A stretch of DNA of 64,000 nt, taken from Nitrospira sp. (GTDB taxonomy: Bacteria; Nitrospirota; Nitrospiria; Nitrospirales; Nitrospiraceae). Both the position numbers and the translations under genes were made by a program. Below, in pieces: positions 1 through 64,000 of this stretch; within the stretch, counting starts at the first letter, position 1; the number at the start of each line of letters is the position of its first letter. Under the pieces are notes generated by a model. The model was given only the letters and a program-made list of their open reading frames with translations, was not told the origin of the DNA and searched no databases. The stretch spans positions 124,001 to 188,000 of the forward strand of contig SWDM01000014.1 of assembly GCA_005116835.1 (NCBI GenBank), written 5' to 3'.

Positions 1-1472
1 AAGCTCCGCGTCGCCACGACCTCATTGTCGGAAACCGGAGTCCACTGATCTCGGATGATCGTGCCATTGTCGATGATGACGTCGTTGGCCACCGGAGCGC
101 CGGTGACGACGAACTTCATCAGTGCGGTTGGCTTCTTGGGATCCACTCCATCCCCCTTGCGCCCGCTGGTTTGAATCATGATGTTCTCGATAAACACTTC
201 GTTGGGCGCGTTCCTGAAGTCGATGATCACGTCATGGCGTTGGCCCATGGCTAGTTCGAAAGTCTTCACAAGACCGGCCCTGGGGAAGAGCCAAGAGTCC
301 GCCCCGAACACGAGAAAGGGCTGGCCGTTACTGAGTCTGAGTTGATAGATTCGCGCATTGGAGGCGTTCAAGATTCTGAAACGGTATTTGCGCCGCTGCA
401 CCTGCATAAACGGCTGCACCGTCCCGTTGACCGTAAACACATCGCCCAGGCGGCCGTCGTGGTTGAAGAAATCGAAGAAGAGCGTCCCGTCTGCGTTGAA
501 CCGTTGATCGGTCAGGGCCAGGCCGATATCGAACCCTTGCAACGGATCCGGCAGGACCCGGTCCTCGATCAACTGTTCCTCCCTCTCGTCGAACATGAGA
601 TAAAACCCGGCAAGTCCACGGCTCACGTTGAACCCGGTGACATCCATGGCATGGTCGTGATACCAGAGGGTGGAGGGGGTCCAGGTCGGATCAAATGCAC
701 CTGTACAGATGCCTGCCCGTCGATCCGGTTGGGTCACGCGCGGTTCAATGTTGGGCCAGTAATAGTCTCGCGCCTCCCCGGCCAAGATATAGAAGTCCGG
801 CGCGCCGTCCGCATGGGCCGGAACGTGGGAGCCGTGAAGATGGATCGAAGTCTCATTATCATGGCCTGTCGTGTTGATGGGGCCTCGATTTCTGGTGAGA
901 TGATTTTGGAACCTCGCCACGACTGGCTCGCGAAAACGCGCCAGAAAGGTCGGCCCAGGCGTTCGTGCTGGATCTCCTCCAAAGATGTCTCGATAGGCGA
1001 AAATCGGCGTGTCGACTCCGGGAAAGAACGACTGAACTGTCTCTTCGATGGCCAGGCGATATTCTTTCTCATGGGTATGGCTGGAGAAACGGTTCCAGTC
1101 CGGACAGGGAAAGCCGGGAACCCGACCGTCGAACTCTGGGGCAATCCCATGGGCTACATCGTTGAAATTCCCATGGGGCACGGATGGTCTTCCGCTTGGT
1201 CCCCCCGCGCGCGGGTACTGGCCCGGCGCCGGCGAAAGGGTGCCGCGCGGTCTGGACTCGGCAATCGAGGGAATGAACAGCGGTTGGGAAAAGGGCCTGT
1301 AGCTGAATAATGTTCCGCTCTTGCTGCTGCCGGATGAAGGGCCGCTCTGGGCCGAGGCCTCCCTTGGTCCTTCCAAGAAGGGGACCGGGGTCTTCCATTG
1401 GCCAAGCGAAAAGGCCCCAAGAGCGACGAGGCCGTATTTTACGAGATTTCGTCGATCGATGGGTTGCGACAT
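1..1472 (-). CDS. Tat-exported multicopper oxidase, 3' end outside window
   Basis: The frame opens at 1472 and stays open to the left edge, giving about 490 residues without a stop. The N-terminus has a Tat-like signal (DRRNLVKYG followed by a hydrophobic stretch), so export as a folded protein is likely. SIHLHG near residue 207 and LWYHDH near residue 269 are the first two copper-ligand motifs of three-domain multicopper oxidases of the CotA/laccase type. The C-terminal motifs (HPxHxH and HCHxxxH) must lie outside the window, so the protein is longer than 490 residues. Substrate cannot be read from sequence; a phenol, metal or copper(I) oxidase is possible. It lies downstream of a SCO1-cytochrome c gene and a second oxidase. 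Its upstream DNA repeats that of the second oxidase. Confidence 0.88.
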   Translation of the reverse strand, partial: MSQPIDRRNLVKYGLVALGAFSLGQWKTPVPFLEGPREASAQSGPSSGSSKSGTLFSYRPFSQPLFIPSIAESRPRGTLSPAPGQYPRAGGPSGRPSVPHGNFNDVAHGIAPEFDGRVPGFPCPDWNRFSSHTHEKEYRLAIEETVQSFFPGVDTPIFAYRDIFGGDPARTPGPTFLARFREPVVARFQNHLTRNRGPINTTGHDNETSIHLHGSHVPAHADGAPDFYILAGEARDYYWPNIEPRVTQPDRRAGICTGAFDPTWTPSTLWYHDHAMDVTGFNVSRGLAGFYLMFDEREEQLIEDRVLPDPLQGFDIGLALTDQRFNADGTLFFDFFNHDGRLGDVFTVNGTVQPFMQVQRRKYRFRILNASNARIYQLRLSNGQPFLVFGADSWLFPRAGLVKTFELAMGQRHDVIIDFRNAPNEVFIENIMIQTSGRKGDGVDPKKPTALMKFVVTGAPVANDVIIDNGTIIRDQWTPVSDNEVVATRS

Positions 1473-1501
1473 GTTTCAATTCCTTTTGATGTATTCTTCC
1501 G

Positions 1502-1622
1502 CTCAGTCTCTTTCTTTCTTCGCCGGGGCGGACTCTACGCAGTTCTACGAGTGCTTCCTATGATACAAAATGGGGGGTATCCCCTACTTCTGGGGGATTG
1601 ATTTTGAGGATGTGCTGGAATT
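1502..1622 (-). promoter_or_regulatory. Upstream regulatory block of the first multicopper oxidase gene (copy 1)
   Basis: About 120 bp upstream of the oxidase start match 6332-6456, which lies upstream of the second oxidase. The shared parts are a CTCAGTCTCTTTCTTT tract, GCGGACTCTA, and a dyad that reads CCCCAGAAGTAGGGG on the coding strand (1581-1595). The dyad has the form of a transcription factor site. No sigma-54 pattern was found in either copy. Confidence 0.55.
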
Positions 1623-1626
1623 CGCT

Positions 1627-1683
1627 GCTGAGGGCTGAGGGGGTTCAGGCTGAAGGTTGGACAGAAGGCTGAAGGGAGAGGTG
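1627..1683. repeat. Short tandem units GGCTGAG/GGCTGAA
   Basis: Degenerate 7-8 bp units (GGCTGAG, GGCTGAA) are repeated several times here. The same units occur at 6480-6550, on the same side of the second oxidase promoter block. The rest of the 319-bp gap between the oxidase and the SCO gene holds the promoter block and further short repeats; no gene is seen. Confidence 0.5.
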
Positions 1684-1791
1684 TCGTTCGTTCGGAAGGG
1701 GATGGTTTCTCGTTTCAAGTTTCAGGGTTCAAGTTGCCTGATTGATCGTAAATCAAGACTAGGAACTCGAAACTTCCCTGCGCATCACGCT

Positions 1792-2742
1792 TCACGGTAC
1801 CTTGGCTTCTGCATGGGCCGGAGCCGCCAACCTTGCCGTCCTCATGTCCAGATAGGCCAGGAGATCTCCCACGTCTGTTTCCGATAATCCGAGATTGGGC
1901 ATCAAGACGCCGGGAAACTTGGCGGAGAGCGCGACCGCGATCGGATCCTTTTTCGCCCGCATGAGATTCGGCGCTTGAAGAAACTGCGAGAGCCAGGCTC
2001 GATCTCTCCTCGACGTCACACCCTGGAGATCCGGCCCGACATGATCGCCCTGCCCGATCGTGTGGCAGGAGGAACAGGCCTTGACGAAGAGGGCTTGCCC
2101 AGCCTGGCTCACATAGGGGATGGCGGTCATTTCGGCGTAGGCGGTCCCCGGCTGACTGCCCCTCTTGGCCCGGAAGGCCGGATCCATATTCAGCAGGACC
2201 AGGGCCAGCTTCCCCGTGTCCTCGAATAGGGAGGTGCGCTCCCACTCGCCGGTCGCGCCGTTCCCCGCCATCACACCGTTGTTGTGCTCCGTCAAGCTCT
2301 TGCTGCGCTCCCCAAGTTTGTAGCGCACGATGGCAATGTCATCCGGCGTGCCTGTCAGAAACAGCCAGCCTGGCCCTGCGTGAAAGGCTTCGGCATGTTT
2401 CTTCAGCACCTCCGGCGTGTCATGCTCCGGATCGAGTGTAATCGAATAGAGAAAGATGTCACGCCCGACATGGTCGCCCAGCTCCTTCTGGACCTGCGCC
2501 ATGCGGGCTGTCGCCAGGGGACAGACTTGTTTGCAACCGGCGTACATGAAGTTGATCAGGACGATCTTGTTCTTGATCAAGTCGTCGTAGAGACGAACCG
2601 TCTGCCCGTCCTGGGTCACAAGCGGTACGTTCGGAATGTAGGAAGCGCCCCAGTTCCCGGCGGACGCAGGAGCGGCGAAAAGCGCTGCACAGAGAAGCAG
2701 CGCGCAGATCGTGAAGCATGAAGCGTGAAGCGTATCTCGCAT
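1792..2742 (-). CDS. SCO1/SenC copper chaperone fused to cytochrome c
   Basis: A 316-residue protein with a signal peptide (about residues 1-28), a thioredoxin-like SCO domain and a C-terminal mono-haem cytochrome c domain. The SCO copper site CKQVC is at residues 70-74, followed by a DPEHDTPEVL segment typical of the family. The usual downstream copper-ligand histidine is not in the standard context; HNN in SLTEHNNGV is the nearest candidate. The haem motif CSSCH is near residue 222, with a methionine in VLMPNLG as likely axial ligand. SCO proteins deliver copper or reduce cysteines during oxidase assembly. It sits between two multicopper oxidases, so a role in loading them or a terminal oxidase is plausible. 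I start at 2742 because the signal peptide begins there; the upstream extension is non-coding repeat. Confidence 0.88.
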   Translation of the reverse strand: MRDTLHASCFTICALLLCAALFAAPASAGNWGASYIPNVPLVTQDGQTVRLYDDLIKNKIVLINFMYAGCKQVCPLATARMAQVQKELGDHVGRDIFLYSITLDPEHDTPEVLKKHAEAFHAGPGWLFLTGTPDDIAIVRYKLGERSKSLTEHNNGVMAGNGATGEWERTSLFEDTGKLALVLLNMDPAFRAKRGSQPGTAYAEMTAIPYVSQAGQALFVKACSSCHTIGQGDHVGPDLQGVTSRRDRAWLSQFLQAPNLMRAKKDPIAVALSAKFPGVLMPNLGLSETDVGDLLAYLDMRTARLAAPAHAEAKVP

Positions 2743-2790
2743 AGCCACCGTCTCTCGTGAAACGTATCTCGTTATTCCTGCGGGACTCGC
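2713..2790. repeat. Heptamer-type tandem repeat at the SCO gene start
   Basis: Units of the type GTGAAGC/ATGAAGC and GTATCTC recur with 7-bp spacing. The repeat overlaps the first codons of the SCO-cytochrome gene (residues RDTLHASC), so repeat DNA appears to encode part of its signal peptide. The following bases to 2981 hold further short repeats (GTTCGAAGTTC, CGTCTCG types) and no gene. Confidence 0.55.
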
Positions 2791-2981
2791 GCGGCATGCG
2801 AGAAACCCGGGACTGGTGAGGCGGACAATGGTTCGAGGTCCGAAGTTCAATGTTTTCTGAACTTCGAACGTCGTATTCCACACGTCTCGCTTGTCTTGCT
2901 CGTGTAACTGACAGGGACAGGCACCGCCGCAGACGGCGGAGCCAATCCCTTCAACCTTCAGCCTTAACCCCTTCCCAACAC

Positions 2982-5900
2982 TTACGCCGACACCTGCACG
3001 TAGAACCTCTGTTCGGTCTCGAGACCAGCGGTGTCGCGAGCCCGGACCCGGATCCGGATGCTCCCTGCCTGCGTCGGTGTCCAACTGACGACGCCCGTCG
3101 TCGCGTGGACCGAGAGATTAATGGGATCGTCGCCCCCCTTACGGTAGGTGATCGCATCGCCGTTGGGATCAGTGGCATGCGCCGTATAGTTGTACGGCAC
3201 CCCGACCTTTCCGGTCAGCGGCGGTACTGAATCGAAGACCGGCGCCGCATTGGCTGACACAGTCACGGTGAAAGACTGCTGGGCATACAGGCCGCCCGGA
3301 TCCGTCACCCGCACCGTCACGGGAAAGGCCCCATTCACCGTGGGTGTCCAACTGATCAGCCCTGTTGCCTGGTTGATCGTCATGCCGGCCGGGATTGGCG
3401 CCACCAAACTATAGGTCAGCGTGCCCCCGTTCGCATCCGTGGCGTTCACATCGTAGCTGTAGGTTTGGCCGATCCTCGCTGTTGTCTTCGGCGAGGAAGT
3501 GATGACCGGCGCGACATTGACCGGCGTTCCTGCTGTCACATTAACCGTGAAGGACTGGGTCGCGAAGAGAGATTTCGGATCCGCCACTCGCACGGTCACG
3601 TTGTTCGCGCCCACCTGTCCTGCAGCAGGTATCCATGTGATCAATCCCGTAGTTGCGTTCATATTCATGCCCGCCGGCGCGGTATCCAGACTGTAGGTCA
3701 GGGTATCGCCGTTCGCATCCGTGGCATTCACATCGTAGCTGTAGACCGTGCCCACCGTTGCGGCCAGGATCGGCGCCGAGGCAATGACCGGCGCGGCTGA
3801 GACCGTCACGCCGTTCCCGAGGGGATTCCCTTCCGCCAATACCTCCGGCGTCATGTAGGTACAGCCGTCTGGCGAAGGAATCGGCGTCGGGATAATGTCC
3901 ACATGGACGTTCGAGGATTTCGGATTGTCCTTGTCCGTCAGGATCTGGTACCGCAGCAACATGGCGAAGTCTTCGTGGACCGTGTTATGGCAATGGTTCA
4001 CGTAGGCACCGCCAAATTCTCCGAAACGCACCTGGAACTTGACTGAGCCGTTGGGCCGCAGCCGCCAGGTGTCCTTCCGCACCAGGTTCTCCGTGGACGG
4101 GATAGAGCTCGTGCCGCGATTCATGGTCACGCCCTCTTCGAAATGGAGATGGATTGGATGGTCCCAACCGCCGCCGCTGTTCTGATAGGTCCAATGTTCG
4201 ACCTCGCCCGGTTTCGGGATCAGGAGCGAGATACGGTTGGCGTTCAGCGAATGGGGCGTTTCCCCGTTGACGCTGATGGTCCATTTGAAGTCCGCTTCCT
4301 CGGAGCAATCTGGGATGCACTTCCCCGTAACGGGATCCCGTGAATCTCCGTCCCCATCTCTCCCAAATGCGACGTGGCGCTCGCGTACCGGGGCCACGAT
4401 GGGGATCTGCTCCGTCAAGACCGACGGCACCCGACTCGAATCCGGGTCGCTCGCGCGGTGGATGTGACCAGGCACATCCACGCTCTCGACCTCGCTCACG
4501 ATCCGGAATTGCATCACCGGGCCGACGGCTGGATCTACCAGCGGGTCCGGCGACTGAAACTGCGCCAGGGCCTCAGCCACCGACAGGGCTCTGTCCGGCT
4601 TATTTCCGCTGATCTGCTTGAGCAGATTGACCAGGGTGATCGTGTCGCCGACCTGGAACCGAGAGAAATCCACCACGATGTCGTAGCGCTCCGCCGGGCC
4701 CTGTTGATCGAGCTGGGCCAACGTGATCGGACGAACCACGAAGTTGCCATCGTTGGCGATAAATTGAACGGGTACGCGGGTGCCATTCTGGTTTGCCAGA
4801 CACAACTGGATGAACCGCGACATGGAGCCGTTGATGAGGCGGAAGCGATACTTCCTCGGCAAGACCTCCATGTAGGGCTGCCAAGATTGGTTGACAGTCA
4901 GTAGATCGCCCACAAACCCTTGAGTGTCGAAGATGTCGAAGCGGCATTGGAAATCTCGATCAGTTCCCAGGTCGGAGATAAAGAGGTTCACGTCGAAATC
5001 GAGATTCCCGTAATCCAGCAGGCTGCCGCTGGGGAGCCGGAGGTTCACGCCGTCGTTCAATGTTTCGTTGCCGCGATCCGGCCCGCTGTAGTAGTTCATC
5101 ATCGCCGCCATGCCCTTGTAGACATTCTCGGCGGTGAAGAAGAACCGGTGGTCGTGGAACCAGAGGGTGCCCTGCAGCTCGCGGAAGTCGCCCGGCACTT
5201 GGATTAGCCCGCCATGGCCGTCCGGGCCCGAGGCCCGTCTCTCCGTCGCGTCCCGGTTGATCATGTCGTGCCGCGCTAGAGTGGTCCCCCAATGGTAGTC
5301 GTAGAAGGTGCCGGGGAAATGGAAAGCGTTGGAGGCCCCGTCGCTCTCCGCCCCATTGTGGGCATTGTGGAAATGTGTCGAGGGCTCGTTGCGGCCGAAC
5401 CCACCGTTGTTGGTGCGGTCCACCGGCAGATTGTTGTAGGCCCGCATGATGATGCCTTCTCCGTAGCGCCCCTTCAGGAGGGGAATCGGGAACTCCCCCT
5501 TCGTCCCGAATCCCTCGAAGGAGTACATGGGCCACATCCTGTTCGCGTCCTGGTCCGGCCAATCCGGGTGGAACTTGGTCCCAGAGGCGCATTCCCCGAA
5601 TGCCAGGGCATAGCCGACTTGCGGGAAGAACTCTTTCCAGCGCTGATGCCCGAACCACTCGCCGGGCGGGCGGCCTTCCATGGGGCCCCGCTTGGTAATG
5701 GGGTTGATGAAGGGATTCGCCGGTTTATTGCCGGCTGGGTGCGCACTGAAGTCCGTGTGCCAGGAGAGACGCTTCGCGCTCGGCTCCCCGCCGCCACTCA
5801 CCCCGCTGGAGGGCCAGACCGCCTCCCACTCACCGCTTGGCTGTACGAGTTTCGTCAGGGGTGTCGGCGGCACATAATTGAGCCGATTCAAGCGCTGCGT

Positions 5901-6149
5901 AAAGGGCTGCGCATTGCCGACTGGCGATCGCGGAACGCCGATCGGCACCTGCGCAAAGGCGCTGTTGGCAAAGGGGCTCAGGCCGTTCTTGCAGAGCAAC
6001 AGCCCCGCCGAGGTGAAGAGTCCCCATTTAAAGAGGTCGCGCCGGTTGATCTGGCCATGGGAGAGCGCTTTGACAATCTCCCAGCGATTGTTCCGCGCGT
6101 TCTCTGCTTCCTTGATGCGTCGCTTCGAGGCCTTGAATGGCAAATACAT
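2982..6149 (-). CDS. Tat-exported multicopper oxidase with three C-terminal Ig-like repeats
   Basis: A 1055-residue protein. I chose 6149 as start because AAAGGA lies 8 bases upstream; an in-frame ATG at 6173 has no such site. INRRDLFKWG near residue 36 followed by a hydrophobic stretch is a Tat signal. All four copper motifs are present: THFHNAHNG (about 258), LWFHDH (about 330), HPIHLH (about 661) and HCHNTVHEDFAM (about 716), so type 1, 2 and 3 copper sites should be complete. Residues about 785-1055 hold three cadherin-like/He_PIG repeats sharing Y-x-Y-x-x-x-A-T-D-x-N-G-x-x-x-T-Y. Such repeats are usually found in surface or secreted proteins and are unusual on an oxidase. It is first in a minus-strand copper block with the SCO fusion and the second oxidase. 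Confidence 0.92.
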   Translation of the reverse strand: MYLPFKASKRRIKEAENARNNRWEIVKALSHGQINRRDLFKWGLFTSAGLLLCKNGLSPFANSAFAQVPIGVPRSPVGNAQPFTQRLNRLNYVPPTPLTKLVQPSGEWEAVWPSSGVSGGGEPSAKRLSWHTDFSAHPAGNKPANPFINPITKRGPMEGRPPGEWFGHQRWKEFFPQVGYALAFGECASGTKFHPDWPDQDANRMWPMYSFEGFGTKGEFPIPLLKGRYGEGIIMRAYNNLPVDRTNNGGFGRNEPSTHFHNAHNGAESDGASNAFHFPGTFYDYHWGTTLARHDMINRDATERRASGPDGHGGLIQVPGDFRELQGTLWFHDHRFFFTAENVYKGMAAMMNYYSGPDRGNETLNDGVNLRLPSGSLLDYGNLDFDVNLFISDLGTDRDFQCRFDIFDTQGFVGDLLTVNQSWQPYMEVLPRKYRFRLINGSMSRFIQLCLANQNGTRVPVQFIANDGNFVVRPITLAQLDQQGPAERYDIVVDFSRFQVGDTITLVNLLKQISGNKPDRALSVAEALAQFQSPDPLVDPAVGPVMQFRIVSEVESVDVPGHIHRASDPDSSRVPSVLTEQIPIVAPVRERHVAFGRDGDGDSRDPVTGKCIPDCSEEADFKWTISVNGETPHSLNANRISLLIPKPGEVEHWTYQNSGGGWDHPIHLHFEEGVTMNRGTSSIPSTENLVRKDTWRLRPNGSVKFQVRFGEFGGAYVNHCHNTVHEDFAMLLRYQILTDKDNPKSSNVHVDIIPTPIPSPDGCTYMTPEVLAEGNPLGNGVTVSAAPVIASAPILAATVGTVYSYDVNATDANGDTLTYSLDTAPAGMNMNATTGLITWIPAAGQVGANNVTVRVADPKSLFATQSFTVNVTAGTPVNVAPVITSSPKTTARIGQTYSYDVNATDANGGTLTYSLVAPIPAGMTINQATGLISWTPTVNGAFPVTVRVTDPGGLYAQQSFTVTVSANAAPVFDSVPPLTGKVGVPYNYTAHATDPNGDAITYRKGGDDPINLSVHATTGVVSWTPTQAGSIRIRVRARDTAGLETEQRFYVQVSA

Positions 6150-6331
6150 GAGATGATTCCTTTCAGGTTTCAAGTTTTCGGAGGATGATCCCTCACAACC
6201 TGAAACTCAAAACTCTTTCTACATTCGTCCGTCCGTTTTCCTTGTAGGGGTTGGCCCTCGTAGTCTGTCCCGTGATTGAATCGCGCCACGACCCGTGACT
6301 GTCCCCTGTTGCAATATGTCTTGTGTGACCT

Positions 6332-6456
6332 CTCAGTCTCTTTCTTTTTTCGCGTAAGCGGACTCTATGCGGACAGGGCACGTATTTCCTACTATGCAAG
6401 AGAGGTATCGCCCCCCCCTACTTCAGGGGGATTGACTGTGAGAATGTGCTGAAATT
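6332..6456 (-). promoter_or_regulatory. Upstream regulatory block of the second multicopper oxidase gene (copy 2)
   Basis: Matches the block at 1502-1622: the CTCAGTCTCTTTCTTT tract, GCGGACTCTA, and the dyad reading CCCCTGAAGTAGGGG on the coding strand (6415-6429). The match ends about 180 bases upstream of the start codon. The rest of the 473-bp gap to 6622 contains GGCTGAAGG-type short repeats and no gene. Confidence 0.55.
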
Positions 6457-6622
6457 TATCGAGGGTTGGGGGGGGAGAAGGTAAGGCTGAAGGGGGTTAA
6501 GGCTGAAGGTCGAAGGGAGAAAGGGAAAGCCGAAGGCACAACTTGACAGTCGAAGGCACTGACTGCTACAAAGCTGCCCCCAGAGCCAGCTGAGCTGGAA
6601 TAAGGTTCGAAACGGATGTTGA

Positions 6623-7228
6623 ATGCAATCACGAGCGCTCGCTGTCATCTTGCTCACGACGATCGCTCTGTGTGCGCCTATTTCTAGCGGCTATGCAGGC
6701 GGGAATGCGCCTCGCCCGACCATCGGCACTCAGGAAATCGGGCTTTCTGCAGGATATTTGTTATCCGATTGCCTTAGGGCCAGGTGCAAAACCGAACAGA
6801 GTGGACCGGTCTTTATGCCCTCTTGGATGATGACGATGACCGATCCCATCGGCGACAGTTGGTATCAGGGTCAATTATCGCTCGGCGCAGAGGCGGTCTA
6901 TATCCAGTTCCAGGAACCACATCTCACTCACGGCATCGGCTTCACCCCGAAAATCAAATACACCTTTGTGGCACCGGATCGAATCCGGCCCTATGCCGAA
7001 TTCGCCGGAGGCCCATTTTGGACCGATCTCGGCGGAAAAATTCCGGAACAGCACGGCCAGTTCAACTTCATTGTGACGGGTGGAATCGGGATCTCTTATT
7101 TTCTGACCGACCAGGCCGCGCTCAACGTCGGGTATCGCTTCCAGCATATTTCTAACGCCAGGACGAGACAGCCCAATGTCGGACTGAACTCGAATCTCCC
7201 TTTCGTGGGGTTTTCTTTTTACTTTTAG
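6623..7228 (+). CDS. PagL-like lipid A 3-O-deacylase family outer-membrane protein
   Basis: A 201-residue protein with a signal peptide (about residues 1-25), alternating beta-strand pattern and a C-terminal FSFYF typical of outer-membrane barrels. YRFQHISNA followed by PNVGLN near residue 172 matches the PagL active-site region, where His and Ser of H-x-S form the catalytic pair. PagL enzymes remove the 3-O-acyl chain from lipid A and so remodel the outer leaflet. Length is close to family size. No strong ribosome site is visible. A lipoprotein gene follows after 9 bases, probably in the same operon. Deacylase activity is inferred from the motif only. Confidence 0.8.
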   Translation: MQSRALAVILLTTIALCAPISSGYAGGNAPRPTIGTQEIGLSAGYLLSDCLRARCKTEQSGPVFMPSWMMTMTDPIGDSWYQGQLSLGAEAVYIQFQEPHLTHGIGFTPKIKYTFVAPDRIRPYAEFAGGPFWTDLGGKIPEQHGQFNFIVTGGIGISYFLTDQAALNVGYRFQHISNARTRQPNVGLNSNLPFVGFSFYF

Positions 7229-7237
7229 GAACATACT

Positions 7238-7978
7238 ATGCGCGCTACGTTGCTGCTTCGATGGACTATCTTCGGTTGCTGCGGACTCATGATGACTCTC
7301 ACGACCGGCTGTGCCCGCTGGATCGAACTCAAGGCCCTGCCCGACAGCAATCAAGAGCCCAACGTTCGGGCCATCGCGCGGAGCGAACAAGTCCCTCTCG
7401 TCATGGATAGCATCAGTAACACAAGGAATGGCTCACCACAGAATCTGTCCCTGGAAACGGAACAGCGCTTGCTCGGTACATTGCGGAAGATCGGGTTGTT
7501 CTCACACCTTGGCGGGATGGATTCCAGCGAGCCTTCGTCCGGCGAAAAATACATTCGCGCCCGCCTCCTGTTCGACGAGGACGTCGATCAGCATGCCGGA
7601 GATAAGGCTTGGAAGAGCATCGTCATCGGCGCTTCGATGTTCATCTTAACCCCGGTTATTCCGCTGGACTATGACTATGCGGCGCACATGACTCTGGAGT
7701 TGGAACGCTGGGACGGACAGGTCAAACGTTACGAGAGCCGCTCTGCGGGAACTGCTCATTATCAACTCTTCAGCGCCACGACGCTCATGATCGACGAACT
7801 GAAAGGGCACGTGACGGAATCCTGCCTCACCACGTTGATGCAGCAAATGGTGCGAGACACCACCTTCTATTCCGCCAGCAGCGCTCCCCTCCTCGACCGC
7901 CCTATCCGCGCAGTTTCAGTCAAGTCGAATCGGGCAACGCTCACACCAGTTCCCATGTCCTCCTTGCCTGGCAAGTAA
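7238..7978 (+). CDS. Lipoprotein of unknown function
   Basis: A 246-residue protein with a signal peptide ending in the lipobox LTTGC (about residue 26), so it should be lipid-anchored. A hydrophobic stretch (about residues 127-147) precedes a region predicted as beta strands and helix. Overall layout (lipobox, central charged region, hydrophobic segment, C-terminal helix) resembles the lipoprotein at 27842-28483, and the two may be distant paralogues. It follows the PagL-like gene by 9 bases. No enzyme motif is visible. Confidence 0.7.
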   Translation: MRATLLLRWTIFGCCGLMMTLTTGCARWIELKALPDSNQEPNVRAIARSEQVPLVMDSISNTRNGSPQNLSLETEQRLLGTLRKIGLFSHLGGMDSSEPSSGEKYIRARLLFDEDVDQHAGDKAWKSIVIGASMFILTPVIPLDYDYAAHMTLELERWDGQVKRYESRSAGTAHYQLFSATTLMIDELKGHVTESCLTTLMQQMVRDTTFYSASSAPLLDRPIRAVSVKSNRATLTPVPMSSLPGK

Positions 7979-8144
7979 GCGCGTTCCTTGCCGCTCCCTT
8001 CCCGCTGTATCTCTGGCCCGCATTATTCAGTGCGCCGGTTAAAGACGCTGTGCGTCTCACTGGATGCTGAAACAGTCCGCAGGCCTTCCGGAAGGTTAAG
8101 GCTAAGTAGACTCAGGTGAGTCGTCGCGGAGCCTCAACTTTGAC

Positions 8145-8250
8145 CTAGGGAAGGTCTGATTAATTCCCGTTTTCGATCAACCAGCGTTCAAAACTCGTGA
8201 AATCCGACTGGTTGTTGTCTGAAATTTTGAATTAATCAGACCTTCCCTAG
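8145..8250. mobile_element. MITE-like element with 22-bp perfect terminal inverted repeats
   Basis: The outer 22 bases on each side are exact inverted copies (starting CTAGGGAAGGTCTGATTAAT), and CTAG at each outer edge could be a 4-bp target duplication. The 106-bp body has a smaller inner dyad (CAACCAG/CTGGTTG) and no coding capacity. GGAAGGTCTGA ends and a YTAR target are, as I recall, features of the IS5 group, so this may be a non-autonomous IS5-type element. A similar end occurs at 50890. Confidence 0.72.
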
Positions 8251-8747
8251 ATGTGACCGGTTGCAAATTAGTGTGACTCATCTCTGCCCTCTCGGCTGTC
8301 GTTCGTGATGGAGCTGAATCAGTGTCTCTACCCATGCTGTCCCTTATTTCTACCCAGCATGGGCGTATGTATGTCGTAGGGCTTGTGTGGGCCTCTATTC
8401 CGCAGAAGCGGGGAGACTCCTACTAAAGGAGGGGGAGGTTCATCCCTCACGGAGGAACGGCACAAAGATGCCGGTGATATGTAGAGGTATGCGAATAGAT
8501 ATTGCGCAATGTCTTCTGCGATGAACGAAGGCTCGCGTCAGATGTGAGGTCTGAGAGATGAATGGGCTGCGAATTGTGTCCGGTGCGTCACCTTCCTATG
8601 TGGACGAGCGCGGGTCTATTCGTTCGATGCATGGCGGCGTGAATACGGAATCATGTATTATCGCAACGACTGCCCGGCCCGCGTCATTCGTGCATTGATC
8701 GGGGAGGGGCGAGCGCCAGTCGCCGGAAACCTCGCGGTAGTGATGTT
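8251..8747. other. Non-coding gap with several small hairpins
   Basis: Together with 7979-8144 this makes a 770-bp gap with no convincing gene. Dyads include CCCATGCTG/CAGCATGGG (8331-8358) and CGGCA/TGCCG (about 8459-8475), with short ones such as CTCCT/AGGAG between them. A structured RNA is possible, but there is no family match I recognise. Confidence 0.35.
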
Positions 8748-9587
8748 ATGAAATATCATGTGATGACGATCGAAGATGTGCGTTGGCTGCTGGGCCATAC
8801 CGGCGGATTTCGCGGTGGCTATGTGACGGATGTGCAGGTGTCGAAGCGAAGGCTCTTGGATGAAGCCTCGGGGCGCGAGGTGCCTGCCGGAACTCAGGTC
8901 ACGGTCGTCATCCGCTATCGGATCCGACAAATGGCTCGCGTGGCGAAACTGACGATGATCGGCGTGACGGATTTCTCGATGTTTGAACAGGAGGGGGCGG
9001 ACTGCTCAACGCTGGGGGTGATTCAATTGGAGTTCACCGACGGCAGACTCCGATTCTGGTTCGATCCGCAGGGTGAGCTCTACGTGGTGTGCGAGGAGGC
9101 GCAGTTGGAGGAAGTGGCGGCGCCGAGCCTCGAACCCCTGTCGCTGGAGCAGGTGGCTCAATGGACCTTTCAAAGCGAGATGCCGGATGGTCCCACGATC
9201 GCCTGGCTCTTGGCGGAATTGGATGTGGCTGGTGTGCCCTGTACCTGGAGGACCACGACTCCGTCACCCGCGCGTCACCCTTCTATTCAGTGGGAAGGGG
9301 ATCTACTTCTGGCCTCGATGCAGGAAACCACGAGTGCCTTAGGGGTTCACTGTATGTTGTACGGGCCGCTCGATGGGCCAGGGTTCGGCGTGGTGTTGCG
9401 GGTCCGTGGGGTGCAGGATCGCCGGACAGGCCAGATGTTGTCGCTCCTGGCGGACCTAATCGCTCAACGGTTTTCCGGCCAGTGCCTCGTGGGCAATACG
9501 ATCATCCCTGGCGGGGAATGGCAGAATTGGAAATCATTCGAGCAGCAACGAGGGATCGATAAGGCAACAACGAATGATGTTGGCTGA
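8748..9587 (+). CDS. Hypothetical protein, 279 aa
   Basis: I do not recognise this protein. It has no signal peptide and no membrane segment, and appears soluble with mixed alpha/beta content. A region around residues 195-240 (MQETTSALGVHCMLYGPLDGP) reads like a folded domain but shows no known motif. No clear ribosome site precedes the ATG, so the start is uncertain by a few codons. Neighbours do not suggest a function. Confidence 0.6.
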   Translation: MKYHVMTIEDVRWLLGHTGGFRGGYVTDVQVSKRRLLDEASGREVPAGTQVTVVIRYRIRQMARVAKLTMIGVTDFSMFEQEGADCSTLGVIQLEFTDGRLRFWFDPQGELYVVCEEAQLEEVAAPSLEPLSLEQVAQWTFQSEMPDGPTIAWLLAELDVAGVPCTWRTTTPSPARHPSIQWEGDLLLASMQETTSALGVHCMLYGPLDGPGFGVVLRVRGVQDRRTGQMLSLLADLIAQRFSGQCLVGNTIIPGGEWQNWKSFEQQRGIDKATTNDVG

Positions 9588-9593
9588 AGAGGT

Positions 9594-9702
9594 GGTTATT
9601 TGGTTTCTTTGGTTTGTCTTGTTTGTATGGTTGAATCAGGCCAGCTCGGTGAACTAAATCAACCAAACGAACCAAACGAACCAAATCAACCAAACAAACC
9701 AG
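9594..9702. repeat. Nonamer inverted-arm repeat, copy 1
   Basis: The left arm is built of 9-bp units (GGTTTCTTT, GGTTTGTCT, TGTTTGTAT, GGTTGAATC). The right arm carries the inverse units (CCAAACGAA, CCAAATCAA). It lies between convergent genes and touches the methyltransferase stop codon. Eight more copies are in the window. Confidence 0.85.
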
Positions 9703-9703
9703 A

Positions 9704-10438
9704 TTAGATCAGCGCCTGTCCGCTGGCCTGTTCCGACAGGCGGGCGCTGCTGTTGATATGGGCGTAGGCCGGGGCGCCGTTTCCGTTTTTCACGCCGTTG
9801 ATGTGTGTCTTGCCGTTCACGTGTTTCTCGTTCACACATTCCACCAATGCCCAGAGCCGCAGCGGGTTTACATGCTGTTTCCTGGCGACGTGCAGCGGCG
9901 TGCCGTCCAGCACAGTTTGGAGCGCCAAGTCCGTTCTCCACCCTAAGTGTTTCGTGATAGGGGACAGCACTTTCTCCACGGCGGCGATGATCTTGTTGTC
10001 GTTGGCGAAGTGATTCAGCATGATGATCCGTCCGCCAGGCCGGCAGACGCGGATCATTTCGTTGACCACCTGGCGGTAGTCGGGGACAGCGGTGACGACG
10101 TAGGCAGCGACGACGGTATCGAAACTGCTGTCAGGAAATTCCATTGCGCCGGCATCCATCCGATGCAACTCCACATGGTTCATCCGGTGCTCCGCCGCTT
10201 TCTGCTTCGCCTGATCCAGCATGCCTTCTGAGAAATCGATGCCGACGATCCGGCAATGGCGGGGATACATCGGCAGGGCTAAGCCGGTTCCGACTCCCAC
10301 TTCAAGGATTTTTTCGTTGGGTTGGACGTTTAAATTCTGGATCACCGACTGACGGCCTTCATGAAACACTTTTCCGAAAATGCGATCGTAGATTTTGGCG
10401 TATGCAGTATAGACACGTTCGATTTTCGCTAATTCCAT
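9704..10438 (-). CDS. Class I SAM-dependent methyltransferase, PmtA/UbiE-like
   Basis: A 244-residue protein. ILEVGVGTG (about residue 45) is the SAM-binding motif I, VGIDFSEGML is motif II, and the N-terminal VYTAYAKIYDRIFGKVFHEGR segment resembles phosphatidylethanolamine N-methyltransferases of the PmtA type. RPGGRIIMLNHF is the post-motif III strand. The likely reaction is methyl transfer to a lipid headgroup or quinone precursor. The last 45 residues are low-complexity (many N, H, K and A) and are not part of the fold. There is no obvious operon partner. Confidence 0.8.
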   Translation of the reverse strand: MELAKIERVYTAYAKIYDRIFGKVFHEGRQSVIQNLNVQPNEKILEVGVGTGLALPMYPRHCRIVGIDFSEGMLDQAKQKAAEHRMNHVELHRMDAGAMEFPDSSFDTVVAAYVVTAVPDYRQVVNEMIRVCRPGGRIIMLNHFANDNKIIAAVEKVLSPITKHLGWRTDLALQTVLDGTPLHVARKQHVNPLRLWALVECVNEKHVNGKTHINGVKNGNGAPAYAHINSSARLSEQASGQALI

Positions 10439-10668
10439 ATCACCTCCGACTCCACATTAAGGGCGACTTGCGCTTCTCGATAAGCGAGGGATGAGCCGAC
10501 TGCCGCAACTACAGAATATAACTCGTGCGGCGGAGCACCTGAGTGGAGCGAGGGGACCCGCCAAAACAACCAGCGGGGGTACTCTAGCCAACTCACTGCA
10601 ATGAGTCAACAGATTATCTCTGCCCCATCCCTTGATTCATCTGCGGCCCCTATGGGATAGGTACCAGC

Positions 10669-11289
10669 ATGATCTTTGCTGGATTTTTCGCCGCGGCGCT
10701 CTGTCTTGGCCTTATCATCGGGGACTGGTTTTACTTCGTAAGGCTCACGCCGGACGCCGGTCGGTACGGATGCGGCGTGGCCCGAACGCATGATCGATTC
10801 ACACATACGACGATGGGGCAGTTAGCAGAACGGTTCGATGCCGGCGGTGTCTTGGCCTTGCCGCATGGGGTGGCTCGGTTTTACCGGGATGTGAACCAGA
10901 TCGTGATTCGACAGAAGTACCGGCTGTTCGCGATGGGCTTCCGAACCTTGTGGCCGTTGAAGGGGCTGATTTCGCTGTCTCCTGAGGGCGATGCGGTTGC
11001 GGTGCTCTGCAGAAAGATCACGCCCTGGTCCTCGGCGATCGTCACCGCCGTCTGGTTTGCCGTGGTGGCTGTGGGGACGGTGGGGGCCGTGATTTCCCTG
11101 TTCATCGAGGGACAAATGACATCGGCCGGTGGAACGGTGTTGGCCCTGGGCATCGTCGGGTTGGGAGCCGTGTTTTTACTGTCCGGCGCCATTACGGTCG
11201 TCTTTGCCTATCGGCTGGAGAATGCACGGCTCATGCTGGTGTATCAGGAACTCAGGGAAGTGATCGAAGGGGCCAGGGTGGAGGTCTGA
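10669..11289 (+). CDS. Hypothetical membrane protein, 206 aa
   Basis: I see an N-terminal hydrophobic segment (about residues 1-20), a polar middle part, then two membrane segments (about 122-144 and 152-180) and a short C-terminal helix. No known domain is recognised. The 230-bp gap upstream contains nothing I can assign. The ATG has only a weak ribosome site (GGATAGG). A nonamer repeat element follows. Confidence 0.6.
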   Translation: MIFAGFFAAALCLGLIIGDWFYFVRLTPDAGRYGCGVARTHDRFTHTTMGQLAERFDAGGVLALPHGVARFYRDVNQIVIRQKYRLFAMGFRTLWPLKGLISLSPEGDAVAVLCRKITPWSSAIVTAVWFAVVAVGTVGAVISLFIEGQMTSAGGTVLALGIVGLGAVFLLSGAITVVFAYRLENARLMLVYQELREVIEGARVEV

Positions 11290-11298
11290 GAGAAAGCC

Positions 11299-11388
11299 GG
11301 TTTGTTTGGTTTATTTGGTCTGTTTGGTTGAAAGAAACTAACCATAAAACCAAATCAACCAGATAAACCAAATGAACCAAATAAACAA
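11299..11388. repeat. Nonamer inverted-arm repeat, copy 2
   Basis: Left arm GGTTTGTTT, GGTTTATTT, GGTCTGTTT, GGTTGAAAG; right arm of inverse CCAAATCAA/CCAGATAAA-type units. It separates convergent genes and ends next to the stop codon of the following minus-strand gene. Confidence 0.85.
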
Positions 11389-11390
11389 GC

Positions 11391-11735
11391 TCAGGAGAGA
11401 TACAGACTCAGAAACAGATCATACTCGGAGGGGAGATTCAGGCTGGATCGATCGCGGGCGAGGCCGGCGATGATACCGCGATGTTTCTTGCAGAGCCCGG
11501 ACGATTCAAAGGCCTGGCGAAAGTGCCGCCAGCGCGCAGTAGCATCGGTGGCCAGACTCGCTCGTTCCGCCGGCGGTAATGAGTGGATCGAGGTTGTGAG
11601 GAAACGAATGGCCTTCTCGACACTCTCATAGGGCGGCGCAAGTTTGAGCAGGGCATAGAACGTTTCGAGATGATGGCGGAACTCCTCTCGGAGCGCCTGG
11701 GTCTGATCGGTTGGGGGAGCAGTCGGTTCAGACAT
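11391..11735 (-). CDS. Hypothetical small helical protein, 114 aa
   Basis: A soluble, mainly helical protein rich in Leu, Arg and Glu with no signal peptide. I do not recognise the family. It is bounded by two nonamer repeats, at 11299-11388 and 11803-11880. There is no strong ribosome site, but the frame is fully open and its codon use resembles the neighbours. Confidence 0.5.
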   Translation of the reverse strand: MSEPTAPPTDQTQALREEFRHHLETFYALLKLAPPYESVEKAIRFLTTSIHSLPPAERASLATDATARWRHFRQAFESSGLCKKHRGIIAGLARDRSSLNLPSEYDLFLSLYLS

Positions 11736-11802
11736 AGTAATCGGAAGGATGATACGAGATACACCGTCATTGTGACAACAGTCTGGGCGGTCGCGGTATA
11801 AG

Positions 11803-11880
11803 AGGTTTGTTTGGTTTGTCTTGTTTATTTGGTTGAATTAGACCAACACGATGAACTAAACAAACCAAATAAACCAAATT
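11803..11880. repeat. Nonamer inverted-arm repeat, copy 3
   Basis: Left arm GGTTTGTTT, GGTTTGTCT, TGTTTATTT, GGTTGAATT; right arm with CCAAATAAA-type units. It ends two bases before the AAGAGGAGG ribosome site of the next gene, so it would be in that gene's leader. Confidence 0.85.
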
Positions 11881-11897
11881 TTAAGAGGAGGTTCTAT

Positions 11898-12380
11898 ATG
11901 AAGAGATTTCAGGGATACATTCTTGGACTCGTTGTTGTGCTCGCCTTGACCGGCTGTTCGTCTTACCGTCATCACGGGATGGGTGGTGAAGGGAAAGGCG
12001 ATGCCTATTGGCAAAAGGGTCAGCAGGACATGGCGGCCTTAATCGACAGAACTGTCAAAGATCCGGGGAAGGCCGGGCAAGTCAAATCGATCGTAGGTGA
12101 GATTGTGACGGAGTTGAAGGCCAGTCGCGAGCAGGAGCGCGCGGGGCACCGCAAGCTGTATGAGTTGAGCGCAAACTACACCGCAACGCCGGAAGAGTTT
12201 ACCAAGGTCCTGGATGACGCAAACAATTTGAGGATGCAGTCGGCGACGAAGATCCTCTTGCTCCGTTTCAGGATGAAAGATCTTATGACGGCCGAGGAGT
12301 GGAAAGCCCTGTCGGATCAGATGCTGGCCTACAGCAGCCGCTATAAACATAGCGAGTCGGCGCCAAAAGCCGGCTACTGA
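11898..12380 (+). CDS. Small helical lipoprotein, possibly CpxP/Spy-like
   Basis: A 160-residue lipoprotein with lipobox LTGC near residue 19. The ATG at 11898 is preceded by AAGAGGAGG 6 bases upstream, so the longer frame through the repeat is not the real start. The mature part is helical; the region ATPEEFTKVLDDANNLRMQSATKILLLRFRMKD.. then LTAEEWKAL-like segment resembles Spy/CpxP periplasmic chaperones, where a conserved LTxxQ-type turn is normal, but the exact motif is absent (MTAEEW instead). A role in periplasmic stress is an inference. Confidence 0.68.
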   Translation: MKRFQGYILGLVVVLALTGCSSYRHHGMGGEGKGDAYWQKGQQDMAALIDRTVKDPGKAGQVKSIVGEIVTELKASREQERAGHRKLYELSANYTATPEEFTKVLDDANNLRMQSATKILLLRFRMKDLMTAEEWKALSDQMLAYSSRYKHSESAPKAGY

Positions 12381-12398
12381 AAAATCGTTCTCGGAAAC

Positions 12399-12486
12399 CG
12401 TGAAACGTGAGATGTGAAAAGTGAAACGTAAGATTGCCGAGCGCTCTCCTCAAGAGCCTTTCACGTTTTACGTTTCACTTTTCACG
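12399..12486. repeat. Heptamer inverted-arm repeat (GTGAAAC type)
   Basis: The left arm has 7-bp units GTGAAAC, GTGAGAT, GTGAAAA, GTGAAAC. The right arm has inverse units TTTCACG, TTTTACG, TTTCACT. The right arm contains the stop codon of the minus-strand beta-propeller gene. Confidence 0.8.
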
Positions 12487-13534
12487 AACTGTGAGTCGGC
12501 GCGGGCTTGAGCGGCAGGGCGGTCCAGGTCGCGCCTGCGTCGGTCGAGCGGTAAAGGCCGCTGCCGTTTGTGCCGGCATAGAGGAGGCGCGGGTCGCGCG
12601 GGCTCATCGCCAGGGTGCGAATGTTCAGTGAGCCCAATCCACTGTTGACCGGACTCCAAGATTGTCCGCTGTCGGGGCTTTTCCAGACTCCCCCCGGCCC
12701 TCCGATATAGAGGGTCTTCGGTTGGGCCGGGTCGAGGAGGATACTGCTCACAAACAGATCGGGGAGCGATTGTCCGATCCGCTCCCACTGGTCTCCATGG
12801 GTCGCTGTGCGAAAGAGGCCCTTTGTGGTTCCGGCATAGACGATGTCGGGGTTGACCACGTCGAAGACAATCACGTTCACCCCCAGCGACATGCCCCCCA
12901 TCAACTCCTGTTCGGGAATCAGCCCGTTATTGACTTTCTTCCACCCCATTGCCGCGTTGTCGGATCGATAGACTCCTCCCGTCGTTCCCGCGTAAAGGAT
13001 TCGTGGATCGCGGGGATGAATGGCAATGGAGACCACGATGTGGACTTCCTTCATCCCCGCCATGCGTTCTTCCCATTCACGCCCGCCGTCTTTGGTGTAA
13101 AAGGCGCCGACGGTCGTAGCAGCGTAGATCTGGTCGTGGTCCGTCGGGTGAAAGACGAATTGATTGATAAAGGAGACGTGTTCTTTGAGTCCGACGTTAT
13201 GGGGCAGCCAATGTTGCCCGCCATCCGGACTCTTATAGACGGCATCCGCCATCGTGCCGGCATAGATGGTGGCGGGAAATTCAGGATCGATCGCGAGCGT
13301 CGTCACTCGTCTCGCGCTGAAACTCGGGAACCGCTCCCACAATTGGCCCTCGTCGCGCGATTTGTAGACCGCATCGTTCGTGGCGACGTAGAGGATGTTT
13401 GCATTCGTCGGATGCAGGGCAATCGAAACGATCGCCTCGCTCTCTTTCTGACAACCGGTGCCGACTATGCAGAGGAATAGGGCGAGGGCACAGGTGAGTA
13501 GCCGAGGAATCTGGTTGGTCGGGAGCGTGGTCAT
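12482..13534 (-). CDS. BNR-repeat beta-propeller lipoprotein (Ycf48/sortilin-like)
   Basis: A 350-residue protein with lipobox VGTGC near residue 28. The mature part has about seven repeats of the form hP-x-x-P-x-x-h-Y-A-G-T followed by G-V-Y-K-S-x-D-x-G-x-x-W, the Asp-box signature of BNR/YCF48/VPS10 propellers. Such proteins bind ligands or assist complex assembly, but the fold alone does not tell which. The last residues lie in a heptamer repeat. The ATG at 13534 has a weak GGACAG site. Confidence 0.83.
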   Translation of the reverse strand: MTTLPTNQIPRLLTCALALFLCIVGTGCQKESEAIVSIALHPTNANILYVATNDAVYKSRDEGQLWERFPSFSARRVTTLAIDPEFPATIYAGTMADAVYKSPDGGQHWLPHNVGLKEHVSFINQFVFHPTDHDQIYAATTVGAFYTKDGGREWEERMAGMKEVHIVVSIAIHPRDPRILYAGTTGGVYRSDNAAMGWKKVNNGLIPEQELMGGMSLGVNVIVFDVVNPDIVYAGTTKGLFRTATHGDQWERIGQSLPDLFVSSILLDPAQPKTLYIGGPGGVWKSPDSGQSWSPVNSGLGSLNIRTLAMSPRDPRLLYAGTNGSGLYRSTDAGATWTALPLKPAPTHSS

Positions 13535-13713
13535 TGTGCAGAGTCTGTCCTGAACACAACAATCCTAATCACAGCGGTTGGAGGGGAGTCAAGGTGGTGA
13601 TGAGGTGAAGGAGCGAGTTGAGTGTATATGTGGTGTGTGCGAGTGAGATTAGGTTTTGCGGGTGGGGAAGGCAGGGGAGAAAGGATTCGAACGTGTATCG
13701 GACGTGTGAGGCA

Positions 13714-13745
13714 GCGCGCGGAGGGCCGACAATCCCTCCGCGCGC
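13714..13745 (-). terminator. Strong GC-rich hairpin after the DUF1579 gene
   Basis: A 12-bp perfect stem (GCGCGCGGAGGG with CCCTCCGCGCGC) and an 8-base loop, 15 bases past the stop of the DUF1579 gene. No T-run follows on the minus strand, so it may be a rho-assisted terminator or an mRNA 3' stabiliser. Confidence 0.6.
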
Positions 13746-13759
13746 GGCTGAGCTTTTGG

Positions 13760-14359
13760 CTATGGCTTCCTGGTATAGGTGATCTCCATCATCTTCGTTT
13801 CCTTGCCGCCGTGGTGAGCCCCGTACATGTCGAACAGCTGGGTATTGCTGTCGACAATCTTCCAGATGGCGCGATGCGTCATCTTCCCTCCGCCTGGCTC
13901 AGGGTGCGACCCCTTCAACGTGATCGTCTTGCCGTCGGCGCTGGCCGTACCTTCCATCATGAAAATCCCCGTACCCATCGTATCGATCCAGGCTGTCATA
14001 TATTTCTTGGTCATGTTGTCGTAGGCGTCGATCCCGACCCCGGAGAAGGGTTGTCCCATCATGTTGCCGGTGAATTCCTGATAGAGAAAGCGCCCGTCCA
14101 ATAACATCTTCATCTCCGCCGTGCCGGTCGATTCCGTGGGTGGCTTGCCCGGCTCCATCCATTCTTTAGTCGTGGTCGTCCAGCTACCGGCCAAGGTCGC
14201 AAACAATTTATGCGGCTCACCGGGCGTGCCGAGCTTCTTCCATACCTCCATCATGGCCTGCGGGTCCATCTGCTTTTCGTGTTTCTTCTCCTTGGCCAAG
14301 ACGGGGGACGCGAGAAGAGCCAGCGTGAGACAGGTGAGGGGAACAAATGAGAAACGCAT
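13760..14359 (-). CDS. Secreted DUF1579 family protein
   Basis: A 199-residue protein; start at 14359 with AAGGAGG 6 bases upstream. Signal peptide residues 1-20. LAGSWTTTTKEWMEPGKPP and the following GTAEMKMLLDGRFLYQEFTG match DUF1579, a lipocalin-like family of unknown role that is often found with ECF42 sigma factors and YCII/DGPF proteins. It is the last gene of a three-gene operon after the VOC and YCII genes, with gaps of 48 and 68 bases, and is probably transcribed from the motif at 15435-15463. Confidence 0.85.
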   Translation of the reverse strand: MRFSFVPLTCLTLALLASPVLAKEKKHEKQMDPQAMMEVWKKLGTPGEPHKLFATLAGSWTTTTKEWMEPGKPPTESTGTAEMKMLLDGRFLYQEFTGNMMGQPFSGVGIDAYDNMTKKYMTAWIDTMGTGIFMMEGTASADGKTITLKGSHPEPGGGKMTHRAIWKIVDSNTQLFDMYGAHHGGKETKMMEITYTRKP

Positions 14360-14427
14360 AAGAACCTCCTTATTATGTGATTGTGATCGGCTAAAGGTAA
14401 ATCGTTCCATCTTCTCCGCCACTGCAA

Positions 14428-14859
14428 CTACTTCTTCTTGTCCATCTGCGCACGCAGGCGCTCCTCTTGCTCCCTCAATTCAGGTGTGAACTCAGCCCCG
14501 AAGTCCTCCGCCTCGAATACCTGACGTATTTCAATCTCGCCTTCCTTGCCATCGACGGCCGGATTGGGGCAACGCTTCACCCACTCGATCGCTTCTTCCT
14601 TCGACTTCACCTGCCACAGCCAATAGCCAGCGATCAGCTCCTTCGTCTCCGTGAACGGCCCGTCGATGACGGTCCGCTGCTTGCCTGAGAACTTGACGCG
14701 GGCACCCTTCGAACTCGGCTGAAGCCCCTCGCCCGCGAGCATCACTCCGGCTTTTACCAGTTCCTCGTTGAACTTCCCCATTTCGGTCAGGAGCTTCTCG
14801 CTCGGCATCACACCGGCTTCCGAATCCTTCGTGGCTTTTACGATGACCATGAATCGCAT
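14428..14859 (-). CDS. YCII-related (DGPF) protein
   Basis: A 143-residue protein with strong ribosome site AAAAGGAG. MRFMVIVKA at the start, then IDGPFTETKELIAGYWLWQVKSKEEAIEW, is the DGPF motif with the following conserved helix. YCII/DGPF proteins form small ferredoxin-like dimers; their chemistry is mostly unknown. This copy has an extra C-terminal helix (residues about 115-143) rich in charged residues. It is the middle gene of the VOC-YCII-DUF1579 operon. Presence beside an ECF42 sigma factor matches a known association. Confidence 0.9.
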   Translation of the reverse strand: MRFMVIVKATKDSEAGVMPSEKLLTEMGKFNEELVKAGVMLAGEGLQPSSKGARVKFSGKQRTVIDGPFTETKELIAGYWLWQVKSKEEAIEWVKRCPNPAVDGKEGEIEIRQVFEAEDFGAEFTPELREQEERLRAQMDKKK

Positions 14860-14907
14860 GGTGTAGTCTCCTTTTCGATTGAATGACCGAACAATGTATT
14901 GCCGACC

Positions 14908-15393
14908 CTATCGCCCTTCATAGGCTTGCTGTATGCGTTGCATGTCAGGTTTGGTCATTTGCAGAATCGCCGCCATGACTTTCTCCGATTTCTCGGGGTC
15001 CATGTCGCGCAACATCTCATCCCACTCAGGCACAATGATCTGCCACGACAATCCAAACTTGTCTTTCAGCCAGCCGCAGGGTCCTTCTTCTCCGCCTTCG
15101 GAGAGCTTGCTCCACATCTCATCGATTTCTGCTTGCGAATGGCACTTCACCATGAACGAGATAGCCTCACTGAACTTGAAAAGCGGCCCGCCGTTCAAGG
15201 CAACGAATTCCTGCCCCTCGATCTCAAAGGTCACGGTCATGACCGAGCCCTTCGGCCTTCCCGAGACCTTGGCGCCAGCCTCTCCATAGCGGGTGATATG
15301 TCCGAGCTTCGCGCTCTTGAAGACCGACACGTAAAACGTCGCCGCCTCTTCGGCCTTGTCGTCGAACCACAAACAGGGCGTGATCTTCTGCAT
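14908..15393 (-). CDS. VOC-superfamily PhnB-like protein
   Basis: A 161-residue protein of the PhnB/'3-demethylubiquinone-9 3-methyltransferase' glyoxalase-fold type. It shows the PCLWFDDKAEEAATFYVSVF start, FEIEGQEFVALNGGP in the middle and CGWLKDKFGLSWQIIVP near the end, all conserved in this family. Ribosome site GGAGGAAC precedes the ATG. It is first in the operon and carries the ECF42-type promoter motif 42-70 bases upstream of its start codon. Function unknown; these proteins are often ECF42 targets together with YCII proteins. Confidence 0.9.
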   Translation of the reverse strand: MQKITPCLWFDDKAEEAATFYVSVFKSAKLGHITRYGEAGAKVSGRPKGSVMTVTFEIEGQEFVALNGGPLFKFSEAISFMVKCHSQAEIDEMWSKLSEGGEEGPCGWLKDKFGLSWQIIVPEWDEMLRDMDPEKSEKVMAAILQMTKPDMQRIQQAYEGR

Positions 15394-15434
15394 GGTCTGT
15401 TCCTCCGAAATCGAATCAACCAGCTTCTATCTCT

Positions 15435-15463
15435 TAGTCGAACGGGACGGTTCGAGATCGACA
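15435..15463 (-). promoter_or_regulatory. Putative ECF42-type promoter for the VOC-YCII-DUF1579 operon
   Basis: On the minus strand TGTCGA (15463-15458), 17 bases, then CGACTA (15440-15435). The same two hexamers, 16 bases apart, precede the other YCII operon at 17909-17936. As I recall, the published ECF42 consensus has TGTCGA at -35 and a CGA-containing -10. The expected start site is about 30-40 bases before the VOC start codon. Confidence 0.7.
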
Positions 15464-15469
15464 GCGCGA

Positions 15470-15766
15470 CTAGCCGCCCGCCATCGCGCCGACAATGAGC
15501 AATGGTTCGACTCCGCTCACTACAGCAGCGGGTAGGGGACTATCTGATGGTTCGTGCGACAAATCCTGCTCGCAAGCAAAGAAGCGGATGAACGGTCGAC
15601 GACGTTTCGTAGAGTGGTCGCGGATCGTCCCGCGCAACATCGGATAGTGGACCTCCAAGGCATCCAGCACCGAGCCCACGGTGACCGGGGAGGCGATGTC
15701 CAGCGTGACTTCACCATCCACCCGCGCCAGTGTTCGTAAATGTTGCGGAAGCACAACTCGAATCAT
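15470..15766 (-). CDS. MoaD/ThiS-like sulfur carrier ending in Gly-Gly
   Basis: A 98-residue protein starting [10 protein letters not shown] at 15766 (a longer frame runs into repeat DNA) and ending GAMAGG. The C-terminal di-glycine and the [15 protein letters not shown] segment fit ubiquitin-like sulfur carriers of the MoaD/ThiS family, in which the end is adenylated and thiocarboxylated by an E1-like enzyme. No E1 or molybdopterin gene is nearby. It lies directly downstream of a beta-propeller gene, an arrangement I associate with a recurring 'propeller plus MoaD-like' pair of unknown role. Confidence 0.78.
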
Positions 15767-15772
15767 AAGTCG

Positions 15773-15850
15773 TCCCACGTCTCTCGTAAAGCGTATCTCG
15801 CGCAAGAACTATTCTCCCTGCGCTTCACGAACGACGCTTCACGCCCCATT
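15773..15850. repeat. Heptamer-type repeat before the MoaD-like gene
   Basis: Units such as CGTATCTCGCG and GCTTCACG around a short core form weak inverted arms, as at 2713-2790. It touches the stop codon of the upstream propeller gene and the leader of the MoaD-like gene. Confidence 0.5.
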
Positions 15851-17030
15851 AGAGTGTTTGAACCTCCACGGATAAAACAGCAGGCAAGTCCCTTACGATC
15901 GGTGCCCAACTGTCTCCATCATCGGCCGAACCATAGACCTGCCCGCCGGTTGTGCCGAAATACAAACCGCAGGGCTCGAGCTGATCGACGGCCATCGCAT
16001 CGCGCAGAATATTGACGTAACAATCCTGTTGCGGCAGCCCCTTCGTCAACGGCTCCCATTCGTTACCGCCGGTCTTGCTGCGGTACACGCGCAGTTTTCC
16101 CTCCGGTGGGTAATGTTCGGAATCGCTCTTGATGGGGACCACATAGACCGTGTTCGGTTCATGGGCATGCACGGCGATTGGAAATCCAAAATCGCTCGGC
16201 AGATTGCCGCTAATCTCCTGCCACGAATCTCCGCCATTGTCGCTGCGCAGCACATCCCAATGTTTCTGCATGAACAGCACGTTCGGGCGAGAGGGATGCA
16301 TCGTGATGCAATGGACGCAATGACCGACTTCGGCATCCGGATCGGGCAGTTCATACTTCGAGACCAAGCCTTTGTTTGTCGGCTTCCATGTCTTGCCGGC
16401 GTCGTCGCTGCGAAAAGTCCCGGCGGCTGAAATGGCGACGAAGATCCGGTCGGGATTGCCCTTGTCCAGCACGATCGTGTGCAGGCACATCCCGCCGGCG
16501 CCCGGTTGCCAGAGCTGTCCCTTCGCGCTGCGCAGCCCCGCCAGCTCCTTCCACGTTTTCCCTGCATCCACAGACTTGAACAGCGCCGCGTCCTCCGTGC
16601 CGGCATAGACCGTGTCTGGATCGGTCAGCGACGGTTCGAGATGCCAGACCCGTTTAAATTCCCACGGACGTTGTGAGCCGTCGTACCATTGGTGCGTCGT
16701 GAGCGGCTGGCCCGTTTCAACTGACGCGTCGTAGCGGAACATGTTGCTCTCACCCTTCGGCATACCGTCCGGACCCATGAGATCTTCAGGTTTGGTCCCG
16801 GGTGGATTCCATGTTTTGCCTCCGTCGTCCGAACGCTGGATGACCTGTCCAAACCAACTACTGGTCTGCGAAGCATAGATCCGATTGGGGTCTGTGGGCG
16901 ATCCCTTGAGGTGGTACAGTTCCCAGCCTCCGAAATGAGGCCCGTTCACGTTCCACTGTTTCCGCTTGCCGTCCGACGTCAAAATGAACGCGCCCTTCTT
17001 CGTTCCAATCAGTAACCGTATGCTGCTCAT
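15849..17030 (-). CDS. BNR/exo-sialidase-like beta-propeller protein
   Basis: A 393-residue cytoplasmic protein without signal peptide. Start 17030 chosen because AAAGGAG lies 6 bases upstream. Repeated Asp-box segments (S-x-D-x-G-x-x-W), for example [27 protein letters not shown] and RSDNGGDSW, define a BNR six-bladed propeller. The start [16 protein letters not shown] is typical of a family often annotated as glycosyl hydrolase or exo-alpha-sialidase. No sialidase arginine triad could be confirmed, so an enzymatic role is doubtful. The MoaD-like gene follows on the same strand, 82 bases away. Confidence 0.85.
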
Positions 17031-17097
17031 CACCGACTCCTTTCATATTTATGCACCGCGGTCCCCACGCCGAATTATCATACTCAGCACTCAGTCC

Positions 17098-17472
17098 TCA
17101 GCACTGTTCAGTTTGGGGCAATCCCGTGATCTCGATCAAGGGCCGAACTTCCACCGTTCCGATGCGAGCCCCCGGCACCCGGCCTGCGATGCTGACGGCC
17201 TCGTTGAGATCCCGCGCGTTGATCAGGAAATAGCCGGCAATCTGTTCGCGCGTTTCGATAAACGGGCCATCGGTCACGAGAGGCTTGCCCTCGCGCACTT
17301 TTACAAGTACGGCTGTGCCTGCCGGATGCAGCGGCGAGGCGCTCAGATACCGTCCGGCGGCGTGTAGCTGGTGCGTGAGTTCGATGGATTCAGCGAGCAG
17401 CTGCTGGCGCTTCTCCTTCTCGATCTTCTCGAAGGCCTCTTCGTCATGATGTACGATCAACATGAATTTCAT
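17098..17472 (-). CDS. YCII-related (DGPF) protein
   Basis: A 124-residue protein: MKFMLIVHHDEEAF start, ASPLHPAGTAVLVKVREGK, then VTDGPFIETREQIAGYFLINARDLNEAVSIAGRVP, the DGPF motif and conserved helix. It is 36 bases downstream of another YCII gene and is surely cotranscribed from the motif at 17909-17936. The two share about half their residues by eye, suggesting tandem duplication. Function is unknown, linked to the ECF42 sigma factor by family association. Confidence 0.9.
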   Translation of the reverse strand: MKFMLIVHHDEEAFEKIEKEKRQQLLAESIELTHQLHAAGRYLSASPLHPAGTAVLVKVREGKPLVTDGPFIETREQIAGYFLINARDLNEAVSIAGRVPGARIGTVEVRPLIEITGLPQTEQC

Positions 17473-17508
17473 CGCGTGACTCCCGGTATGACTGCTATTG
17501 GGTGCTTC

Positions 17509-17865
17509 TTACGCACAACCGGCCTCTTTGAGTGGCCGCACTTCGATGCTGCCGAATTGAGCTGCAGGAAACTTCGCGGCGATCCGTACGGCGTCGTTCA
17601 GGTCTTTGACATCGATCAGAAGGTACCCACCCAACTGTTCCTTCGTTTCGGCGAATGGGCCGTCGGTTGTCGAGGTCTTTCCATCACGGACTCGCACCGT
17701 TGTCGCGGTCTCCACCGGGTGAAGGGGAGAGGCCCCAATCAGTTGGCCGTTCTTCTGCAGTTCGGCACAATAGGCCATGGATTCGCCCGAGATCGTGAGT
17801 CGCTCGTTCTGCGGCATCGCGTGGAGGACCTTTTCTTCGACATAGACCAGGCAAAGGTATTTCAT
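17509..17865 (-). CDS. YCII-related (DGPF) protein
   Basis: A 118-residue protein: MKYLCLVYVEEKV start, GASPLHPVETATTVRVRDGK, then TDGPFAETKEQLGGYLLIDVKDLNDAVRIAAKFP. Ribosome site GAGGAGGA precedes the ATG. It is the first gene of a two-gene YCII operon with a clear TGTCGA/CGACTA promoter motif 44-71 bases upstream. Closest relatives are the 'YciI family protein' genes that flank ECF42 sigma factors. Biochemical role unknown. Confidence 0.92.
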   Translation of the reverse strand: MKYLCLVYVEEKVLHAMPQNERLTISGESMAYCAELQKNGQLIGASPLHPVETATTVRVRDGKTSTTDGPFAETKEQLGGYLLIDVKDLNDAVRIAAKFPAAQFGSIEVRPLKEAGCA

Positions 17866-17908
17866 GACGCATCCTCCTCAAGGGTTTCACAAGGCTGCTG
17901 GTATAAGA

Positions 17909-17936
17909 TAGTCGTTGGGCTGGGCCAAAATCGACA
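17909..17936 (-). promoter_or_regulatory. Putative ECF42-type promoter for the two-gene YCII operon
   Basis: Minus strand TGTCGA (17936-17931), 16 bases, CGACTA (17914-17909), same hexamers as at 15435-15463. The predicted transcript would start roughly 35 bases before the first YCII start codon. Confidence 0.72.
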
Positions 17937-17963
17937 TCAACGGCTATCTTCTAAGTCTGGCGA

Positions 17964-17989
17964 TTGACAAGTTCATGTAAGCGAGTGAT
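17964..17989 (+). repeat. 26-bp direct repeat, left copy, with promoter-like content
   Basis: Identical to 18959-18984 in 23 of 26 bases; the three differences are adjacent, in the middle. It begins TTGACAAGTT and ends GTAAGCGAGTGAT. TTGACA with GATATT 17 bases further could be a sigma-70 promoter for the EcsC gene. Confidence 0.7.
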
Positions 17990-18104
17990 ATTCCTGGCAG
18001 AAAGAAGATTTTCTTGGGTAGAGGCGCTGCAGAAGCCGTTTGGACAACGGTTTCTGTAGCAGTTCATCTACTGGTTCACCAACACCTTGGAGAAAGAGGA
18101 GCAT

Positions 18105-18884
18105 GTGAAGCTCTCGTACGAAAACCAAGAGGCACTACGGTACGCAAAGGCGCTTCTTGAAAATCCCGGCCTCGCGGCGAAGATTACGGGATTGATCGGC
18201 ATGCCGATTGAGAAGGCGCTCCAACTACTTCCTGGGAGATGGGCGCAGGTGGTCAATGAGGCGACAAGGAAGTCGCTAGAGACAGCGCTACAGGCCGCAT
18301 TGCTGACAATCGACGACAAACCGCAGGCGAACTCTTGGGAGTTCCTCCACAAGCTTGCGGTGGTAGCGACTGGCGCGGGAGGAGGCGCTCTCGGATTGCT
18401 CGGTCTCCCATTCGAACTGCCCCTCTCCACCACGATCATGCTGCGGTCCATCGCGGATATCGCGCGCAGTGAGGGGGAACGCCTCCAGACACCGGACGCT
18501 AAACTGGCCTGCCTTGAGGTCTTTGCGCTCGGCGGGCCCAGCAAGAGCGACGATGCGAGTGAATCCGCCTACTTTCTGATGCGTGGCGCTCTGGCGAAGT
18601 CCGTTTCAGAGGCTGCAGGGTACATTGCCCAGAGAGGTCTGGTGGAGGAGGGGGCGCCGGCGATCGTCCGACTTATCGCCCAGTTGGCCACACGCTTCGG
18701 CGTGAATGTTTCAGAGAAGGTCGCGGCGCAAGCCGTCCCCGTGATCGGTGCTGCTGGGGGTGTCGTGATCAATGTCCTGTTCATAGACCATTTCCAGGAG
18801 ATGGCGCGGGGCCACTTCATCGTTCGCAGGCTGGAACGTACATATGACCCGCAGTTTGTGCGGGAAGAGTATGAACGGCTGTGA
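18105..18884 (+). CDS. EcsC family protein
   Basis: About 259 residues, GTG start at 18105 preceded by AGAGGAG with short spacing; a TTG at 18087 is the alternative. The protein begins KLSYENQEALRYAKALLENPGLAAKI, has a glycine-rich hydrophobic stretch (VVATGAGGGALGLLGLPFELPLSTTIML) near residue 90 and ends HFIVRRLERTYDPQFVREEYERL, as in EcsC proteins. EcsC is a membrane-associated family, first named from a Bacillus exporter operon; its function is unknown. It is bracketed by 26-bp direct repeats and interrupts the sigma factor/YCII cluster on the opposite strand. Confidence 0.85.
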   Translation: MKLSYENQEALRYAKALLENPGLAAKITGLIGMPIEKALQLLPGRWAQVVNEATRKSLETALQAALLTIDDKPQANSWEFLHKLAVVATGAGGGALGLLGLPFELPLSTTIMLRSIADIARSEGERLQTPDAKLACLEVFALGGPSKSDDASESAYFLMRGALAKSVSEAAGYIAQRGLVEEGAPAIVRLIAQLATRFGVNVSEKVAAQAVPVIGAAGGVVINVLFIDHFQEMARGHFIVRRLERTYDPQFVREEYERL

Positions 18885-18933
18885 GGTCGAAGGCCTGCTC
18901 GTAGGAGGTTTGGATTTTCTGGCCGACAGACTT

Positions 18934-18949
18934 GCCGGATATATCCGGC
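18934..18949. other. 16-bp perfect palindrome
   Basis: GCCGGATATATCCGGC lies 50 bases after the EcsC stop and just before the right copy of the direct repeat. It could be a weak terminator stem or a protein-binding site. Confidence 0.4.
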
Positions 18950-18958
18950 CGGTGATGC

Positions 18959-18984
18959 TTGACAAGTTTTAGTAAGCGAGTGAT
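18959..18984 (+). repeat. 26-bp direct repeat, right copy
   Basis: Right copy of the repeat at 17964-17989, about 1 kb apart, framing the EcsC gene. It lies upstream of the AbrB-type antitoxin gene. Its -10 region (GATCTG) is poorer than that of the left copy. Confidence 0.7.
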
Positions 18985-19040
18985 CTGACGAGCCCCGATT
19001 CCGGAAGAAGCGGAACCGCAGGGCGTTAGGCATTCATTTG

Positions 19041-19070
19041 CCTTACAGTAAGGAAGTAAGATATTCTTAC
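19041..19070 (+). promoter_or_regulatory. Double palindrome, putative antitoxin operator
   Basis: Two perfect palindromes lie close together: CCTTACAGTAAGG (19041-19053) and GTAAGATATTCTTAC (19056-19070), sharing the GTAAG half-site. They end 18 bases before the antitoxin start codon, the normal place for autoregulation by an AbrB-type antitoxin. Confidence 0.72.
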
Positions 19071-19088
19071 ATCACGGAGGCACTAGAC

Positions 19089-19337
19089 ATGTTAGCCAAG
19101 AAGACTTCGAAGAACCAAGTGACGTTGCCGAAGAAGATTCTAAAAGAGATACCGGACACCGACTATTTTGACGTGTCTTTGCGGGAGGGGAGTGTGGTGC
19201 TCCGACCGGTCACAGTCGCAGAGCATGGTAGTCGGCTTGCCTCCATCCGAAAGAAAATCCGCGACCTGGGGATCAAATCCTCTGACATCGGCCAGGCCAT
19301 TCAGTGGGCCAGAGAACGAGGGAGACGGCAGCGGTGA
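19089..19337 (+). CDS. AbrB/SpoVT-type antitoxin
   Basis: An 82-residue protein. ATG at 19089 with GGAGG 9 bases upstream; the upstream TTG frame would run through the operator and is rejected. MLAKKTSKNQVTLPKKILKEI is the swapped-hairpin AbrB DNA-binding start, and the C-terminal half (IRDLGIKSSDIGQAIQWAR) is helical and probably wraps the toxin. The stop overlaps the toxin start (GTGA), so translation is coupled. It should repress its own operon through the 19041-19070 palindromes. Confidence 0.88.
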   Translation: MLAKKTSKNQVTLPKKILKEIPDTDYFDVSLREGSVVLRPVTVAEHGSRLASIRKKIRDLGIKSSDIGQAIQWARERGRRQR

Positions 19338-19750
19338 TCCGAGCCGTCCTGGACACAAACGTCCTCGTCTCAGCTCTGTTGTTCTCCGGTCCTCCATCCC
19401 AACTTGTTCCAGCCTGGCAGGGCGGTCGCCTCTGCCCAGTCGTCTCTGCCGAGATACTCGAAGAATATGTTCGCGTGCTGGCCTATTCCAAATTCAAGCT
19501 TACGGGTTCGGAGATTCTCAGTCTCATTGAAGAAGATGTCCTTCCTTTCGTCGACACCGTTCGGGCAAAACCCATCTCGGTCCCGATACTGAGAGATCCA
19601 GACGACCTGAAGTTTCTTGCCTGTGCGATATCTGCAGGAGTCCATTGGCTCGTCAGCGGTGACGACGATCTGCTTTCGATCGGGAAGGTCGAATCGGTCG
19701 AGATCGTCTCCGTGACGAACTTCCTCCGCCACCTCAAACGCAAATCTTAG
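19334..19750 (+). CDS. PIN-domain toxin (putative ribonuclease)
   Basis: A 138-residue protein with GTG start inside the antitoxin stop. Acidic PIN residues are visible: VLDTNVLVSALL (Asp in LDTN), EILEEY (Glu), RDPDDLKFLACA (Asp pair) and VSGDDDLL (Asp). This is the COG1569 type of PIN toxin, which usually pairs with AbrB-like antitoxins. The expected action is Mg-dependent RNA cleavage. It appears intact. Confidence 0.88.
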   Translation: MIRAVLDTNVLVSALLFSGPPSQLVPAWQGGRLCPVVSAEILEEYVRVLAYSKFKLTGSEILSLIEEDVLPFVDTVRAKPISVPILRDPDDLKFLACAISAGVHWLVSGDDDLLSIGKVESVEIVSVTNFLRHLKRKS

Positions 19751-19830
19751 CCCACATCATTCGTGACCGCTTCTGCTGCAACCGCCAATACGCCGCTTCG
19801 ATAAGTCTAACGGTGGGTGGATTTGCCGTT

Positions 19831-21087
19831 TTACTCCGGCAGTTCGCTCAGTCGTCGTCGAAGAAATCGTCGTTCTGGTTCTTGTTGCGTGAGGATCAGG
19901 GCTTGTTTGTATGAAGCTCGAGCTTCTGCGGTCTGACCCAGTCGACGGAAGAGATCGGCTCGTGCTGCATGGGCCAGGTGATAGTTCTCTAACTCGCCTC
20001 GCATCAGGATGGTGCTGATGAGGGTCAATCCCTCTAATGGACCGTCACGCATGGCGACTGCAACCGCACGGTTTAGTTCGATCACTGGCGAGGGATGGGC
20101 CTGCAGCAGCAGATCGTAGAGCGCGACGATGTGGCCCCAATCCGTGGCTGCAGCGCTCGGAGCCTGAGCATGCACTGCGGCGATGGCGGCTTGGATGGTG
20201 TAGGGGCCGACCTGGCCCGTTGATAGGGCGCGCTGTACTAGCGAGACTCCTTCCGCGATCTGAATCCGGTTCCACAGAGAACGATCCTGATCCTCCAAGA
20301 GAATCAAATCACCGGCTGGCGTTGTGCGCGCGGCACGCCGTGAGTCTTGTAACAACATCAAGCCTAGGAGGCCCATCGCTTCAGCCTCTGGGAGCAGCTC
20401 GACCAACACCCGTCCCAAGCGGATCGCCTCTCCACAGAGATCATGTCTCGTGACTGCGTCACCGAATGAGGCCGAGTAGCCTTCATTGAATACGAGATAG
20501 ACCACCCGGAGTACAGCATCTAGCCGATCCGGCAATTCTTTCTCCGGCGGCACTTCGTAGGGAATGCGGGCGGCGCGGATTTTTGCCTTGGCCCGCACGA
20601 TCCGTTGCGCGATCGTGGCCGGTTTTGTGAGGAACGCCCGCGCGATCTCTTCGGTGGTGAGGCTGCAAACTTCGCGTAGCGTCATGGCGGCTTGCGCCTC
20701 CGGTGCCAAGGCTGGATGGCAACAGGTAAAGATCAACCGGAGCCGGTCGTCCTCGACGCTCTCATCGTTCTGGTCGTCGGCGTCGAGCGTGGTGGTGGGT
20801 TCCGGCTGCTTCGCCAATTCCTCCACCGACGCATCATGTCGGGCGCGCCGTCGAATGCCGTCGATGGCTTTGAAACGTCCGGTCGAGATGAGCCAGGCCC
20901 TCGGACTGGCCGGCACGCCATCTCGAACCCATTGCTCCACTGCGACAGCGAACGCATCGTGCAGTGCCTCTTCGGCTGTTTCAAAATCGCCGAGGAGCCG
21001 AATGAGGGTGGCGAGTACCTGGCGCGATTCAGTTCGGTAGATTGCCTCCACCACCTCGCGTATATCTTTGACCTCGTGTTCGCTCAT
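19831..21087 (-). CDS. ECF42-type RNA polymerase sigma factor with C-terminal TPR-like domain
   Basis: About 418 residues; ATG at 21087, with an in-frame GTG at 21093 as alternative. The first 180 residues hold sigma region 2 (LIRLLGDFETAEEALHDAFAVAVEQW, then PRAWLISTGRFKAIDGIRRR) and region 4 (LRLIFTCCHPALAPEAQAAMTLREV.., LTKPATIAQRIVRAKAKIR). The FTCCHPAL motif and the long helical C-terminal extension (about 200 residues) are the mark of the ECF42 group, which lacks a classic anti-sigma factor. The extension is probably regulatory. Its partners (YCII/DGPF, VOC, DUF1579) lie 2-7 kb downstream on the same strand. Confidence 0.93.
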   Translation of the reverse strand: MSEHEVKDIREVVEAIYRTESRQVLATLIRLLGDFETAEEALHDAFAVAVEQWVRDGVPASPRAWLISTGRFKAIDGIRRRARHDASVEELAKQPEPTTTLDADDQNDESVEDDRLRLIFTCCHPALAPEAQAAMTLREVCSLTTEEIARAFLTKPATIAQRIVRAKAKIRAARIPYEVPPEKELPDRLDAVLRVVYLVFNEGYSASFGDAVTRHDLCGEAIRLGRVLVELLPEAEAMGLLGLMLLQDSRRAARTTPAGDLILLEDQDRSLWNRIQIAEGVSLVQRALSTGQVGPYTIQAAIAAVHAQAPSAAATDWGHIVALYDLLLQAHPSPVIELNRAVAVAMRDGPLEGLTLISTILMRGELENYHLAHAARADLFRRLGQTAEARASYKQALILTQQEPERRFLRRRLSELPE

Positions 21088-21109
21088 CAGCACGGAGTTT
21101 CCACAAGCC

Positions 21110-21197
21110 AGTTTAGTTCATCTGGTTTGTCTCGTCTGTCTTGTTTATTTGGTTGAACCAGACCAACTAGATAAACCAAATAGACCAGACAAACCAG
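21110..21197. repeat. Nonamer inverted-arm repeat, copy 4
   Basis: Left arm units GGTTTGTCT, TGTTTATTT, GGTTGAACC; right arm CCAAATAGA, CCAGACAAA. It separates the AttH-like gene from the sigma factor gene and abuts the AttH-like stop codon. Confidence 0.85.
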
Positions 21198-22331
21198 TTA
21201 CAGTTTCTGCATGATCCGCTCGGCGTATCCGGTCAGTTCCATATAGCCCTGCCCTCGAATCGGTTTTCCCTGTACTGTGCCGGAGGTTTCGATGGCACCT
21301 TCCCAGTAGGTGATCTGGGTACTGCGTTTGGGGGAGAGTTCTTGCTCTGCCATGCGGGGAACAATTTCCAGTGAAAGTTGTTGCGAGGGAATGGTCAGGC
21401 GCCAGCGCTGCGGATAACGGGCCTTGCTCGTAGGGCTGGTCCAATAACTCGTCGGTTCCAGGGTGAAGTCTCCGAGTAAAAGATGATGCCCCTTTCCGTC
21501 TCGATCGATCAACGTGCCGCTGGATGCGGGATCTGCCGATCCATCTGCCTTGCGAAGTCGATAGAGCATGAGTTCTCTCTGGTCGTCGAGTTGTAGACAG
21601 AACCAGTCCCATCCGACCAGATCCTTGTCAAGATCGGCAGACCCAAACTCGTGGTCCATCCAACTGGTGCCGCTTACCTCGAACGATTCGTTCCCGACCG
21701 TGAGGGTGCCGGTTGTAGCCAATCTGGTGAAGGAATAGTAGTGGGAAGCCTGACCTGTGAGTGGCCCTTTACGGCTGATCCCGTTCGTGCCATGCACGAC
21801 AGGCGGTTTTTCCGATGAGACCGTGAGTTGGAGGGCCAGATCGCCGTCTGCTGCCTTGAGGGTCTGTGTGCCGGGGGCGGCCAATGGCGATTCGACGCTC
21901 CATTGATCGATCCAGACGTGGAGCCGATCAGCCGCCGCACCGGCCTTGCCCAAGCCGGCTCGGCTCATCTTGTCCGTATAGTGAAACCGTGTCTTGCTGA
22001 GGTCACTGATGGCGAAATGGGCCAGGTACAGGTGCGAGACGGCCCACTTTGACGGGAGAGTCTTGGTCTGTTCGCGCGGCATGCCGCGGCGGAAGAAGGT
22101 GAGTTCATAGCCGAATGGCCGTCCGTCCTTTGTCGTGACCTGACCTGTGTAGTACCACCATTCGGTGCGAAATTCTTCGTGCGCCCCGTGGTCGCGCGGG
22201 AATGCATAGCGATAACCTTCCGTGGCGATCCGGAACTCCTGGGCCGTATCGGCTGCGAGGCCAGGAACAACGGTCAGCAGGCTACTCGCAAAGATCAGGA
22301 TGTGCCGAAGGCTCTGCGCCAATTTATGCAT
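21198..22331 (-). CDS. AttH/CrtC-like lipocalin-domain protein, exported
   Basis: A 377-residue protein with a signal peptide (about residues 1-27, start MHKLAQSL at 22331; ten extra upstream codons are possible). PRDHGAHEEFRTEWWYYTGQV and GTSWMDHEFGSADL..GWDWFCLQLDD are signatures of the AttH / carotenoid 1,2-hydratase-like lipocalin family. AttH-type proteins usually accompany ABC exporters of the AttEFG/MacB type; here no such operon is adjacent, though an ABC-2 exporter lies 0.9 kb away on the other strand. Carotenoid hydration is not implied. Confidence 0.85.
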   Translation of the reverse strand: MHKLAQSLRHILIFASSLLTVVPGLAADTAQEFRIATEGYRYAFPRDHGAHEEFRTEWWYYTGQVTTKDGRPFGYELTFFRRGMPREQTKTLPSKWAVSHLYLAHFAISDLSKTRFHYTDKMSRAGLGKAGAAADRLHVWIDQWSVESPLAAPGTQTLKAADGDLALQLTVSSEKPPVVHGTNGISRKGPLTGQASHYYSFTRLATTGTLTVGNESFEVSGTSWMDHEFGSADLDKDLVGWDWFCLQLDDQRELMLYRLRKADGSADPASSGTLIDRDGKGHHLLLGDFTLEPTSYWTSPTSKARYPQRWRLTIPSQQLSLEIVPRMAEQELSPKRSTQITYWEGAIETSGTVQGKPIRGQGYMELTGYAERIMQKL

Positions 22332-22463
22332 GTATAATGAACTGTCCGTGAAGTAGGCCATTGTCGCGTGCGCTTATATCATGCTTGGATGGACGGCACA
22401 AATCATCAGTGTTGATAAGGGTTTCTATCGATTCGATGATTGAACGACGCCCCGCGCGCGCCG

Positions 22464-22492
22464 TTGACAACTTTGTCGGCCATCAGCTATCG
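22464..22492 (+). promoter_or_regulatory. Sigma-70-like promoter close to a start codon
   Basis: TTGACA (22464-22469), 17 bases, CTATCG (22487-22492). The -35 is perfect, the -10 weak (3 of 6). The ATG of the next gene lies 6 bases past the -10 box, so the transcript could be leaderless; no ribosome site is seen before that ATG. Confidence 0.4.
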
Positions 22493-22498
22493 TGACCT

Positions 22499-23188
22499 AT
22501 GCAGACCGATCATGAGAGAGAACAGCCGGGGCGCGATCAGCCTCAGAGCGCGACGCCGTTTACTATTCCTACGCGCATTCCAGTGTTCGCGCTTCCCAAT
22601 GTCGTCCTGTTCCCCAAGACCTATCTCCCCTTGCATATCTTCGAACCGCGCTACCGTACGATGGTCTCGGATGCGGCGAAGAGCGGGCAGTGCATCGGCA
22701 TGGCATTGCTCAAGGATGGATGGGAAACGGACTATTATGGTCATCCACCCGTGTTCCCGATGGGCTGTGTCGGTCGATTGGCGAGTGTGCAGGTGCTGGC
22801 CGATGGCCGCTCCAACATCCTGTTGCAGGGGATGGAGCGGTTTGAAATCGAACGCGAGTGGCACGACCAGGCCTATCGTGAGGCCACGATTATTGTGAAG
22901 TCTCGGGGCGCTGAGACGTCGCTGGATCCCGCCGTTCGTCGGCGCCTGTTTACCACCCTAGAATCCTATCTCCGGTCCCGCGACGATGCGCCTACCTGGC
23001 AGGAGTTTTTTCGGGAAGAAGTCAGCGATGAGATTTTCGTCAATACCCTGTCTACCTACTTGGAATGTACGCCCTTGGAAAAACAGTTTCTGTTGGAGGC
23101 CGACAGCCTCCACCAACAAGCCCGCCGTCTCAGCGACCTCATTGAATTTATGATGCACGACCAGTCCGGCTCGAAAGGCTGGGGCTAA
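22499..23188 (+). CDS. Lon N-terminal (LAN) domain protein
   Basis: A 229-residue protein holding the substrate-binding LON domain without the AAA and protease parts of Lon. PVFALPNVVLFPKTYLPLHIFEPRYR, followed by IGMALL and ..GCVGRLASVQVLADGRSNILLQGMERFEI, are the family hallmarks. Such stand-alone proteins are common; some bind peptides or act in protein turnover, but most are uncharacterised. The stop overlaps the ABC ATPase start by one base, so the four genes to 25918 are probably one operon. Confidence 0.92.
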   Translation: MQTDHEREQPGRDQPQSATPFTIPTRIPVFALPNVVLFPKTYLPLHIFEPRYRTMVSDAAKSGQCIGMALLKDGWETDYYGHPPVFPMGCVGRLASVQVLADGRSNILLQGMERFEIEREWHDQAYREATIIVKSRGAETSLDPAVRRRLFTTLESYLRSRDDAPTWQEFFREEVSDEIFVNTLSTYLECTPLEKQFLLEADSLHQQARRLSDLIEFMMHDQSGSKGWG

Positions 23189-24162
23189 TGGATCGCGCCA
23201 TTGCGATCCAGGTGTCCCACCTCACGAAGACCTATGATAAGCATACGGCTGTCTCCGATCTGTCGTTTGAGGTCTATGGAGGCGAGATTTTCGGCCTGTT
23301 GGGACCGAACGGGGCGGGGAAAAGCACCACACTCCGGACGATCATCACGCTGCTGACGCCAACGTCAGGCACAGTCAGTGTCTTGGGCCACGACACGGTG
23401 CGTGAGGCGGATCTTGTCCGGCGACTCATCGGTTATGTGCCTCAAGAGCGGGCCATCGATCGTTTTCTCACCGGGCGGGAGCATCTCGAACTCCTCGGCG
23501 CTCTCTACCATCTGTCAAAGGCCGAAGCCGCGAAACGCATTGCCGAACTCTTGAAGCTTGTGGAACTGGAGGAGGCAGCCGATCGCGCAGCCAAGACTTA
23601 CTCGGGTGGGATGAAGCGGAAGCTCGACATCGCTTGTGGTCTCTTGCCTGATCCAAAAATCTTGTTCCTCGACGAGCCGACGTTGGGCTTGGATGTGCAG
23701 AGCCGTCTCCGGATCTGGGAATATGTGCGGATGTTAAAGGCGCGTGGCATGACGATCGTGATGACGACGAACTATTTGGATGAGGCGGATCAGCTCTGCG
23801 ACCGCCTGGCTATCATCGACGGGGGCAAGATCAAGACGCTTGGATCGCCGACCGAGCTGAAGATCGGGCTGGGCGGAGATATCGTCTCATTGACCCTGAA
23901 GGATCCGAGCAAAATCGCGACATTGGTCGCTGCGTTGACGAAACAACCGGCCATGCGGGCGGTCAAGGCGACGCAAACCGGCCTGGATATCCGGGTCGAG
24001 TCGCCCGAGAAGGCCCTGCCTGCGATCCTCGAGTCCGCCAATCGATTGGATTGCCAGCTGGAGTTTATCGAGTACCATCGGCCCAGGCTGGACGACGTAT
24101 TCATCGCCCACACGGGCCGATCGATCAAAGACGATGTGCCTATGGAGAAGGAGGCTGTGTGA
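23188..24162 (+). CDS. ABC-2 type transporter ATP-binding protein
   Basis: A 324-residue ATPase of the DrrA/CcmA type. Walker A GPNGAGKST (about residue 38), signature YSGGMKRKLDIA, Walker B ILFLDEPT, and a C-terminal domain (residues about 220-310) typical of daunorubicin-resistance-like ATPases. It energises an exporter with the ABC-2 permease encoded next. The substrate (drug, lipid or polysaccharide) cannot be told. A heptamer repeat of about 90 bp separates it from its permease gene. Confidence 0.95.
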   Translation: MDRAIAIQVSHLTKTYDKHTAVSDLSFEVYGGEIFGLLGPNGAGKSTTLRTIITLLTPTSGTVSVLGHDTVREADLVRRLIGYVPQERAIDRFLTGREHLELLGALYHLSKAEAAKRIAELLKLVELEEAADRAAKTYSGGMKRKLDIACGLLPDPKILFLDEPTLGLDVQSRLRIWEYVRMLKARGMTIVMTTNYLDEADQLCDRLAIIDGGKIKTLGSPTELKIGLGGDIVSLTLKDPSKIATLVAALTKQPAMRAVKATQTGLDIRVESPEKALPAILESANRLDCQLEFIEYHRPRLDDVFIAHTGRSIKDDVPMEKEAV

Positions 24163-24250
24163 TGCGTCATGCGTGATGCGAAAAGTCGGGCCGGCGAGTT
24201 CCTCGCAGCTCCGACAGTACGTTTCACGTTTCACGTTTCACGTTTTACGT
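24161..24250. repeat. Heptamer inverted-arm repeat inside an operon
   Basis: Left arm GATGCGT, CATGCGT, GATGCG; right arm ACGTTTC repeated three times then ACGTTTT. It begins at the ATPase stop codon and ends one base before the permease ATG, so it sits in an operon transcript and may affect the permease ribosome site. Confidence 0.8.
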
Positions 24251-24251
24251 C

Positions 24252-25031
24252 ATGAAAGAGTATTGGCAGGAAATCAGCGCGTTGACGATGCGGTGGGTCA
24301 AGCGGCTCAGCCGCGAGAAGTTCAGTATGTTATTCACGCTGGTGCAGCCGATGCTGTTCTGGCTGATCTTTTTCGGCAATCTGTTCCAGCGGGCTGCGGA
24401 TATGCAAGTGACCCAGGCCCCGGACTACATCAGTTTCCTCACGGCCGGCGTGGTGGTCATGACGGTGCTCAACAACGGGCTCGCCGGGGGTGTCGATCTG
24501 CTGTTCGACAAGGAGAATGGGTTTCTGGAACGGTTGATGACCACGCCGATCCATCGAAGCTCCGTGATTCTGAGCCGCTTTATCTTTGTCATGACCATTA
24601 CCTCACTTCAAGTGCTCGTGATTCTTGGCGTGGCCTTTCTGTTCGGCGTCCAGCCGGCGACGGGACTGCTTGGCATCGCCACGATCCTCATGATCGGGAT
24701 GCTCTTTGGCGTCGGCCTCACGGCGATTTCCATGGCGATGGCCTTCTCCGTGAAAAGTCACGGCGACTTCTTTTCGGTGCTGGGGTTCCTGTCGCTTCCG
24801 GCGATTTTCTTGAGCTCGGCCTTGGTCCCCTTGGCTGGGATGCCTGCCTGGATGGGGTTTCTGGCTCGTTTCAATCCGATGACCTGGGCGATCGACGCAG
24901 TGCGGCCGTTGATCCTTACCGGTTGGACCGAGGCCCTTCCCCATGTCGGGATGGTCGTGGTCGTCATGGTGATTTTTGATGCCCTCTGTCTCTACGGGAG
25001 CGCCAAAGTGTTCCGTCGGGCCATGGGCTAA
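24252..25031 (+). CDS. ABC-2 type transporter permease
   Basis: A 259-residue permease with six predicted membrane segments. It shows MRWVKRLSREKFSMLFTLVQPMLFWLIFFGNL at the start and the ABC-2 motif FLSSALVPLAGMPAWMGFLARFNPMTWAIDAVRPL near the end. Pairs with the preceding ATPase. The usual ribosome site is missing because a repeat abuts the ATG; translation may depend on coupling or an atypical site. The next gene overlaps by one base. Confidence 0.94.
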   Translation: MKEYWQEISALTMRWVKRLSREKFSMLFTLVQPMLFWLIFFGNLFQRAADMQVTQAPDYISFLTAGVVVMTVLNNGLAGGVDLLFDKENGFLERLMTTPIHRSSVILSRFIFVMTITSLQVLVILGVAFLFGVQPATGLLGIATILMIGMLFGVGLTAISMAMAFSVKSHGDFFSVLGFLSLPAIFLSSALVPLAGMPAWMGFLARFNPMTWAIDAVRPLILTGWTEALPHVGMVVVVMVIFDALCLYGSAKVFRRAMG

Positions 25032-25918
25032 TGGGCCTGTTGTCCGGGAAGATCGCGATGCTGACGAATGAAAGTCAAATCAGGGCTCTGATCCGGCTGT
25101 TGGCCGATGAGGACGAGAAGATCGTCAGGACCATCAGCGGGAAACTTATCGACATCGGCCCTACGGCGGTTCCCCTGCTACAAGAAGCGGAAATCGAACA
25201 GCCGGAAATGGCGGATCGTCTCGTTTCGATACTCGAGGAAATCCGCGGCGGAAACCTCGAGGAGGAACTCATACAGCTTGCGGCAATGCCGGACGACTCG
25301 ATGGATCTCGAACGCGGCGCCTTCCTGATCGCCCGGTATGGCTATCCCTCCCTCACGGTTGACTCTTACAGGCGACAGCTCGATGAAATGGCGCAGGAAG
25401 TGCAGGATCGGATCGGGCCGCGAGCCTCCGGGGAGGAGACGGTCAAGACGTTAAACCGGTACCTCTTTACGGAACAGGGGTTTAAGGGCAACACGAAGAA
25501 TTATTACGAGTTGGAGAATAGTTATCTCAACTGCGTGATCGACCGACGAACGGGCATTCCGATCAGCCTCTCGACGGTGTATCTCCTGGTTGGAAAACGG
25601 CTGGGTCTTCCGGTGCATGGGATTGGGATGCCGGGGCATTTTCTTGTGAAGTACGAATCGGATCGCTATAAAGTCTTCGTCGATTGTTTCAACGGAGGGG
25701 CGTTGCTGACCGAGAAGAATTGCCAGCGATTTCTCACGGAAGCTGGCTATGGATTCGAAGAAAAGTACTTGCAGCGGAGCCCGGTGCGCGCGATTCTTTC
25801 CCGCATGGTCAAAAACCTCTTAGCCATCTATGCCAAGCTTGACGACTCACTCAGGAAGGCCCGCCTGACGAAATTCATCGAGATCCTCGGGTGCGACAGC
25901 AAAGAAGGCGGGTTGTAG
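25031..25918 (+). CDS. SirB1-like transglutaminase-fold protein with N-terminal HEAT-like region
   Basis: A 295-residue protein. Residues 1-80 are helical and HEAT-like (LIRLLADEDEKIVRTISGKLIDIGPTAVPLL). Residues about 90-250 match the SirB1/transglutaminase-core-2 family: NSYLNCVIDRRTGIPISLSTVYLLVGKRLGLPVHGIGMPGHFLVKY, with Cys and His in the usual positions. The family is often found near protein-modification or cell-envelope genes; activity is unproven. Overlaps the permease stop codon (TAATG). Confidence 0.88.
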   Translation: MGLLSGKIAMLTNESQIRALIRLLADEDEKIVRTISGKLIDIGPTAVPLLQEAEIEQPEMADRLVSILEEIRGGNLEEELIQLAAMPDDSMDLERGAFLIARYGYPSLTVDSYRRQLDEMAQEVQDRIGPRASGEETVKTLNRYLFTEQGFKGNTKNYYELENSYLNCVIDRRTGIPISLSTVYLLVGKRLGLPVHGIGMPGHFLVKYESDRYKVFVDCFNGGALLTEKNCQRFLTEAGYGFEEKYLQRSPVRAILSRMVKNLLAIYAKLDDSLRKARLTKFIEILGCDSKEGGL

Positions 25919-25947
25919 CAGTCTCAGTCTGAAGGTCGTAACGTCTT

Positions 25948-26009
25948 CACGTCGAAAGTCTTCCGACATGATGACTTGATAAACTTGATGGACTTTCGAC
26001 TCGTCATTC
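25948..26009. repeat. Inverted short-unit repeat (GTCGAAAGTC / GACTTTCGAC)
   Basis: GTCGAAAGTC (about 25952-25961) and GACTTTCGAC (about 25991-26000) form inverted arms around a core containing ACTTGATAAACTTGAT. A related element with AAGTCATCAAGTC units lies at 36235-36316. It separates convergent genes. Confidence 0.55.
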
Positions 26010-26765
26010 TTACAGTTTGATCGCCATCAAGTCCTGCCCTACCACAATCTTTCCCCCGAACGCTTCCCCTGCTTGCTCCCGCACATTGTATCGGTCTGTG
26101 ATCGGATAGAAATGCGATAGCACGAGGCGCCCGACTCCGGCTTCTCGCGCCACTTGCCCGCACTGACCTGCATGCAGATGGACGGGATTCGGTCGGCTGG
26201 CAGGAAAGGAACAGTCCAGCACGGCGAGATCTGTGTCACCACAGAGGCGCACGAGACTGTCGCAGTATTGCGAATCACCCGAATAGGCCAGGGCCTTCCC
26301 GCCATATTCGATTCGGTACCCCAGACAATGAAGGTTTTGCGCATGGGTCACAGTTCGGGGAATCACTTTCGTGTTTCCGATCATAAAGGCCCGATCGGCC
26401 ACTTCCTTGAAATGAACCGCGAACGGCGCCTGCGTGAATCCCGGCAGGGTGGCAAAGAGGGTTCGGAAAAATCGCTTCGTGCCGCGAGGGCCGATCACGG
26501 TGAGCGGTGGACGTTTCCCTCCTTCGTATTTGCTATAGATCATCGCATCGAAGAAATAGGTGATGAAGTCGGAAAAGTGGTCGGCGTGGTAGTGGGAAAA
26601 GAGAATGTGAGTGATCCGATGCCGATTCACGCCGGTTTTTTGTAAATTCACGAGCGTGCGGGGGCCAAAGTCCAGCAGTATCATATGGTCGGTGCGGACA
26701 AGATAGCCTGCGGCTGCGCGCGTGGGATGCAGGTTCGTGCCGGAGCCCAGAATGGTCAATTGCAT
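26010..26765 (-). CDS. Metallo-beta-lactamase fold hydrolase (RNase Z-like)
   Basis: A 251-residue protein. MQLTILGSGT and LLDFGPRTL are the first strands, and SHYHADHFSD is the HxHxDH zinc site. Further ligands are THAQNLHCLGYRI, AYSGDSQYCDSL (Asp) and SHFYP (His). The layout matches the RNase Z / ELAC-like branch, but without the long exosite arm, so it may act on another phosphodiester or cyclic nucleotide. The last residues KL end just inside a repeat. Confidence 0.88.
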   Translation of the reverse strand: MQLTILGSGTNLHPTRAAAGYLVRTDHMILLDFGPRTLVNLQKTGVNRHRITHILFSHYHADHFSDFITYFFDAMIYSKYEGGKRPPLTVIGPRGTKRFFRTLFATLPGFTQAPFAVHFKEVADRAFMIGNTKVIPRTVTHAQNLHCLGYRIEYGGKALAYSGDSQYCDSLVRLCGDTDLAVLDCSFPASRPNPVHLHAGQCGQVAREAGVGRLVLSHFYPITDRYNVREQAGEAFGGKIVVGQDLMAIKL

Positions 26766-26803
26766 AGATTCACAGACTCTAACCCTTCAGCCTGAGCCCC
26801 AAT

Positions 26804-27250
26804 CTATTGTTGGAAGCTATCCCGCAGACGCAGCAGCAGCGCGCGAGTGTGGCTCACTTCTTCGGGGCTCAAGGCCCTCTCGAAGAATGGGCGGAGAAAA
26901 GCCAAGTGGGCCGAAAAGGTCTTTCGAAAGAGCGCATCGCCTTTCACTGTTAACGAAATCTTGGTGCAACGGCGATCTCCTTTCATCGTATCCCGCCTGA
27001 CCAGACCTTTGGCGACGAGGCGATCGAGGACGCCAGTGAGCGTGCCTTTTGTCACGAGCGTATGGCCTGAGAGTTCCGAGCAAGTCATCCCCTCCGTATC
27101 TCCCAGCGTGGCGATGACATCGAACTGTGAGGGGGTCAGCCGCAGAGATTTGATATGGCGTGTGTCGAGGCGCCAGAAGGCCAGGTAGGTCTCGACCAGC
27201 GGCCGCAACACTTTCAGGTAGGGATCGTCTTTGAGATCGGGCAACTCCAT
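26804..27250 (-). CDS. MarR family transcriptional regulator
   Basis: A 148-residue winged-helix regulator. RLTPSQFDVIATLGDTEGMTCSELSGHTLVTKGTLTGVLDRLVAKGLVRRDTMKGDRRCTKISLTVKGDALF covers the recognition helix and the wing with the conserved DxRxxxxxLT pattern. It probably represses its own or neighbouring genes, such as the metallo-hydrolase 38 bases downstream. The ligand is unknown. Confidence 0.93.
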   Translation of the reverse strand: MELPDLKDDPYLKVLRPLVETYLAFWRLDTRHIKSLRLTPSQFDVIATLGDTEGMTCSELSGHTLVTKGTLTGVLDRLVAKGLVRRDTMKGDRRCTKISLTVKGDALFRKTFSAHLAFLRPFFERALSPEEVSHTRALLLRLRDSFQQ

Positions 27251-27299
27251 TCGAGAGGATAGTCCGTGCTAGGACGGAGATTCAAGAGGGGGAGGGGGT

Positions 27300-27396
27300 G
27301 GGAATGACACCCGCGTGGTCCCGTGCTCCCGGAGCGCGCACGATCGGAATGTGCTCGCTCGACGGGCGCAGTTGGACCACTACGGGTGCCATTCCC
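27300..27396 (+). repeat. Covarying hairpin element, copy A
   Basis: A 97-bp element that folds almost end to end. Helices from outside in: GGGAATG/CATTCCC, CACCCG/CGGGTG, TGGTCC/GGACCA, TGC/GCA, CCCG/CGGG, GAGCG/CGCTC, GCAC/GTGC with loop GATCGGAAT. Conserved fixed bases are TGCT and a GA bulge followed later by CGCAGT. Lies upstream of the marR start in a 591-bp gap without genes. Confidence 0.78.
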
Positions 27397-27483
27397 AGAG
27401 AGGTAAAGTAAACAAGTTTGGAGGAGATGGTTAAGAGTAGCCAGGTGCCCTTCTTACTCGCAGAACAGAGGAGGGGATGGAGC

Positions 27484-27560
27484 CTGATGATCTTCTGTGC
27501 TCGCGCAACGCGCGGCCTGAGAAGGCCCTCGTTGGACGCGCGCAGTGGAAGATCAATCAG
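27484..27560 (+). repeat. Covarying hairpin element, copy B
   Basis: A 77-bp element: arms CTGAT/ATCAG, GATCTTC/GAAGATC, CGCG/CGCG, CAACG/CGTTG, GGCC/GGCC with loop TGAGAA, with the family-constant TGCT, GA and CGCAGT. The 90-bp stretch 27471-27560 is repeated inverted at 29918-30007 with about 82 identical bases. Confidence 0.78.
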
Positions 27561-27596
27561 CTGAGAGATAGGTAAGCGAGCTTGGAGGGTGTGATC

Positions 27597-27689
27597 CGCG
27601 GGTATGCAGTAGCTTTCTTTGCTCCCGGAGCGCGCACCCTAAGAAGGGCCTCGCTCGACGGCCGCAGTCAAAAGCTCCGCACACCCGCG
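27597..27689 (+). repeat. Covarying hairpin element, copy C
   Basis: A 93-bp element: arms CGCGGGT/ACCCGCG, AGCTTT/AAAGCT, CCG/CGG, GAGCG/CGCTC, CCCT/AGGG with loop AAGA, plus constant TGCT, GA and CGCAGT. Third in a row between marR and the lipoprotein operon. The remaining DNA to 27841 shows nothing else. Confidence 0.76.
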
Positions 27690-27841
27690 TATGGCTGAGT
27701 ATCGAACTGGAGGAAAGATCATCGACCGGACGTATGCAGCTGTGAATTCACTAGCCGTCTCGCTTGCTCCGTCTGTCTCGCACGTCTTGCGTCCGGGTCT
27801 CTGGACATTCGCAGAGGGAGGTTAAGTGGAGTTGCGCTGGG

Positions 27842-28483
27842 CTACTGCATGACCTGCGCCCATTGTCTGTCAGTTACATGCTGGGAACGGAGTAGCCCTG
27901 CGCCGTAGGCTTGGTCGAGCGTGGCACGATTGAGATCATAGAGCATCTCCGTTACGACCGTGTTCGGCCAGTTAAAGGGCATGATGAAAATGAGGAAAAA
28001 CTGGATCCAAAATGACAGTGTCTCTTTCTTTTCAAATGTACCGAGTGCGTGTCCGTCTTTGGTCTTCAACGCTGTCTTAACCACCATCTCACCCTGCGCG
28101 TTGGCAGGAATCAACGTCATCGTGAATCCTGAGAGAAAGGCCAACCCGCTATTCGCTTCTCCGCGATCAGTGAAGTGGATCTCGGCTCTGAGGTCGGTCT
28201 CGGCGGCTCCCACTTTCACATTGGAGAAAAAGCCCGAATCCTTGTACGCTTTTTCTGCCGCAGCCTGCCATACCTCGATCATGCGTTGAGGCACATCTTG
28301 CCTCGTACCGTTTACAGATGACTCTCCAGTAATGAGTAGGCTGATGGATTGCTTACTGGGCTCCTTGGATATGGACCACGGCGTTGGAGGCTGGGTTTCC
28401 CCAGACCGAAATGCGGCACAACCGCTGAGTGAGGATAGCAAGATACTTATGATGAGGATGTGTAAGAGACGGTAACTTCTCAT
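27842..28483 (-). CDS. Lipoprotein of unknown function
   Basis: A 213-residue protein; ATG at 28483 with AAGGAGG 7 bases upstream. Lipobox LSGC near residue 22. The centre (RMIEVWQAAAEKAYKDSGFFSNVKVGAAETDLRAEIHFTDRGE) suggests an alpha/beta periplasmic domain. A hydrophobic segment (WIQFFLIFIMPFNWP) near residue 168 precedes a C-terminal helix (VVTEMLYDLNRATL). The layout resembles the lipoproteins at 7238-7978 and, less, 28496-29080. Second gene of a two-gene operon. No known function. Confidence 0.75.
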   Translation of the reverse strand: MRSYRLLHILIISILLSSLSGCAAFRSGETQPPTPWSISKEPSKQSISLLITGESSVNGTRQDVPQRMIEVWQAAAEKAYKDSGFFSNVKVGAAETDLRAEIHFTDRGEANSGLAFLSGFTMTLIPANAQGEMVVKTALKTKDGHALGTFEKKETLSFWIQFFLIFIMPFNWPNTVVTEMLYDLNRATLDQAYGAGLLRSQHVTDRQWAQVMQ

Positions 28484-28495
28484 GGTCACTCCTCC

Positions 28496-29080
28496 TTATG
28501 GGCCGGTGGTGGGCACAAACAGTGCCTTTCGCAAGAGTTCTTCAATCACCTGGGTTCTCGCTCCCATGCCGCTTGGAAGGGCAGCCTCTGGTGAGAGGGG
28601 GGCAACCGGATGTTCCTCATTGATGTCAGCTTTCGCCTCTTTGACGAGCTGTCCGTTGGGATGGGTGATTACCAATGTGGCTGATAAGTCTGAGGCATCG
28701 GAGCTGTAAAGTGCCTTTGTGTATCGCTTTTGCCGATAGCGGTCAAATTGGAACTGCAGGATGAAGTCTTCCGATTGGAGTGTTCCAGGAAACAACTCCA
28801 CCTTTCGAAAATATTTTCCATCTCGCAAGAATCGCAGCAGGTTGTTCGTCAAGGTATTCTCGAGTTGCTTCTTACGTTCCTGATCGCTCATCTCGGGGTC
28901 GGTGATCTCCACGTGTCTTACCCACGCACTCGCATCGATAGGGCCTGATCTATTACTGGGAGGATTCAAAGAAGCTGAGGGCGGCAGGGTCATGCAGCCG
29001 GCGAAGATGGTTGCAATCACCACAACCATGATCACACGTGGCAGTATTGTGTTCAGCCATTTTGAAAAGGCGCACCACAT
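28496..29080 (-). CDS. Lipoprotein of unknown function
   Basis: About 194 residues from 29080 (MWCAFSKWLNTILPRV), with lipobox FAGC (about residue 29); an upstream in-frame ATG at 29137 is less likely. The mature part contains LENTLTNNLLRFLRDGKYFRKVELFPG and FILQFQFDRYRQKR, reminiscent of the adjacent lipoprotein and suggesting a shared fold. The stop is 12 bases before the start of the next lipoprotein gene, so the two are cotranscribed and may act as a complex. Hairpin elements lie on both sides of the pair. Confidence 0.7.
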   Translation of the reverse strand: MWCAFSKWLNTILPRVIMVVVIATIFAGCMTLPPSASLNPPSNRSGPIDASAWVRHVEITDPEMSDQERKKQLENTLTNNLLRFLRDGKYFRKVELFPGTLQSEDFILQFQFDRYRQKRYTKALYSSDASDLSATLVITHPNGQLVKEAKADINEEHPVAPLSPEAALPSGMGARTQVIEELLRKALFVPTTGP

Positions 29081-29431
29081 AATCGAACCTATGGGTAATG
29101 GCCGGGTAGAGATACTCTTTTCATTGCGCAAAATCAACGGACAAAAGGTTGAAATAGTTGCATTGTAAGGGCTGGAAGAGTGTAACGGGCGGGACAGGCG
29201 AGATGTGCGAAAGGGTGAGGGGCCTGATTGATATCCTGTGACAGTTTGGAGATGGAAAGAGATCAGGCAACTTACGCTGAAGCTTTCCCGCCAGTCGCGC
29301 CGCCGCCCTCATCCGACATTTTGCCGCACCGCACCCGTTCACTTCCTGTGCTCAAACCCCGATGCAATTGCCGATGCGAATCGAGTACAGTGTGCGGATT
29401 ATTTCTCGTTGTCTGATGCGTTGGAGGAGCC

Positions 29432-29743
29432 ATGGCGGTATTTCGACGACCCGAGTTGGAAAAAGATAACCCGATCGCCCCGCAGATGTATGTCGGACCC
29501 AGGAGGAGGCGTGCGCTGTTACGGGAAGCCTCGTTATCGCCTGCCTCAAGGCAGGGGGACATGGCCGAGACGCTGCAGGCCTTGACGGCAGCGGCGGAAC
29601 GATTTGTGGCGAGCGTGCCGCCATCGAAGAAGAGGCAAGAGGAACGGAGCTCATTGCTGGAGGCGATCATCCAGGCGCAACAACTCTTGTCGGGCGAATC
29701 TCTTTCCCCGAAGGGAAAAACCACGAAAAAGAATAGGGGGTAG
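29432..29743 (+). CDS. Small hypothetical protein, 103 aa
   Basis: A Lys/Arg- and Glu-rich soluble protein with a helical middle (METLQALTAAAERFVASVPPSKK-like, then EERSSLLEAIIQAQQLLSGE). The ATG is preceded by GGAGGAG 3 bases upstream. Family not recognised. The 350-bp gap upstream (29081-29431) shows nothing I can assign. A long antisense frame overlaps but has no ribosome site. Confidence 0.5.
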   Translation: MAVFRRPELEKDNPIAPQMYVGPRRRRALLREASLSPASRQGDMAETLQALTAAAERFVASVPPSKKRQEERSSLLEAIIQAQQLLSGESLSPKGKTTKKNRG

Positions 29744-29917
29744 GCATGTCTATTGATTTAGTGGAGTCGCTCGTCTTGCTTGAAGCGATTGCGTAAGTAC
29801 ACTGGCATTGTTTGACGTTGCATCTCACGCTTTTGGCAAGGCTGCCCTTTACTGCGCGCATCGAACGATATTAATGCTCCCTCCAAGCTCGCTCGTTCTC
29901 TCTTCAAGGGATGGGGG

Positions 29918-29994
29918 CTGATTGATCTTCCACTGCGCGCGTCCAACGAGGGGAGTCCGCGACCGCGCGTTGCGCGAGCACAGAAGATCATCAG
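29918..29994 (-). repeat. Covarying hairpin element, copy D
   Basis: Inverted relative to copy B: arms CTGAT/ATCAG, GATCTTC/GAAGATC, CGCG/CGCG, CAACG/CGTTG; the apical helix is weak (GTC/GAC). Constant TGCT, GA and CGCAGT are kept. A half copy (ACTGCGCGCATCGAACGA) lies at about 29850-29868. The whole gap 29744-30043 holds only these repeats. Confidence 0.74.
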
Positions 29995-30043
29995 TCTCCA
30001 TCCCCTCCCATCGCTCCCCCCATCCTGCTATGATACTTTCTCC

Positions 30044-30676
30044 ATGAGCACTCGTTCTGAATCGGGCCAGACTAATCTGGTTGCCATTGGAGTCCTTGTC
30101 GGCCTCGTCATTACCGGCGTCTGGGTGTGGAAACGCCTGTCGTTCGAAACCCAGGACTATGTAATCGATCAAGCTATTCCCGTGGCGTTTGCAGGGCTGG
30201 CGATCGCGGCGGGACTCTTCATCCTGGTTCGGGCGGTCAACCGCCGCAGGGGGAAGCGGCGTGAACGAGCGAAGTTATTGGCTGCGTTCGAACGGGCTAC
30301 GGCACAAGAGAAGAAGCTTGAGATCGCCTTTGCCTTGATGGACGTGAACGAGTATCGAGCCGACGGGTTGGAATCAGCGATCCCTGCGTTACGAGACCTC
30401 TTCGCGACAACATTACAGCAGGCATTGGGTGACAAGCAGCACAGGGTTCGAGGGATGGCGGCCAGTTACCTTGGAGCCTTGAACGATAGAACCGTCATTC
30501 CGCTCCTGCTCAAGGCGTTGGATGATGACCATGCCTATGTCAGGTCCAGCGCGGCGTTGGGACTGGGTCGGTTGCGCGCCGGTGAGGCAAAGGAAAAACT
30601 GACGATTGTGATGAAGGAAGATTGGGACCAAACCGTCAGGAGCCGATCGAAGGAAGCGCTGGAACGGATCAAGTAA
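30044..30676 (+). CDS. Membrane-anchored HEAT-repeat protein
   Basis: A 210-residue protein with two membrane segments (about residues 12-30 and 44-62), then a basic stretch (NRRRGKRRERAK) on the cytoplasmic side, and a C-terminal domain with HEAT/PBS-lyase-like repeats (KQHRVRGMAASYLGALNDRTVIPLLLKALDDDHAYVRSSAALGLGRL). Such repeats mediate protein binding. No partner is indicated by the context. Confidence 0.75.
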   Translation: MSTRSESGQTNLVAIGVLVGLVITGVWVWKRLSFETQDYVIDQAIPVAFAGLAIAAGLFILVRAVNRRRGKRRERAKLLAAFERATAQEKKLEIAFALMDVNEYRADGLESAIPALRDLFATTLQQALGDKQHRVRGMAASYLGALNDRTVIPLLLKALDDDHAYVRSSAALGLGRLRAGEAKEKLTIVMKEDWDQTVRSRSKEALERIK

Positions 30677-30733
30677 ATCGCGTGAAGGTGCGAGACTCGC
30701 GAGAAATGCGCGACGTGTGAAGAAGGCTGAAGG

Positions 30734-31576
30734 CTACGCCTCTTCGTGGATCCATTCGATGCAGGCGATTTCCGGCGTGCAGTTCCATCGCAGGGGAAGA
30801 AACGACCATCCGAGTCCCCGATTGACGTAGAGCCTTCGGCCCGGTTTCCCGTGATGCCCGTCGATCCGCCCATTGCATCCAGGCGGGAGCCAGAACGTCG
30901 GGATGCCCGGAATGCGCCACTGGCCTCCGTGGCTATGCCCGCAAAGAATCAGATCGACGGCGTGGTGTTCTTGCAACTGATCGAGAATGTTCGGCGCATG
31001 GGCCAGCAAGAGGGTATATCTGTCCGCTGCGGGCGGAGGGAGACAGCTCAAGTCGGCTCGATGCAGCGAGGGGTCGTCGACGCCGACAATGGCGATCTCG
31101 CCGGCGTCCGTAGTAATGAAGGTGGTCTGATTGATCAAGAGGGTGATCTTATGGCGATCGGCGAGCTCGCAATACCGATCGATGGGGATGCCGCTGTAAT
31201 GGTCATGGTTGCCCAACGTGACGAAGACCGGCGCAAATTTGCGCAAGCCGGCGAGAAATCGAAACACATGGGGCAGCCCCTCCGGCACATTAAGCAGGTC
31301 TCCGGTGATAAAGATCCAGTCGGGGCGGAGTTCTCCGACGGCGGCGACGATATGATCGTGCCGTGGCAGGTAACGGTCGAGATGCAGATCGCTCATATGA
31401 ACCGCTCGTCGTCCGGCCAAGGGGCTGTGCACGTAGCTGAGTTGTGAAATCTCGTGAGTGGCGAGTCCGATTTCCCAATGGGGAACAAGGTTAAAGATCC
31501 GATAGAGGGGTTCGCTCAGGCAATATCCGATGAAGGAGCGGGCTCGATCGGGCCAGGATTTTGTGTGTCGTGTCAT
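30734..31576 (-). CDS. Metallophosphoesterase (calcineurin-like), YkuE-type
   Basis: A 280-residue protein. The dimetal motifs are complete: HMSDLHLDR, FITGDLLN, VTLGNHDHYSG, LLLAHAPN, and CGHSHGGQWRIPG. An N-terminal hydrophobic stretch (FIGYCLSEPLYRIFNLV) may sit at the membrane. YkuE-like enzymes are thought to act on phospholipid or UDP-sugar substrates at the membrane face; the substrate here is unknown. The start overlaps the stop of the preceding gene by 4 bases. Confidence 0.9.
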   Translation of the reverse strand: MTRHTKSWPDRARSFIGYCLSEPLYRIFNLVPHWEIGLATHEISQLSYVHSPLAGRRAVHMSDLHLDRYLPRHDHIVAAVGELRPDWIFITGDLLNVPEGLPHVFRFLAGLRKFAPVFVTLGNHDHYSGIPIDRYCELADRHKITLLINQTTFITTDAGEIAIVGVDDPSLHRADLSCLPPPAADRYTLLLAHAPNILDQLQEHHAVDLILCGHSHGGQWRIPGIPTFWLPPGCNGRIDGHHGKPGRRLYVNRGLGWSFLPLRWNCTPEIACIEWIHEEA

Positions 31577-32214
31577 CCCATCACCCGGTCTAGCGCGACA
31601 CGATCGGAGGGGGTCACGCGATAGCCTCGTTCATGGAGGTCGCTCATGCCTTGCATCAAGGCGTCCATGTTGCGTTTGTGGTACAAGCTGTCGAACCGAT
31701 CCGTGAGTGCCGTGACCTGCGTCGGGGTCGGATCTTCGTCATAGTACGGGAGAGAGAGGGAGCGGAACAAGTCTTGAAGCTCGGCAGGGCTGTAGATCGC
31801 ATCGTCATTCCGGTCGGCGACCAAGGCGAACTGGTAGAAGGTGAGACTCACGGATAGTATCGTTTGTGTTTTCGCAAGATCGGCTCTCGCATCGTCAATA
31901 CCCCGCGGATAGCTGCGGAGACAATCCGTTTTGACCTGGGATGAAGGTGTGGGGATCCAGGCGATGCCTTGCGCGGTTGGGGGAGGTATCTTTTTTCGCT
32001 GATAAAACCACACGACACAGCTGTTCGCTTGGGCAAAGGCAAGTTTGTCTTTGTGGATCTGCCGACCGATGTGTTGAGTGAACTGCTGAAAGATTGCATT
32101 GTCTCCACCCAATAACTCCCCTGGGAACAGACTGCACATCATCAGGGTGAGGAGTATCCCTGTCGCGGAGAGAGAGGCTTCAATCCGTCTGGCTATCGTT
32201 GAGAGGGAAAACAT
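31573..32214 (-). CDS. Secreted protein with a possible EF-hand loop
   Basis: A 213-residue protein with an N-terminal signal or anchor segment (about residues 14-33). DRNDDAIYSPAEL near residue 133 fits a calcium-binding EF-hand loop (D-x-N-x-D-x-x-x-x-x-x-E). The rest is helical, with no other known motif. Overlap of 4 bases with the phosphoesterase indicates translational coupling. Confidence 0.62.
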   Translation of the reverse strand: MFSLSTIARRIEASLSATGILLTLMMCSLFPGELLGGDNAIFQQFTQHIGRQIHKDKLAFAQANSCVVWFYQRKKIPPPTAQGIAWIPTPSSQVKTDCLRSYPRGIDDARADLAKTQTILSVSLTFYQFALVADRNDDAIYSPAELQDLFRSLSLPYYDEDPTPTQVTALTDRFDSLYHKRNMDALMQGMSDLHERGYRVTPSDRVALDRVMG

Positions 32215-32271
32215 GGCAGAAGTATACCACGCAAGTCGTCAGACCCCCGTCGAGATCGGGTGGCCCGCACC

Positions 32272-33321
32272 ATGACCATGCCTTTTTTAACCGCTTCATT
32301 CCCTGGCATCGGTGGGCACATGCGGGCGATTCCGGAAGACTTCCAGGTCGAGGAACGCCCACTCTATCTTCCCTGTGGAGAAGGTGAGCATCTCTACATC
32401 AAAATCAAAAAACGTCTGCTTTCGACACCGGATCTTGTTCTGCGATTGTCTTCGGTCTTGGGCGTGAAAGCCCAAGCGATCGGAGTGGCGGGTCTCAAAG
32501 ACGCCAGAGCTGTGACGACGCAGATGATCTCGCTCCTCGGGGTCGCGCCCGAACGGTTGGATCGACTGAAATTGGACGAGCAACTCTTGTCTGTGGAGAT
32601 ACTTGGCCTGCATCGCAATCGCTTGCGTCCTGGTCATCATGCAGGCAATCGCTTCAAGTTGGTAATCAGGGATGTTGCCGCACACGCTCACGAGACGGTG
32701 CCCCTGGTCACGGACATGCTGGTGCGACGGGGTGTGCCGAACTATTTCGGCCCGCAACGGCAAGGGCGGAGCGGGCAAAATTATCAAATCGGGGCTGAAC
32801 TGCTCGTGGACCCAGCCCGTCGAAACAAGATGAGCCGGTCCAAGCGCATGTGGTACCTCAACGCCTATCAATCGCATTTCTTCAATGACATGTTGGCCAG
32901 ACGCCTCGATCGACTTGATCGTATCCTGGTTGGAGACTGGGCCATGAAAATGGAGAACGGCGCCTGTTTTCTGGTCGAAGATGCTGAGAAAGAACAGCCG
33001 AGAGCCGACCGGTTCGAGATCAGCCCCACCGGCATCTTGTTCGGGTCGCGTGTGTCCTGGGCCGGCGGAGAACCGGGCGAGATCGAGCGGGCCGTGGTCG
33101 CCGAGAGCGGCGCCACGCCGGAGAGTCTCACCGAAGCGGCAAAGTCATGCGGGTTTCGCGGTGAACGGCGCTCGCTCCGAATCCCTCTTGCCGAATTGGA
33201 ATGGGTTCTGGAAGGTTCGGTGCTAACACTCTCCTTTTCACTTCCACCAGGCGCCTATGCGACCAGCGTGCTACGCGAACTCATGAAGGCCGACTCGCAG
33301 GCTGCTGAAAATGTCCGTTAG
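32272..33321 (+). CDS. truD: tRNA pseudouridine(13) synthase TruD
   Basis: About 349 residues. IPEDFQVEE near residue 25, GLKDARAVTTQ (catalytic Asp in the conserved KD) near residue 79, and QRQGRSGQNYQIG followed by RMWYLNAYQSHFFNDMLARRL are TruD signatures. The enzyme isomerises U13 in certain tRNAs. Starts possible at 32272 or 32278 (ATG) or 32260 (GTG); none has a strong ribosome site. The final residues AAENVR and the stop codon lie inside the 33298 repeat, so the native C-terminus may have been altered. Confidence 0.92.
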   Translation: MTMPFLTASFPGIGGHMRAIPEDFQVEERPLYLPCGEGEHLYIKIKKRLLSTPDLVLRLSSVLGVKAQAIGVAGLKDARAVTTQMISLLGVAPERLDRLKLDEQLLSVEILGLHRNRLRPGHHAGNRFKLVIRDVAAHAHETVPLVTDMLVRRGVPNYFGPQRQGRSGQNYQIGAELLVDPARRNKMSRSKRMWYLNAYQSHFFNDMLARRLDRLDRILVGDWAMKMENGACFLVEDAEKEQPRADRFEISPTGILFGSRVSWAGGEPGEIERAVVAESGATPESLTEAAKSCGFRGERRSLRIPLAELEWVLEGSVLTLSFSLPPGAYATSVLRELMKADSQAAENVR

Positions 33322-33917
33322 CTTCGTTCTCGGGTCGCAAACATCCTCAACGTACCCGAGAGGGTACGCCTCCGGTGTTTGCTCGCCTGCGGCCTCGCTA
33401 GCGGAGCATTTTGAGCAGCCTGCGCAGGGTCGTGCTCGGTTCGAAGAAATCCTCAACGTAGCCAAGAGGCTACGCCTCCGGTTTCATCTCACCTGCGGCC
33501 TTGCCTGGGAAGAGGCGCGCGTTGGCGCGCCGGGGCTGGGCGGGTAAGAAGGGCGGCCATTTTGAGCAGCCTGCGAGCAGTGTTCTCGGGTCGCAACCAT
33601 CCTCAACGTATCCCACCCGGGGAAAGAGCTGTTCTGACAGCTCGGGGTTGGGCGGGTGAGAATGCTACGCCTCCGGTGGTTGCTTGCCTGCGGCCTCGCT
33701 ACCGGAACATTTTGAGCAGCCTGCATAGCGTCGTTCTCGGTTCGAAGAAATCCACAACATTGCCCACTCGGGAAAAGAGCGTTCCGACAGCTCGGGGTGG
33801 GGCGGGTGAGAATGCTACGCCTCCGGTGTTTGCTCGCCTCCGGTCTTGCCTGGGATGAGGCGCGCGGTGGCGCGCCGGGGCTGGGTGGGTGAGAAGGGTG
33901 AGCATTTTAGTAGCCCA
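33298..33917. repeat. Mosaic tandem array, four units of a 127-193 bp hairpin-type repeat
   Basis: Units run about 33298-33424, 33425-33574, 33575-33724 and 33725-33917. Each has a TCGTTCTCGG-like head, CCTCAACGTA, TACGCCTCCGGT, CTGCGGCC and the tail CATTTTGAGCAGCCTGC; the last tail is degenerate. Units 2 and 4 share an insert rich in GGCGCGC. Units 3 and 4 share an insert containing AAAGAGC and CAGCTCGGGG. Related single copies lie at 49613, 50578 and 53786. Too irregular for CRISPR. Confidence 0.82.
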
Positions 33918-34055
33918 CAGGGATTGCTACACCGTGCGGACATCATTCAGCGCCTGCGAGTCTTCGGCGCAAAGTCAGAATCTGATCTACGCTGTTGGAA
34001 GTGGGTGGTAGAATCTGTGCGGAGCCTCTCCATATAAGAGTGGGGGGGATGATTT

Positions 34056-35300
34056 ATGACGCACGATCAAGAAACCGTCCTGCTCCAAGGCCATATCATC
34101 GATTCGTTGATCCTGGCGAAGGTTCTGGACCGGATTCAGATGATGGGCGGAACATTCGACCTGCAGGATGTGCAGATCGGCAAGACCCGTGAGGAGCCTT
34201 CGCGAGCAAGAATCGTCGTGCGGGCTTCGTCTGCGACACTGCTCAGCGAGATTCTCCATGCCATTCAGCCCCACGGAGCATCGGTCGAGAGTGAACGGGA
34301 CTGCCGTCTGGCGGCGGCGCCGGCAGACGGCATCTTACCCGAAGAGTTTTACGCGACCACCCATTTACCCACGCAGGTGCGCGTGCATGATCAGTGGGTT
34401 GAGGTGGAGGGGATCGAGATGGATCTTGGAATTCTCGTGGATCCGGCTCGTCTGACTGCGAAGACTGTTCCCATGGGAGAGGTGAAGCAGGGAGATCAGA
34501 TTGTGACAGGCCGTGAGGGAGTACGGGTCATTCCGCTTCAACGGCCACGTGATCGCGATGTATTCAGTTTTATGGAGTCCCAGGTCTCGTCTGAGCGTCC
34601 CCATGGGCGCGTCATCGGTGACATTGCCAAGCGTCTTGCGCAGTTGCGAACAGGGTTCCGGGAGGGGAAGGTTGGAAGCAAGGTGCTCCTGGCAGGAGGC
34701 CCGGCGATCGTTCACGCCGGAGGGCGCGACGCGCTGACCTGGCTCATCGACGAAGGGTTCATCCATGTCTTGTTTTGCGGGAACGCCTTGCCCGCTCACG
34801 ATATGGAGGTCGATCTCTATGGTACGTCCCTCGGCTATGGGCATGTGGCAGGTCGTGTTGTGCCGCACGGGCACGAACATCATCTGCGAACCATCAATCG
34901 GATCAGGGCCATCGGCAGTATCGAGACAGCGGTCAGGTCTGGTGTCATCAAGACCGGAATTATGGCAGCCTGCGTCAGACAGGGTGTCCAGGTTGTGATG
35001 GCCGGCACGATCCGCGATGACGGCCCCTTGCCCGGGGTGATTACGGATTCGCTGGAGGCTCAGGTTGCCATGCGTGCGGCCATTCCCGGTATCGGATTGG
35101 CCATGCTCGTCGCCTCGACGTTACATGCGGTAGCGACGGGGAATTTGTTGCCTGCTGCCGTTCCATCCGTCTGTGTCGATGTCAATCCAGCCGTCCCGAC
35201 AAAACTCGCGGATCGAGGAAGTTTTCAGGCTGTCGGGTTGGTCATGGACGCCGCGTCGTTTTTACGTGACCTGGCGAGAGAGCTTGGAGCTCGTCTGTGA
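34056..35300 (+). CDS. LOR/SDH-family ornithine cyclodeaminase-type enzyme (TIGR00300)
   Basis: A 414-residue protein of the family that forms the C-terminal part of cyanobacterial AgrE and archaeal ornithine cyclodeaminases. VLLQGHIIDSLILAKVLDRI, HGRVIGDIAKRLAQLRTGFREGKVGSKVLLAGGPAIVHAGG and LCFGNAL..HDMEVDLYGTSLG-like segments are typical, as is a Rossmann-like C-terminus. The likely reaction is ornithine to proline plus ammonia with bound NAD. Next comes the arginine dihydrolase gene, so the two genes give the AgrE activities as separate proteins. A G-rich ribosome site is weak. Confidence 0.85.
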   Translation: MTHDQETVLLQGHIIDSLILAKVLDRIQMMGGTFDLQDVQIGKTREEPSRARIVVRASSATLLSEILHAIQPHGASVESERDCRLAAAPADGILPEEFYATTHLPTQVRVHDQWVEVEGIEMDLGILVDPARLTAKTVPMGEVKQGDQIVTGREGVRVIPLQRPRDRDVFSFMESQVSSERPHGRVIGDIAKRLAQLRTGFREGKVGSKVLLAGGPAIVHAGGRDALTWLIDEGFIHVLFCGNALPAHDMEVDLYGTSLGYGHVAGRVVPHGHEHHLRTINRIRAIGSIETAVRSGVIKTGIMAACVRQGVQVVMAGTIRDDGPLPGVITDSLEAQVAMRAAIPGIGLAMLVASTLHAVATGNLLPAAVPSVCVDVNPAVPTKLADRGSFQAVGLVMDAASFLRDLARELGARL

Positions 35301-35390
35301 GACGTAAAACGTTAATCGTTAATCGTGAAGGGCTTTTGAGGAGCGAGATCGATAGTCCTACGTTTCACGTTTCACGTTTTACGTTTTACG
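35301..35390. repeat. Heptamer inverted-arm repeat inside the arginine operon
   Basis: Left arm GACGTAAAACG with ATCGTTA and ATCGTGA units; right arm ACGTTTC twice then ACGTTTT twice. Starts at the stop codon of the cyclodeaminase-like gene, 20 bases before the next ATG. Confidence 0.8.
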
Positions 35391-35409
35391 GGTTGTCGGA
35401 GAGGAAATC

Positions 35410-36210
35410 ATGAGTCGCCTACTGGTCTGCCCGCCGGACTATTTCGGTATCGAATATGAGATTAATCCCTGGATGCGCCGTTCAAACGCGGTCGATTCAG
35501 GCCAGGCCATCCGCCAATGGCACCACCTCATGCAGGTGCTTGAGCAGGATGTCGGTGCGGTCCTGGAACGGATGAAGCCGGTGCCTGGACTACCAGACCT
35601 GGTGTTTACAGCGAATGCCGGCGTTGTGGTTGGCGGCACAGCCGTGCCGAGCCATTTTCGCTATCCTGAACGGCAGAAGGAAGAGGCGTACTTTGAGGAT
35701 TGGTTTCGTGGGCAGGGTTACAAAGTCGTCACGCTGGAGCCGGGCCGTTTCTTCGAGGGGGCAGGGGACCTATTGGGATTTCCCGACACCTGGTTCGGCG
35801 GCTATCGGCAGCGATCGGATATTCGTGTGTTCCCCACGATCAGCCAGTGGTTTCATCGAGAGATCATCCCGCTCGAACTGGTCGACAACCGGTTCTACCA
35901 CCTCGACACTTGCTTATGTCCCTTGAGTGGTGGAGAACTCCTCTATTTTCCTTCTGCGTTCGATCATTACGGACAAGAGGTTATTGCGCAACGGTTCGCG
36001 CTTTCCAGCCGTCTCGTGGTGCTGGAAGCTGAGGCGCTCAGATTTGCCTGCAATGCCGTCTGTGTCGGGAAACACGTCGTGCTACCCGCCGGTTGTCCAG
36101 AAACAGAATCCCTCTTGACCTCGCGCGGTTATCTCCCCCACCCGGTTGAGCTCGATGAATTTATGAAGTCGGGCGGCTCGGCGAAATGTCTGACGCTAGC
36201 ATTGGATTGA
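35410..36210 (+). CDS. Arginine dihydrolase (ArgZ-like, amidinotransferase fold)
   Basis: A 266-residue pentein-fold enzyme, ribosome site GAGAGGAAATC. Starts LLVCPPDYFGIEYEINPWM; DLVFTANAGVV near residue 66, EGAGDLLG near 117, FYHLDTCLCPL near 168 and the C-terminal GGSAKCLTL supply the guanidine site and catalytic Cys. INPWM and FTAN are features of ArgZ/AgrE arginine dihydrolases rather than DDAH or arginine deiminase; as I recall, the Asn of FTAN is needed for the dihydrolase reaction, arginine to ornithine, CO2 and two ammonia. Dimethylarginine hydrolase is the alternative but less likely given the adjacent cyclodeaminase gene. Confidence 0.82.
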   Translation: MSRLLVCPPDYFGIEYEINPWMRRSNAVDSGQAIRQWHHLMQVLEQDVGAVLERMKPVPGLPDLVFTANAGVVVGGTAVPSHFRYPERQKEEAYFEDWFRGQGYKVVTLEPGRFFEGAGDLLGFPDTWFGGYRQRSDIRVFPTISQWFHREIIPLELVDNRFYHLDTCLCPLSGGELLYFPSAFDHYGQEVIAQRFALSSRLVVLEAEALRFACNAVCVGKHVVLPAGCPETESLLTSRGYLPHPVELDEFMKSGGSAKCLTLALD

Positions 36211-36234
36211 GCAGAGTCGTTCGGCAACAGGTAC

Positions 36235-36316
36235 AAGAGTCTTAAAGTCATCAAGTCAAACGTCTTCATGTCTAATTATTTAGAGTTGGACTTGATGACG
36301 TTCGACCTGTGGACTT
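36235..36316. repeat. Inverted short-unit repeat (AAGTCATCAAGTC type)
   Basis: Left arm AAGTCATCAAGTC, right arm GACTTGATGACG, around a core with CTAATTATTTAGAG. Related to 25948-26009. Separates convergent genes. Confidence 0.55.
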
Positions 36317-36328
36317 TCTGACTCGACT

Positions 36329-36706
36329 TCAAGGCTTTTGTCTGAAAAAGAAAGATCCGTATAGCCCCGCGATGGCGATGGTGACGAGTTCGACTGTCAG
36401 CAACAGTCGGCTCACGATGGCATCGGGTGTCGGTGGGTTTAAGATGAAATGCAGGCCGAGGAATTCGGGAGCCTGCGACGGTGGGGTTTCCCAGGGTGGG
36501 AAGAGGAGCGCGAGGGACAGCAGCGCCACCATGCCATAGAGAAATTGAACATTGAGTTGTCCCGGTTCAGCTGACGGGATTGGCGATACTGATGGTTCTG
36601 GCGGCGGGGAAACGTCAACATGGTCTGCATGCAGCCGTTGGCCACACTGCGAGCAGTATCGGCTAATCTCCGGGATTTCATGTCGGCAGGAAGGACAACG
36701 TCTCAT
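36329..36706 (-). CDS. Zinc-ribbon membrane protein
   Basis: A 125-residue protein starting MRRCPSCRHEIPEISRYCSQCG, a CxxC-x13-CxxC zinc ribbon, followed by a Pro/Ser-rich linker and two membrane segments (about residues 55-72 and 100-118). The start at 36706 puts the ribbon at the N-terminus, as usual; the longer frame to 36790 adds no recognisable sequence. Function unknown. Confidence 0.72.
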   Translation of the reverse strand: MRRCPSCRHEIPEISRYCSQCGQRLHADHVDVSPPPEPSVSPIPSAEPGQLNVQFLYGMVALLSLALLFPPWETPPSQAPEFLGLHFILNPPTPDAIVSRLLLTVELVTIAIAGLYGSFFFRQKP

Positions 36707-36834
36707 AGGGGTTCCCCCGTAGGCTACACGGAACCGCCGGCGTTTGCTACCTGTCCCGGTGAGATGAATTGCAAGACCGTCTTCATTCATTGACAGGTGA
36801 AAGAACCGGTTTCTATAATCCGTTTGCCCTTGAC

Positions 36835-36945
36835 TGGTTGCTCTGGTTTGTTTGGTTTTCCTCGTTCATTTGGTTGAACCGGACCAGCCAACTAAACCAG
36901 AAGAACCAAATCCACCAGATAAACTAAACAAACCAGGCCAACCAG
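36835..36945. repeat. Nonamer inverted-arm repeat, copy 5
   Basis: Left arm with GGTTTGTTT, GGTTTTCCT, CGTTCATTT, GGTTGAACC; right arm CCAAATCCA, CCAGATAAA, then AAACAAACCAGG. It lies in the leader of gpsA, ending 26 bases before the ATG. Confidence 0.85.
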
Positions 36946-36971
36946 TTTTAGCATCCTGTAAGGATCCACGT

Positions 36972-37991
36972 ATGCAGACGATCAGCCGAATAGGAGTCAT
37001 TGGGGCCGGCGCTTGGGGCACGGCATTGGCGAAGCATCTGGCGGAAAAAGGTGTCGAAACTCGACTGTGGGCCTACGAGCGAGAGGTCGTGGATGCGATC
37101 AAGGGGAAACACGAGAATCCGGTCTTTCTGCCCGGCGTCATGCTTCCCCCATCGCTCCTTGCCACCGGATCATTGTCGGAGCTCACCGAGCAGTGCGAGG
37201 GCCTGATTTTCGCAGTCCCATCCCACGTTGCGCGTCCCGTACTGCGTGAGTTAGTCCGCTCCCTGTCCGCCCCGATCCCCTTTATCAGCGCGACAAAGGG
37301 GGTTGAGGAAGATACATTGAATTTGATGACTCAGGTGATGACCGACGTCCTCCCTCCCGCCATGCACCGGGACATCATGGTGTTGTCCGGTCCGAGCTTC
37401 GCGACGGAAGTCAGCGCGGGGAATCCGGCGGTGCTCTGTTTGGCCGGGAGCAACGAAGAGCTGGTCAAAGTATTCCAGGCTGCGTTGATGACGCCGGCCT
37501 TTCGGGTATACGCGGACAACGATGTGTTGGGCGTCCAACTCGGCGGCGCGCTCAAGAATGTGATGGCCCTCGCAGCCGGCGTGGTGGATGGATTGGATCT
37601 CGGCCATAATGTGCGGGCGGCGTTGATTACTCGAGGATTGGCTGAGATGGTGCGGTTGGGTGTCGCGATGGGGGCTGACTCACGGACGTTCTATGGACTG
37701 TCAGGAGTAGGCGACTTGGTGTTGACCTGCACCGGAGCCTTGAGCCGGAATCACACAGTCGGTGTGAAGCTAGGCAAGGGCGAGCGGCTGGAGACGATCC
37801 TCGGAAATATGCAGGCCGTGGCCGAAGGGGTACGGACGGCGAAGGCGGCGTTTGGACTCGCGCGCCGTCATCATGTCGACATGCCGATCGTGCAAGAGGT
37901 CAATGCGGTATTATTCGAGGGGAAGTCTTGTCGAAAGGCGGTGACAGACCTGATGGAACGCGATGCCAAACCGGAGAAAGGACAGCCGTGA
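36972..37991 (+). CDS. gpsA: Glycerol-3-phosphate dehydrogenase [NAD(P)+]
   Basis: A 339-residue cytosolic enzyme making sn-glycerol 3-phosphate for phospholipids. ATG at 36972 with AAGGA upstream; the longer frame passes through repeat DNA. GVIGAGAWGTALA (residue 7 on) is the nucleotide site, SATKGVEEDT and LSGPSFATEV follow, and GGALKNVMALAAGVVDGLDLGHNVRAALITRGL contains the catalytic Lys. The stop overlaps the larB start (GTGA), so translation is coupled to larB. Length is normal. Confidence 0.97.
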   Translation: MQTISRIGVIGAGAWGTALAKHLAEKGVETRLWAYEREVVDAIKGKHENPVFLPGVMLPPSLLATGSLSELTEQCEGLIFAVPSHVARPVLRELVRSLSAPIPFISATKGVEEDTLNLMTQVMTDVLPPAMHRDIMVLSGPSFATEVSAGNPAVLCLAGSNEELVKVFQAALMTPAFRVYADNDVLGVQLGGALKNVMALAAGVVDGLDLGHNVRAALITRGLAEMVRLGVAMGADSRTFYGLSGVGDLVLTCTGALSRNHTVGVKLGKGERLETILGNMQAVAEGVRTAKAAFGLARRHHVDMPIVQEVNAVLFEGKSCRKAVTDLMERDAKPEKGQP

Positions 37992-38809
37992 ACCCTGAAG
38001 CATTGAAACGACTCCTGACCGAAGTGCGAGCAGGTACCTTGCCTGTGGAGACGGCGATCGGGCAGCTTCGGACACTCCCCTATGAAGATATTGGATTTGC
38101 CTCGGTGGACCATCACCGGTCATTACGGCAGGGGTTTCCCGAGGTCATATTCTGTGAGGGCAAGACGACGCCTCAGATCCGAGCTATTGCAACGGCGTTG
38201 CTGAAACATAATCGCCCGTTGCTCGCCACGCGCGCGACTCGCCAGGTTGCAATGGCCATTAAACGACTCGATCGTCGAGCGGTCTATCATGACGAGGCGC
38301 GCATTGTCGCGATCCGTGACCCCAAGCAGAAGCTGCAGGGGCATGTCTTGGTGATCACGGCAGGCACGTCGGATATTCCTGTCGCGGAAGAAGCGAAGGT
38401 GACGGCGGAGGTAATGGGAAGCCGGGTTGAGACGCTCTATGACGTGGGCGTAGCCGGCATTCATCGGTTGCTGGAACGTCAAGACCGGCTGTTGCATGCA
38501 CGGGTGGTGGTGGTGGTGGCGGGGATGGATGGCGCTTTGCCGAGTGTGGTCGGTGGATTGGCTCCCTGTCCAGTTGTTGCCGTGCCGACGAGCCGAGGCT
38601 ATGGCGCGAGTTTCGGTGGGCTCGCGGCGTTGTTGACGATGCTGAATTCCTGCGCGGCGGGGGTTGGGGTGATGAACATCGACAATGGGTTCGGGGCCGG
38701 CTGTCTTGCGCACCGGATCAACGTCCTGGGAGAGCAAACAGCCGTCAGCCTTCAGCAATCAGTAAAGCCGAAGAACAATAAGAAAGTGAAGCTGAGAGCT
38801 GAGAGCTGA
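37988..38809 (+). CDS. larB: Nickel-pincer cofactor biosynthesis protein LarB
   Basis: A 273-residue protein with GTG start in the gpsA stop and AAAGGA upstream. LarB carboxylates and hydrolyses nicotinic acid adenine dinucleotide to P2CMN, the first step to the nickel-pincer nucleotide. The C-terminal half (VITAGTSDIPVAEEAKVTAEVMGSRVETLYDVGVAGIHRLL .. VVAVPTSRGYGASFGGLAALLTMLNSCAAGVGVMNIDNGFGAG) is the PurE-like AIR-carboxylase domain with the conserved Cys in NSCAAG. The last 30 residues are Lys/Gln-rich and come from repeat-like DNA (GAGAGCTGAGAGCTGAG). Confidence 0.92.
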   Translation: MNPEALKRLLTEVRAGTLPVETAIGQLRTLPYEDIGFASVDHHRSLRQGFPEVIFCEGKTTPQIRAIATALLKHNRPLLATRATRQVAMAIKRLDRRAVYHDEARIVAIRDPKQKLQGHVLVITAGTSDIPVAEEAKVTAEVMGSRVETLYDVGVAGIHRLLERQDRLLHARVVVVVAGMDGALPSVVGGLAPCPVVAVPTSRGYGASFGGLAALLTMLNSCAAGVGVMNIDNGFGAGCLAHRINVLGEQTAVSLQQSVKPKNNKKVKLRAES

Positions 38810-38819
38810 GAGCTGTCCG

Positions 38820-39389
38820 TTACTTGACTTCGATCGTTCCCCGTTTCGGCCAGGCCACCATCTGCGTTCTTGGGCCCTTCTCGCCGTTTGCCAGCAACTT
38901 CGCCCGCACTTCAAATTGATAGAGCCCCGCTCCCGGCTGAATTTTCTTTTGGTCCAACCCGTCCCACGTCAGGAGGACAGAGACATGTGGAGGGGCTGCG
39001 CCACCTGTTGGGGCGGTGTGCGGTTCCAGAGGTTTGCGTGTAGTCAGAAAACGCAGCGAATTCTTTGACGGCGAGGTAATGAAGGAGGAAACCTCCAGCA
39101 ACGTTGCCCCATTCAGTTCCTTAGGCAACTGGACCATGGCGGAAAACTGCAGTGGGCCGGACGAGATGATATAGGGGTTGGGGGAGACGTTCAGGGTGAG
39201 AATCTTGAGTTCCGGTTCTGGGCGCGGGGCTCTGTTGGGTTTCGATTTGGCGGAGGCGGCAAGTGGGGACCAAAGCAACAGTAGGGTGCAGAGCAGTACC
39301 CGGACAACCGGGCCAGTCCACGACCGGAATGATTCGGAATAAAGCTTGATCAAGGGCCGGTAGATTGTCATAGAGAATTGGCGCGACAT
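38820..39389 (-). CDS. Hypothetical secreted protein
   Basis: A 189-residue protein with an N-terminal signal peptide preceded by a basic region (about residues 1-47). The mature part is beta-rich (ILTLNVSPNPYIISSGPLQFSAMVQLPKELNGATLLEVSSFI) and could be one Ig-like domain, ending in a TWDGLD..LYQFEVRAKL strand pair like the FlgD/bacterial Ig 'ligand-type' domain. It lies on the opposite strand between larB and larC. Start could also be 39371. Role unknown. Confidence 0.6.
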   Translation of the reverse strand: MSRQFSMTIYRPLIKLYSESFRSWTGPVVRVLLCTLLLLWSPLAASAKSKPNRAPRPEPELKILTLNVSPNPYIISSGPLQFSAMVQLPKELNGATLLEVSSFITSPSKNSLRFLTTRKPLEPHTAPTGGAAPPHVSVLLTWDGLDQKKIQPGAGLYQFEVRAKLLANGEKGPRTQMVAWPKRGTIEVK

Positions 39390-39682
39390 CAGTCTATTGT
39401 TGCGAAATGCTCAGATGAGGACGAGCTCAGTGGGGATAACATAGCGTCGGTGGGCTGTCAATGTATTCTCGCGCGATGGGCGTGAAAAGCGCGATAGGCG
39501 CGGCTCGATGTTCAAAGTTCTGTGTTCGAAGTTCCGAAAACTTCGAACCTCGAACCGTCGCCAGTCTCACCCGTCCCGCTTTTCTCGCCCGTCTCGCGAG
39601 TCTCGCCTCGACGAATCGATTGCCGTTCACGCGCTGCTTGGGTAAGATGGCGCGGGTTGAATTGAGGGGAGAAAGGATACAC

Positions 39683-40888
39683 GTGGGCGCGCATCTTCAT
39701 TTCGATTGTTATTCCGGTATCAGCGGCGACATGATCCTCGGCGCGCTTGTGGATGTGGGCGCCCCATTTCCCGATTTGGTGAGCGGACTGAAGCGACTCA
39801 AGCTTTCGGGGTTTACGCTACGGAAGCGACGGGTGCAACGAGGGGCGATCCACGCCACAAAGGTGGACGTCGTGATCACGTCGGGATTGCGCAAGCCGCT
39901 CTCGCTTCATCGGATCCACGCTATCCTCTCCGCGAGTCGAATTCCCGATAAAATCAAACAGCAAAGCCGGTCGGTATTCGATCGATTGGCCGATGCGGAG
40001 GGCCATGCCCATCGCGTGGCCAAGGATCATGTCCATTTTCATGAAGTGGGGGTGTTGGATTCGTTTGTCGATATTGTCGGCGGGCTGATTTGCTGCGATC
40101 TGCTGGGTGTGACGCGTGTCACGGCTTCTCCCGTCAATGTCGGAGCTGGGACGCTGCAATCGGCGCACGGGATCCTTCCCGCGCCTGGTCCGGCGGTCGC
40201 CATTTTGGCGAAAGGAGCCCCGATTTATAGCGCCGGCCCTTCGCGCGAACTCACCACGCCGACCGGCATGGCCCTGTTGCGTACGCTGACATCGGAGTTC
40301 GGTCCTATGCCGGTGATGACGCCGACGGCCATCGGCTATGGAGCGGGCGATGCCGATCCTGTCGGCTGGCCAAATGCCTTGCGTGTGTTCCTCGCGCGAT
40401 CGTCGTCGCGAGGAGTCAGGGAGCAGGATACGGTGCTGCAAGTTGAAACTAATCTCGACGATGTGAACCCGCAAACGTATGAATATGTGATGGAGCAGTT
40501 ATTTGCCTGTGGGGCGCTCGATGTGACACTGGCGCCGGTCATTATGAAACGTGGACGGCCCGGCATCATTCTGACCTGTCTCGCGGCTCCGACAGCGGCG
40601 GATCGGATTCTTGACGTCTTGTTTAAGGAGACGACATCGCTGGGAGTTCGGATTCGAGAAGTCGAGCGGCAGATCCTCCCTCGGCGTTTTGTCTCAGTGA
40701 AGGTGCGCGGAGGAGTCGTTCGAATGAAGATTGCCGATGTGAGCGAAACCGCGGTCAAGGCGGCTCCGGAATATCTCGATTGTAAGCGGATCGCCGAACG
40801 AACGGGACGATCCGTAAAAGAAGTCCTCGAGGCCGCGTCCCTTGCCTATGCCAAACAGCGGGTCGTTAGGCCAACGGGCCGGGGATGA
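39683..40888 (+). CDS. larC: Nickel insertion protein LarC
   Basis: A 401-residue protein; GTG at 39683 with GAGAAAGGA upstream. In-frame codons further upstream lie in short repeats (GTTCGAAGTTC type). LHFDCYSGISGDMILGALVD is the LarC start, KDHVHFHEVGVLDSFVDIVGG carries the histidine cluster, and the C-terminus (ETNLDDVNPQTYEYVMEQLFACGALDV .. GRPGIILTCLA) is the CTP-binding/nickel-loading part. LarC inserts Ni into the pincer nucleotide. No frameshift separates LarC1 and LarC2 here. LarE and LarA are not in the window. Confidence 0.93.
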   Translation: MGAHLHFDCYSGISGDMILGALVDVGAPFPDLVSGLKRLKLSGFTLRKRRVQRGAIHATKVDVVITSGLRKPLSLHRIHAILSASRIPDKIKQQSRSVFDRLADAEGHAHRVAKDHVHFHEVGVLDSFVDIVGGLICCDLLGVTRVTASPVNVGAGTLQSAHGILPAPGPAVAILAKGAPIYSAGPSRELTTPTGMALLRTLTSEFGPMPVMTPTAIGYGAGDADPVGWPNALRVFLARSSSRGVREQDTVLQVETNLDDVNPQTYEYVMEQLFACGALDVTLAPVIMKRGRPGIILTCLAAPTAADRILDVLFKETTSLGVRIREVERQILPRRFVSVKVRGGVVRMKIADVSETAVKAAPEYLDCKRIAERTGRSVKEVLEAASLAYAKQRVVRPTGRG

Positions 40889-41886
40889 CGGTCTTACTCT
40901 ATACACTGCTGTTTCTCGTATCCGTCGCAGTGACGTTGGGCGCCTGTACCCTCTTCACAAACGCCATCGAGTGGTTGGGTAAGCGATTCAACTTGTCTGA
41001 AGGCGCAGTCGGCGGAGTGTTGGCAGCGATCGGCACGACACTTCCTGAAACCTCCATCCCCGTCATTGCCATTTTCTTTGGGGCCAGCCGGGCCGAAGCG
41101 GAGGTGGGGTTAGGCGCGATTCTCGGCGCGCCCTTCATGCTGACGACTCTGGTGATCCCCATCTTGGCCATCCTGCTGATGGTCTATGCCGGCTTGGGGA
41201 AGAGAACCGCTGCCTTCCGATTGAATTATCCCGATGTAAGAGGCGATCTCTCCTTTTTTGTGGTGGCCTATGGCGTCGCATTGGCTTGTGCGTTTATTCC
41301 ATCTCAAACGATGCACATTGCCGCCGCCGTCGGGTTGATCGGCCTCTATCTCTATTATGTCAAGTTGAAGTTTAGTCAGTCTGATGAAGAAGCAAGCGAA
41401 GGCGCACTTGAGCCGCTGCTTTTTGCCAGAAAGGCAGCCATCCCGTCATTCGGGCTGATCGGTCTTCAAGCAGGGCTTGGCTTGGCAGGTCTCGCGCTCG
41501 GTGCGCATCTTTTCGTGCTGGCTGCAGAAACGATCGCGGGAGCTCTGTCGATATCTCCATTAATTCTGGCCCTCCTCGTCGCGCCTCTGGCGACCGAATT
41601 GCCAGAGATGTCGAATAGCTTTCTCTGGCTCTATCGAAAGAAGGATCGGTTGGCAGTAGGGAATGTTACCGGCGCGATCGTCTTTCAGGGTACAATTCCA
41701 GTCTCGATCGGACTCTTGGGCACGGACTGGACGCTGGCGCCGACGGCGTTGATCACCATGGTGCTCGCTGTGGTGGCAGGCTCATTCCTATTGGCGCAGG
41801 CTGCGTGGGGTCACTGGCGACCCTGGTTGCTGAGCGGGAGCGCTCTCCTTTATATAGGATATGTGGTCTACCTATATGGTTGGTAA
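40885..41886 (+). CDS. CaCA-family cation/Ca2+ exchanger-like membrane protein
   Basis: A 333-residue protein with about ten membrane segments in two halves. Each half has an alpha-repeat: GAVGGVLAAIGTTLPETSIPVIAIFFGA (residues about 40-67) and ILALLVAPLATELPEMSNSFLWLYR (about 228-252), with the acidic residues expected for NCX/CaCA exchangers. The start overlaps the larC stop (ATGA), so it is cotranslated with larC. A role in cation supply or efflux is inferred; nickel is possible but unproven. Confidence 0.87.
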   Translation: MTVLLYTLLFLVSVAVTLGACTLFTNAIEWLGKRFNLSEGAVGGVLAAIGTTLPETSIPVIAIFFGASRAEAEVGLGAILGAPFMLTTLVIPILAILLMVYAGLGKRTAAFRLNYPDVRGDLSFFVVAYGVALACAFIPSQTMHIAAAVGLIGLYLYYVKLKFSQSDEEASEGALEPLLFARKAAIPSFGLIGLQAGLGLAGLALGAHLFVLAAETIAGALSISPLILALLVAPLATELPEMSNSFLWLYRKKDRLAVGNVTGAIVFQGTIPVSIGLLGTDWTLAPTALITMVLAVVAGSFLLAQAAWGHWRPWLLSGSALLYIGYVVYLYGW

Positions 41887-41897
41887 CCACTGAAGAT

Positions 41898-41995
41898 GGT
41901 TTATTTGGTTTGTCTGGTTTGTTTTGTTTGTTTGGTTCAATGGGGAGTAGGTTCATGACGACACAACAAAACAAACCAAAGAAACCAAACAAACC
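41898..41995. repeat. Nonamer inverted-arm repeat, copy 6, extending into pdxA
   Basis: Left arm GGTTTATTT, GGTTTGTCT, GGTTTGTTT, TGTTTGTTT, GGTTCAATG. Right arm, after the pdxA ATG, has CAAAACAAACC and AAACCAAACAAACC. The right arm encodes the pdxA N-terminal residues TTQQNKPKKPNKP. Confidence 0.85.
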
Positions 41996-42980
41996 CCTTC
42001 TCGGAATCACCATGGGAGATCCGGCTGGGATCGGTCCCGAGGTGATTGCCAAGGCTTTGGCTGGAGCGAAAGTGCGGCGGGTCTGCCGTCCTCTGGTCGT
42101 CGGCTCGTTTCCTGTGATGCAGCAGGTGGTGAAGCGCCTGAAGCTCAAGATGAACGTGGTTCTAGTGGAGGGTCACGATCCTAAGCCGCCGCGTCTGAAT
42201 GACCTGGCTGTGTTGGATCCGCTCGATCATCCCCTTGGGCGATTTCCTCGTGGGGTCGCCTCGCCAGCAGCTGGAGCGGCTTCAGTGTCGTTCATTAAGA
42301 AGGCTGTCGAATTGGCCCAGCTTGGCTGCATCGACGGCATCGTGACTGCGCCGATCAATAAAGAAGCGATCAACATGGCCGGCTGTCATTTCCCCGGCCA
42401 TACGGAATTGTTGGCGGACCTGACCAAGACCGAAGAGTCAGGCATGATGATCATCGGTGGGCCGCTTCGCATCATGTTTGTGACGACTCATGTCGCGATC
42501 AAGGACTTGCCTGCGCTTCTGACCCAGGCCAAGATCGAAAAGGCCATTAGACTCGCCCATCTGGCATTGAGGGATCTGTTCGGCATCAAGAAACCGAGGG
42601 TTGGTGTCGCCGCATTGAACCCCCATGCGGGGGAACATGGGCTGTTTGGGGACGAAGAGGCGCGTGTCATTCTCCCGGCGGCCCGTGCGGCGCAGGCGCA
42701 GGGGATTCGTGCCAGCGACCCCTTACCGGCTGATACGCTGTTCGGCAAGGCGGCGCGGGGCGATTATGACGCGGTGGTGGCCCTGTACCACGATCAGGGG
42801 TTGATTCCCTTAAAGCTTGTCGCGTTTGGTACCTGTGTGAATCTGACGGTGGGTCTGCCGATCATTCGCACCTCGGTCGATCACGGAACGGCATTCGATA
42901 TTGTGGGAAAAGGTATCGCAGACCCAGGCAGCTTAATCGAGGCGATCATGCTGGCTGCCACGTTAACTAAAAGACGTTGA
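41955..42980 (+). CDS. pdxA: 4-hydroxythreonine-4-phosphate dehydrogenase
   Basis: A 341-residue enzyme of the DXP-dependent pyridoxal-phosphate pathway, oxidising 4-phosphohydroxy-L-threonine with NAD. GITMGDPAGIGPEVIAKAL (residue 17 on), the metal-site histidines in ..GCHFPGHTELLADLTK and VALYHDQGLIPLKL, plus NPHAGEHGLFGDEE, are all conserved. The first 15 residues are encoded by the right arm of a nonamer repeat. ATG at 41955 is the best available start but has no strong ribosome site. Confidence 0.95.
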   Translation: MTTQQNKPKKPNKPLLGITMGDPAGIGPEVIAKALAGAKVRRVCRPLVVGSFPVMQQVVKRLKLKMNVVLVEGHDPKPPRLNDLAVLDPLDHPLGRFPRGVASPAAGAASVSFIKKAVELAQLGCIDGIVTAPINKEAINMAGCHFPGHTELLADLTKTEESGMMIIGGPLRIMFVTTHVAIKDLPALLTQAKIEKAIRLAHLALRDLFGIKKPRVGVAALNPHAGEHGLFGDEEARVILPAARAAQAQGIRASDPLPADTLFGKAARGDYDAVVALYHDQGLIPLKLVAFGTCVNLTVGLPIIRTSVDHGTAFDIVGKGIADPGSLIEAIMLAATLTKRR

Positions 42981-42985
42981 TGAAA

Positions 42986-43060
42986 GGTTTGTTTGGTTTG
43001 TCTTGTTTGTTTGGTTGACGGAGATTTCAACGAAACAAACCAAATAAACAAAACAAACCA
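42986..43060. repeat. Nonamer inverted-arm repeat, copy 7
   Basis: Left arm GGTTTGTTT, GGTTTGTCT, TGTTTGTTT, GGTTGACGG; right arm CCAAATAAA, CAAAACAAACC. Between pdxA and the next gene, ending 19 bases before its ATG. Confidence 0.86.
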
Positions 43061-43079
43061 GAAAAACAGGAGCCTATCG

Positions 43080-43406
43080 ATGACCAACCAATCGGGCGCG
43101 GCACATGCCATGCTTCAGAAGCAGTTGAAGGAATTAGACCAGATTTTTCAAGAGACCATGGAGACGCTCAATACCGTTGCCGGAGCCGAGCGAATGGCCA
43201 AGTGGAAGGCCAGAACGAGTGCGCTCATTACTGAATCCCTGGGCCAGAAAGAAGGGCAGAAGTTTGCTGCTCTGCAGCCAGGGCCTTCCTTTACCAATGA
43301 TTTAGTGGAAGAGTTTACTGATCTCACCGACTATTTCAGGATCCCGTTGGCAGATCTGGCAAAACGACTGGCAGAAGCCGCTCCTGCTCCTTCCAGCGGA
43401 AACTGA
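43080..43406 (+). CDS. Hypothetical protein, 108 aa
   Basis: A soluble helical protein. ATG at 43080 with AGGAG 7 bases upstream. Begins MTNQSGAAHAMLQKQLKELDQIFQETMETLN and ends in an Ala/Pro-rich tail; no signal peptide and no known motif. It is followed within 10 bases by rsmA, so it is likely in that operon. Confidence 0.65.
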   Translation: MTNQSGAAHAMLQKQLKELDQIFQETMETLNTVAGAERMAKWKARTSALITESLGQKEGQKFAALQPGPSFTNDLVEEFTDLTDYFRIPLADLAKRLAEAAPAPSSGN

Positions 43407-43415
43407 TCTGTGTCG

Positions 43416-44216
43416 ATGGATAATTTCCCTCCGCCGAACAAACGGCTCGGCCAAAACTTTCTGATCGACCCCAACATCGTGCGTAAGATCGTGGCATTGG
43501 CCGAACTGGGTCCCAACGATCACGTGTTAGAAATCGGTCCAGGCCGGGGCATTCTGACGGAAGCATTATCTCACGCAGCCAATCGTGTGACGGCAGTTGA
43601 AGTTGACCCACGGCTCCATGCCTATCTGGAAACCCGACAGGCGGAGTTTCCGAATGTGGAGCTGGTCTGCGAGGATGCGCTGGCCTATCCGGTTGAGAGT
43701 CTGCCGACTGGGACGGTCGTCGTGGCCAATTTGCCCTACTACATTTCAACCCCGTTGCTCTTTCGATTACTCGATCAGCGGGGCCGGTTCCCCCGCATGG
43801 TGCTCATGCTGCAAGCCGAAGTGGCCGATCGCCTGGTAGCAAAGCCCGGAGGATCGGACTATGGCGTCCTTTCCGTGATGGCGCAGTACGCAGCAGACAT
43901 TACAAAAGCATTCAAAGTTTCAGCCCAGTGTTTCCGCCCCAGGCCGGAGGTCGCATCGGCGGTGGTGCTGTTACGGGCGAAAGAGCATTCGCGGCTGAGT
44001 CCGCAAGAAGAAGTCTCATTTCGCTCGCTCGTGAAGGCAGCCTTTGCTCATCGAAGGAAAACGCTGGTGAATTCGCTTAAGGATGAGGGATACGATCAGA
44101 AATTAGTGACGGATGCACTCGTGTCAATAAATCTCTCACCAACCGCCCGTGCAGAAATTCTCTCAGTTGCGCAGTTCATCGAATTGACCCGTCTTATACC
44201 CGTCTCCAAGATCTAG
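43416..44216 (+). CDS. rsmA: 16S rRNA (adenine1518/1519-N6)-dimethyltransferase
   Basis: A 266-residue KsgA/RsmA enzyme that dimethylates two adenines of the helix-45 loop late in 30S assembly. PPNKRLGQNFLIDPNIVRKIV, motif I LEIGPGRGILTEAL near residue 43, and NLPYYISTPLLFRLL (the NxPY catalytic loop) near residue 105 are present. PRPEVASAVVLL and AFAHRRKTLVNSL close the fold. A GTG at 43410 is the alternative start. Confidence 0.96.
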   Translation: MDNFPPPNKRLGQNFLIDPNIVRKIVALAELGPNDHVLEIGPGRGILTEALSHAANRVTAVEVDPRLHAYLETRQAEFPNVELVCEDALAYPVESLPTGTVVVANLPYYISTPLLFRLLDQRGRFPRMVLMLQAEVADRLVAKPGGSDYGVLSVMAQYAADITKAFKVSAQCFRPRPEVASAVVLLRAKEHSRLSPQEEVSFRSLVKAAFAHRRKTLVNSLKDEGYDQKLVTDALVSINLSPTARAEILSVAQFIELTRLIPVSKI

Positions 44217-44471
44217 GGAAAAAAGAGAAAGCAGGGAGGATCACACACGCTGACTCTACGTGGATCTTTGATGTTAAACTTCTAGCCCTGCGTGGTGAAG
44301 CACGCGTCTCGGGTCCAAACAAATGTTTCATTTGACGAACATCCTCCCAACGACTACCTTCATAAAAAGGATTCATTAGAAGGCTTGGATGAATCGGCTT
44401 TCATCAAGAGTTCCAAACATGGGGCCGCCTACCAAACAGTCTGAATCTCTTTGACATGGAGTTGTCATAAA

Positions 44472-45989
44472 GTGAGACGCCAAAGCACAAGTGGTTGCGT
44501 AACCCCTCAGCCATTACTGAAAGTACTTACGATCTTTGGCCTGAGCCTACTTATGTTTCTTTTGCAGGCAAGCCCATCATCGTCAGCGGAAATTGCACCA
44601 GTGACCCTTAATCAGCTCCGCTCTATTTGGCAACGCGCGAATGACACAATTGATGTGATGGAGGACACGGAATTTGTTGAAGGGTGTTGTCCAGCATGGG
44701 CGTGGAAAAGTGACTGGTTGATGGATTTGGCAAAAGTACAAGCCCGGACAGGGGATAGTGCCACAGTCCAGAAAACGATTCAGCGAGCGAAGCAGGTTAT
44801 TGAAGGGAAACGCTCTCTTCGCCCACTCCAGGTGGCCTTAGTCGGGTATGCTCAGGCAAGTATCCCAGATCGAGAAGGAGCAATAATCACTCTCCAAGAA
44901 GCCTTGAACTTGGCACAGCAACCTGATGTCGAGCGCATCCGCGATACTGTGTTGCCAACCGTGGTGCGTGGTTATGCACGAGTTGGAGAGGTCGCTCAGG
45001 CCCTCTCCGCAGCCGATGTGATCCGTGATGCGTTTTGGAAAGCGATTGCGCTAGCAGCTGCAGCGACTGAGCGGGTACAAGAGAAAGAGAGCCAGACCTC
45101 AGCAGTGTTCATCACACACGCGTTGGAGGTTTACACTCAGATCACGAACAGTCGAGACCAAGCCACCGCCTTACGCGCAATTGGGGTCGCACAAATAAAA
45201 ACTGATGCCGCCGTTGTCGGGGTGAAGACGTTGGAACGCGCTTTAGCCGCGGCCAGATCGATTTCCGATCTAACGCATAAGGTCGATGCATTGACATATT
45301 TGGGATCGGACTATCTGGAAGTTCAAATGTCTAATGAAGGTCGACGAGTTTGGGCAGAAGCGGTGAAGATGGCGAAACAGTTTGAGAAAGAGCAAGACAA
45401 AGCAGACCGGCTCTGGCGGATCGCCTGGTATGAGGCCAGGCATCGTGAGTTCGGTATGGTCAACGTTGCCCTGCAGGATGCTTACGCGAGTGCCACAAAG
45501 ATTGAAGACCCAGCTTTTAAGGCCAATGCCGTTCTAGAGATTGGGAAGGTGTATGCGATAGCCGGTCAGGCCAGCCTTGCATGGAAGCGGTTCGAGGAGG
45601 CAGAGCGCATAGCACTCGCTCTTTCTCAGGATTTCTTAAGCGTCTCCATACTTATGGAGCTAGCCAAAGCTCAAGCCGATGCGGGCAATACTATGAAGGC
45701 TATCCAGACTGCACAGAGTATTGATGGGAAGGCCAATGAGAAGAATTATGCCTATTTTTTTATCTCACTCGCTCAAACAAAGGCCGGAGATTTCGAGGGC
45801 GCGCTTCGATCATTCCACGCAATTGCCAATGATTCTTACTTGAAAGCGGAAACTACACAGGAAATAGCTAAGGCGCTCAGCGCGCAAGGCGATCATGATT
45901 CGGCTTATACCTGGGCGAACAGTCTTTCATCTCCACGAGAACGGGTTGGTGCATTCCTTGGAATGGCCGAGGGGCTGGTAGCCCATTAA
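44472..45989 (+). CDS. Exported TPR-type repeat protein, unknown function
   Basis: About 505 residues from the GTG at 44472 (GGAG upstream); a TTG at 44451 is also open. Signal peptide about residues 1-39 (LLKVLTIFGLSLLMFLLQA), then repeated helix pairs such as AKVQARTGDSATVQKTIQRAKQVI, AGYARVGEVAQALSAAD-like and ALSAQGDHDSAYTWANSL, spaced about 35-45 residues. This looks like a degenerate TPR solenoid, usually a scaffold. Base composition looks more AT-rich than the neighbours by eye. The 255-bp gap upstream shows nothing. Confidence 0.65.
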   Translation: MRRQSTSGCVTPQPLLKVLTIFGLSLLMFLLQASPSSSAEIAPVTLNQLRSIWQRANDTIDVMEDTEFVEGCCPAWAWKSDWLMDLAKVQARTGDSATVQKTIQRAKQVIEGKRSLRPLQVALVGYAQASIPDREGAIITLQEALNLAQQPDVERIRDTVLPTVVRGYARVGEVAQALSAADVIRDAFWKAIALAAAATERVQEKESQTSAVFITHALEVYTQITNSRDQATALRAIGVAQIKTDAAVVGVKTLERALAAARSISDLTHKVDALTYLGSDYLEVQMSNEGRRVWAEAVKMAKQFEKEQDKADRLWRIAWYEARHREFGMVNVALQDAYASATKIEDPAFKANAVLEIGKVYAIAGQASLAWKRFEEAERIALALSQDFLSVSILMELAKAQADAGNTMKAIQTAQSIDGKANEKNYAYFFISLAQTKAGDFEGALRSFHAIANDSYLKAETTQEIAKALSAQGDHDSAYTWANSLSSPRERVGAFLGMAEGLVAH

Positions 45990-46217
45990 TGATGGCCTCC
46001 CGTCGGTGCAAAGTTCGTCCGCTGCGGAGGTTGACTCGAAGTCATGCGTGCCGCAGGTGGATTTTGAAGATAACGCGCCGTCTTCTGTCGCGCTAGTGAA
46101 AGCGGCCTTGCGCTTTGGCGAAACACGCACATCAACTCCCTTCGCGTTGAAGGATATGAAGTTTGGCCTGTGTGGCGGCACTCCAACAACTGAAGCTCAG
46201 CCCCGCCACCGCTCCAA

Positions 46218-46313
46218 GGAGGTGGTCTGGATTGTCCCCCACTGCGCGCATCGGACGAGCACTGTTTCACCGTGCGCGTTCTGCGAGCAAGGGGGACGAT
46301 CCAGACTACCTCC
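46218..46313 (-). repeat. Covarying hairpin element, copy E
   Basis: A 96-bp element read on the minus strand: GGAGGT/ACCTCC (with one mismatch), GTCTGGAT/ATCCAGAC, GTCCCCC/GGGGGAC, CGCA/TGCG, GAACG/CGTCC (one mismatch), GCAC/GTGC with loop GGTGAAACA, and constant TGCT, GA, CGCAGT. It lies 48 bases before ftsK. The rest of the 371-bp gap (45990-46360) shows no convincing gene. Confidence 0.76.
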
Positions 46314-46360
46314 GCCCCATTCGTTTGAAATGACCTTCTCCCTGTGCTAGCATCGCGATC

Positions 46361-48775
46361 ATGGCTGTCACCACTTCGGCCAAGCGGGGCGAGGCCCGCA
46401 GTGCCGCTCCCTCCCCATCACACATCAAGCGAGAAGTGATCGGCGTCGTCCTGATCGCGCTGGGGCTTTTGGCGCTGCTCAGTCTCGTATCCTTTGTCCC
46501 GGGAGAACTCAAGGCCGGGACAGCTGCGGCGCCTCCTTCCAAAAACCTTATCGGGTCGGTCGGCGCTTTCTTCTCGTCCATCTTATTTTGGTCGATCGGC
46601 GGGGCGGCCTACTTGTTTCCTCTACTCCTCGGGTTCTTGGGCGCCCGCTGTTTCACGCAGAGCGACCTGTCGATTCGCTTGAGAAACGCCGGCGCCTCGC
46701 TGGCGGCATTGCTATTTTTCAGCGGCCTGTTCCACCTCGAAGTTACGGCCGTGCCGACTATCTCAAGCGGCTTCATCAATCGAGGGACGGCGGGAGGATT
46801 CTTCGGACAGGTATTTGCCGAGGGCTTACGAGCCTATTTTGCGAGTACCGGTGCTCATATTTTGATCGTCGCGGGGCTGCTGGTCTCTCTTCTCTTCACA
46901 GCGCCCCTTTCTCTGTCGGCGCTTGCTCGGCGGATTCCCGGCTGGGGAAGTTGGGTATTCAACCGGGCTCGCGCCTTGGCTCCTGAACGATCAGTCGAAG
47001 AAGCCGATCCTGAGCCTTCACGAAAGACCAAACAGAAACCGTCGGCAGCGTTCCGTGCGGTGATTGAAGAGGCGCTTCCTGAGGCAGCTGCCGATCCGAC
47101 ATTGAACTGGCCGATCATTCAACCGGCACGGCAGTCGACTCCCGAACCGGCTGAGCCGATTGATCCTGAGTTGGGCCAACAAGCCGTCGCTGCTCGGGCG
47201 AAGGCAGGAGACTATACCTTGCCGGATCCGGCGGTGCTCCTGAGCGAGCCATCCGGCCCACTCGGGCGTGTCACGGAAGAAGAGATTAAGGCGCAGTCAG
47301 ATGTGCTGACGCGCGCGCTGCTCAGTTTTGGCATCGCGGGGAAGGTGACGGAGGTCCGTCCTGGACCGGTCGTGACGATGTACGAATTTGAGCCGGCGCC
47401 GGGAACTAAAGTCGCTCGCATCGTCAATCTTGCCGATGATCTGGCCTTGGCGCTGAAGGCGATCAGTCTCCGGATCGTCGCGCCGATTCCGGGAAAATCA
47501 GTGGTAGGGATCGAGGTGCCGAATCTCTATCGAGAAACGGTGTCGATGAAAGAAGTGATGACGAGCGACACCTTCTCGCGCGCCAGATCGAAGCTCAGCC
47601 TGGCCTTGGGGAAGGACATTTTCGGAGCCCCCATCATCGCCGACCTGAAAACCATGCCTCACTTATTGGTGGCCGGCGCCACTGGGGCAGGGAAAAGCGT
47701 CAGTCTCAACACGATGCTCCTGAGCCTGCTGTTTTCCGCTCGACCAGATGAGGTCAAGCTCCTCTTGATCGATCCCAAGATGCTTGAATTTCAAACGTAC
47801 GACGGCATTCCTCATCTGCTGCGGCCCGTTATCACCGATGCCAAGTCGGCGGCGCGGGGGCTCGGTTGGGTTGTGGCTGAAATGGAACGGCGCTACAAAT
47901 TGCTTGCCGATGCAGGCGTGAGAAGCATCGATGCCTATAATCGAAAGGTCGCAGGCGCGCAGGGTGTGCTGGAGGCGGAGTCGGTTGCCAAGTTGGACCA
48001 GCCGGAACTGCCCATTCAGTTTTTGTCTGAAGACGAACGGCTTTCTGTCGGAGAGACGACGGTTCCAGAGGGCAGTCCCGGATCGTTCGCACCGCCTGCG
48101 ACTCCGCCGGAACCCTTGCCCTATATTGTGGTGATGATCGATGAATTGGCAGACTTGATGATGGTGGCGCCGAAGGAAGTAGAGGACAGGATTGCGCGTT
48201 TGGCTCAGATGGCTCGCGCATCGGGTATCCATCTTGTCCTGGCGACGCAGCGTCCGTCGGTCGATGTGTTGACCGGCTTGATCAAGGCGAACTTCCCGGC
48301 TCGCATTGCATTCCAAGTGTCGTCGAAGACCGATTCGCGCACCATCTTGGATGCCAACGGCGCAGAGGCGCTTCTCGGCCGTGGGGACATGCTCTACATG
48401 GCCTCGGGAACTGGGCGCGTCATGCGGCTACACGGATCGTTCGTGTCGGATGACGACGTCCGCCGCGTGGTCGAGTTCGTGAAGGATCAAGCCAAACCGT
48501 CCTATAATCAAGAGTTGCAGATTGCGTTGAAGCAGGAAGGGGCGAAAGAAGAAGACGGGCTGGGCGAAGTATACGAGCAGGCGAAAGAGTTGGTCCTGTC
48601 GACCGGTCAAGCTTCTGCGTCGTTGATTCAGCGCCGCCTGCGGGTAGGCTATCCCCGGGCAGCTCGGATGATCGAGCAAATGGAGGCTGATGGCCTGGTG
48701 GGAGCGGCTGGTCGCGATGGTCGGAGAGAAGTCGTGGGGCGACGAGGGCCGGTGGGGGCTGAGGAAGGGGTATGA
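46361..48775 (+). CDS. ftsK: DNA translocase FtsK
   Basis: An 804-residue septal motor that pumps chromosome dimers toward dif sites. N-terminal membrane segments (residues about 25-45, 65-90, 105-125, 165-185), a short linker (about 200-280), then the motor: HLLVAGATGAGKSVSLNTMLLSLL (Walker A near residue 440) and PYIVVMIDELADLMMVAPKEVEDRIARLAQMARASGIHLVLATQRPSVDVLTG (Walker B). C-terminal winged helix (LVLSTGQASASLIQRRLRVGYPRAARMIEQMEADGLVG) is the gamma domain that reads KOPS. A 60-residue insert (about 540-590) sits between Walker A and B as in other family members. Confidence 0.97.
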   Translation: MAVTTSAKRGEARSAAPSPSHIKREVIGVVLIALGLLALLSLVSFVPGELKAGTAAAPPSKNLIGSVGAFFSSILFWSIGGAAYLFPLLLGFLGARCFTQSDLSIRLRNAGASLAALLFFSGLFHLEVTAVPTISSGFINRGTAGGFFGQVFAEGLRAYFASTGAHILIVAGLLVSLLFTAPLSLSALARRIPGWGSWVFNRARALAPERSVEEADPEPSRKTKQKPSAAFRAVIEEALPEAAADPTLNWPIIQPARQSTPEPAEPIDPELGQQAVAARAKAGDYTLPDPAVLLSEPSGPLGRVTEEEIKAQSDVLTRALLSFGIAGKVTEVRPGPVVTMYEFEPAPGTKVARIVNLADDLALALKAISLRIVAPIPGKSVVGIEVPNLYRETVSMKEVMTSDTFSRARSKLSLALGKDIFGAPIIADLKTMPHLLVAGATGAGKSVSLNTMLLSLLFSARPDEVKLLLIDPKMLEFQTYDGIPHLLRPVITDAKSAARGLGWVVAEMERRYKLLADAGVRSIDAYNRKVAGAQGVLEAESVAKLDQPELPIQFLSEDERLSVGETTVPEGSPGSFAPPATPPEPLPYIVVMIDELADLMMVAPKEVEDRIARLAQMARASGIHLVLATQRPSVDVLTGLIKANFPARIAFQVSSKTDSRTILDANGAEALLGRGDMLYMASGTGRVMRLHGSFVSDDDVRRVVEFVKDQAKPSYNQELQIALKQEGAKEEDGLGEVYEQAKELVLSTGQASASLIQRRLRVGYPRAARMIEQMEADGLVGAAGRDGRREVVGRRGPVGAEEGV

Positions 48776-48839
48776 AGGAATGCGCGGAGTGAGGGCTTAC
48801 CTGTGTTCCCCCTTGGAGAGGAATGGATCGTTGAAGAAG

Positions 48840-49580
48840 ATGAATTGGAAGGTACGAATCGGAAAGGCTGCCTGGTCCTGTCTCTGCAGTGTCCTCTGTG
48901 GGTTCTTAATCGTACCCACGGTATTCTCAGCTGAAAGCGATTTTGATGAGAATGCCTTGACGGAAGTGCGGGAGGTGGTTCAACAGCTTCAGGCTCGGTA
49001 TGAAAAAACGAAAGATCTCCAGGCCGACTTTACGCAGAAGACGATGATTGAGGGGTTCGAGCAGCCGATCACGTCATCGGGGAAGGTCTATCTCAAAAAG
49101 CCTGGCCGGTTACGGTGGAACTATCTCGATCCCTCGGTCGAGGACATTCATGTCAATCACGATGATGTCAAAGTGTATGTGCCGGAGCATAAACAGGTGT
49201 TGGTTGGGAAGCTCACGCAGATGGCGGCTTCCAAGGCCCCGTTGGAGCTTTTGCTGGGGGCGGCCAAACTGAATGAGTCGTTCAACGTTGAGCCGACGCC
49301 GGGGAAAGGCCGTGGCGTCGGGGGGATCAGACTGCTCACGCTCCTGCCGAAGTCGCATGAAGGTGAGGCGGGGAGTTCGTTGCAACGGATCGTGCTCGAA
49401 GTATTTCCCAAGACCTATTTCATTCGAACGCTCTCTCTCCATGAATTCAGCGGCAATGTCGCGCGCTTTGAATTCTCGTCGCTTCAGTCCAATCTGGGGC
49501 TCAGCGACTCAGTTTTCACTCTCAAATTGCCGGCTGACGTGGAGATAGTGAAGGCCCCGGTGCTCAGTGCCCCACAGTGA
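48840..49580 (+). CDS. lolA: Outer-membrane lipoprotein carrier protein LolA
   Basis: About 246 residues; ATG 48840, with a TTG at 48831 (AGAGGA upstream) as alternative. Signal peptide about residues 1-31. VQQLQARYEKTKDLQADFTQKTMIEGFEQPITSSGKVYLKKPGRLRWNY is the typical LolA start of the half-barrel that shields lipoprotein acyl chains between LolCDE and the outer membrane. It follows ftsK by 64 bases, an arrangement common in bacteria. The genome needs it, given the many lipobox proteins in this window. Confidence 0.93.
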   Translation: MNWKVRIGKAAWSCLCSVLCGFLIVPTVFSAESDFDENALTEVREVVQQLQARYEKTKDLQADFTQKTMIEGFEQPITSSGKVYLKKPGRLRWNYLDPSVEDIHVNHDDVKVYVPEHKQVLVGKLTQMAASKAPLELLLGAAKLNESFNVEPTPGKGRGVGGIRLLTLLPKSHEGEAGSSLQRIVLEVFPKTYFIRTLSLHEFSGNVARFEFSSLQSNLGLSDSVFTLKLPADVEIVKAPVLSAPQ

Positions 49581-49612
49581 AGTTGATGGAAACTGGTTTG
49601 AGATAGGTTCTG

Positions 49613-49739
49613 GCAGGCTGCTCAAAAAGGCCGCTCAGCAAGGCCGCAGGGAGCTTGGCGACTGAAGCGTACCCTTGGGGTACGTTGCAGGGAGACGAGC
49701 GACTGAGAACGACGCTGACGGGCTTTTTCAGCAGCCTGC
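49613..49739. repeat. Hairpin-type repeat of the CAGGCTGCTCAAAAAGG family
   Basis: Ends GCAGGCTGCT and AGCAGCCTGC are inverted; inner arms CAAAAAGGCC / GGGCTTTTTC, and the centre has GTACCC TTG GGGTAC. About 127 bp. The copy at 53786 pairs AGGATGCT with AGCATCCT, so the ends vary together. Lies 26 bases upstream of the oxygenase start. Confidence 0.82.
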
Positions 49740-49765
49740 TGGATGATCGAGGGAAAGGTGAGCAT

Positions 49766-50530
49766 ATGAGTCAGTTGATGACCGGTTCTTTGGTTGAGGC
49801 GGTGGATGAAGCAGTCAAACGGTTGGATCTCGATCGAGTCTCAAGCGAATATTGGGATCAGAACGAGTTTCTGGTTATTCCGCAGTTTCTCCCTCGGTCG
49901 GTGGTGGAAGAGCATCTCGTTCCTCAGGCGCAGGGGGTGAAGAGCCTGCTGAATCGCAACTATATTCCAGGCCATAAAAAAGGCGGGAGCGTGAGCTACT
50001 ACACGGTGATGGAGAAGGCCCCGCGCTTTCTCGACCTCTATCGATCCGGTGCTTTCATCGAATTCTTGAGCCGCCTGACAAGGGCGAAACTGAGTCTTTG
50101 CCCTGAAAGCGATCCCCATTCCTGCGCGCTCTATTACTATACGGAGCCGGGGGACCATATCGGGTTTCACTACGACACGTCCTACTACAAGGGGGCTCGC
50201 TATACCATTCTGATGGGACTCGTCGATAAATCTACGCAGTGCAAACTGGTCTGCGAGCTGTTTAAGGACGATCCGGTGAAACAGCCTAAGCACCTTGAAC
50301 TGATCACACAGCCAGGCGATCTCGTGATCTTCAACGGAGATAAACTCTGGCATTCGGTGACTCCGCTTGGCGAAGGAGAGGAACGGATCGCCCTCACGAT
50401 GGAATACGTCACCGACCCCGATATGGGAGCATTCAAACGCCTCTACTCCAACCTCAAAGATTCCATTGCCTACTTCGGCTTGCGCGCGGTGTTTAAGCAG
50501 GCTCTTACGCCTTCCAAGCGTCGCTCCTAG
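49766..50530 (+). CDS. 2-oxoglutarate/Fe(II)-dependent oxygenase family protein
   Basis: A 254-residue protein; ATG at 49766 with GGAAAGG upstream. GDHIGFHYDTSYYKG (H-x-D iron ligands near residue 135), GDLVIFNGDKLWHSVTPLG (distal His) and EERIALTMEYV (Arg for 2-oxoglutarate) fit a phytanoyl-CoA-dioxygenase-like jelly-roll. N-terminal DRVSSEYWDQNEFLVIPQFLP is also typical. Substrate unknown. The flanking gap 50531-51046 holds only repeats and transposon debris. Confidence 0.85.
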   Translation: MSQLMTGSLVEAVDEAVKRLDLDRVSSEYWDQNEFLVIPQFLPRSVVEEHLVPQAQGVKSLLNRNYIPGHKKGGSVSYYTVMEKAPRFLDLYRSGAFIEFLSRLTRAKLSLCPESDPHSCALYYYTEPGDHIGFHYDTSYYKGARYTILMGLVDKSTQCKLVCELFKDDPVKQPKHLELITQPGDLVIFNGDKLWHSVTPLGEGEERIALTMEYVTDPDMGAFKRLYSNLKDSIAYFGLRAVFKQALTPSKRRS

Positions 50531-50577
50531 GAGCCTGTCCGACATAGACCATTCTACTGCGGCGAATGATCTGCAAC

Positions 50578-50688
50578 CATCTACGTCGTTCTCAGCCTCG
50601 ACAAATCCTCAACGTATTCCAGTGAATACGCCTCCGGTTTCTCGGGGCCTGCGGCCTTGCTGAACGGCATTTTTGAGCGCCCTGCTGG
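50578..50688. repeat. Hairpin-type repeat of the same family, reverse orientation
   Basis: CGTCGTTCTCAGCCTCG, CCTCAACGTATTCC..GAATACGCCTCCGGT, CTGCGGCCTTGCTGAA and TTTTTGAGCGCCCTGCTGG parallel the array at 33298. Central arms GTATTC/GAATAC pair. Confidence 0.72.
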
Positions 50689-50889
50689 AGCTTGCCCACA
50701 TGCCTCTGGCTAAAATAATTTCAGCTCACCCGTATTAACTCCCCAATGCATATTGCCTGAGAGCGTGGTGAGGGATTCGGTTTGGAACCTGGGCATACAG
50801 TATGGAAGTATTTCTCAGAGCACCATCCTGGTGGCACTTGACGACACACATGAATCGGCTGAAAATGTGCCACCCGTATAGATGGCACG

Positions 50890-50938
50890 CTAAGGAAGGT
50901 CTGAACGATGGAAAAAATGGGGTCAAGTCTTGCAATCC
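50890..50938. mobile_element. Transposon-end remnant, IS5-like end followed by an RAYT/REP-like sequence
   Basis: CTAAGGAAGGTCTGAACGAT (50890-50909) resembles the end of the MITE at 8145 (CTAGGGAAGGTCTGATTAAT). It is followed by ATGGGGTCAAGTCTTGCAAT, which I associate with sequences upstream of REP-associated transposases. No transposase frame is present, so it is a fragment. Confidence 0.45.
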
Positions 50939-51046
50939 AACATCTGCCCCGCGCCACCGGTGATGGTTTCCCTTTTGTCTTATCTGCTGCTTACCCTTGC
51001 AGCGAAGAGGCGCGCTCGGCGTGGAATGCCTGCCTTGATGCCTTCG

Positions 51047-51445
51047 CTAGACCCAATTCTCAATGCGTAGCCCGGGGACGCGTTGAAATTCTCTCGCATT
51101 GTTCGTCACGAGACGCACCGCGAGGCTGAGTGCGTGAGCGGCAATTAAGAGATCCATCGAACCGATCGGCGTCCCCTTCTGTTCAAGCGTTGCGCGGAGT
51201 CGCCCATAGGCGGCGGCTGCATCGCGGTCGAACGATGCCACTTCGAGTGGAGAGAGAAACTGAGCGAGGGCGAGACGATTTTTCGTGGCATGGCGGCTCT
51301 TACTCACGCCGTAATCGAGTTCTGCTACGGTGATGCTGGAGATTCCGATGTCACCGACCTGATGCGTGAGGAAATGTTCGAGTGCGGAGGGGGGGTGCTG
51401 CTTGATGAGATAGATGCAGATATCGGTATCCAGCATCAGCTTCAT
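51047..51445 (-). CDS. vapC: VapC-type PIN ribonuclease toxin
   Basis: A 132-residue PIN protein starting MKLMLDTDICIYLIKQ (Asp at residue 6) with VAELDYGV, ASFDRDAAAAYG, and GSMDLLIAAHAL..TNNAREF supplying the acidic active site. The VapB stop overlaps the start by 4 bases (ATGA). The expected action is RNA cleavage, often of tRNA or rRNA, inhibited by VapB. Both genes look intact. Confidence 0.92.
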   Translation of the reverse strand: MKLMLDTDICIYLIKQHPPSALEHFLTHQVGDIGISSITVAELDYGVSKSRHATKNRLALAQFLSPLEVASFDRDAAAAYGRLRATLEQKGTPIGSMDLLIAAHALSLAVRLVTNNAREFQRVPGLRIENWV

Positions 51446-51684
51446 GCAAAAGGCCGCTTCCGTCTTTGGATGGCAGGTTGCCGGCGACCCTGTGCCATGA
51501 AATCTGCCGTGAATTTCTTCAGACTGCCCATGAGTGGCGCCCACGAGAGCTTTTTCGGGCGAATGACGAGGGTATTACCGCGTTGCTGAATTTCGACTTC
51601 GTCGCCATCAAGCTGGAACTCCCGAGGAATTCTGACTGCTTGACTATTCCCGCTCATAAAAATCCGTGTTTTCTTTGTGGCCAT
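51442..51684 (-). CDS. vapB: VapB-type antitoxin (AbrB/MazE fold)
   Basis: An 80-residue protein starting MATKKTRIFMSGNSQAVRIPREFQLDGDEVEIQQRG, the classical VapB swapped-hairpin DNA-binding domain. The C-terminal part (LSWAPLMGSLKKFTADFM) should bind the toxin. Start at 51684, preceded by CTGGAGGAG. Probably binds GTATAT-N8-ATATAC upstream to repress its operon. Confidence 0.92.
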   Translation of the reverse strand: MATKKTRIFMSGNSQAVRIPREFQLDGDEVEIQQRGNTLVIRPKKLSWAPLMGSLKKFTADFMAQGRRQPAIQRRKRPFA

Positions 51685-51710
51685 AAGTGCGCGCTCCTCC
51701 AGTCCTATTT

Positions 51711-51730
51711 GTATATACGTGATGATATAC
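51711..51730 (-). promoter_or_regulatory. Putative VapB operator
   Basis: Inverted repeat GTATAT-N8-ATATAC, 26 bases before the vapB start codon. AT-rich in a GC-rich region, as common for TA operators. Confidence 0.55.
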
Positions 51731-51880
51731 GGGTCTGCAGAATGAGTCAATGGATCGTCCGCTGATCGCTGCTCTCTCATCAAGTCAGGTAGTCGCCCTG
51801 AGCGCTTCGATTGCTCGTTATTGCGTGCATCGTTGATTTCACGGTTGCTGCCGTCTATAGTTTGCTGACCGTTGCGGTCC

Positions 51881-51956
51881 AGTTTGGTTTGTTTATTCGT
51901 TGAGTTGGTCTGGTTCAACCAAACAAACCAAATAAACTAAATAAACAAAACAAACT
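51881..51956. repeat. Nonamer inverted-arm repeat, copy 8
   Basis: GGTTTGTTT and GGTTCAACC around the core; right arm CAACCAAACAAACC, CAAATAAAC, CTAAATAAACAAAAC. It ends at the ATG of the TPR gene (51961), in its leader. Confidence 0.83.
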
Positions 51957-51960
51957 GCCC

Positions 51961-53022
51961 ATGAATCGCCGCCTCCAACATAGTGCCATCCTGCTATTTG
52001 CCCTTTGCCTGGTCGTGCTTTCCCCTCTTGTCCCGGTCTCGGCGGCTGAGCAACCGGATGTTGCGCAGCGGCACTATGAGCGAGGCGCTGCGCTGCTGAA
52101 AAAAGGCGACGTTGTTGGGGCATCCGAGGCTGCTAAGAAAGCCATCGAGTTGAATCCCTCCTCCGCTGAAGCGCACCATTTGTTAGGCATGATCTACTTC
52201 AAAGAGAGAAAGCCGGCTCAGGCTGTCGATGCCTTCACTCAGTCGCTCAAGTTGAAGCCTGCCTACCCCGATGCTTTGAACGATTTGGCGAAAGTCTATC
52301 GGATTCAGGGAAAACTGGCCGAAGCGGAGCAGGCTCTCAAACGGGCAATCGAGGCCGACCCGCACCATGCCGATTCGTATCTCCACTTAGCCAAGCTGTA
52401 TGAACGACGTCGCGACGTTGCCTCGGCCACTCAGGCCTATCAAGCGTTGTTAGCCGCTCATCCGAGCCACCGTGATGGCCTATATAATCTTGCATTACTC
52501 TATGAGGCGCATGGAGATAATCATGGGGCGAGTGAGATGCTGGCCCGCCTGCTTAAGCTCGACCACAAACATGCCGACGCCTGGTACCTCGCTGGACGGA
52601 TAGCGGAGAAAAATAACGCGCTCACGGAAGCAGCGGACTCGTATAGAAGGGCCATTGCGGCGAAACCTGGGTTTGTGGCTGCGCACTACAATCTAGCGTT
52701 TATTGATCGGAGCCAAGACCGGCCCCTGGAGGCGGAGCAGGAGTTTCTTGAGGTGTTGCGGTACCGCCCAGAGTATGCCGAGGCCCATATGAATCTGGGC
52801 GTGATCTACACCGGCTTGAATAGGCTCGATGAGGCGGAGCAGTCCTACGAACGAGCTGTCGTGTTAAAACCGAACTATGCTGAAGGGCATTACAATCTGG
52901 GTGTCTTCTACGAGTTGCATCGGAAAGACCTACCGAAAGCCCTCGCCCAATATCACCTGTATCTGAACCTCGGCGGGCGGGACGATCGTGTCCAGCGAAT
53001 TGTCGGAACGGCGGGGCGGTGA
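51961..53022 (+). CDS. Exported TPR protein
   Basis: A 353-residue protein with a signal peptide (about residues 1-28) and about eight tandem tetratricopeptide repeats from residue 35 to the end, with W/Y-G-Y-P consensus positions such as AEAHHLLGMIYFKERKPAQAVDAFTQSLKLKPAYPDAL and AEAHMNLGVIYTGLNRLDEAEQSYERAVVLKPNY. Typical of protein-protein scaffolds in the periplasm. The leader is a nonamer repeat, so no classical ribosome site precedes the ATG. Confidence 0.9.
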   Translation: MNRRLQHSAILLFALCLVVLSPLVPVSAAEQPDVAQRHYERGAALLKKGDVVGASEAAKKAIELNPSSAEAHHLLGMIYFKERKPAQAVDAFTQSLKLKPAYPDALNDLAKVYRIQGKLAEAEQALKRAIEADPHHADSYLHLAKLYERRRDVASATQAYQALLAAHPSHRDGLYNLALLYEAHGDNHGASEMLARLLKLDHKHADAWYLAGRIAEKNNALTEAADSYRRAIAAKPGFVAAHYNLAFIDRSQDRPLEAEQEFLEVLRYRPEYAEAHMNLGVIYTGLNRLDEAEQSYERAVVLKPNYAEGHYNLGVFYELHRKDLPKALAQYHLYLNLGGRDDRVQRIVGTAGR

Positions 53023-53031
53023 ACGAAGAGC

Positions 53032-53114
53032 CGTTAATCGTGAATTGTTATTCGTGAATCGCAAAAGCGAGACTTGGACCTCGCGTTTAACGATTAACGT
53101 GTAACGCATAACGG
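53032..53114. repeat. Heptamer inverted-arm repeat (GTTAATC type)
   Basis: Left arm GTTAATC, GTGAATT, GTTATTC, GTGAATC; right arm CGTTTAA, CGATTAA, CGTGTAA, CGCATAA. Between convergent genes. Confidence 0.82.
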
Positions 53115-53121
53115 GTATGGG

Positions 53122-53643
53122 TCACCAGTAAGGCCAACGTCGATAAGAACCCCAATAAGGCCCCCAATAGGGACTTGGCCCCATATAGGGGTGGATGACG
53201 CGGGGCATGTCTTCCGCTCCGGCCCAGACTTGCACACGTTTGATAGTAATGAGGGGATAGGTATAGTCCGTTTCATCCAATGGCAGACTGACGGAACCGG
53301 AGACTTCGCCGGTCACAGTGACTCTGGTCCCAGGCGGGAGGGTCGCGGGATCGAGGAATTCTTGCTGAAGAGCGAGGAACCGGCCTTGGGACTGAGTCAA
53401 GTCAGATCCGGGACGAGAGGATCGATCGAGCGGCAGCTGTAGAATTTCGATCCTTGTGCTGTCCTTCTGTCGTCGAGCCGATAATACTTTGCCACCGAAG
53501 ACCACCGTTTGACCTTTGAAGGAGTCCGGGGTTGCCTTGACTTGCAGGAAGGTAAGCGCCTGTCTGTCTTCCGCCTCTTGCATCGAGGCGCAGCCTGCAA
53601 GTGAGACGAGCGAGATGAATATCGATAGCAGCGTTGCCAGCAT
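53122..53643 (-). CDS. Slp family outer-membrane lipoprotein
   Basis: A 173-residue protein with start at 53643, signal peptide and lipobox LAGC (about residue 17). TFLQVKATPDSFKGQTVVFGGKVLSARRQKDSTRIEILQLPLD and GRFLALQQEFLDPATLPPGTRVTVTGEVSG match the Slp/YeaY family of starvation- or carbon-limitation-induced outer-membrane lipoproteins. The C-terminus is rich in Trp, Tyr, Pro and Gly (YMGPSPYWGPYWGSYRRWPYW). Confidence 0.85.
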   Translation of the reverse strand: MLATLLSIFISLVSLAGCASMQEAEDRQALTFLQVKATPDSFKGQTVVFGGKVLSARRQKDSTRIEILQLPLDRSSRPGSDLTQSQGRFLALQQEFLDPATLPPGTRVTVTGEVSGSVSLPLDETDYTYPLITIKRVQVWAGAEDMPRVIHPYMGPSPYWGPYWGSYRRWPYW

Positions 53644-53785
53644 GGGCACAGTATAACAGAGAGTAAGTTCGCGATACATTCGCTATAATGAGCGATCAGT
53701 GTCGATAGAACAGATTGCGGACAAATCGGGTTATACACAATGTACTGTTGGGATCATACATATTGGTGCTGCTGAAAAATAATCT

Positions 53786-53910
53786 CAGGATGCTCAAAAA
53801 GGCTGTCCAGCAAGGCCGCAGGGAGCTCGGCGACCGAAACGTACCCTTGGGGTACGTTGCAGGGAGACGGGCGACTGAGAACGCCGCTGGCGGACTTTTT
53901 CAGCATCCTG
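53786..53910. repeat. Hairpin-type repeat of the CAGGCTGCTCAAAAAGG family
   Basis: CAGGATGCTCAAAAAGGC and the inverse GACTTTTTCAGCATCCTG pair; the middle carries ACGTACCC TTG GGGTACGT as in 49613. The outermost bases differ from the 49613 copy on both arms (GGATGC/GCATCC versus GGCTGC/GCAGCC). In the leader of the DsbA-like gene. Confidence 0.82.
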
Positions 53911-53927
53911 CCAAGAAAGGAGTCGAT

Positions 53928-54584
53928 ATGGTGAAAAGACGGTGTATGTACTGGGTCTTGGCAGTCTGTGCGGTTGTATGGACGGTCGCTATTCTGTGGG
54001 TCGCGCCGGCCGCAGCGGTCCCTCTCGATCTGAACGGTAAGTACGAGGTCATGACGGGTGAAGTGTCTACGCATACGCCCGGCAAGGTGAAAATGATCGA
54101 GTTTGCCGACTTTTATTGCCCTCATTGTCATCTTTTCGACGAGACTGCGATCCCGCAGCTGATGAAAGAGTTCGGGAACAAGCTGGAGATTACGATGGTC
54201 GGCTTTCCCGTCATTCGTGGGAAACTCCCGACCGCATTCGATATGTATGAGCAGGCCAGGATGATGGGTAAGGGCAACGAGATGAGGAAGGTGTTGTTTC
54301 GCACGATCCACAAAGACAAGATCGACGGTGTGCTGGATCGCTCGCTACGGGAAGTGCTGATTAAGGAAGTGGGCCTCGATCCGAAAGTGTTTGAAGAAGG
54401 AATGACCAGCGGAAAGCCGGCTAGGGCGGTTGACGAGGGCAAGCGGTGGGGCGAACGGATTAAGGTATCATCCACTCCTTCAATCTTGCTGGATGGCAAT
54501 ATCAAGGTCGATGGCGCGAACATGAGCCCTGAAAATGTCATGTCGATCATTCGGAGCATTCTGGAAAACGACGCGAAGAGGTAA
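53928..54584 (+). CDS. DsbA-like thiol:disulfide interchange protein
   Basis: A 218-residue periplasmic protein; ATG at 53928 with AAAGGAG upstream. Signal peptide about residues 1-33. CPHC near residue 63 is the DsbA/DsbG active site, and STPSILLDGNIKVDG contains the cis-proline. EFADFYCPHCHLFDETAIPQL is typical of the DSBA-like thioredoxin domain. It may introduce or correct disulfides in exported copper or cytochrome proteins. DsbB and other partners are not seen here. The copper ATPase gene follows. Confidence 0.92.
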   Translation: MVKRRCMYWVLAVCAVVWTVAILWVAPAAAVPLDLNGKYEVMTGEVSTHTPGKVKMIEFADFYCPHCHLFDETAIPQLMKEFGNKLEITMVGFPVIRGKLPTAFDMYEQARMMGKGNEMRKVLFRTIHKDKIDGVLDRSLREVLIKEVGLDPKVFEEGMTSGKPARAVDEGKRWGERIKVSSTPSILLDGNIKVDGANMSPENVMSIIRSILENDAKR

Positions 54585-54591
54585 GCTTGAA

Positions 54592-54677
54592 AGTACTGAG
54601 TGCTGAGTACTGAGTGCTGAGACCTAAGTGCCGAAAGTCTGAAAACTCAGCACTCAGCACTTTGAACTCAGAACTCC
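54592..54677. repeat. Heptamer inverted-arm repeat (GTGCTGA/ACTCAGC type)
   Basis: Left arm GTACTGA, GTGCTGA, GTACTGA, GTGCTGA; right arm ACTCAGC twice, ACTTTGA, ACTCAGA. Lies between the DsbA-like and ATPase genes. A shorter relative lies at 17085-17112. Confidence 0.82.
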
Positions 54678-54689
54678 TTCTGAGGGAAG

Positions 54690-57230
54690 ATGGCGATTGA
54701 TCCAATCTGTGGGATGACGGTCGATCCGGCTACGGCAGCCGGAAGCCATGACTACCAAGATCAGCGTTACTATTTTTGCGGCCTCTTTTGCCTGGAACGA
54801 TTCAAGGCCGATCCGGAACGGGCGTTACAGCCGCGGTCAGTAAGTCCTCCCAAGCCGACCACAAGAAGATCCCTTCCCATGATGCAATCTGCTCCGGTTG
54901 TGACCGGGCCTGCATCCATCGATCCCGTGTGTGGGATGACAGTATATCCAGCGACTGCAGCTGGTTCTTATCAGTACAAAGGGAAGACCTTCTACTTTTG
55001 TGCAACGAGTTGCCTCACCAAGTTTCGGATCGATCCGACCCACTATTTGATATCTCCTGAGCAGCGCGCTCCGCTCGTCATGCCGGTACTTCCTGGAGGG
55101 GTGGTTGAGTATATCTGCCCGATGGACCCGGAAGTGCTTGAGACCAAACCGGGGGCTTGCCGGATTTGCGGAATGGCGTTGGAACCCAAAGTCGTCTCGC
55201 TTGAAGATGAAGGGAATCCCGAGCTTGAAGACATGACCAAGCGGTTCTGGTTCTGTCTCGGGCCTTCCCTCTTGGTTATGCTCCTGGCCATGGCCGACAT
55301 GGTTCCCGGTTTATCGCTTCCCCAGGCCTTGACCGGCACGACGAGGAACTGGGTGCAATGGGTGCTGGCGACACCGGTGGTGCTCTGGGGAGGCTGGCCG
55401 TTTTTCCAGCGAGGATGGAGTTCAGTGGTGAGCTGGGCTCCCAACATGTTCACGCTCATTGCCATGGGAACTGGCGCGGCCTATGGCTACAGCACTCTCG
55501 CCACCGTCGCACCGACGATGCTTCCCAGTTCATTCCATCTGCACGATGGCTCCATCGCGGTCTATTTTGAAGCTGCGGCCATTATTACGCTGCTCGTCCT
55601 GCTCGGACAGGTCCTTGAGTTGAAGGCCCGGAGTCAGACGAGCTCCGCAATTCGTTCGTTGCTTCGGCTTGCGCCAAAGACGGCCAGGTTGATCAAACCG
55701 GACGGCGGTGAGGAAGATGTGCCGCTTGAGCACATTCGGGTAGGTCTTCGACTGCGTGTCAGGCCGGGAGAACGAGTGCCGGTCGATGGAATGGTCGAAG
55801 AAGGTATGACGTCTGTGGATGAATCCATGATCACAGGGGAATCGATCCCGGTCCAAAAAACAGTCGGAGTACGGGTGACCGGGGGGACCATCAACGGCAC
55901 AGGTGGGATCGTCATGGTCGCAGAACGAGTCGGGCGAGACACGATGCTTGCCCGGATCGTGCAGATGGTCAGTGAGGCGCAACGGACCAGAGCGCCGATC
56001 CAGCGCCTTGCGGATGTGACCGCGGGATATTTTGTTCCATTGGTTGTGGCTGCTGCGGCGATTACGGCAGTCGCTTGGGCGATCTGGGGTCCGGAACCGA
56101 AGTTGGCCTATGCGCTGGTCAATGCCGTGGCGGTTCTGATCATTGCCTGTCCCTGCGCGTTGGGATTGGCAACGCCGATGTCGATCATGGTCGGAACCGG
56201 TCGTGGGGCGACGGTGGGGGTCTTGGTGAAGAAGGCTGAGGCGTTGGAGGTGTTCGGTAAGGTCGATACGCTCGTCGTCGATAAGACCGGAACCCTCACG
56301 GAGGGTAAGCCGAAACTCCTGTCGGTGTTGGTGGCGCCGCCATGGTCCGATGCGGATCTGTTGCGTCTCGCGGCAAGCCTTGAACGCAGCAGCGAGCATC
56401 CGCTGGCGACAGCAGTGGTGGCAGGGGCCGAAGGGCGAGGGATCCAATGCGTTCCTGCTACGCAATTTCGTTCGGTGACGGGGAAGGGTGTGATCGGGAT
56501 GGTCACTGGTCGTCGCGTTGCCATTGGGACGACGGCATTCCTGCAACAGGACGTTGGGGTATCCGGTGAGAGCCTCACGCATCTGGACAAAGAGGCGGCT
56601 GCGCTTCGCCGTGAAGGGCAAACAACCCTGTTTGTTTCCGTCGATGAGCAGGTTGCCGGCGTAATTGGCGTGGGAGATCCGATTAAAGCCTCTACTCGTG
56701 AAGCTTTGCGTGAGCTGAAGGCCGAAGGCATCCACGTCGTCATGGTGACGGGAGATCATCTCGATACGGCAGAGGCGGTGGCCCGGCAGCTTGGCATTGA
56801 GGATGTCATGGCGAATGTCTTGCCGGCGCAAAAGGGAGAAATCATTGCCAGGCTTAAATCGCAAGGCCGCGTGGTCGCGATGGCCGGTGATGGTGTGAAT
56901 GATGCCCCTGCCCTGGCGTTGGCTGACGTCGGTATTGCGATGGGAACAGGGGCGGATACGGCCATTGAAAGCGCAGGCATGACGCTGGTGAAGGGGGATC
57001 TGCGCGGGCTGCTTCGCGCGCGGAGGCTGAGCCAGTCCACGATGCGGAATATCCGGCAAAATCTCTTATTTGCCTTTCTCTACAACGTGATCGGCGTTCC
57101 CATCGCAGCCGGCGCGTTGTATCCGGTCTGGGGAATACTCTTGAGTCCCATGATTGCCAGTGCCGCCATGACCTTCAGCTCCGTGTCTGTCATCTCCAAC
57201 GCCCTCCGCCTGCGGCATGTGGAATTGTAA
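54690..57230 (+). CDS. Heavy-metal (copper) P1B-ATPase with two YHS domains
   Basis: An 846-residue exporter. Residues about 1-45 and 75-120 are two YHS domains ([15 protein letters not shown] and [15 protein letters not shown] with paired Cys later), followed by a heavy-metal-binding domain [18 protein letters not shown] near 140. Then TM region, TGES loop, CPC in [12 protein letters not shown] (about 487), [12 protein letters not shown] phosphorylation loop (about 531) and [11 protein letters not shown] (about 733). CPC indicates Cu or Ag. YHS domains replace the usual HMA domains. Export to the periplasm protects the cell or supplies cuproenzymes. Confidence 0.93.
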
Positions 57231-57266
57231 GTGCGCCTCCGGCACACGCATGTTAGGCTACAACGC

Positions 57267-57365
57267 TGGTTTATTTTGTTTATTTAGTTGGTTTGGTTTA
57301 TCTGATTGGTTTCGTTCAACCAAACGGACTAGACAGACGAAATAGACCGAACAGACCAGACAGAC
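57267..57365. repeat. Nonamer inverted-arm repeat, copy 9
   Basis: GGTTTATTT, TGTTTATTT and GGTTTGGTT units in the left arm; CCAAACGGA, CTAGACAGA, CGAAATAGA and CGAACAGAC units in the right arm. Upstream of the HtrA gene; the most diverged copy. Confidence 0.78.
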
Positions 57366-57397
57366 TTTTGGGGCAGCCTGCTAGAAAGGACCGTCGC

Positions 57398-58813
57398 GTG
57401 GTTGGATCCAACGTTCTATTGCGAGTGGTGATCGGGCTCGGTGTGGGGGGCGCGCTCCTGGCTGGAACAGGTCTGGCTGAGAATCGGGCGATTCCTCCTG
57501 TGGCGAGCGGGGGAGAACTTCAGGCGCAGGTCAAGGTGACTGCGACCAAAGTGATTCCTGCTGTCGTCAGCATTGCCTCCACAGTGATGGTCCGCGATCA
57601 AGCGTTCAGCGACGAAGCACTGCCGTTCGGGTTGTTCAAGGACGTCCCGTCGCGGCGGCAGTACGGCCAAGGTTCCGGTGTCATCGTGTCGTCGGATGGC
57701 TACATTATGACGAATAACCATGTCATTGCCGACGCCGTCGATGTAGAAGTAATTCTTGCCGACCGGCGGCAATTCAAAGGGCGTGTAGTGGCCACCGATC
57801 CGAAAACCGATGTGGCGGTGGTGAAGATTCAGGCGACCAATCTTCCGACCGTGACATGGGGAGATTCGAGCACGCTCGCCGTCGGCGAATTTGTGCTCGC
57901 GATCGGGAACCCGCTCGGGTTAAGCCGCAGCGTGACGTTCGGCATTGTCAGTGCCGTCGGTCGCGCGGATGTCGGGGTCGCGGATTTCGAAGATTTCATT
58001 CAAACCGATGCCCCCATCAATCCAGGCAATTCCGGCGGGGCCTTGGTGACGCTCAATGGGGAGTTGGTGGGGATCAATACGGCTATTGCCAGCCCCACAG
58101 GTGGCAGCGTCGGCGTGGGCTTCGCCATCCCGAGCAATATGGCCAGGGCCGCCATGCAGAGCCTGCTCAAGACCGGTCATGTCGTTCGTGGGTTCCTCGG
58201 CGCCTCGACGCAAGACGTGACGCCGATATTGGGCAAGGTCTTTCGTCTTCCCGACGTGAAGGGAGCGATCGTGACCGATGTGCAGGCGAAAGGGTCCGCC
58301 GAGAAAGCCGGACTCAAGCGCGGAGATGTGATCGTGAGATTCGACGGGCGCGACGTGATGGATAGCGGACATCTTCGAAACCTCGTGGCTGCCTCGACGA
58401 TCGGGAGCAAGCATCGGCTGGACCTCATGCGCGAGAGTAAACCCTACCAAGCCGAATTGGTTGTGCAGGAAGCGCCGCGTGAACGGGTCAAGAAGAACCA
58501 GGCTGCGTCGTCCTCAGCCGCCACGGCCCATCCCCTTACCGGCGTCGTCTTCGACGATGTTACAGCGCCGTTGGCTCGGCAAATGGATCTGGCTGTGACC
58601 AGCGGGGTGGTGGTCACGGACATCGAAGAAGGAAGCCTGGCTGAATCCTCCGGTCTCCAGCCGGGAGACGTAGTACTGGAACTCAACCGTCAGCCCGTTC
58701 CAAACTTCTCCGTCTTTCAGCGATTGGCCGATCCGATTAAGCCATCCGATCTTGCCCTCCTGCTGGTCAACCGGCAGGGGAACGTCATGTACATCCCCGT
58801 CAAGGGTGAGTAG
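57398..58813 (+). CDS. HtrA/Do-like periplasmic serine protease with two PDZ domains
   Basis: About 471 residues; GTG at 57398 with AGAAAGGA upstream. Signal or anchor residues about 1-28. The catalytic triad is His in MTNNHVIADA (near 107), Asp in PKTDVAVVKI (near 138) and Ser in NPGNSGGALV (near 211). PDZ domains at about 250-345 and 385-465. It degrades or refolds misfolded envelope proteins. Located next to DsbA-like and copper-exporter genes, but a separate promoter is likely because of a repeat in between. Confidence 0.95.
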   Translation: MVGSNVLLRVVIGLGVGGALLAGTGLAENRAIPPVASGGELQAQVKVTATKVIPAVVSIASTVMVRDQAFSDEALPFGLFKDVPSRRQYGQGSGVIVSSDGYIMTNNHVIADAVDVEVILADRRQFKGRVVATDPKTDVAVVKIQATNLPTVTWGDSSTLAVGEFVLAIGNPLGLSRSVTFGIVSAVGRADVGVADFEDFIQTDAPINPGNSGGALVTLNGELVGINTAIASPTGGSVGVGFAIPSNMARAAMQSLLKTGHVVRGFLGASTQDVTPILGKVFRLPDVKGAIVTDVQAKGSAEKAGLKRGDVIVRFDGRDVMDSGHLRNLVAASTIGSKHRLDLMRESKPYQAELVVQEAPRERVKKNQAASSSAATAHPLTGVVFDDVTAPLARQMDLAVTSGVVVTDIEEGSLAESSGLQPGDVVLELNRQPVPNFSVFQRLADPIKPSDLALLLVNRQGNVMYIPVKGE

Positions 58814-58823
58814 GGGGAGTGCA

Positions 58824-58923
58824 GGGTGACCAGACGCCTCACGTGCTCGCAGACCGCGCACAATAAGAATGTGCTCGGTCGATGCGCGCAGTCTGAGGCG
58901 ACCTGGTCACCCCGCTTTAGGGG
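58824..58923 (+). repeat. Covarying hairpin element, copy F
   Basis: A 100-bp element starting 11 bases after the protease stop: GGGTGACCAG/CTGGTCACCC, CGCCTCA/TGAGGCG, CGCA/TGCG, GACCG/CGGTC, GCACA/TGTGC with loop ATAAGAA, plus constant TGCT, GA, CGCAGT. It could act as a terminator of the protease gene. The remaining gap to 59065 shows no gene. Confidence 0.78.
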
Positions 58924-59065
58924 AAGTAGATTCCAGGGTGAATGCACACACTCAGAAGGATGATCTGGCTGTTCCACTCCTATCCTCCTGAGGCCGCTCG
59001 TTGCATGGGCACAGGAGACTCACCGGGCCATCTTTCTCCTGCTGGCAGTCTTTCCCTGCATCCTG

Positions 59066-60190
59066 CTAGAGAGGGATCAGTTTGAGATCGAAGGTTCGTT
59101 CGATGAGCCAGGCGCAGGCGAGACCGGCGATGGCGAGCGAACCGCTCACCAGCACCAGCCGTTGATAGGACCAGGATCTTCTCAGACCGTAAGCCATCGG
59201 CAAGAACATCGCGACGATCGCCAGTTGACCCACCTCCACTCCCAGATTGAAACTCACTAAGCTCAGCGCGAGAGATTCTTTTGGCAGACCGAGGTCGCTC
59301 AGCACCGTAGCAAACCCAAAGCCGTGAATCAGGCCGAACAGAAATGCCACTAACCAACGGCGCTGGGAAAGGGCTGGATAGAGATTGGCGCATGCAGCAT
59401 AGATAACCGATGCGGCGATTGCGGATTCGACCAGTCGCGATGGTAGCGCGATCAGGCCTAGGGTCGCCAAGCCGAGGGTGATCGAGTGGGCGAGGGTAAA
59501 GGCGGTGACGATCGCAACGACTTCTCCGAGAGCGGAGAAGAAATCGGGAGTCGATTCCCACCGGCCTCCGGCTCTCCGCAGCACGGAGGGTAACAGTAAT
59601 GCCAGCAGAAATAGCACGTGGTCATAACCAAGCCAGATATGCCAGATACCTTCCTGTGCATATTGTCGGATCTGTCGCCATGCCGAAGTCGTACCGATCG
59701 TAAATTGTTGAGCCGGCGATTCCTGACTGAAGATCGCGGCCAGCGTTTCGTTTCCGCCCGTGAGTTTCAGCAGCCCCTTGTGCTGGGCATCGAGCTCGAA
59801 GAGGAGCCGATAATCGATCGAGAAATCGCGAATGGGGGCTGGACAGGTTGTGGTGAATCGCAGCACCGCATAGGTGCCGTCTGTGTGATGGTCGATCAAC
59901 TGATCGGCGATGGCTGTTGAACAGGGCCTCTTGCCGGTGTGAACGGTCAGATGCGAGAACGCATAGGAGGCGATGGCATCGTGCCTGGCACGCACCTCTC
60001 CCCAGGTAATGGCTCCGTCGCCGTCGGTATCCAAGCCGATTGCATAATCCAGGTCGCGCAACGCGATATCCCATCGCCCTTCGGCCTGTGAGTCGTTCAC
60101 CGTAAAAGAGAGATAACTGTCGCTGGGCTTGTGGGCCCAGGCGGGAGCGCTCAGAAGAAGAAGTATCGCCAGGGCAAGGATTAGCCGCAT
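59066..60190 (-). CDS. HupE/UreJ-like membrane protein with EF-hand-like loop
   Basis: A 374-residue protein; start 60190 with GGAGGAG upstream. Signal peptide about residues 1-20, then an exported domain with DTDGDGAITWGEV, a calcium-type EF-hand loop (about residues 55-67). The C-terminal half is the HupE/UreJ_2 domain with several membrane helices and conserved segments IWLGYDHVLFLLALLLPSVL, VTAFTLAHSITLGLATLG and FGLIHGFGFATVLSDLGLP. HupE/UreJ relatives import nickel. Last gene of the DUF4331-TonB-TPR-HupE operon; its start overlaps the TPR gene stop. Confidence 0.88.
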   Translation of the reverse strand: MRLILALAILLLLSAPAWAHKPSDSYLSFTVNDSQAEGRWDIALRDLDYAIGLDTDGDGAITWGEVRARHDAIASYAFSHLTVHTGKRPCSTAIADQLIDHHTDGTYAVLRFTTTCPAPIRDFSIDYRLLFELDAQHKGLLKLTGGNETLAAIFSQESPAQQFTIGTTSAWRQIRQYAQEGIWHIWLGYDHVLFLLALLLPSVLRRAGGRWESTPDFFSALGEVVAIVTAFTLAHSITLGLATLGLIALPSRLVESAIAASVIYAACANLYPALSQRRWLVAFLFGLIHGFGFATVLSDLGLPKESLALSLVSFNLGVEVGQLAIVAMFLPMAYGLRRSWSYQRLVLVSGSLAIAGLACAWLIERTFDLKLIPL

Positions 60191-61392
60191 CAGGATCTCT
60201 CCTCCGGAAACTGCGCGGCCAGTTGTTGGAGCCGCAAGTCCTCCACATGATTGGCGCGCAGCCACGCGATGACCGGTCTCGCTGCCTCTCGGCTGCCAAA
60301 GGCTAGCGCGCTTTCGAGCAAGAGACGCGCGTCCCAGGGTTCTTTTTGGATCTTCCAGTTGGCTTGTGCGAGGCTGAGCGCCGTCTTTGGATCGTGAAGC
60401 AGCGCAAGGGTGAAGCGCGCCTCCTCTCGCACATGCACGTTGGTGCCTCGTTCTCGGCCAGCAGCAAAGCGAGCTGCGAGCTCAGCTATGTGTTCCTTCG
60501 ATCCGGACAAGTGGAGCGCCTGCTCGGCCAGCGTCAGACGCAGGAGCAATCCGTCGGCTCTGGTCTCATGCTGTAAAAGGGTGACAACCTTTTGTGCGTG
60601 TCCTTGATCGAGAAGGAAATCGGCATAGGCGCCTAAGAGATACTGATCCTTTACATCGAGACTGCGCGCGTCGGTAAAATATTGTTCTGCGGTCTGTGCG
60701 TCTCCCGTGCGAGTTGCGGCTTCCGCCAGAATGGTGAAAATCCAGAGACGTTCGCGCGCTGAGACTCCTGGACGGTCCAGGAGCGAGGTCAGCTGCTCAC
60801 GGCTCTTGGTGGCATGGCCGGTCAGGCTTGCAATGTCGCCCAAACAGGTGAGCGCGACATGCCGTCCTGCAAGGCGAAACAGCGGCTGGCAGGCGCGCCG
60901 AGCCTCTTCGTATCGTCCCTGGACCTGGTAGATCGACGCTTTAGTGAGCCAGGCTTGGGCGTTCGTGGGCTGCATCCTCAGAACCGTATCGAGATCGGAG
61001 AGGGCGAGGTCGAACTCGTGGGCGTTTTGGCGGATCGTCGCCCTTAACAAGAGCGTTGAGGGTGGAGGCGTCGCGTGATTCAACCAGGGAGCCAGTACGG
61101 CTTGCGCCTGACCAAGAAACCGCGGATCCCCTTCCGATCGTGACTGTTCGATGAGCCTGGTCGCAAGGGAAACAGCCGCATCTACGTTCTGTGGGTCATG
61201 CAACAGATTTGCGCGCAGTGCCCTGGTCTCTCTCGCAACTGGATCGGTGGCTTTGACTGTGAGCTGTTCGAGTACTTGATTGTCCTGTTGAGGGAGAAAA
61301 GGTTCTCCTGCTGCGATCGGGGCTTGGCTCAATGCAAGCCACCCGATTGCGATCAAACCGCTCACTGTGCGTATTCCGTTCATCGCGTTCAT
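60190..61392 (-). CDS. Exported TPR protein of the DUF4331-HupE operon
   Basis: About 400 residues; ATG 61392 overlaps the preceding tonB stop region. Signal peptide about residues 1-29. TPR-type helices such as ALSDLDTVLRMQPTNAQAWLTKASIYQVQGRYEEARRACQPL and AEQYFTDARSLDVKDQYLLGAYADFLLDQGHA. It probably scaffolds the other operon products in the periplasm. Overlaps hupE by one base (TGATG). Confidence 0.85.
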   Translation of the reverse strand: MNAMNGIRTVSGLIAIGWLALSQAPIAAGEPFLPQQDNQVLEQLTVKATDPVARETRALRANLLHDPQNVDAAVSLATRLIEQSRSEGDPRFLGQAQAVLAPWLNHATPPPSTLLLRATIRQNAHEFDLALSDLDTVLRMQPTNAQAWLTKASIYQVQGRYEEARRACQPLFRLAGRHVALTCLGDIASLTGHATKSREQLTSLLDRPGVSARERLWIFTILAEAATRTGDAQTAEQYFTDARSLDVKDQYLLGAYADFLLDQGHAQKVVTLLQHETRADGLLLRLTLAEQALHLSGSKEHIAELAARFAAGRERGTNVHVREEARFTLALLHDPKTALSLAQANWKIQKEPWDARLLLESALAFGSREAARPVIAWLRANHVEDLRLQQLAAQFPEERS

Positions 61393-61393
61393 T

Positions 61394-62353
61394 TCAGTCG
61401 CGCGAATAAGTGATGGGTATGCGCATGATGATCTGCGGACGCTCGATGGCATAGTCGAGCGGCATAGGGAAGGCGCGATGCACCAGCGTCACAGCTTCCC
61501 GATCGATCCGCTCCAATCCGGAACTCGTTATAACTTCAGCTTCCATCAACTCTCCCGTGCCGGAGACCACAGCCTTGACCAGAACCTTGAGCTTGCTTGC
61601 ATCATTGAGGGATGGATGCGAAAAACGCTTCAGTTCTTCCAGCCGACGGGACACAGCTCGCTGCAACCAACTGTAATCTGCTCGGGCCACAGACGGTTGA
61701 TTGGAGGCTATCGGTAGAACTGAGGTGGGTGGTGCCTGCGATGGCTCGCGAGACTGAGCCGTCTCCATAGCAACATCGACGATGGACGGGGCCGGCTGCG
61801 GAGGTATTTCTTGCTCTGTTGACGCTGTGATAGCTGTGGATGGTTCTGTTGCAACCGGTGTTGTGGCCACCATTGTGTGAGGACGTTCGGGAGCGTTCCG
61901 TTGTATGGGCACTGTGCCTTGGATAGCTGGCGTTGGTTCGGAAATAGAAGCTGTCGGTGGTACTGTCTCTGGCTTGGCCAGCGCAAGATCCGTTGGCGTT
62001 GGGATGGCTATCACCGGCCTGACATTGTTGGATGCCTGAATTGTCTCGTTGATGTTGTTTGTCTGTTGTGGAACGGGTAAAGGCAGGTTCCGTATTAGCG
62101 ACGCCTGAGTCGGCTCGCTGGCTTCATCCGGTTGGAGCAACTCATTTCCGGAGGGAGCGTCGATGGTCTGCTCAACAACGGAGGCCTGTTGGGGTAACTC
62201 GACAAGAGTAACGTCCCATCGAAAGGGCTCAGGGTGAATCATGGCGGGAAGATGACGGAAGGCCGGTATGATCACGCTCAGAAGGATTCCGTGTATGATG
62301 AGCGAGAGCCCCCATCCCTCGATCTGACGCCGTTGAATGGCCCTAGATTGCAT
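61394..62353 (-). CDS. TonB-like energy transducer
   Basis: A 319-residue protein: one N-terminal membrane anchor (about residues 14-32), a long Pro/Gln/Thr-rich linker (about 60-225) and a C-terminal TonB domain (VLVKAVVSGTGELMEAEVITSSGLERIDREAVTLVHRAFPMPLDYAIERPQIIMRIPITYS). It should transmit inner-membrane proton-motive force to an outer-membrane receptor. No receptor, ExbB or ExbD gene is in the window. The neighbour DUF4331 and HupE genes suggest a metal-linked role. The length of the linker is unusual. Confidence 0.85.
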   Translation of the reverse strand: MQSRAIQRRQIEGWGLSLIIHGILLSVIIPAFRHLPAMIHPEPFRWDVTLVELPQQASVVEQTIDAPSGNELLQPDEASEPTQASLIRNLPLPVPQQTNNINETIQASNNVRPVIAIPTPTDLALAKPETVPPTASISEPTPAIQGTVPIQRNAPERPHTMVATTPVATEPSTAITASTEQEIPPQPAPSIVDVAMETAQSREPSQAPPTSVLPIASNQPSVARADYSWLQRAVSRRLEELKRFSHPSLNDASKLKVLVKAVVSGTGELMEAEVITSSGLERIDREAVTLVHRAFPMPLDYAIERPQIIMRIPITYSRD

Positions 62354-62411
62354 CTTTGCTCTCTCGGTTGTTGTGCAAGTAGCTCAGTGAGCCGTCTCTG
62401 AGAAGAATCAT

Positions 62412-62441
62412 GGGGGTGTCGCGCATAGGCGCGACACCCCC
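62412..62441. terminator. Very strong hairpin between the DUF4331 and tonB genes
   Basis: A 13-bp perfect stem (GGGGGTGTCGCGC with GCGCGACACCCCC) and a 4-base loop. It lies 12 bases past the DUF4331 stop and 59 bases before the tonB start. No T-run follows on the minus strand, so partial termination or mRNA protection is likelier than full termination. Confidence 0.6.
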
Positions 62442-62452
62442 TAAGGCACCAG

Positions 62453-63958
62453 CTAGTTAATCGACTCTCCTGGATCGATGTGCCGACGATCCCGTCCATC
62501 AAATGGAGTCGGGAGGAATGGGAATGCTGTGGCAATACCGTTGGCTGTCTTGTTGCCGCCGACGGACCCGATATTGAAGTTCACCCCGTCTCCCAGATTT
62601 GGAAAAGGAGTGGCGATAGGTGGATTGATTAGAATGCCGGCCACGACCCGCAATGCGACATCGGTGACATCGTCGTTAGGCCGTCGTCCGTTCGGCCAAC
62701 CGGCTTTGTCCGGAGTCGCATTTCCACTCTGGTCATGAGCGAAAGGCCCCAGTCGTCTCTGACTATCCGCTGCCGTCGCAGGCACGCTCAAATCCACTCG
62801 CAGGAGATCAGATAGGGTCTCGTTGGTCTTGCCGCCGCCGCAGACCGGTGGGCCAGGGCTGTAGCGCAGCAACGCATTGATCAGATCTTCCCGATTCGTC
62901 GTCGGGAAAGGAGTTCCGAACACAGCGTTCAGCGCAGTCGCCAACGCTGAGTTGCAATAGAAGGAGACGAAGTCTGCTTCGTCTTCGGCGTCCGTGGCAT
63001 TCCATTTGTCCTTCATGTTCGTTGGAATGATCAATTCGTTCACCAACGGATTGCCCATCCGGGCTACCTGAACGAACCGGGATGAATTGTCCCGGTCGCC
63101 GTTCTTCTTGATGACCGTGACCTTGGGGCGGCTGGTTGTGGCATAGGCGCCGATCACCTTATTGCCGTTCGGGCCCATCAGGTCGTTGATCGGAATTTCG
63201 AGGGCGATCGTGTTGACGTTGAAGCCACTGAAGGTGTCTGCGACACGGGAGGCTGGAGCCCCAACGATCGTCGCATCGTTCGCATCATCGGCTGCGGAGA
63301 GAATCGGGGATATGTGGAGGTTCAATGTGTCGAAGGTTCCCCCTAGGTCGATGTAGAAGGTTTCATCCCGTTGACCGGCAAATACCCGCCCGCCGTTCTT
63401 TAGGGGGAAAACTCCCTTTGCCGCCAGCTGTTCATAGTTCGGGGTGGTCCTGTTCCCGACATTCGATGGCACCGCGTACATCGGGCCGGTGCCCAAGTCC
63501 TTCGGCTGTTGGCCGAACCGCACTTCCGTCACCGTGTAACTTTGGCGTACCAGCAAGCCTTCGGAGCCTCCGCCGGTGAGTGCCGTGATAGGAGGGATTG
63601 CGACATAGGCCAATGGGAAAAAGTTTCCGGGCTGCCTGATCTCGGTCTTGAAGCGGATTTGATAGGTGATGTTCGCCGCAACATTGTTCTTGTTGTTGTC
63701 GACGTGGATCTCGTAGAGCACATCGTCGGCGAAATTGAAATAGTTGGGACCGGACCCCGGTTCCTGACCCGGAATCACATTCATGATCAACACGGCCTTA
63801 TCTGGATCCTGCCAGCTTCTGAATATGTAAAAATCCGTGATATCCGCTGCTGGGTCGTTCGCGATCAGCGGGGCCTCGCGATGACTGGCGGCAAAGACCG
63901 GCGCGCTCATAAGCAGCGCCAGCACTGCCAGCGTGAGGGTTCGAATCTGCGTCAACAT
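62453..63958 (-). CDS. DUF4331 domain exported protein
   Basis: A 501-residue protein with a signal peptide (about residues 1-23). SHREAPLIANDPAADITDFYIFRSW is the DUF4331 hallmark, followed by VLIMNVIPGQEPGSGPNYFNFADDVLYEIHVDNN. The C-terminal part contains WPNGRRPNDDVTDVALRVVAG, conserved in the family. Function unknown. DUF4331 genes often sit with HupE/UreJ, TPR and TonB genes, as here. It is first in the operon and would be the most abundant product given the hairpin that follows. Confidence 0.9.
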   Translation of the reverse strand: MLTQIRTLTLAVLALLMSAPVFAASHREAPLIANDPAADITDFYIFRSWQDPDKAVLIMNVIPGQEPGSGPNYFNFADDVLYEIHVDNNKNNVAANITYQIRFKTEIRQPGNFFPLAYVAIPPITALTGGGSEGLLVRQSYTVTEVRFGQQPKDLGTGPMYAVPSNVGNRTTPNYEQLAAKGVFPLKNGGRVFAGQRDETFYIDLGGTFDTLNLHISPILSAADDANDATIVGAPASRVADTFSGFNVNTIALEIPINDLMGPNGNKVIGAYATTSRPKVTVIKKNGDRDNSSRFVQVARMGNPLVNELIIPTNMKDKWNATDAEDEADFVSFYCNSALATALNAVFGTPFPTTNREDLINALLRYSPGPPVCGGGKTNETLSDLLRVDLSVPATAADSQRRLGPFAHDQSGNATPDKAGWPNGRRPNDDVTDVALRVVAGILINPPIATPFPNLGDGVNFNIGSVGGNKTANGIATAFPFLPTPFDGRDRRHIDPGESIN

Positions 63959-64000
63959 AGTTGCCTCCTTGTGAAACTGGTCGCCATTCAGGCGGCCTGA

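Follow-up and report, generated by a model that had tools for sequence, protein, structure and literature searches.

A Nitrospira ornithine cyclodeaminase gene paired with an arginine-dihydrolase-like gene, probably a two-gene form of the AgrE pathway near nickel-pincer nucleotide genes

In a genome of Nitrospira sp. (GCA_005116835.1), a gene for an ornithine cyclodeaminase of the LOR/SDH type (OCD) is followed by a gene for an arginine-dihydrolase-like enzyme (ADH). There are good grounds to regard the two as consecutive enzymes of one catabolic route, the AgrE pathway encoded by a linked gene pair whose order is reversed, with an OCD that probably uses the nickel-pincer nucleotide (NPN). The window, to which all coordinates refer unless another locus is named, is the 64,000 nt stretch at positions 124,001-188,000 (forward strand) of contig SWDM01000014.1. 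OCD (414 aa) lies at 34056-35300 and ADH (266 aa) at 35410-36210, both on the + strand. A sequence-only reading of this DNA had recognized a LOR/SDH cyclodeaminase-like gene followed by an arginine dihydrolase, and these remain the best available assignments. What is new is the arrangement of a known pathway, for which gene identity, domains, catalytic residues, pairing, neighbourhood and co-occurrence were observed here.

The activities, cofactor and flux direction that we infer for the pair are as follows. By hydrolysis, ADH would convert arginine into ornithine with release of CO2 and two ammonia. OCD would cyclise ornithine to proline with the release of a third ammonia, and PutA, encoded elsewhere in the genome, would oxidise proline to glutamate. 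OCD would probably draw on NPN, for which larB and larC lie nearby and larE farther off in the genome; the alternative is NAD(H). Conversion of arginine to proline and three ammonia by the pair is probable, and the balance of proline, CO2 and 3 NH3, which the sequence-only reading had also proposed, is the stoichiometry reported for AgrE (PMC8262935). For nitrifiers, a route from arginine to glutamate with release of ammonia would be relevant to their use of organic nitrogen, and the conserved pair offers a way to test what the nickel-pincer cofactor serves.

OCD passes the NCBIfam equivalog cut-off of TIGR00300 (450.9 against 410.8 bits) and contains PF04455 (residues 6-103), PF21571 (105-187) and PF21570 (189-406), the three Pfam domains of the C-terminal part of ArgZ and AgrE. 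Its matches in the PDB are 3c2q (E 3.8e-90), which is the LOR/SDH protein MMP1218 of Methanococcus maripaludis, and 6lrf (E 2.1e-87), which is AgrE. The AlphaFold model (mean pLDDT 78) gives a predicted fold close to AgrE (6lrf, Z 41.7) and MMP1218 (Z 33.0), the next resemblance of the modelled catalytic domain being to the deoxyhypusine synthase fold (Z ~18). LarA is absent among the fold matches listed for the model, which carries no weight as proof. H248, H273, H276, H357, C306 and K383 are conserved across Nitrospira OCD, AgrE, MMP1218 and the NF052526 variant of OCD; assigning them to catalysis or to the cofactor would be guesswork. The NF052526 variant was seen in Acetoanaerobium noterae (L196, 4875-6026), on a 2.6-Mb record labelled as a plasmid that may be a chromosome.

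AgrE (Alr4995 of Anabaena; PDB 6lrf, 6lrg and 6lrh) and ArgZ (Sll1336 of Synechocystis; 6juy) are each one protein with the dihydrolase first, whereas in Nitrospira there are two genes, the cyclodeaminase first, as the sequence-only reading had observed, and larB and larC lie downstream. Both halves of AgrE are homologous to the Nitrospira proteins over their full length, with 39.9% identity for OCD and 45.4% for ADH. The bifunctional AgrE/ArgZ family NF052231 is defined as a single fusion with the dihydrolase first and does not take in two reversed ORFs, and the "split" arrangement should not be read as derived from a fusion. MMP1218 is a stand-alone protein too, to which OCD is 44.2% identical over 326 residues. 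The archaeal controls that carry TIGR00300, M. jannaschii and H. volcanii, have no NF052232 (arginine dihydrolase) match, whereas Nitrospira OCD is coupled to ADH.

The sequence-only reading had called for a survey of Nitrospira genomes for the pair. A scan of contigs, with a query so close that it reached only Nitrospirota (by title), returned 80 further loci, including N. moscoviensis (L141) and N. defluvii (L163). OCD precedes ADH on the same strand in every one of them; the genes overlap by 4 bp in 72 and are separated by 88-184 bp in the other 8. Among 61 genomes of the order Nitrospirales, 39 have both genes, 20 have neither and 2 have ADH alone (Fisher tests on these counts ignore relatedness, and their p-values are not to be taken as probabilities). 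The pair is conserved across the Nitrospirales, beyond chance, and at ~50% identity it also occurs in G149 and G184, which branch deeper within the class. Outside Nitrospirota, the survey covered 14 control genomes and plasmid matches. In one of the ADH-only genomes (G002), ADH is represented only by a short fragment, on a small contig that also carries larB; this contig may end before reaching OCD. In G037 (L203, 9442-10287), the DNA and first codons immediately ahead of ADH match the ones that precede OCD in G046 and G053. This looks like a natural in-place deletion of OCD with retention of ADH; no LarB or LarE above cut-off was found in this genome.

In the window, the spacer between OCD and ADH (35301-35409, + strand) is 109 bp long and contains ACGTTTCACG/ACGTTTTACG repeats. 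Such tandem repeats occur at two sites of the window, 24219-24249 and 35303-35390, and the spacer repeat reappears in altered form in the relatives L093, L099 and L102.

The order of genes in the window is truD, OCD, ADH, a zinc-ribbon gene, gpsA, larB, an uncharacterised gene, larC, a CaCA exchanger gene and pdxA. The glycerol-3-phosphate dehydrogenase gene gpsA (36852-37991) opens a conserved gpsA-larB-larC-pdxA cluster, all of it on the + strand. It is followed by larB (37928-38809; NF033503, 293.7 bits against a cut-off of 175), for biosynthesis of the pincer nucleotide, and by larC (39461-40888; TIGR00299, 187.7 against 90 bits; NF052512, 139.9 against 50; PF01969), for the insertion of nickel, whose real start codon may lie inside the called ORF. 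The cluster closes with pdxA (41805-42980; PF04166, 358.7 bits), separated from larC by the CaCA exchanger in Nitrospiraceae. A larE above cut-off lies away from the pair in the same genome (G000:C3:19426), hence the three cofactor genes of LarA-type nickel-pincer enzymes are present here.

The presence of larB and larC downstream, together with the annotation of TIGR00300 as NPN-dependent, goes beyond the sequence-only reading and is suggestive of a link between the pair and nickel-pincer biosynthesis. Both genes are found downstream in 58 of the 59 loci that have more than 6.5 kb after ADH. Elsewhere in the order, other families carry the pair away from larB/larC, which makes the linkage a feature of Nitrospiraceae. 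Four genomes (G003, G016, G020 and G035) lack the pair in the interval from truD to the zinc-ribbon gene, with the remaining order intact. Linkage by itself was rejected as proof of NPN use, since the gpsA-larB-larC-pdxA cluster survives without the pair. Furthermore, some Nitrospira genomes retain larB, larC and larE without OCD and LarA, and because larB and larC are also kept without OCD, the OCD-lar linkage is suggestive only.

Across 197 Nitrospirota genomes, OCD was found in 62, LarC in 164 and LarA in 18, and LarC accompanies OCD in all 62 OCD-bearing genomes. In two genomes (G037 and G049), the absence of OCD coincides with the absence of LarB and LarE. By subtraction of the lists, 97 of the 197 have LarC with neither OCD nor LarA, outside the Nitrospirales for example G064, G073, G090 and G113; hence at least one more user of the nickel-pincer pathway is likely. 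A deoxyhypusine-synthase-like protein (L077, 638-1720, in G020), with a weak match to the ArgZ C-terminal part and similar weak matches in many Nitrospira genomes, was considered as a missing NPN user and set aside: it matches PF01916, and PF21570 weakly, and nothing further supports it. The genome studied here also has a LarA homologue, a potential NPN user (L087, 5622-8031; G000:C5), which stands beside an ATP-grasp protein among apparent glycosyltransferase/acyltransferase genes. An ATP-grasp match beside LarA was also seen in the LarA-bearing members of the genus G005, G019 and G030.

OCD may need NPN from the nearby larB/larC and the distant larE. In NCBIfam release 20.0, TIGR00300 is named "ornithine cyclodeaminase, nickel-pincer nucleotide-dependent". 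A 2024 paper reported that LarB, LarE and LarC of Synechocystis, the source of ArgZ, make NPN, that most cyanobacteria have no LarA-like protein and that larB, larE and larC occur without larA in about 15% of genomes, and it inferred an unidentified NPN user with a fold unlike LarA as likely (PMC11796402). OCD lacks the LarA domain, its catalytic domain resembling deoxyhypusine synthase. It is about an even bet that the stand-alone OCD of the Nitrospirales is such an NPN user, folded like deoxyhypusine synthase and not like LarA, and that it chiefly explains the retention of larB, larC and larE in most of the genomes that have the pair and no LarA. The gene order in Nitrospira and the natural OCD deletion are a place to test the question of an NPN user unlike LarA (PMC11796402). 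Among the papers searched, none connects NPN to ornithine cyclodeaminase, and Nitrospira and ornithine cyclodeaminase are co-mentioned, once each, only in a paper on red-algal gene transfer.

Alternatively, OCD could perform the same reaction with NAD(H), both steps of the pathway being unchanged, and larB/larC would then be nearby only because gpsA-larB-larC-pdxA is an old cluster serving another NPN enzyme; this is a serious possibility, although held with less than even confidence. Deoxyhypusine synthase is an NAD enzyme, and the predicted fold of the OCD catalytic domain is consistent with this alternative. It is further favoured by the AgrE ternary complex with ornithine and NAD+ (PDB 6lrg), by the intact cluster where the pair is absent, by the separation of the pair from larB/larC in other families and by the 97 genomes with LarC and neither OCD nor LarA. 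However, it has to account for the present name of TIGR00300, for the finding that none of the 62 genomes has OCD without LarC and for the absence of LarB and LarE along with OCD in G037 and G049.

The arginine-to-proline-to-glutamate route with ammonia release would be complete on paper in this genome. A proline dehydrogenase match was found in 49 of the 61 Nitrospirales genomes including this one, mostly in frames of PutA size (~1000 aa), and PutA is present in 36 of the 39 pair-bearing genomes. ProC, found in 56 of the 61, is present here, and a glutamate-to-proline route is therefore likely in place. It is unlikely, but worth weighing, that the main flux of the pair runs through an ornithine-ammonia cycle or supplies proline as an osmolyte or for protein, rather than leading to glutamate. 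For Synechocystis, ArgZ has been proposed to act in an ornithine-ammonia cycle (PMC8262935), and three pair-bearing genomes (G027, G029 and G034) have no PutA match. However, OCD would remove ornithine from a cycle, proline could likely be made from glutamate given ProC, and PutA accompanies the pair in most cases, all of which argue against this reading. The sequence-only reading had also suggested that the route may link nitrogen storage to energy or assimilation. A connection with the energy supply from nitrification has no support here. The storage link is unsupported too, and storage as cyanophycin was rejected, because no cyanophycin synthetase passes the TIGR02068 cut-off in the 61 genomes; the partial matches to TIGR02068 mostly cover the ligase part (positions about 470-848), and a few cover the ATP-grasp part, beside LarA.

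For ADH, the top family is the arginine dihydrolase family NF052232 (273.2 bits), whose curated cut-off of 450 is reached neither by ADH nor by any protein among the 61 relatives. ADH is not filed as a member, and its role as an arginine dihydrolase is hence only inferred. Among solved structures it matches AgrE (6lrf, E 9.6e-71) and ArgZ (6jv0) best, and it is 44.6% identical to the dihydrolase part of ArgZ, close to the value for AgrE, against 37.9% for the dimethylargininase of M. ulcerans. The catalytic Asn, His and Cys of ArgZ and AgrE are kept as N69, H164 and C260. C260 aligns with the Cys altered in the C264A structure of AgrE, and N69 with the ArgZ Asn that is Ser in chain 6juz (an Asn-to-Ser structure). 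Because actinobacterial dimethylargininases also have this Asn, N69 is not decisive for the identity of ADH. The second family is the Mtb-type dimethylargininase NF045659 (244 bits, below the cut-off of 300), of the same guanidino-modifying superfamily and 38-41% identical to ADH. Its proteins differ at 12 positions common to Nitrospira and cyanobacteria, including F115, C168, A213 and L261; among the group-fixed positions, these 12 place Nitrospira ADH with the cyanobacteria and 3 place it with the actinobacterial dimethylargininases. Trees of ADH and dimethylargininases have long branches and weak inner nodes and leave the question unsettled.

Pairing with OCD is a better argument for a dihydrolase than the residues or the trees. 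Dimethylargininase yields citrulline, which is not a substrate for ornithine cyclodeaminase, and the pairing therefore favours arginine dihydrolase. That the second ORF (35410-36210) is a dimethylargininase and the two genes do not form one pathway is very improbable: its sub-threshold dihydrolase score, NF045659 as second-best family, DDAH_eukar as sole Pfam match and the shared N69 speak for it, but the ORF falls short of the NF045659 cut-off, where three genuine actinobacterial members score 387-475 bits, is nearer to ArgZ/AgrE in identity and diagnostic positions and is strictly coupled to an ornithine enzyme, and the identification was rejected. On a plasmid of M. ulcerans (L190, 2908-5024), a gene annotated as a dimethylargininase lies directly 5′ of rocD, encoding ornithine transaminase, a position that would fit an ornithine-forming dihydrolase.
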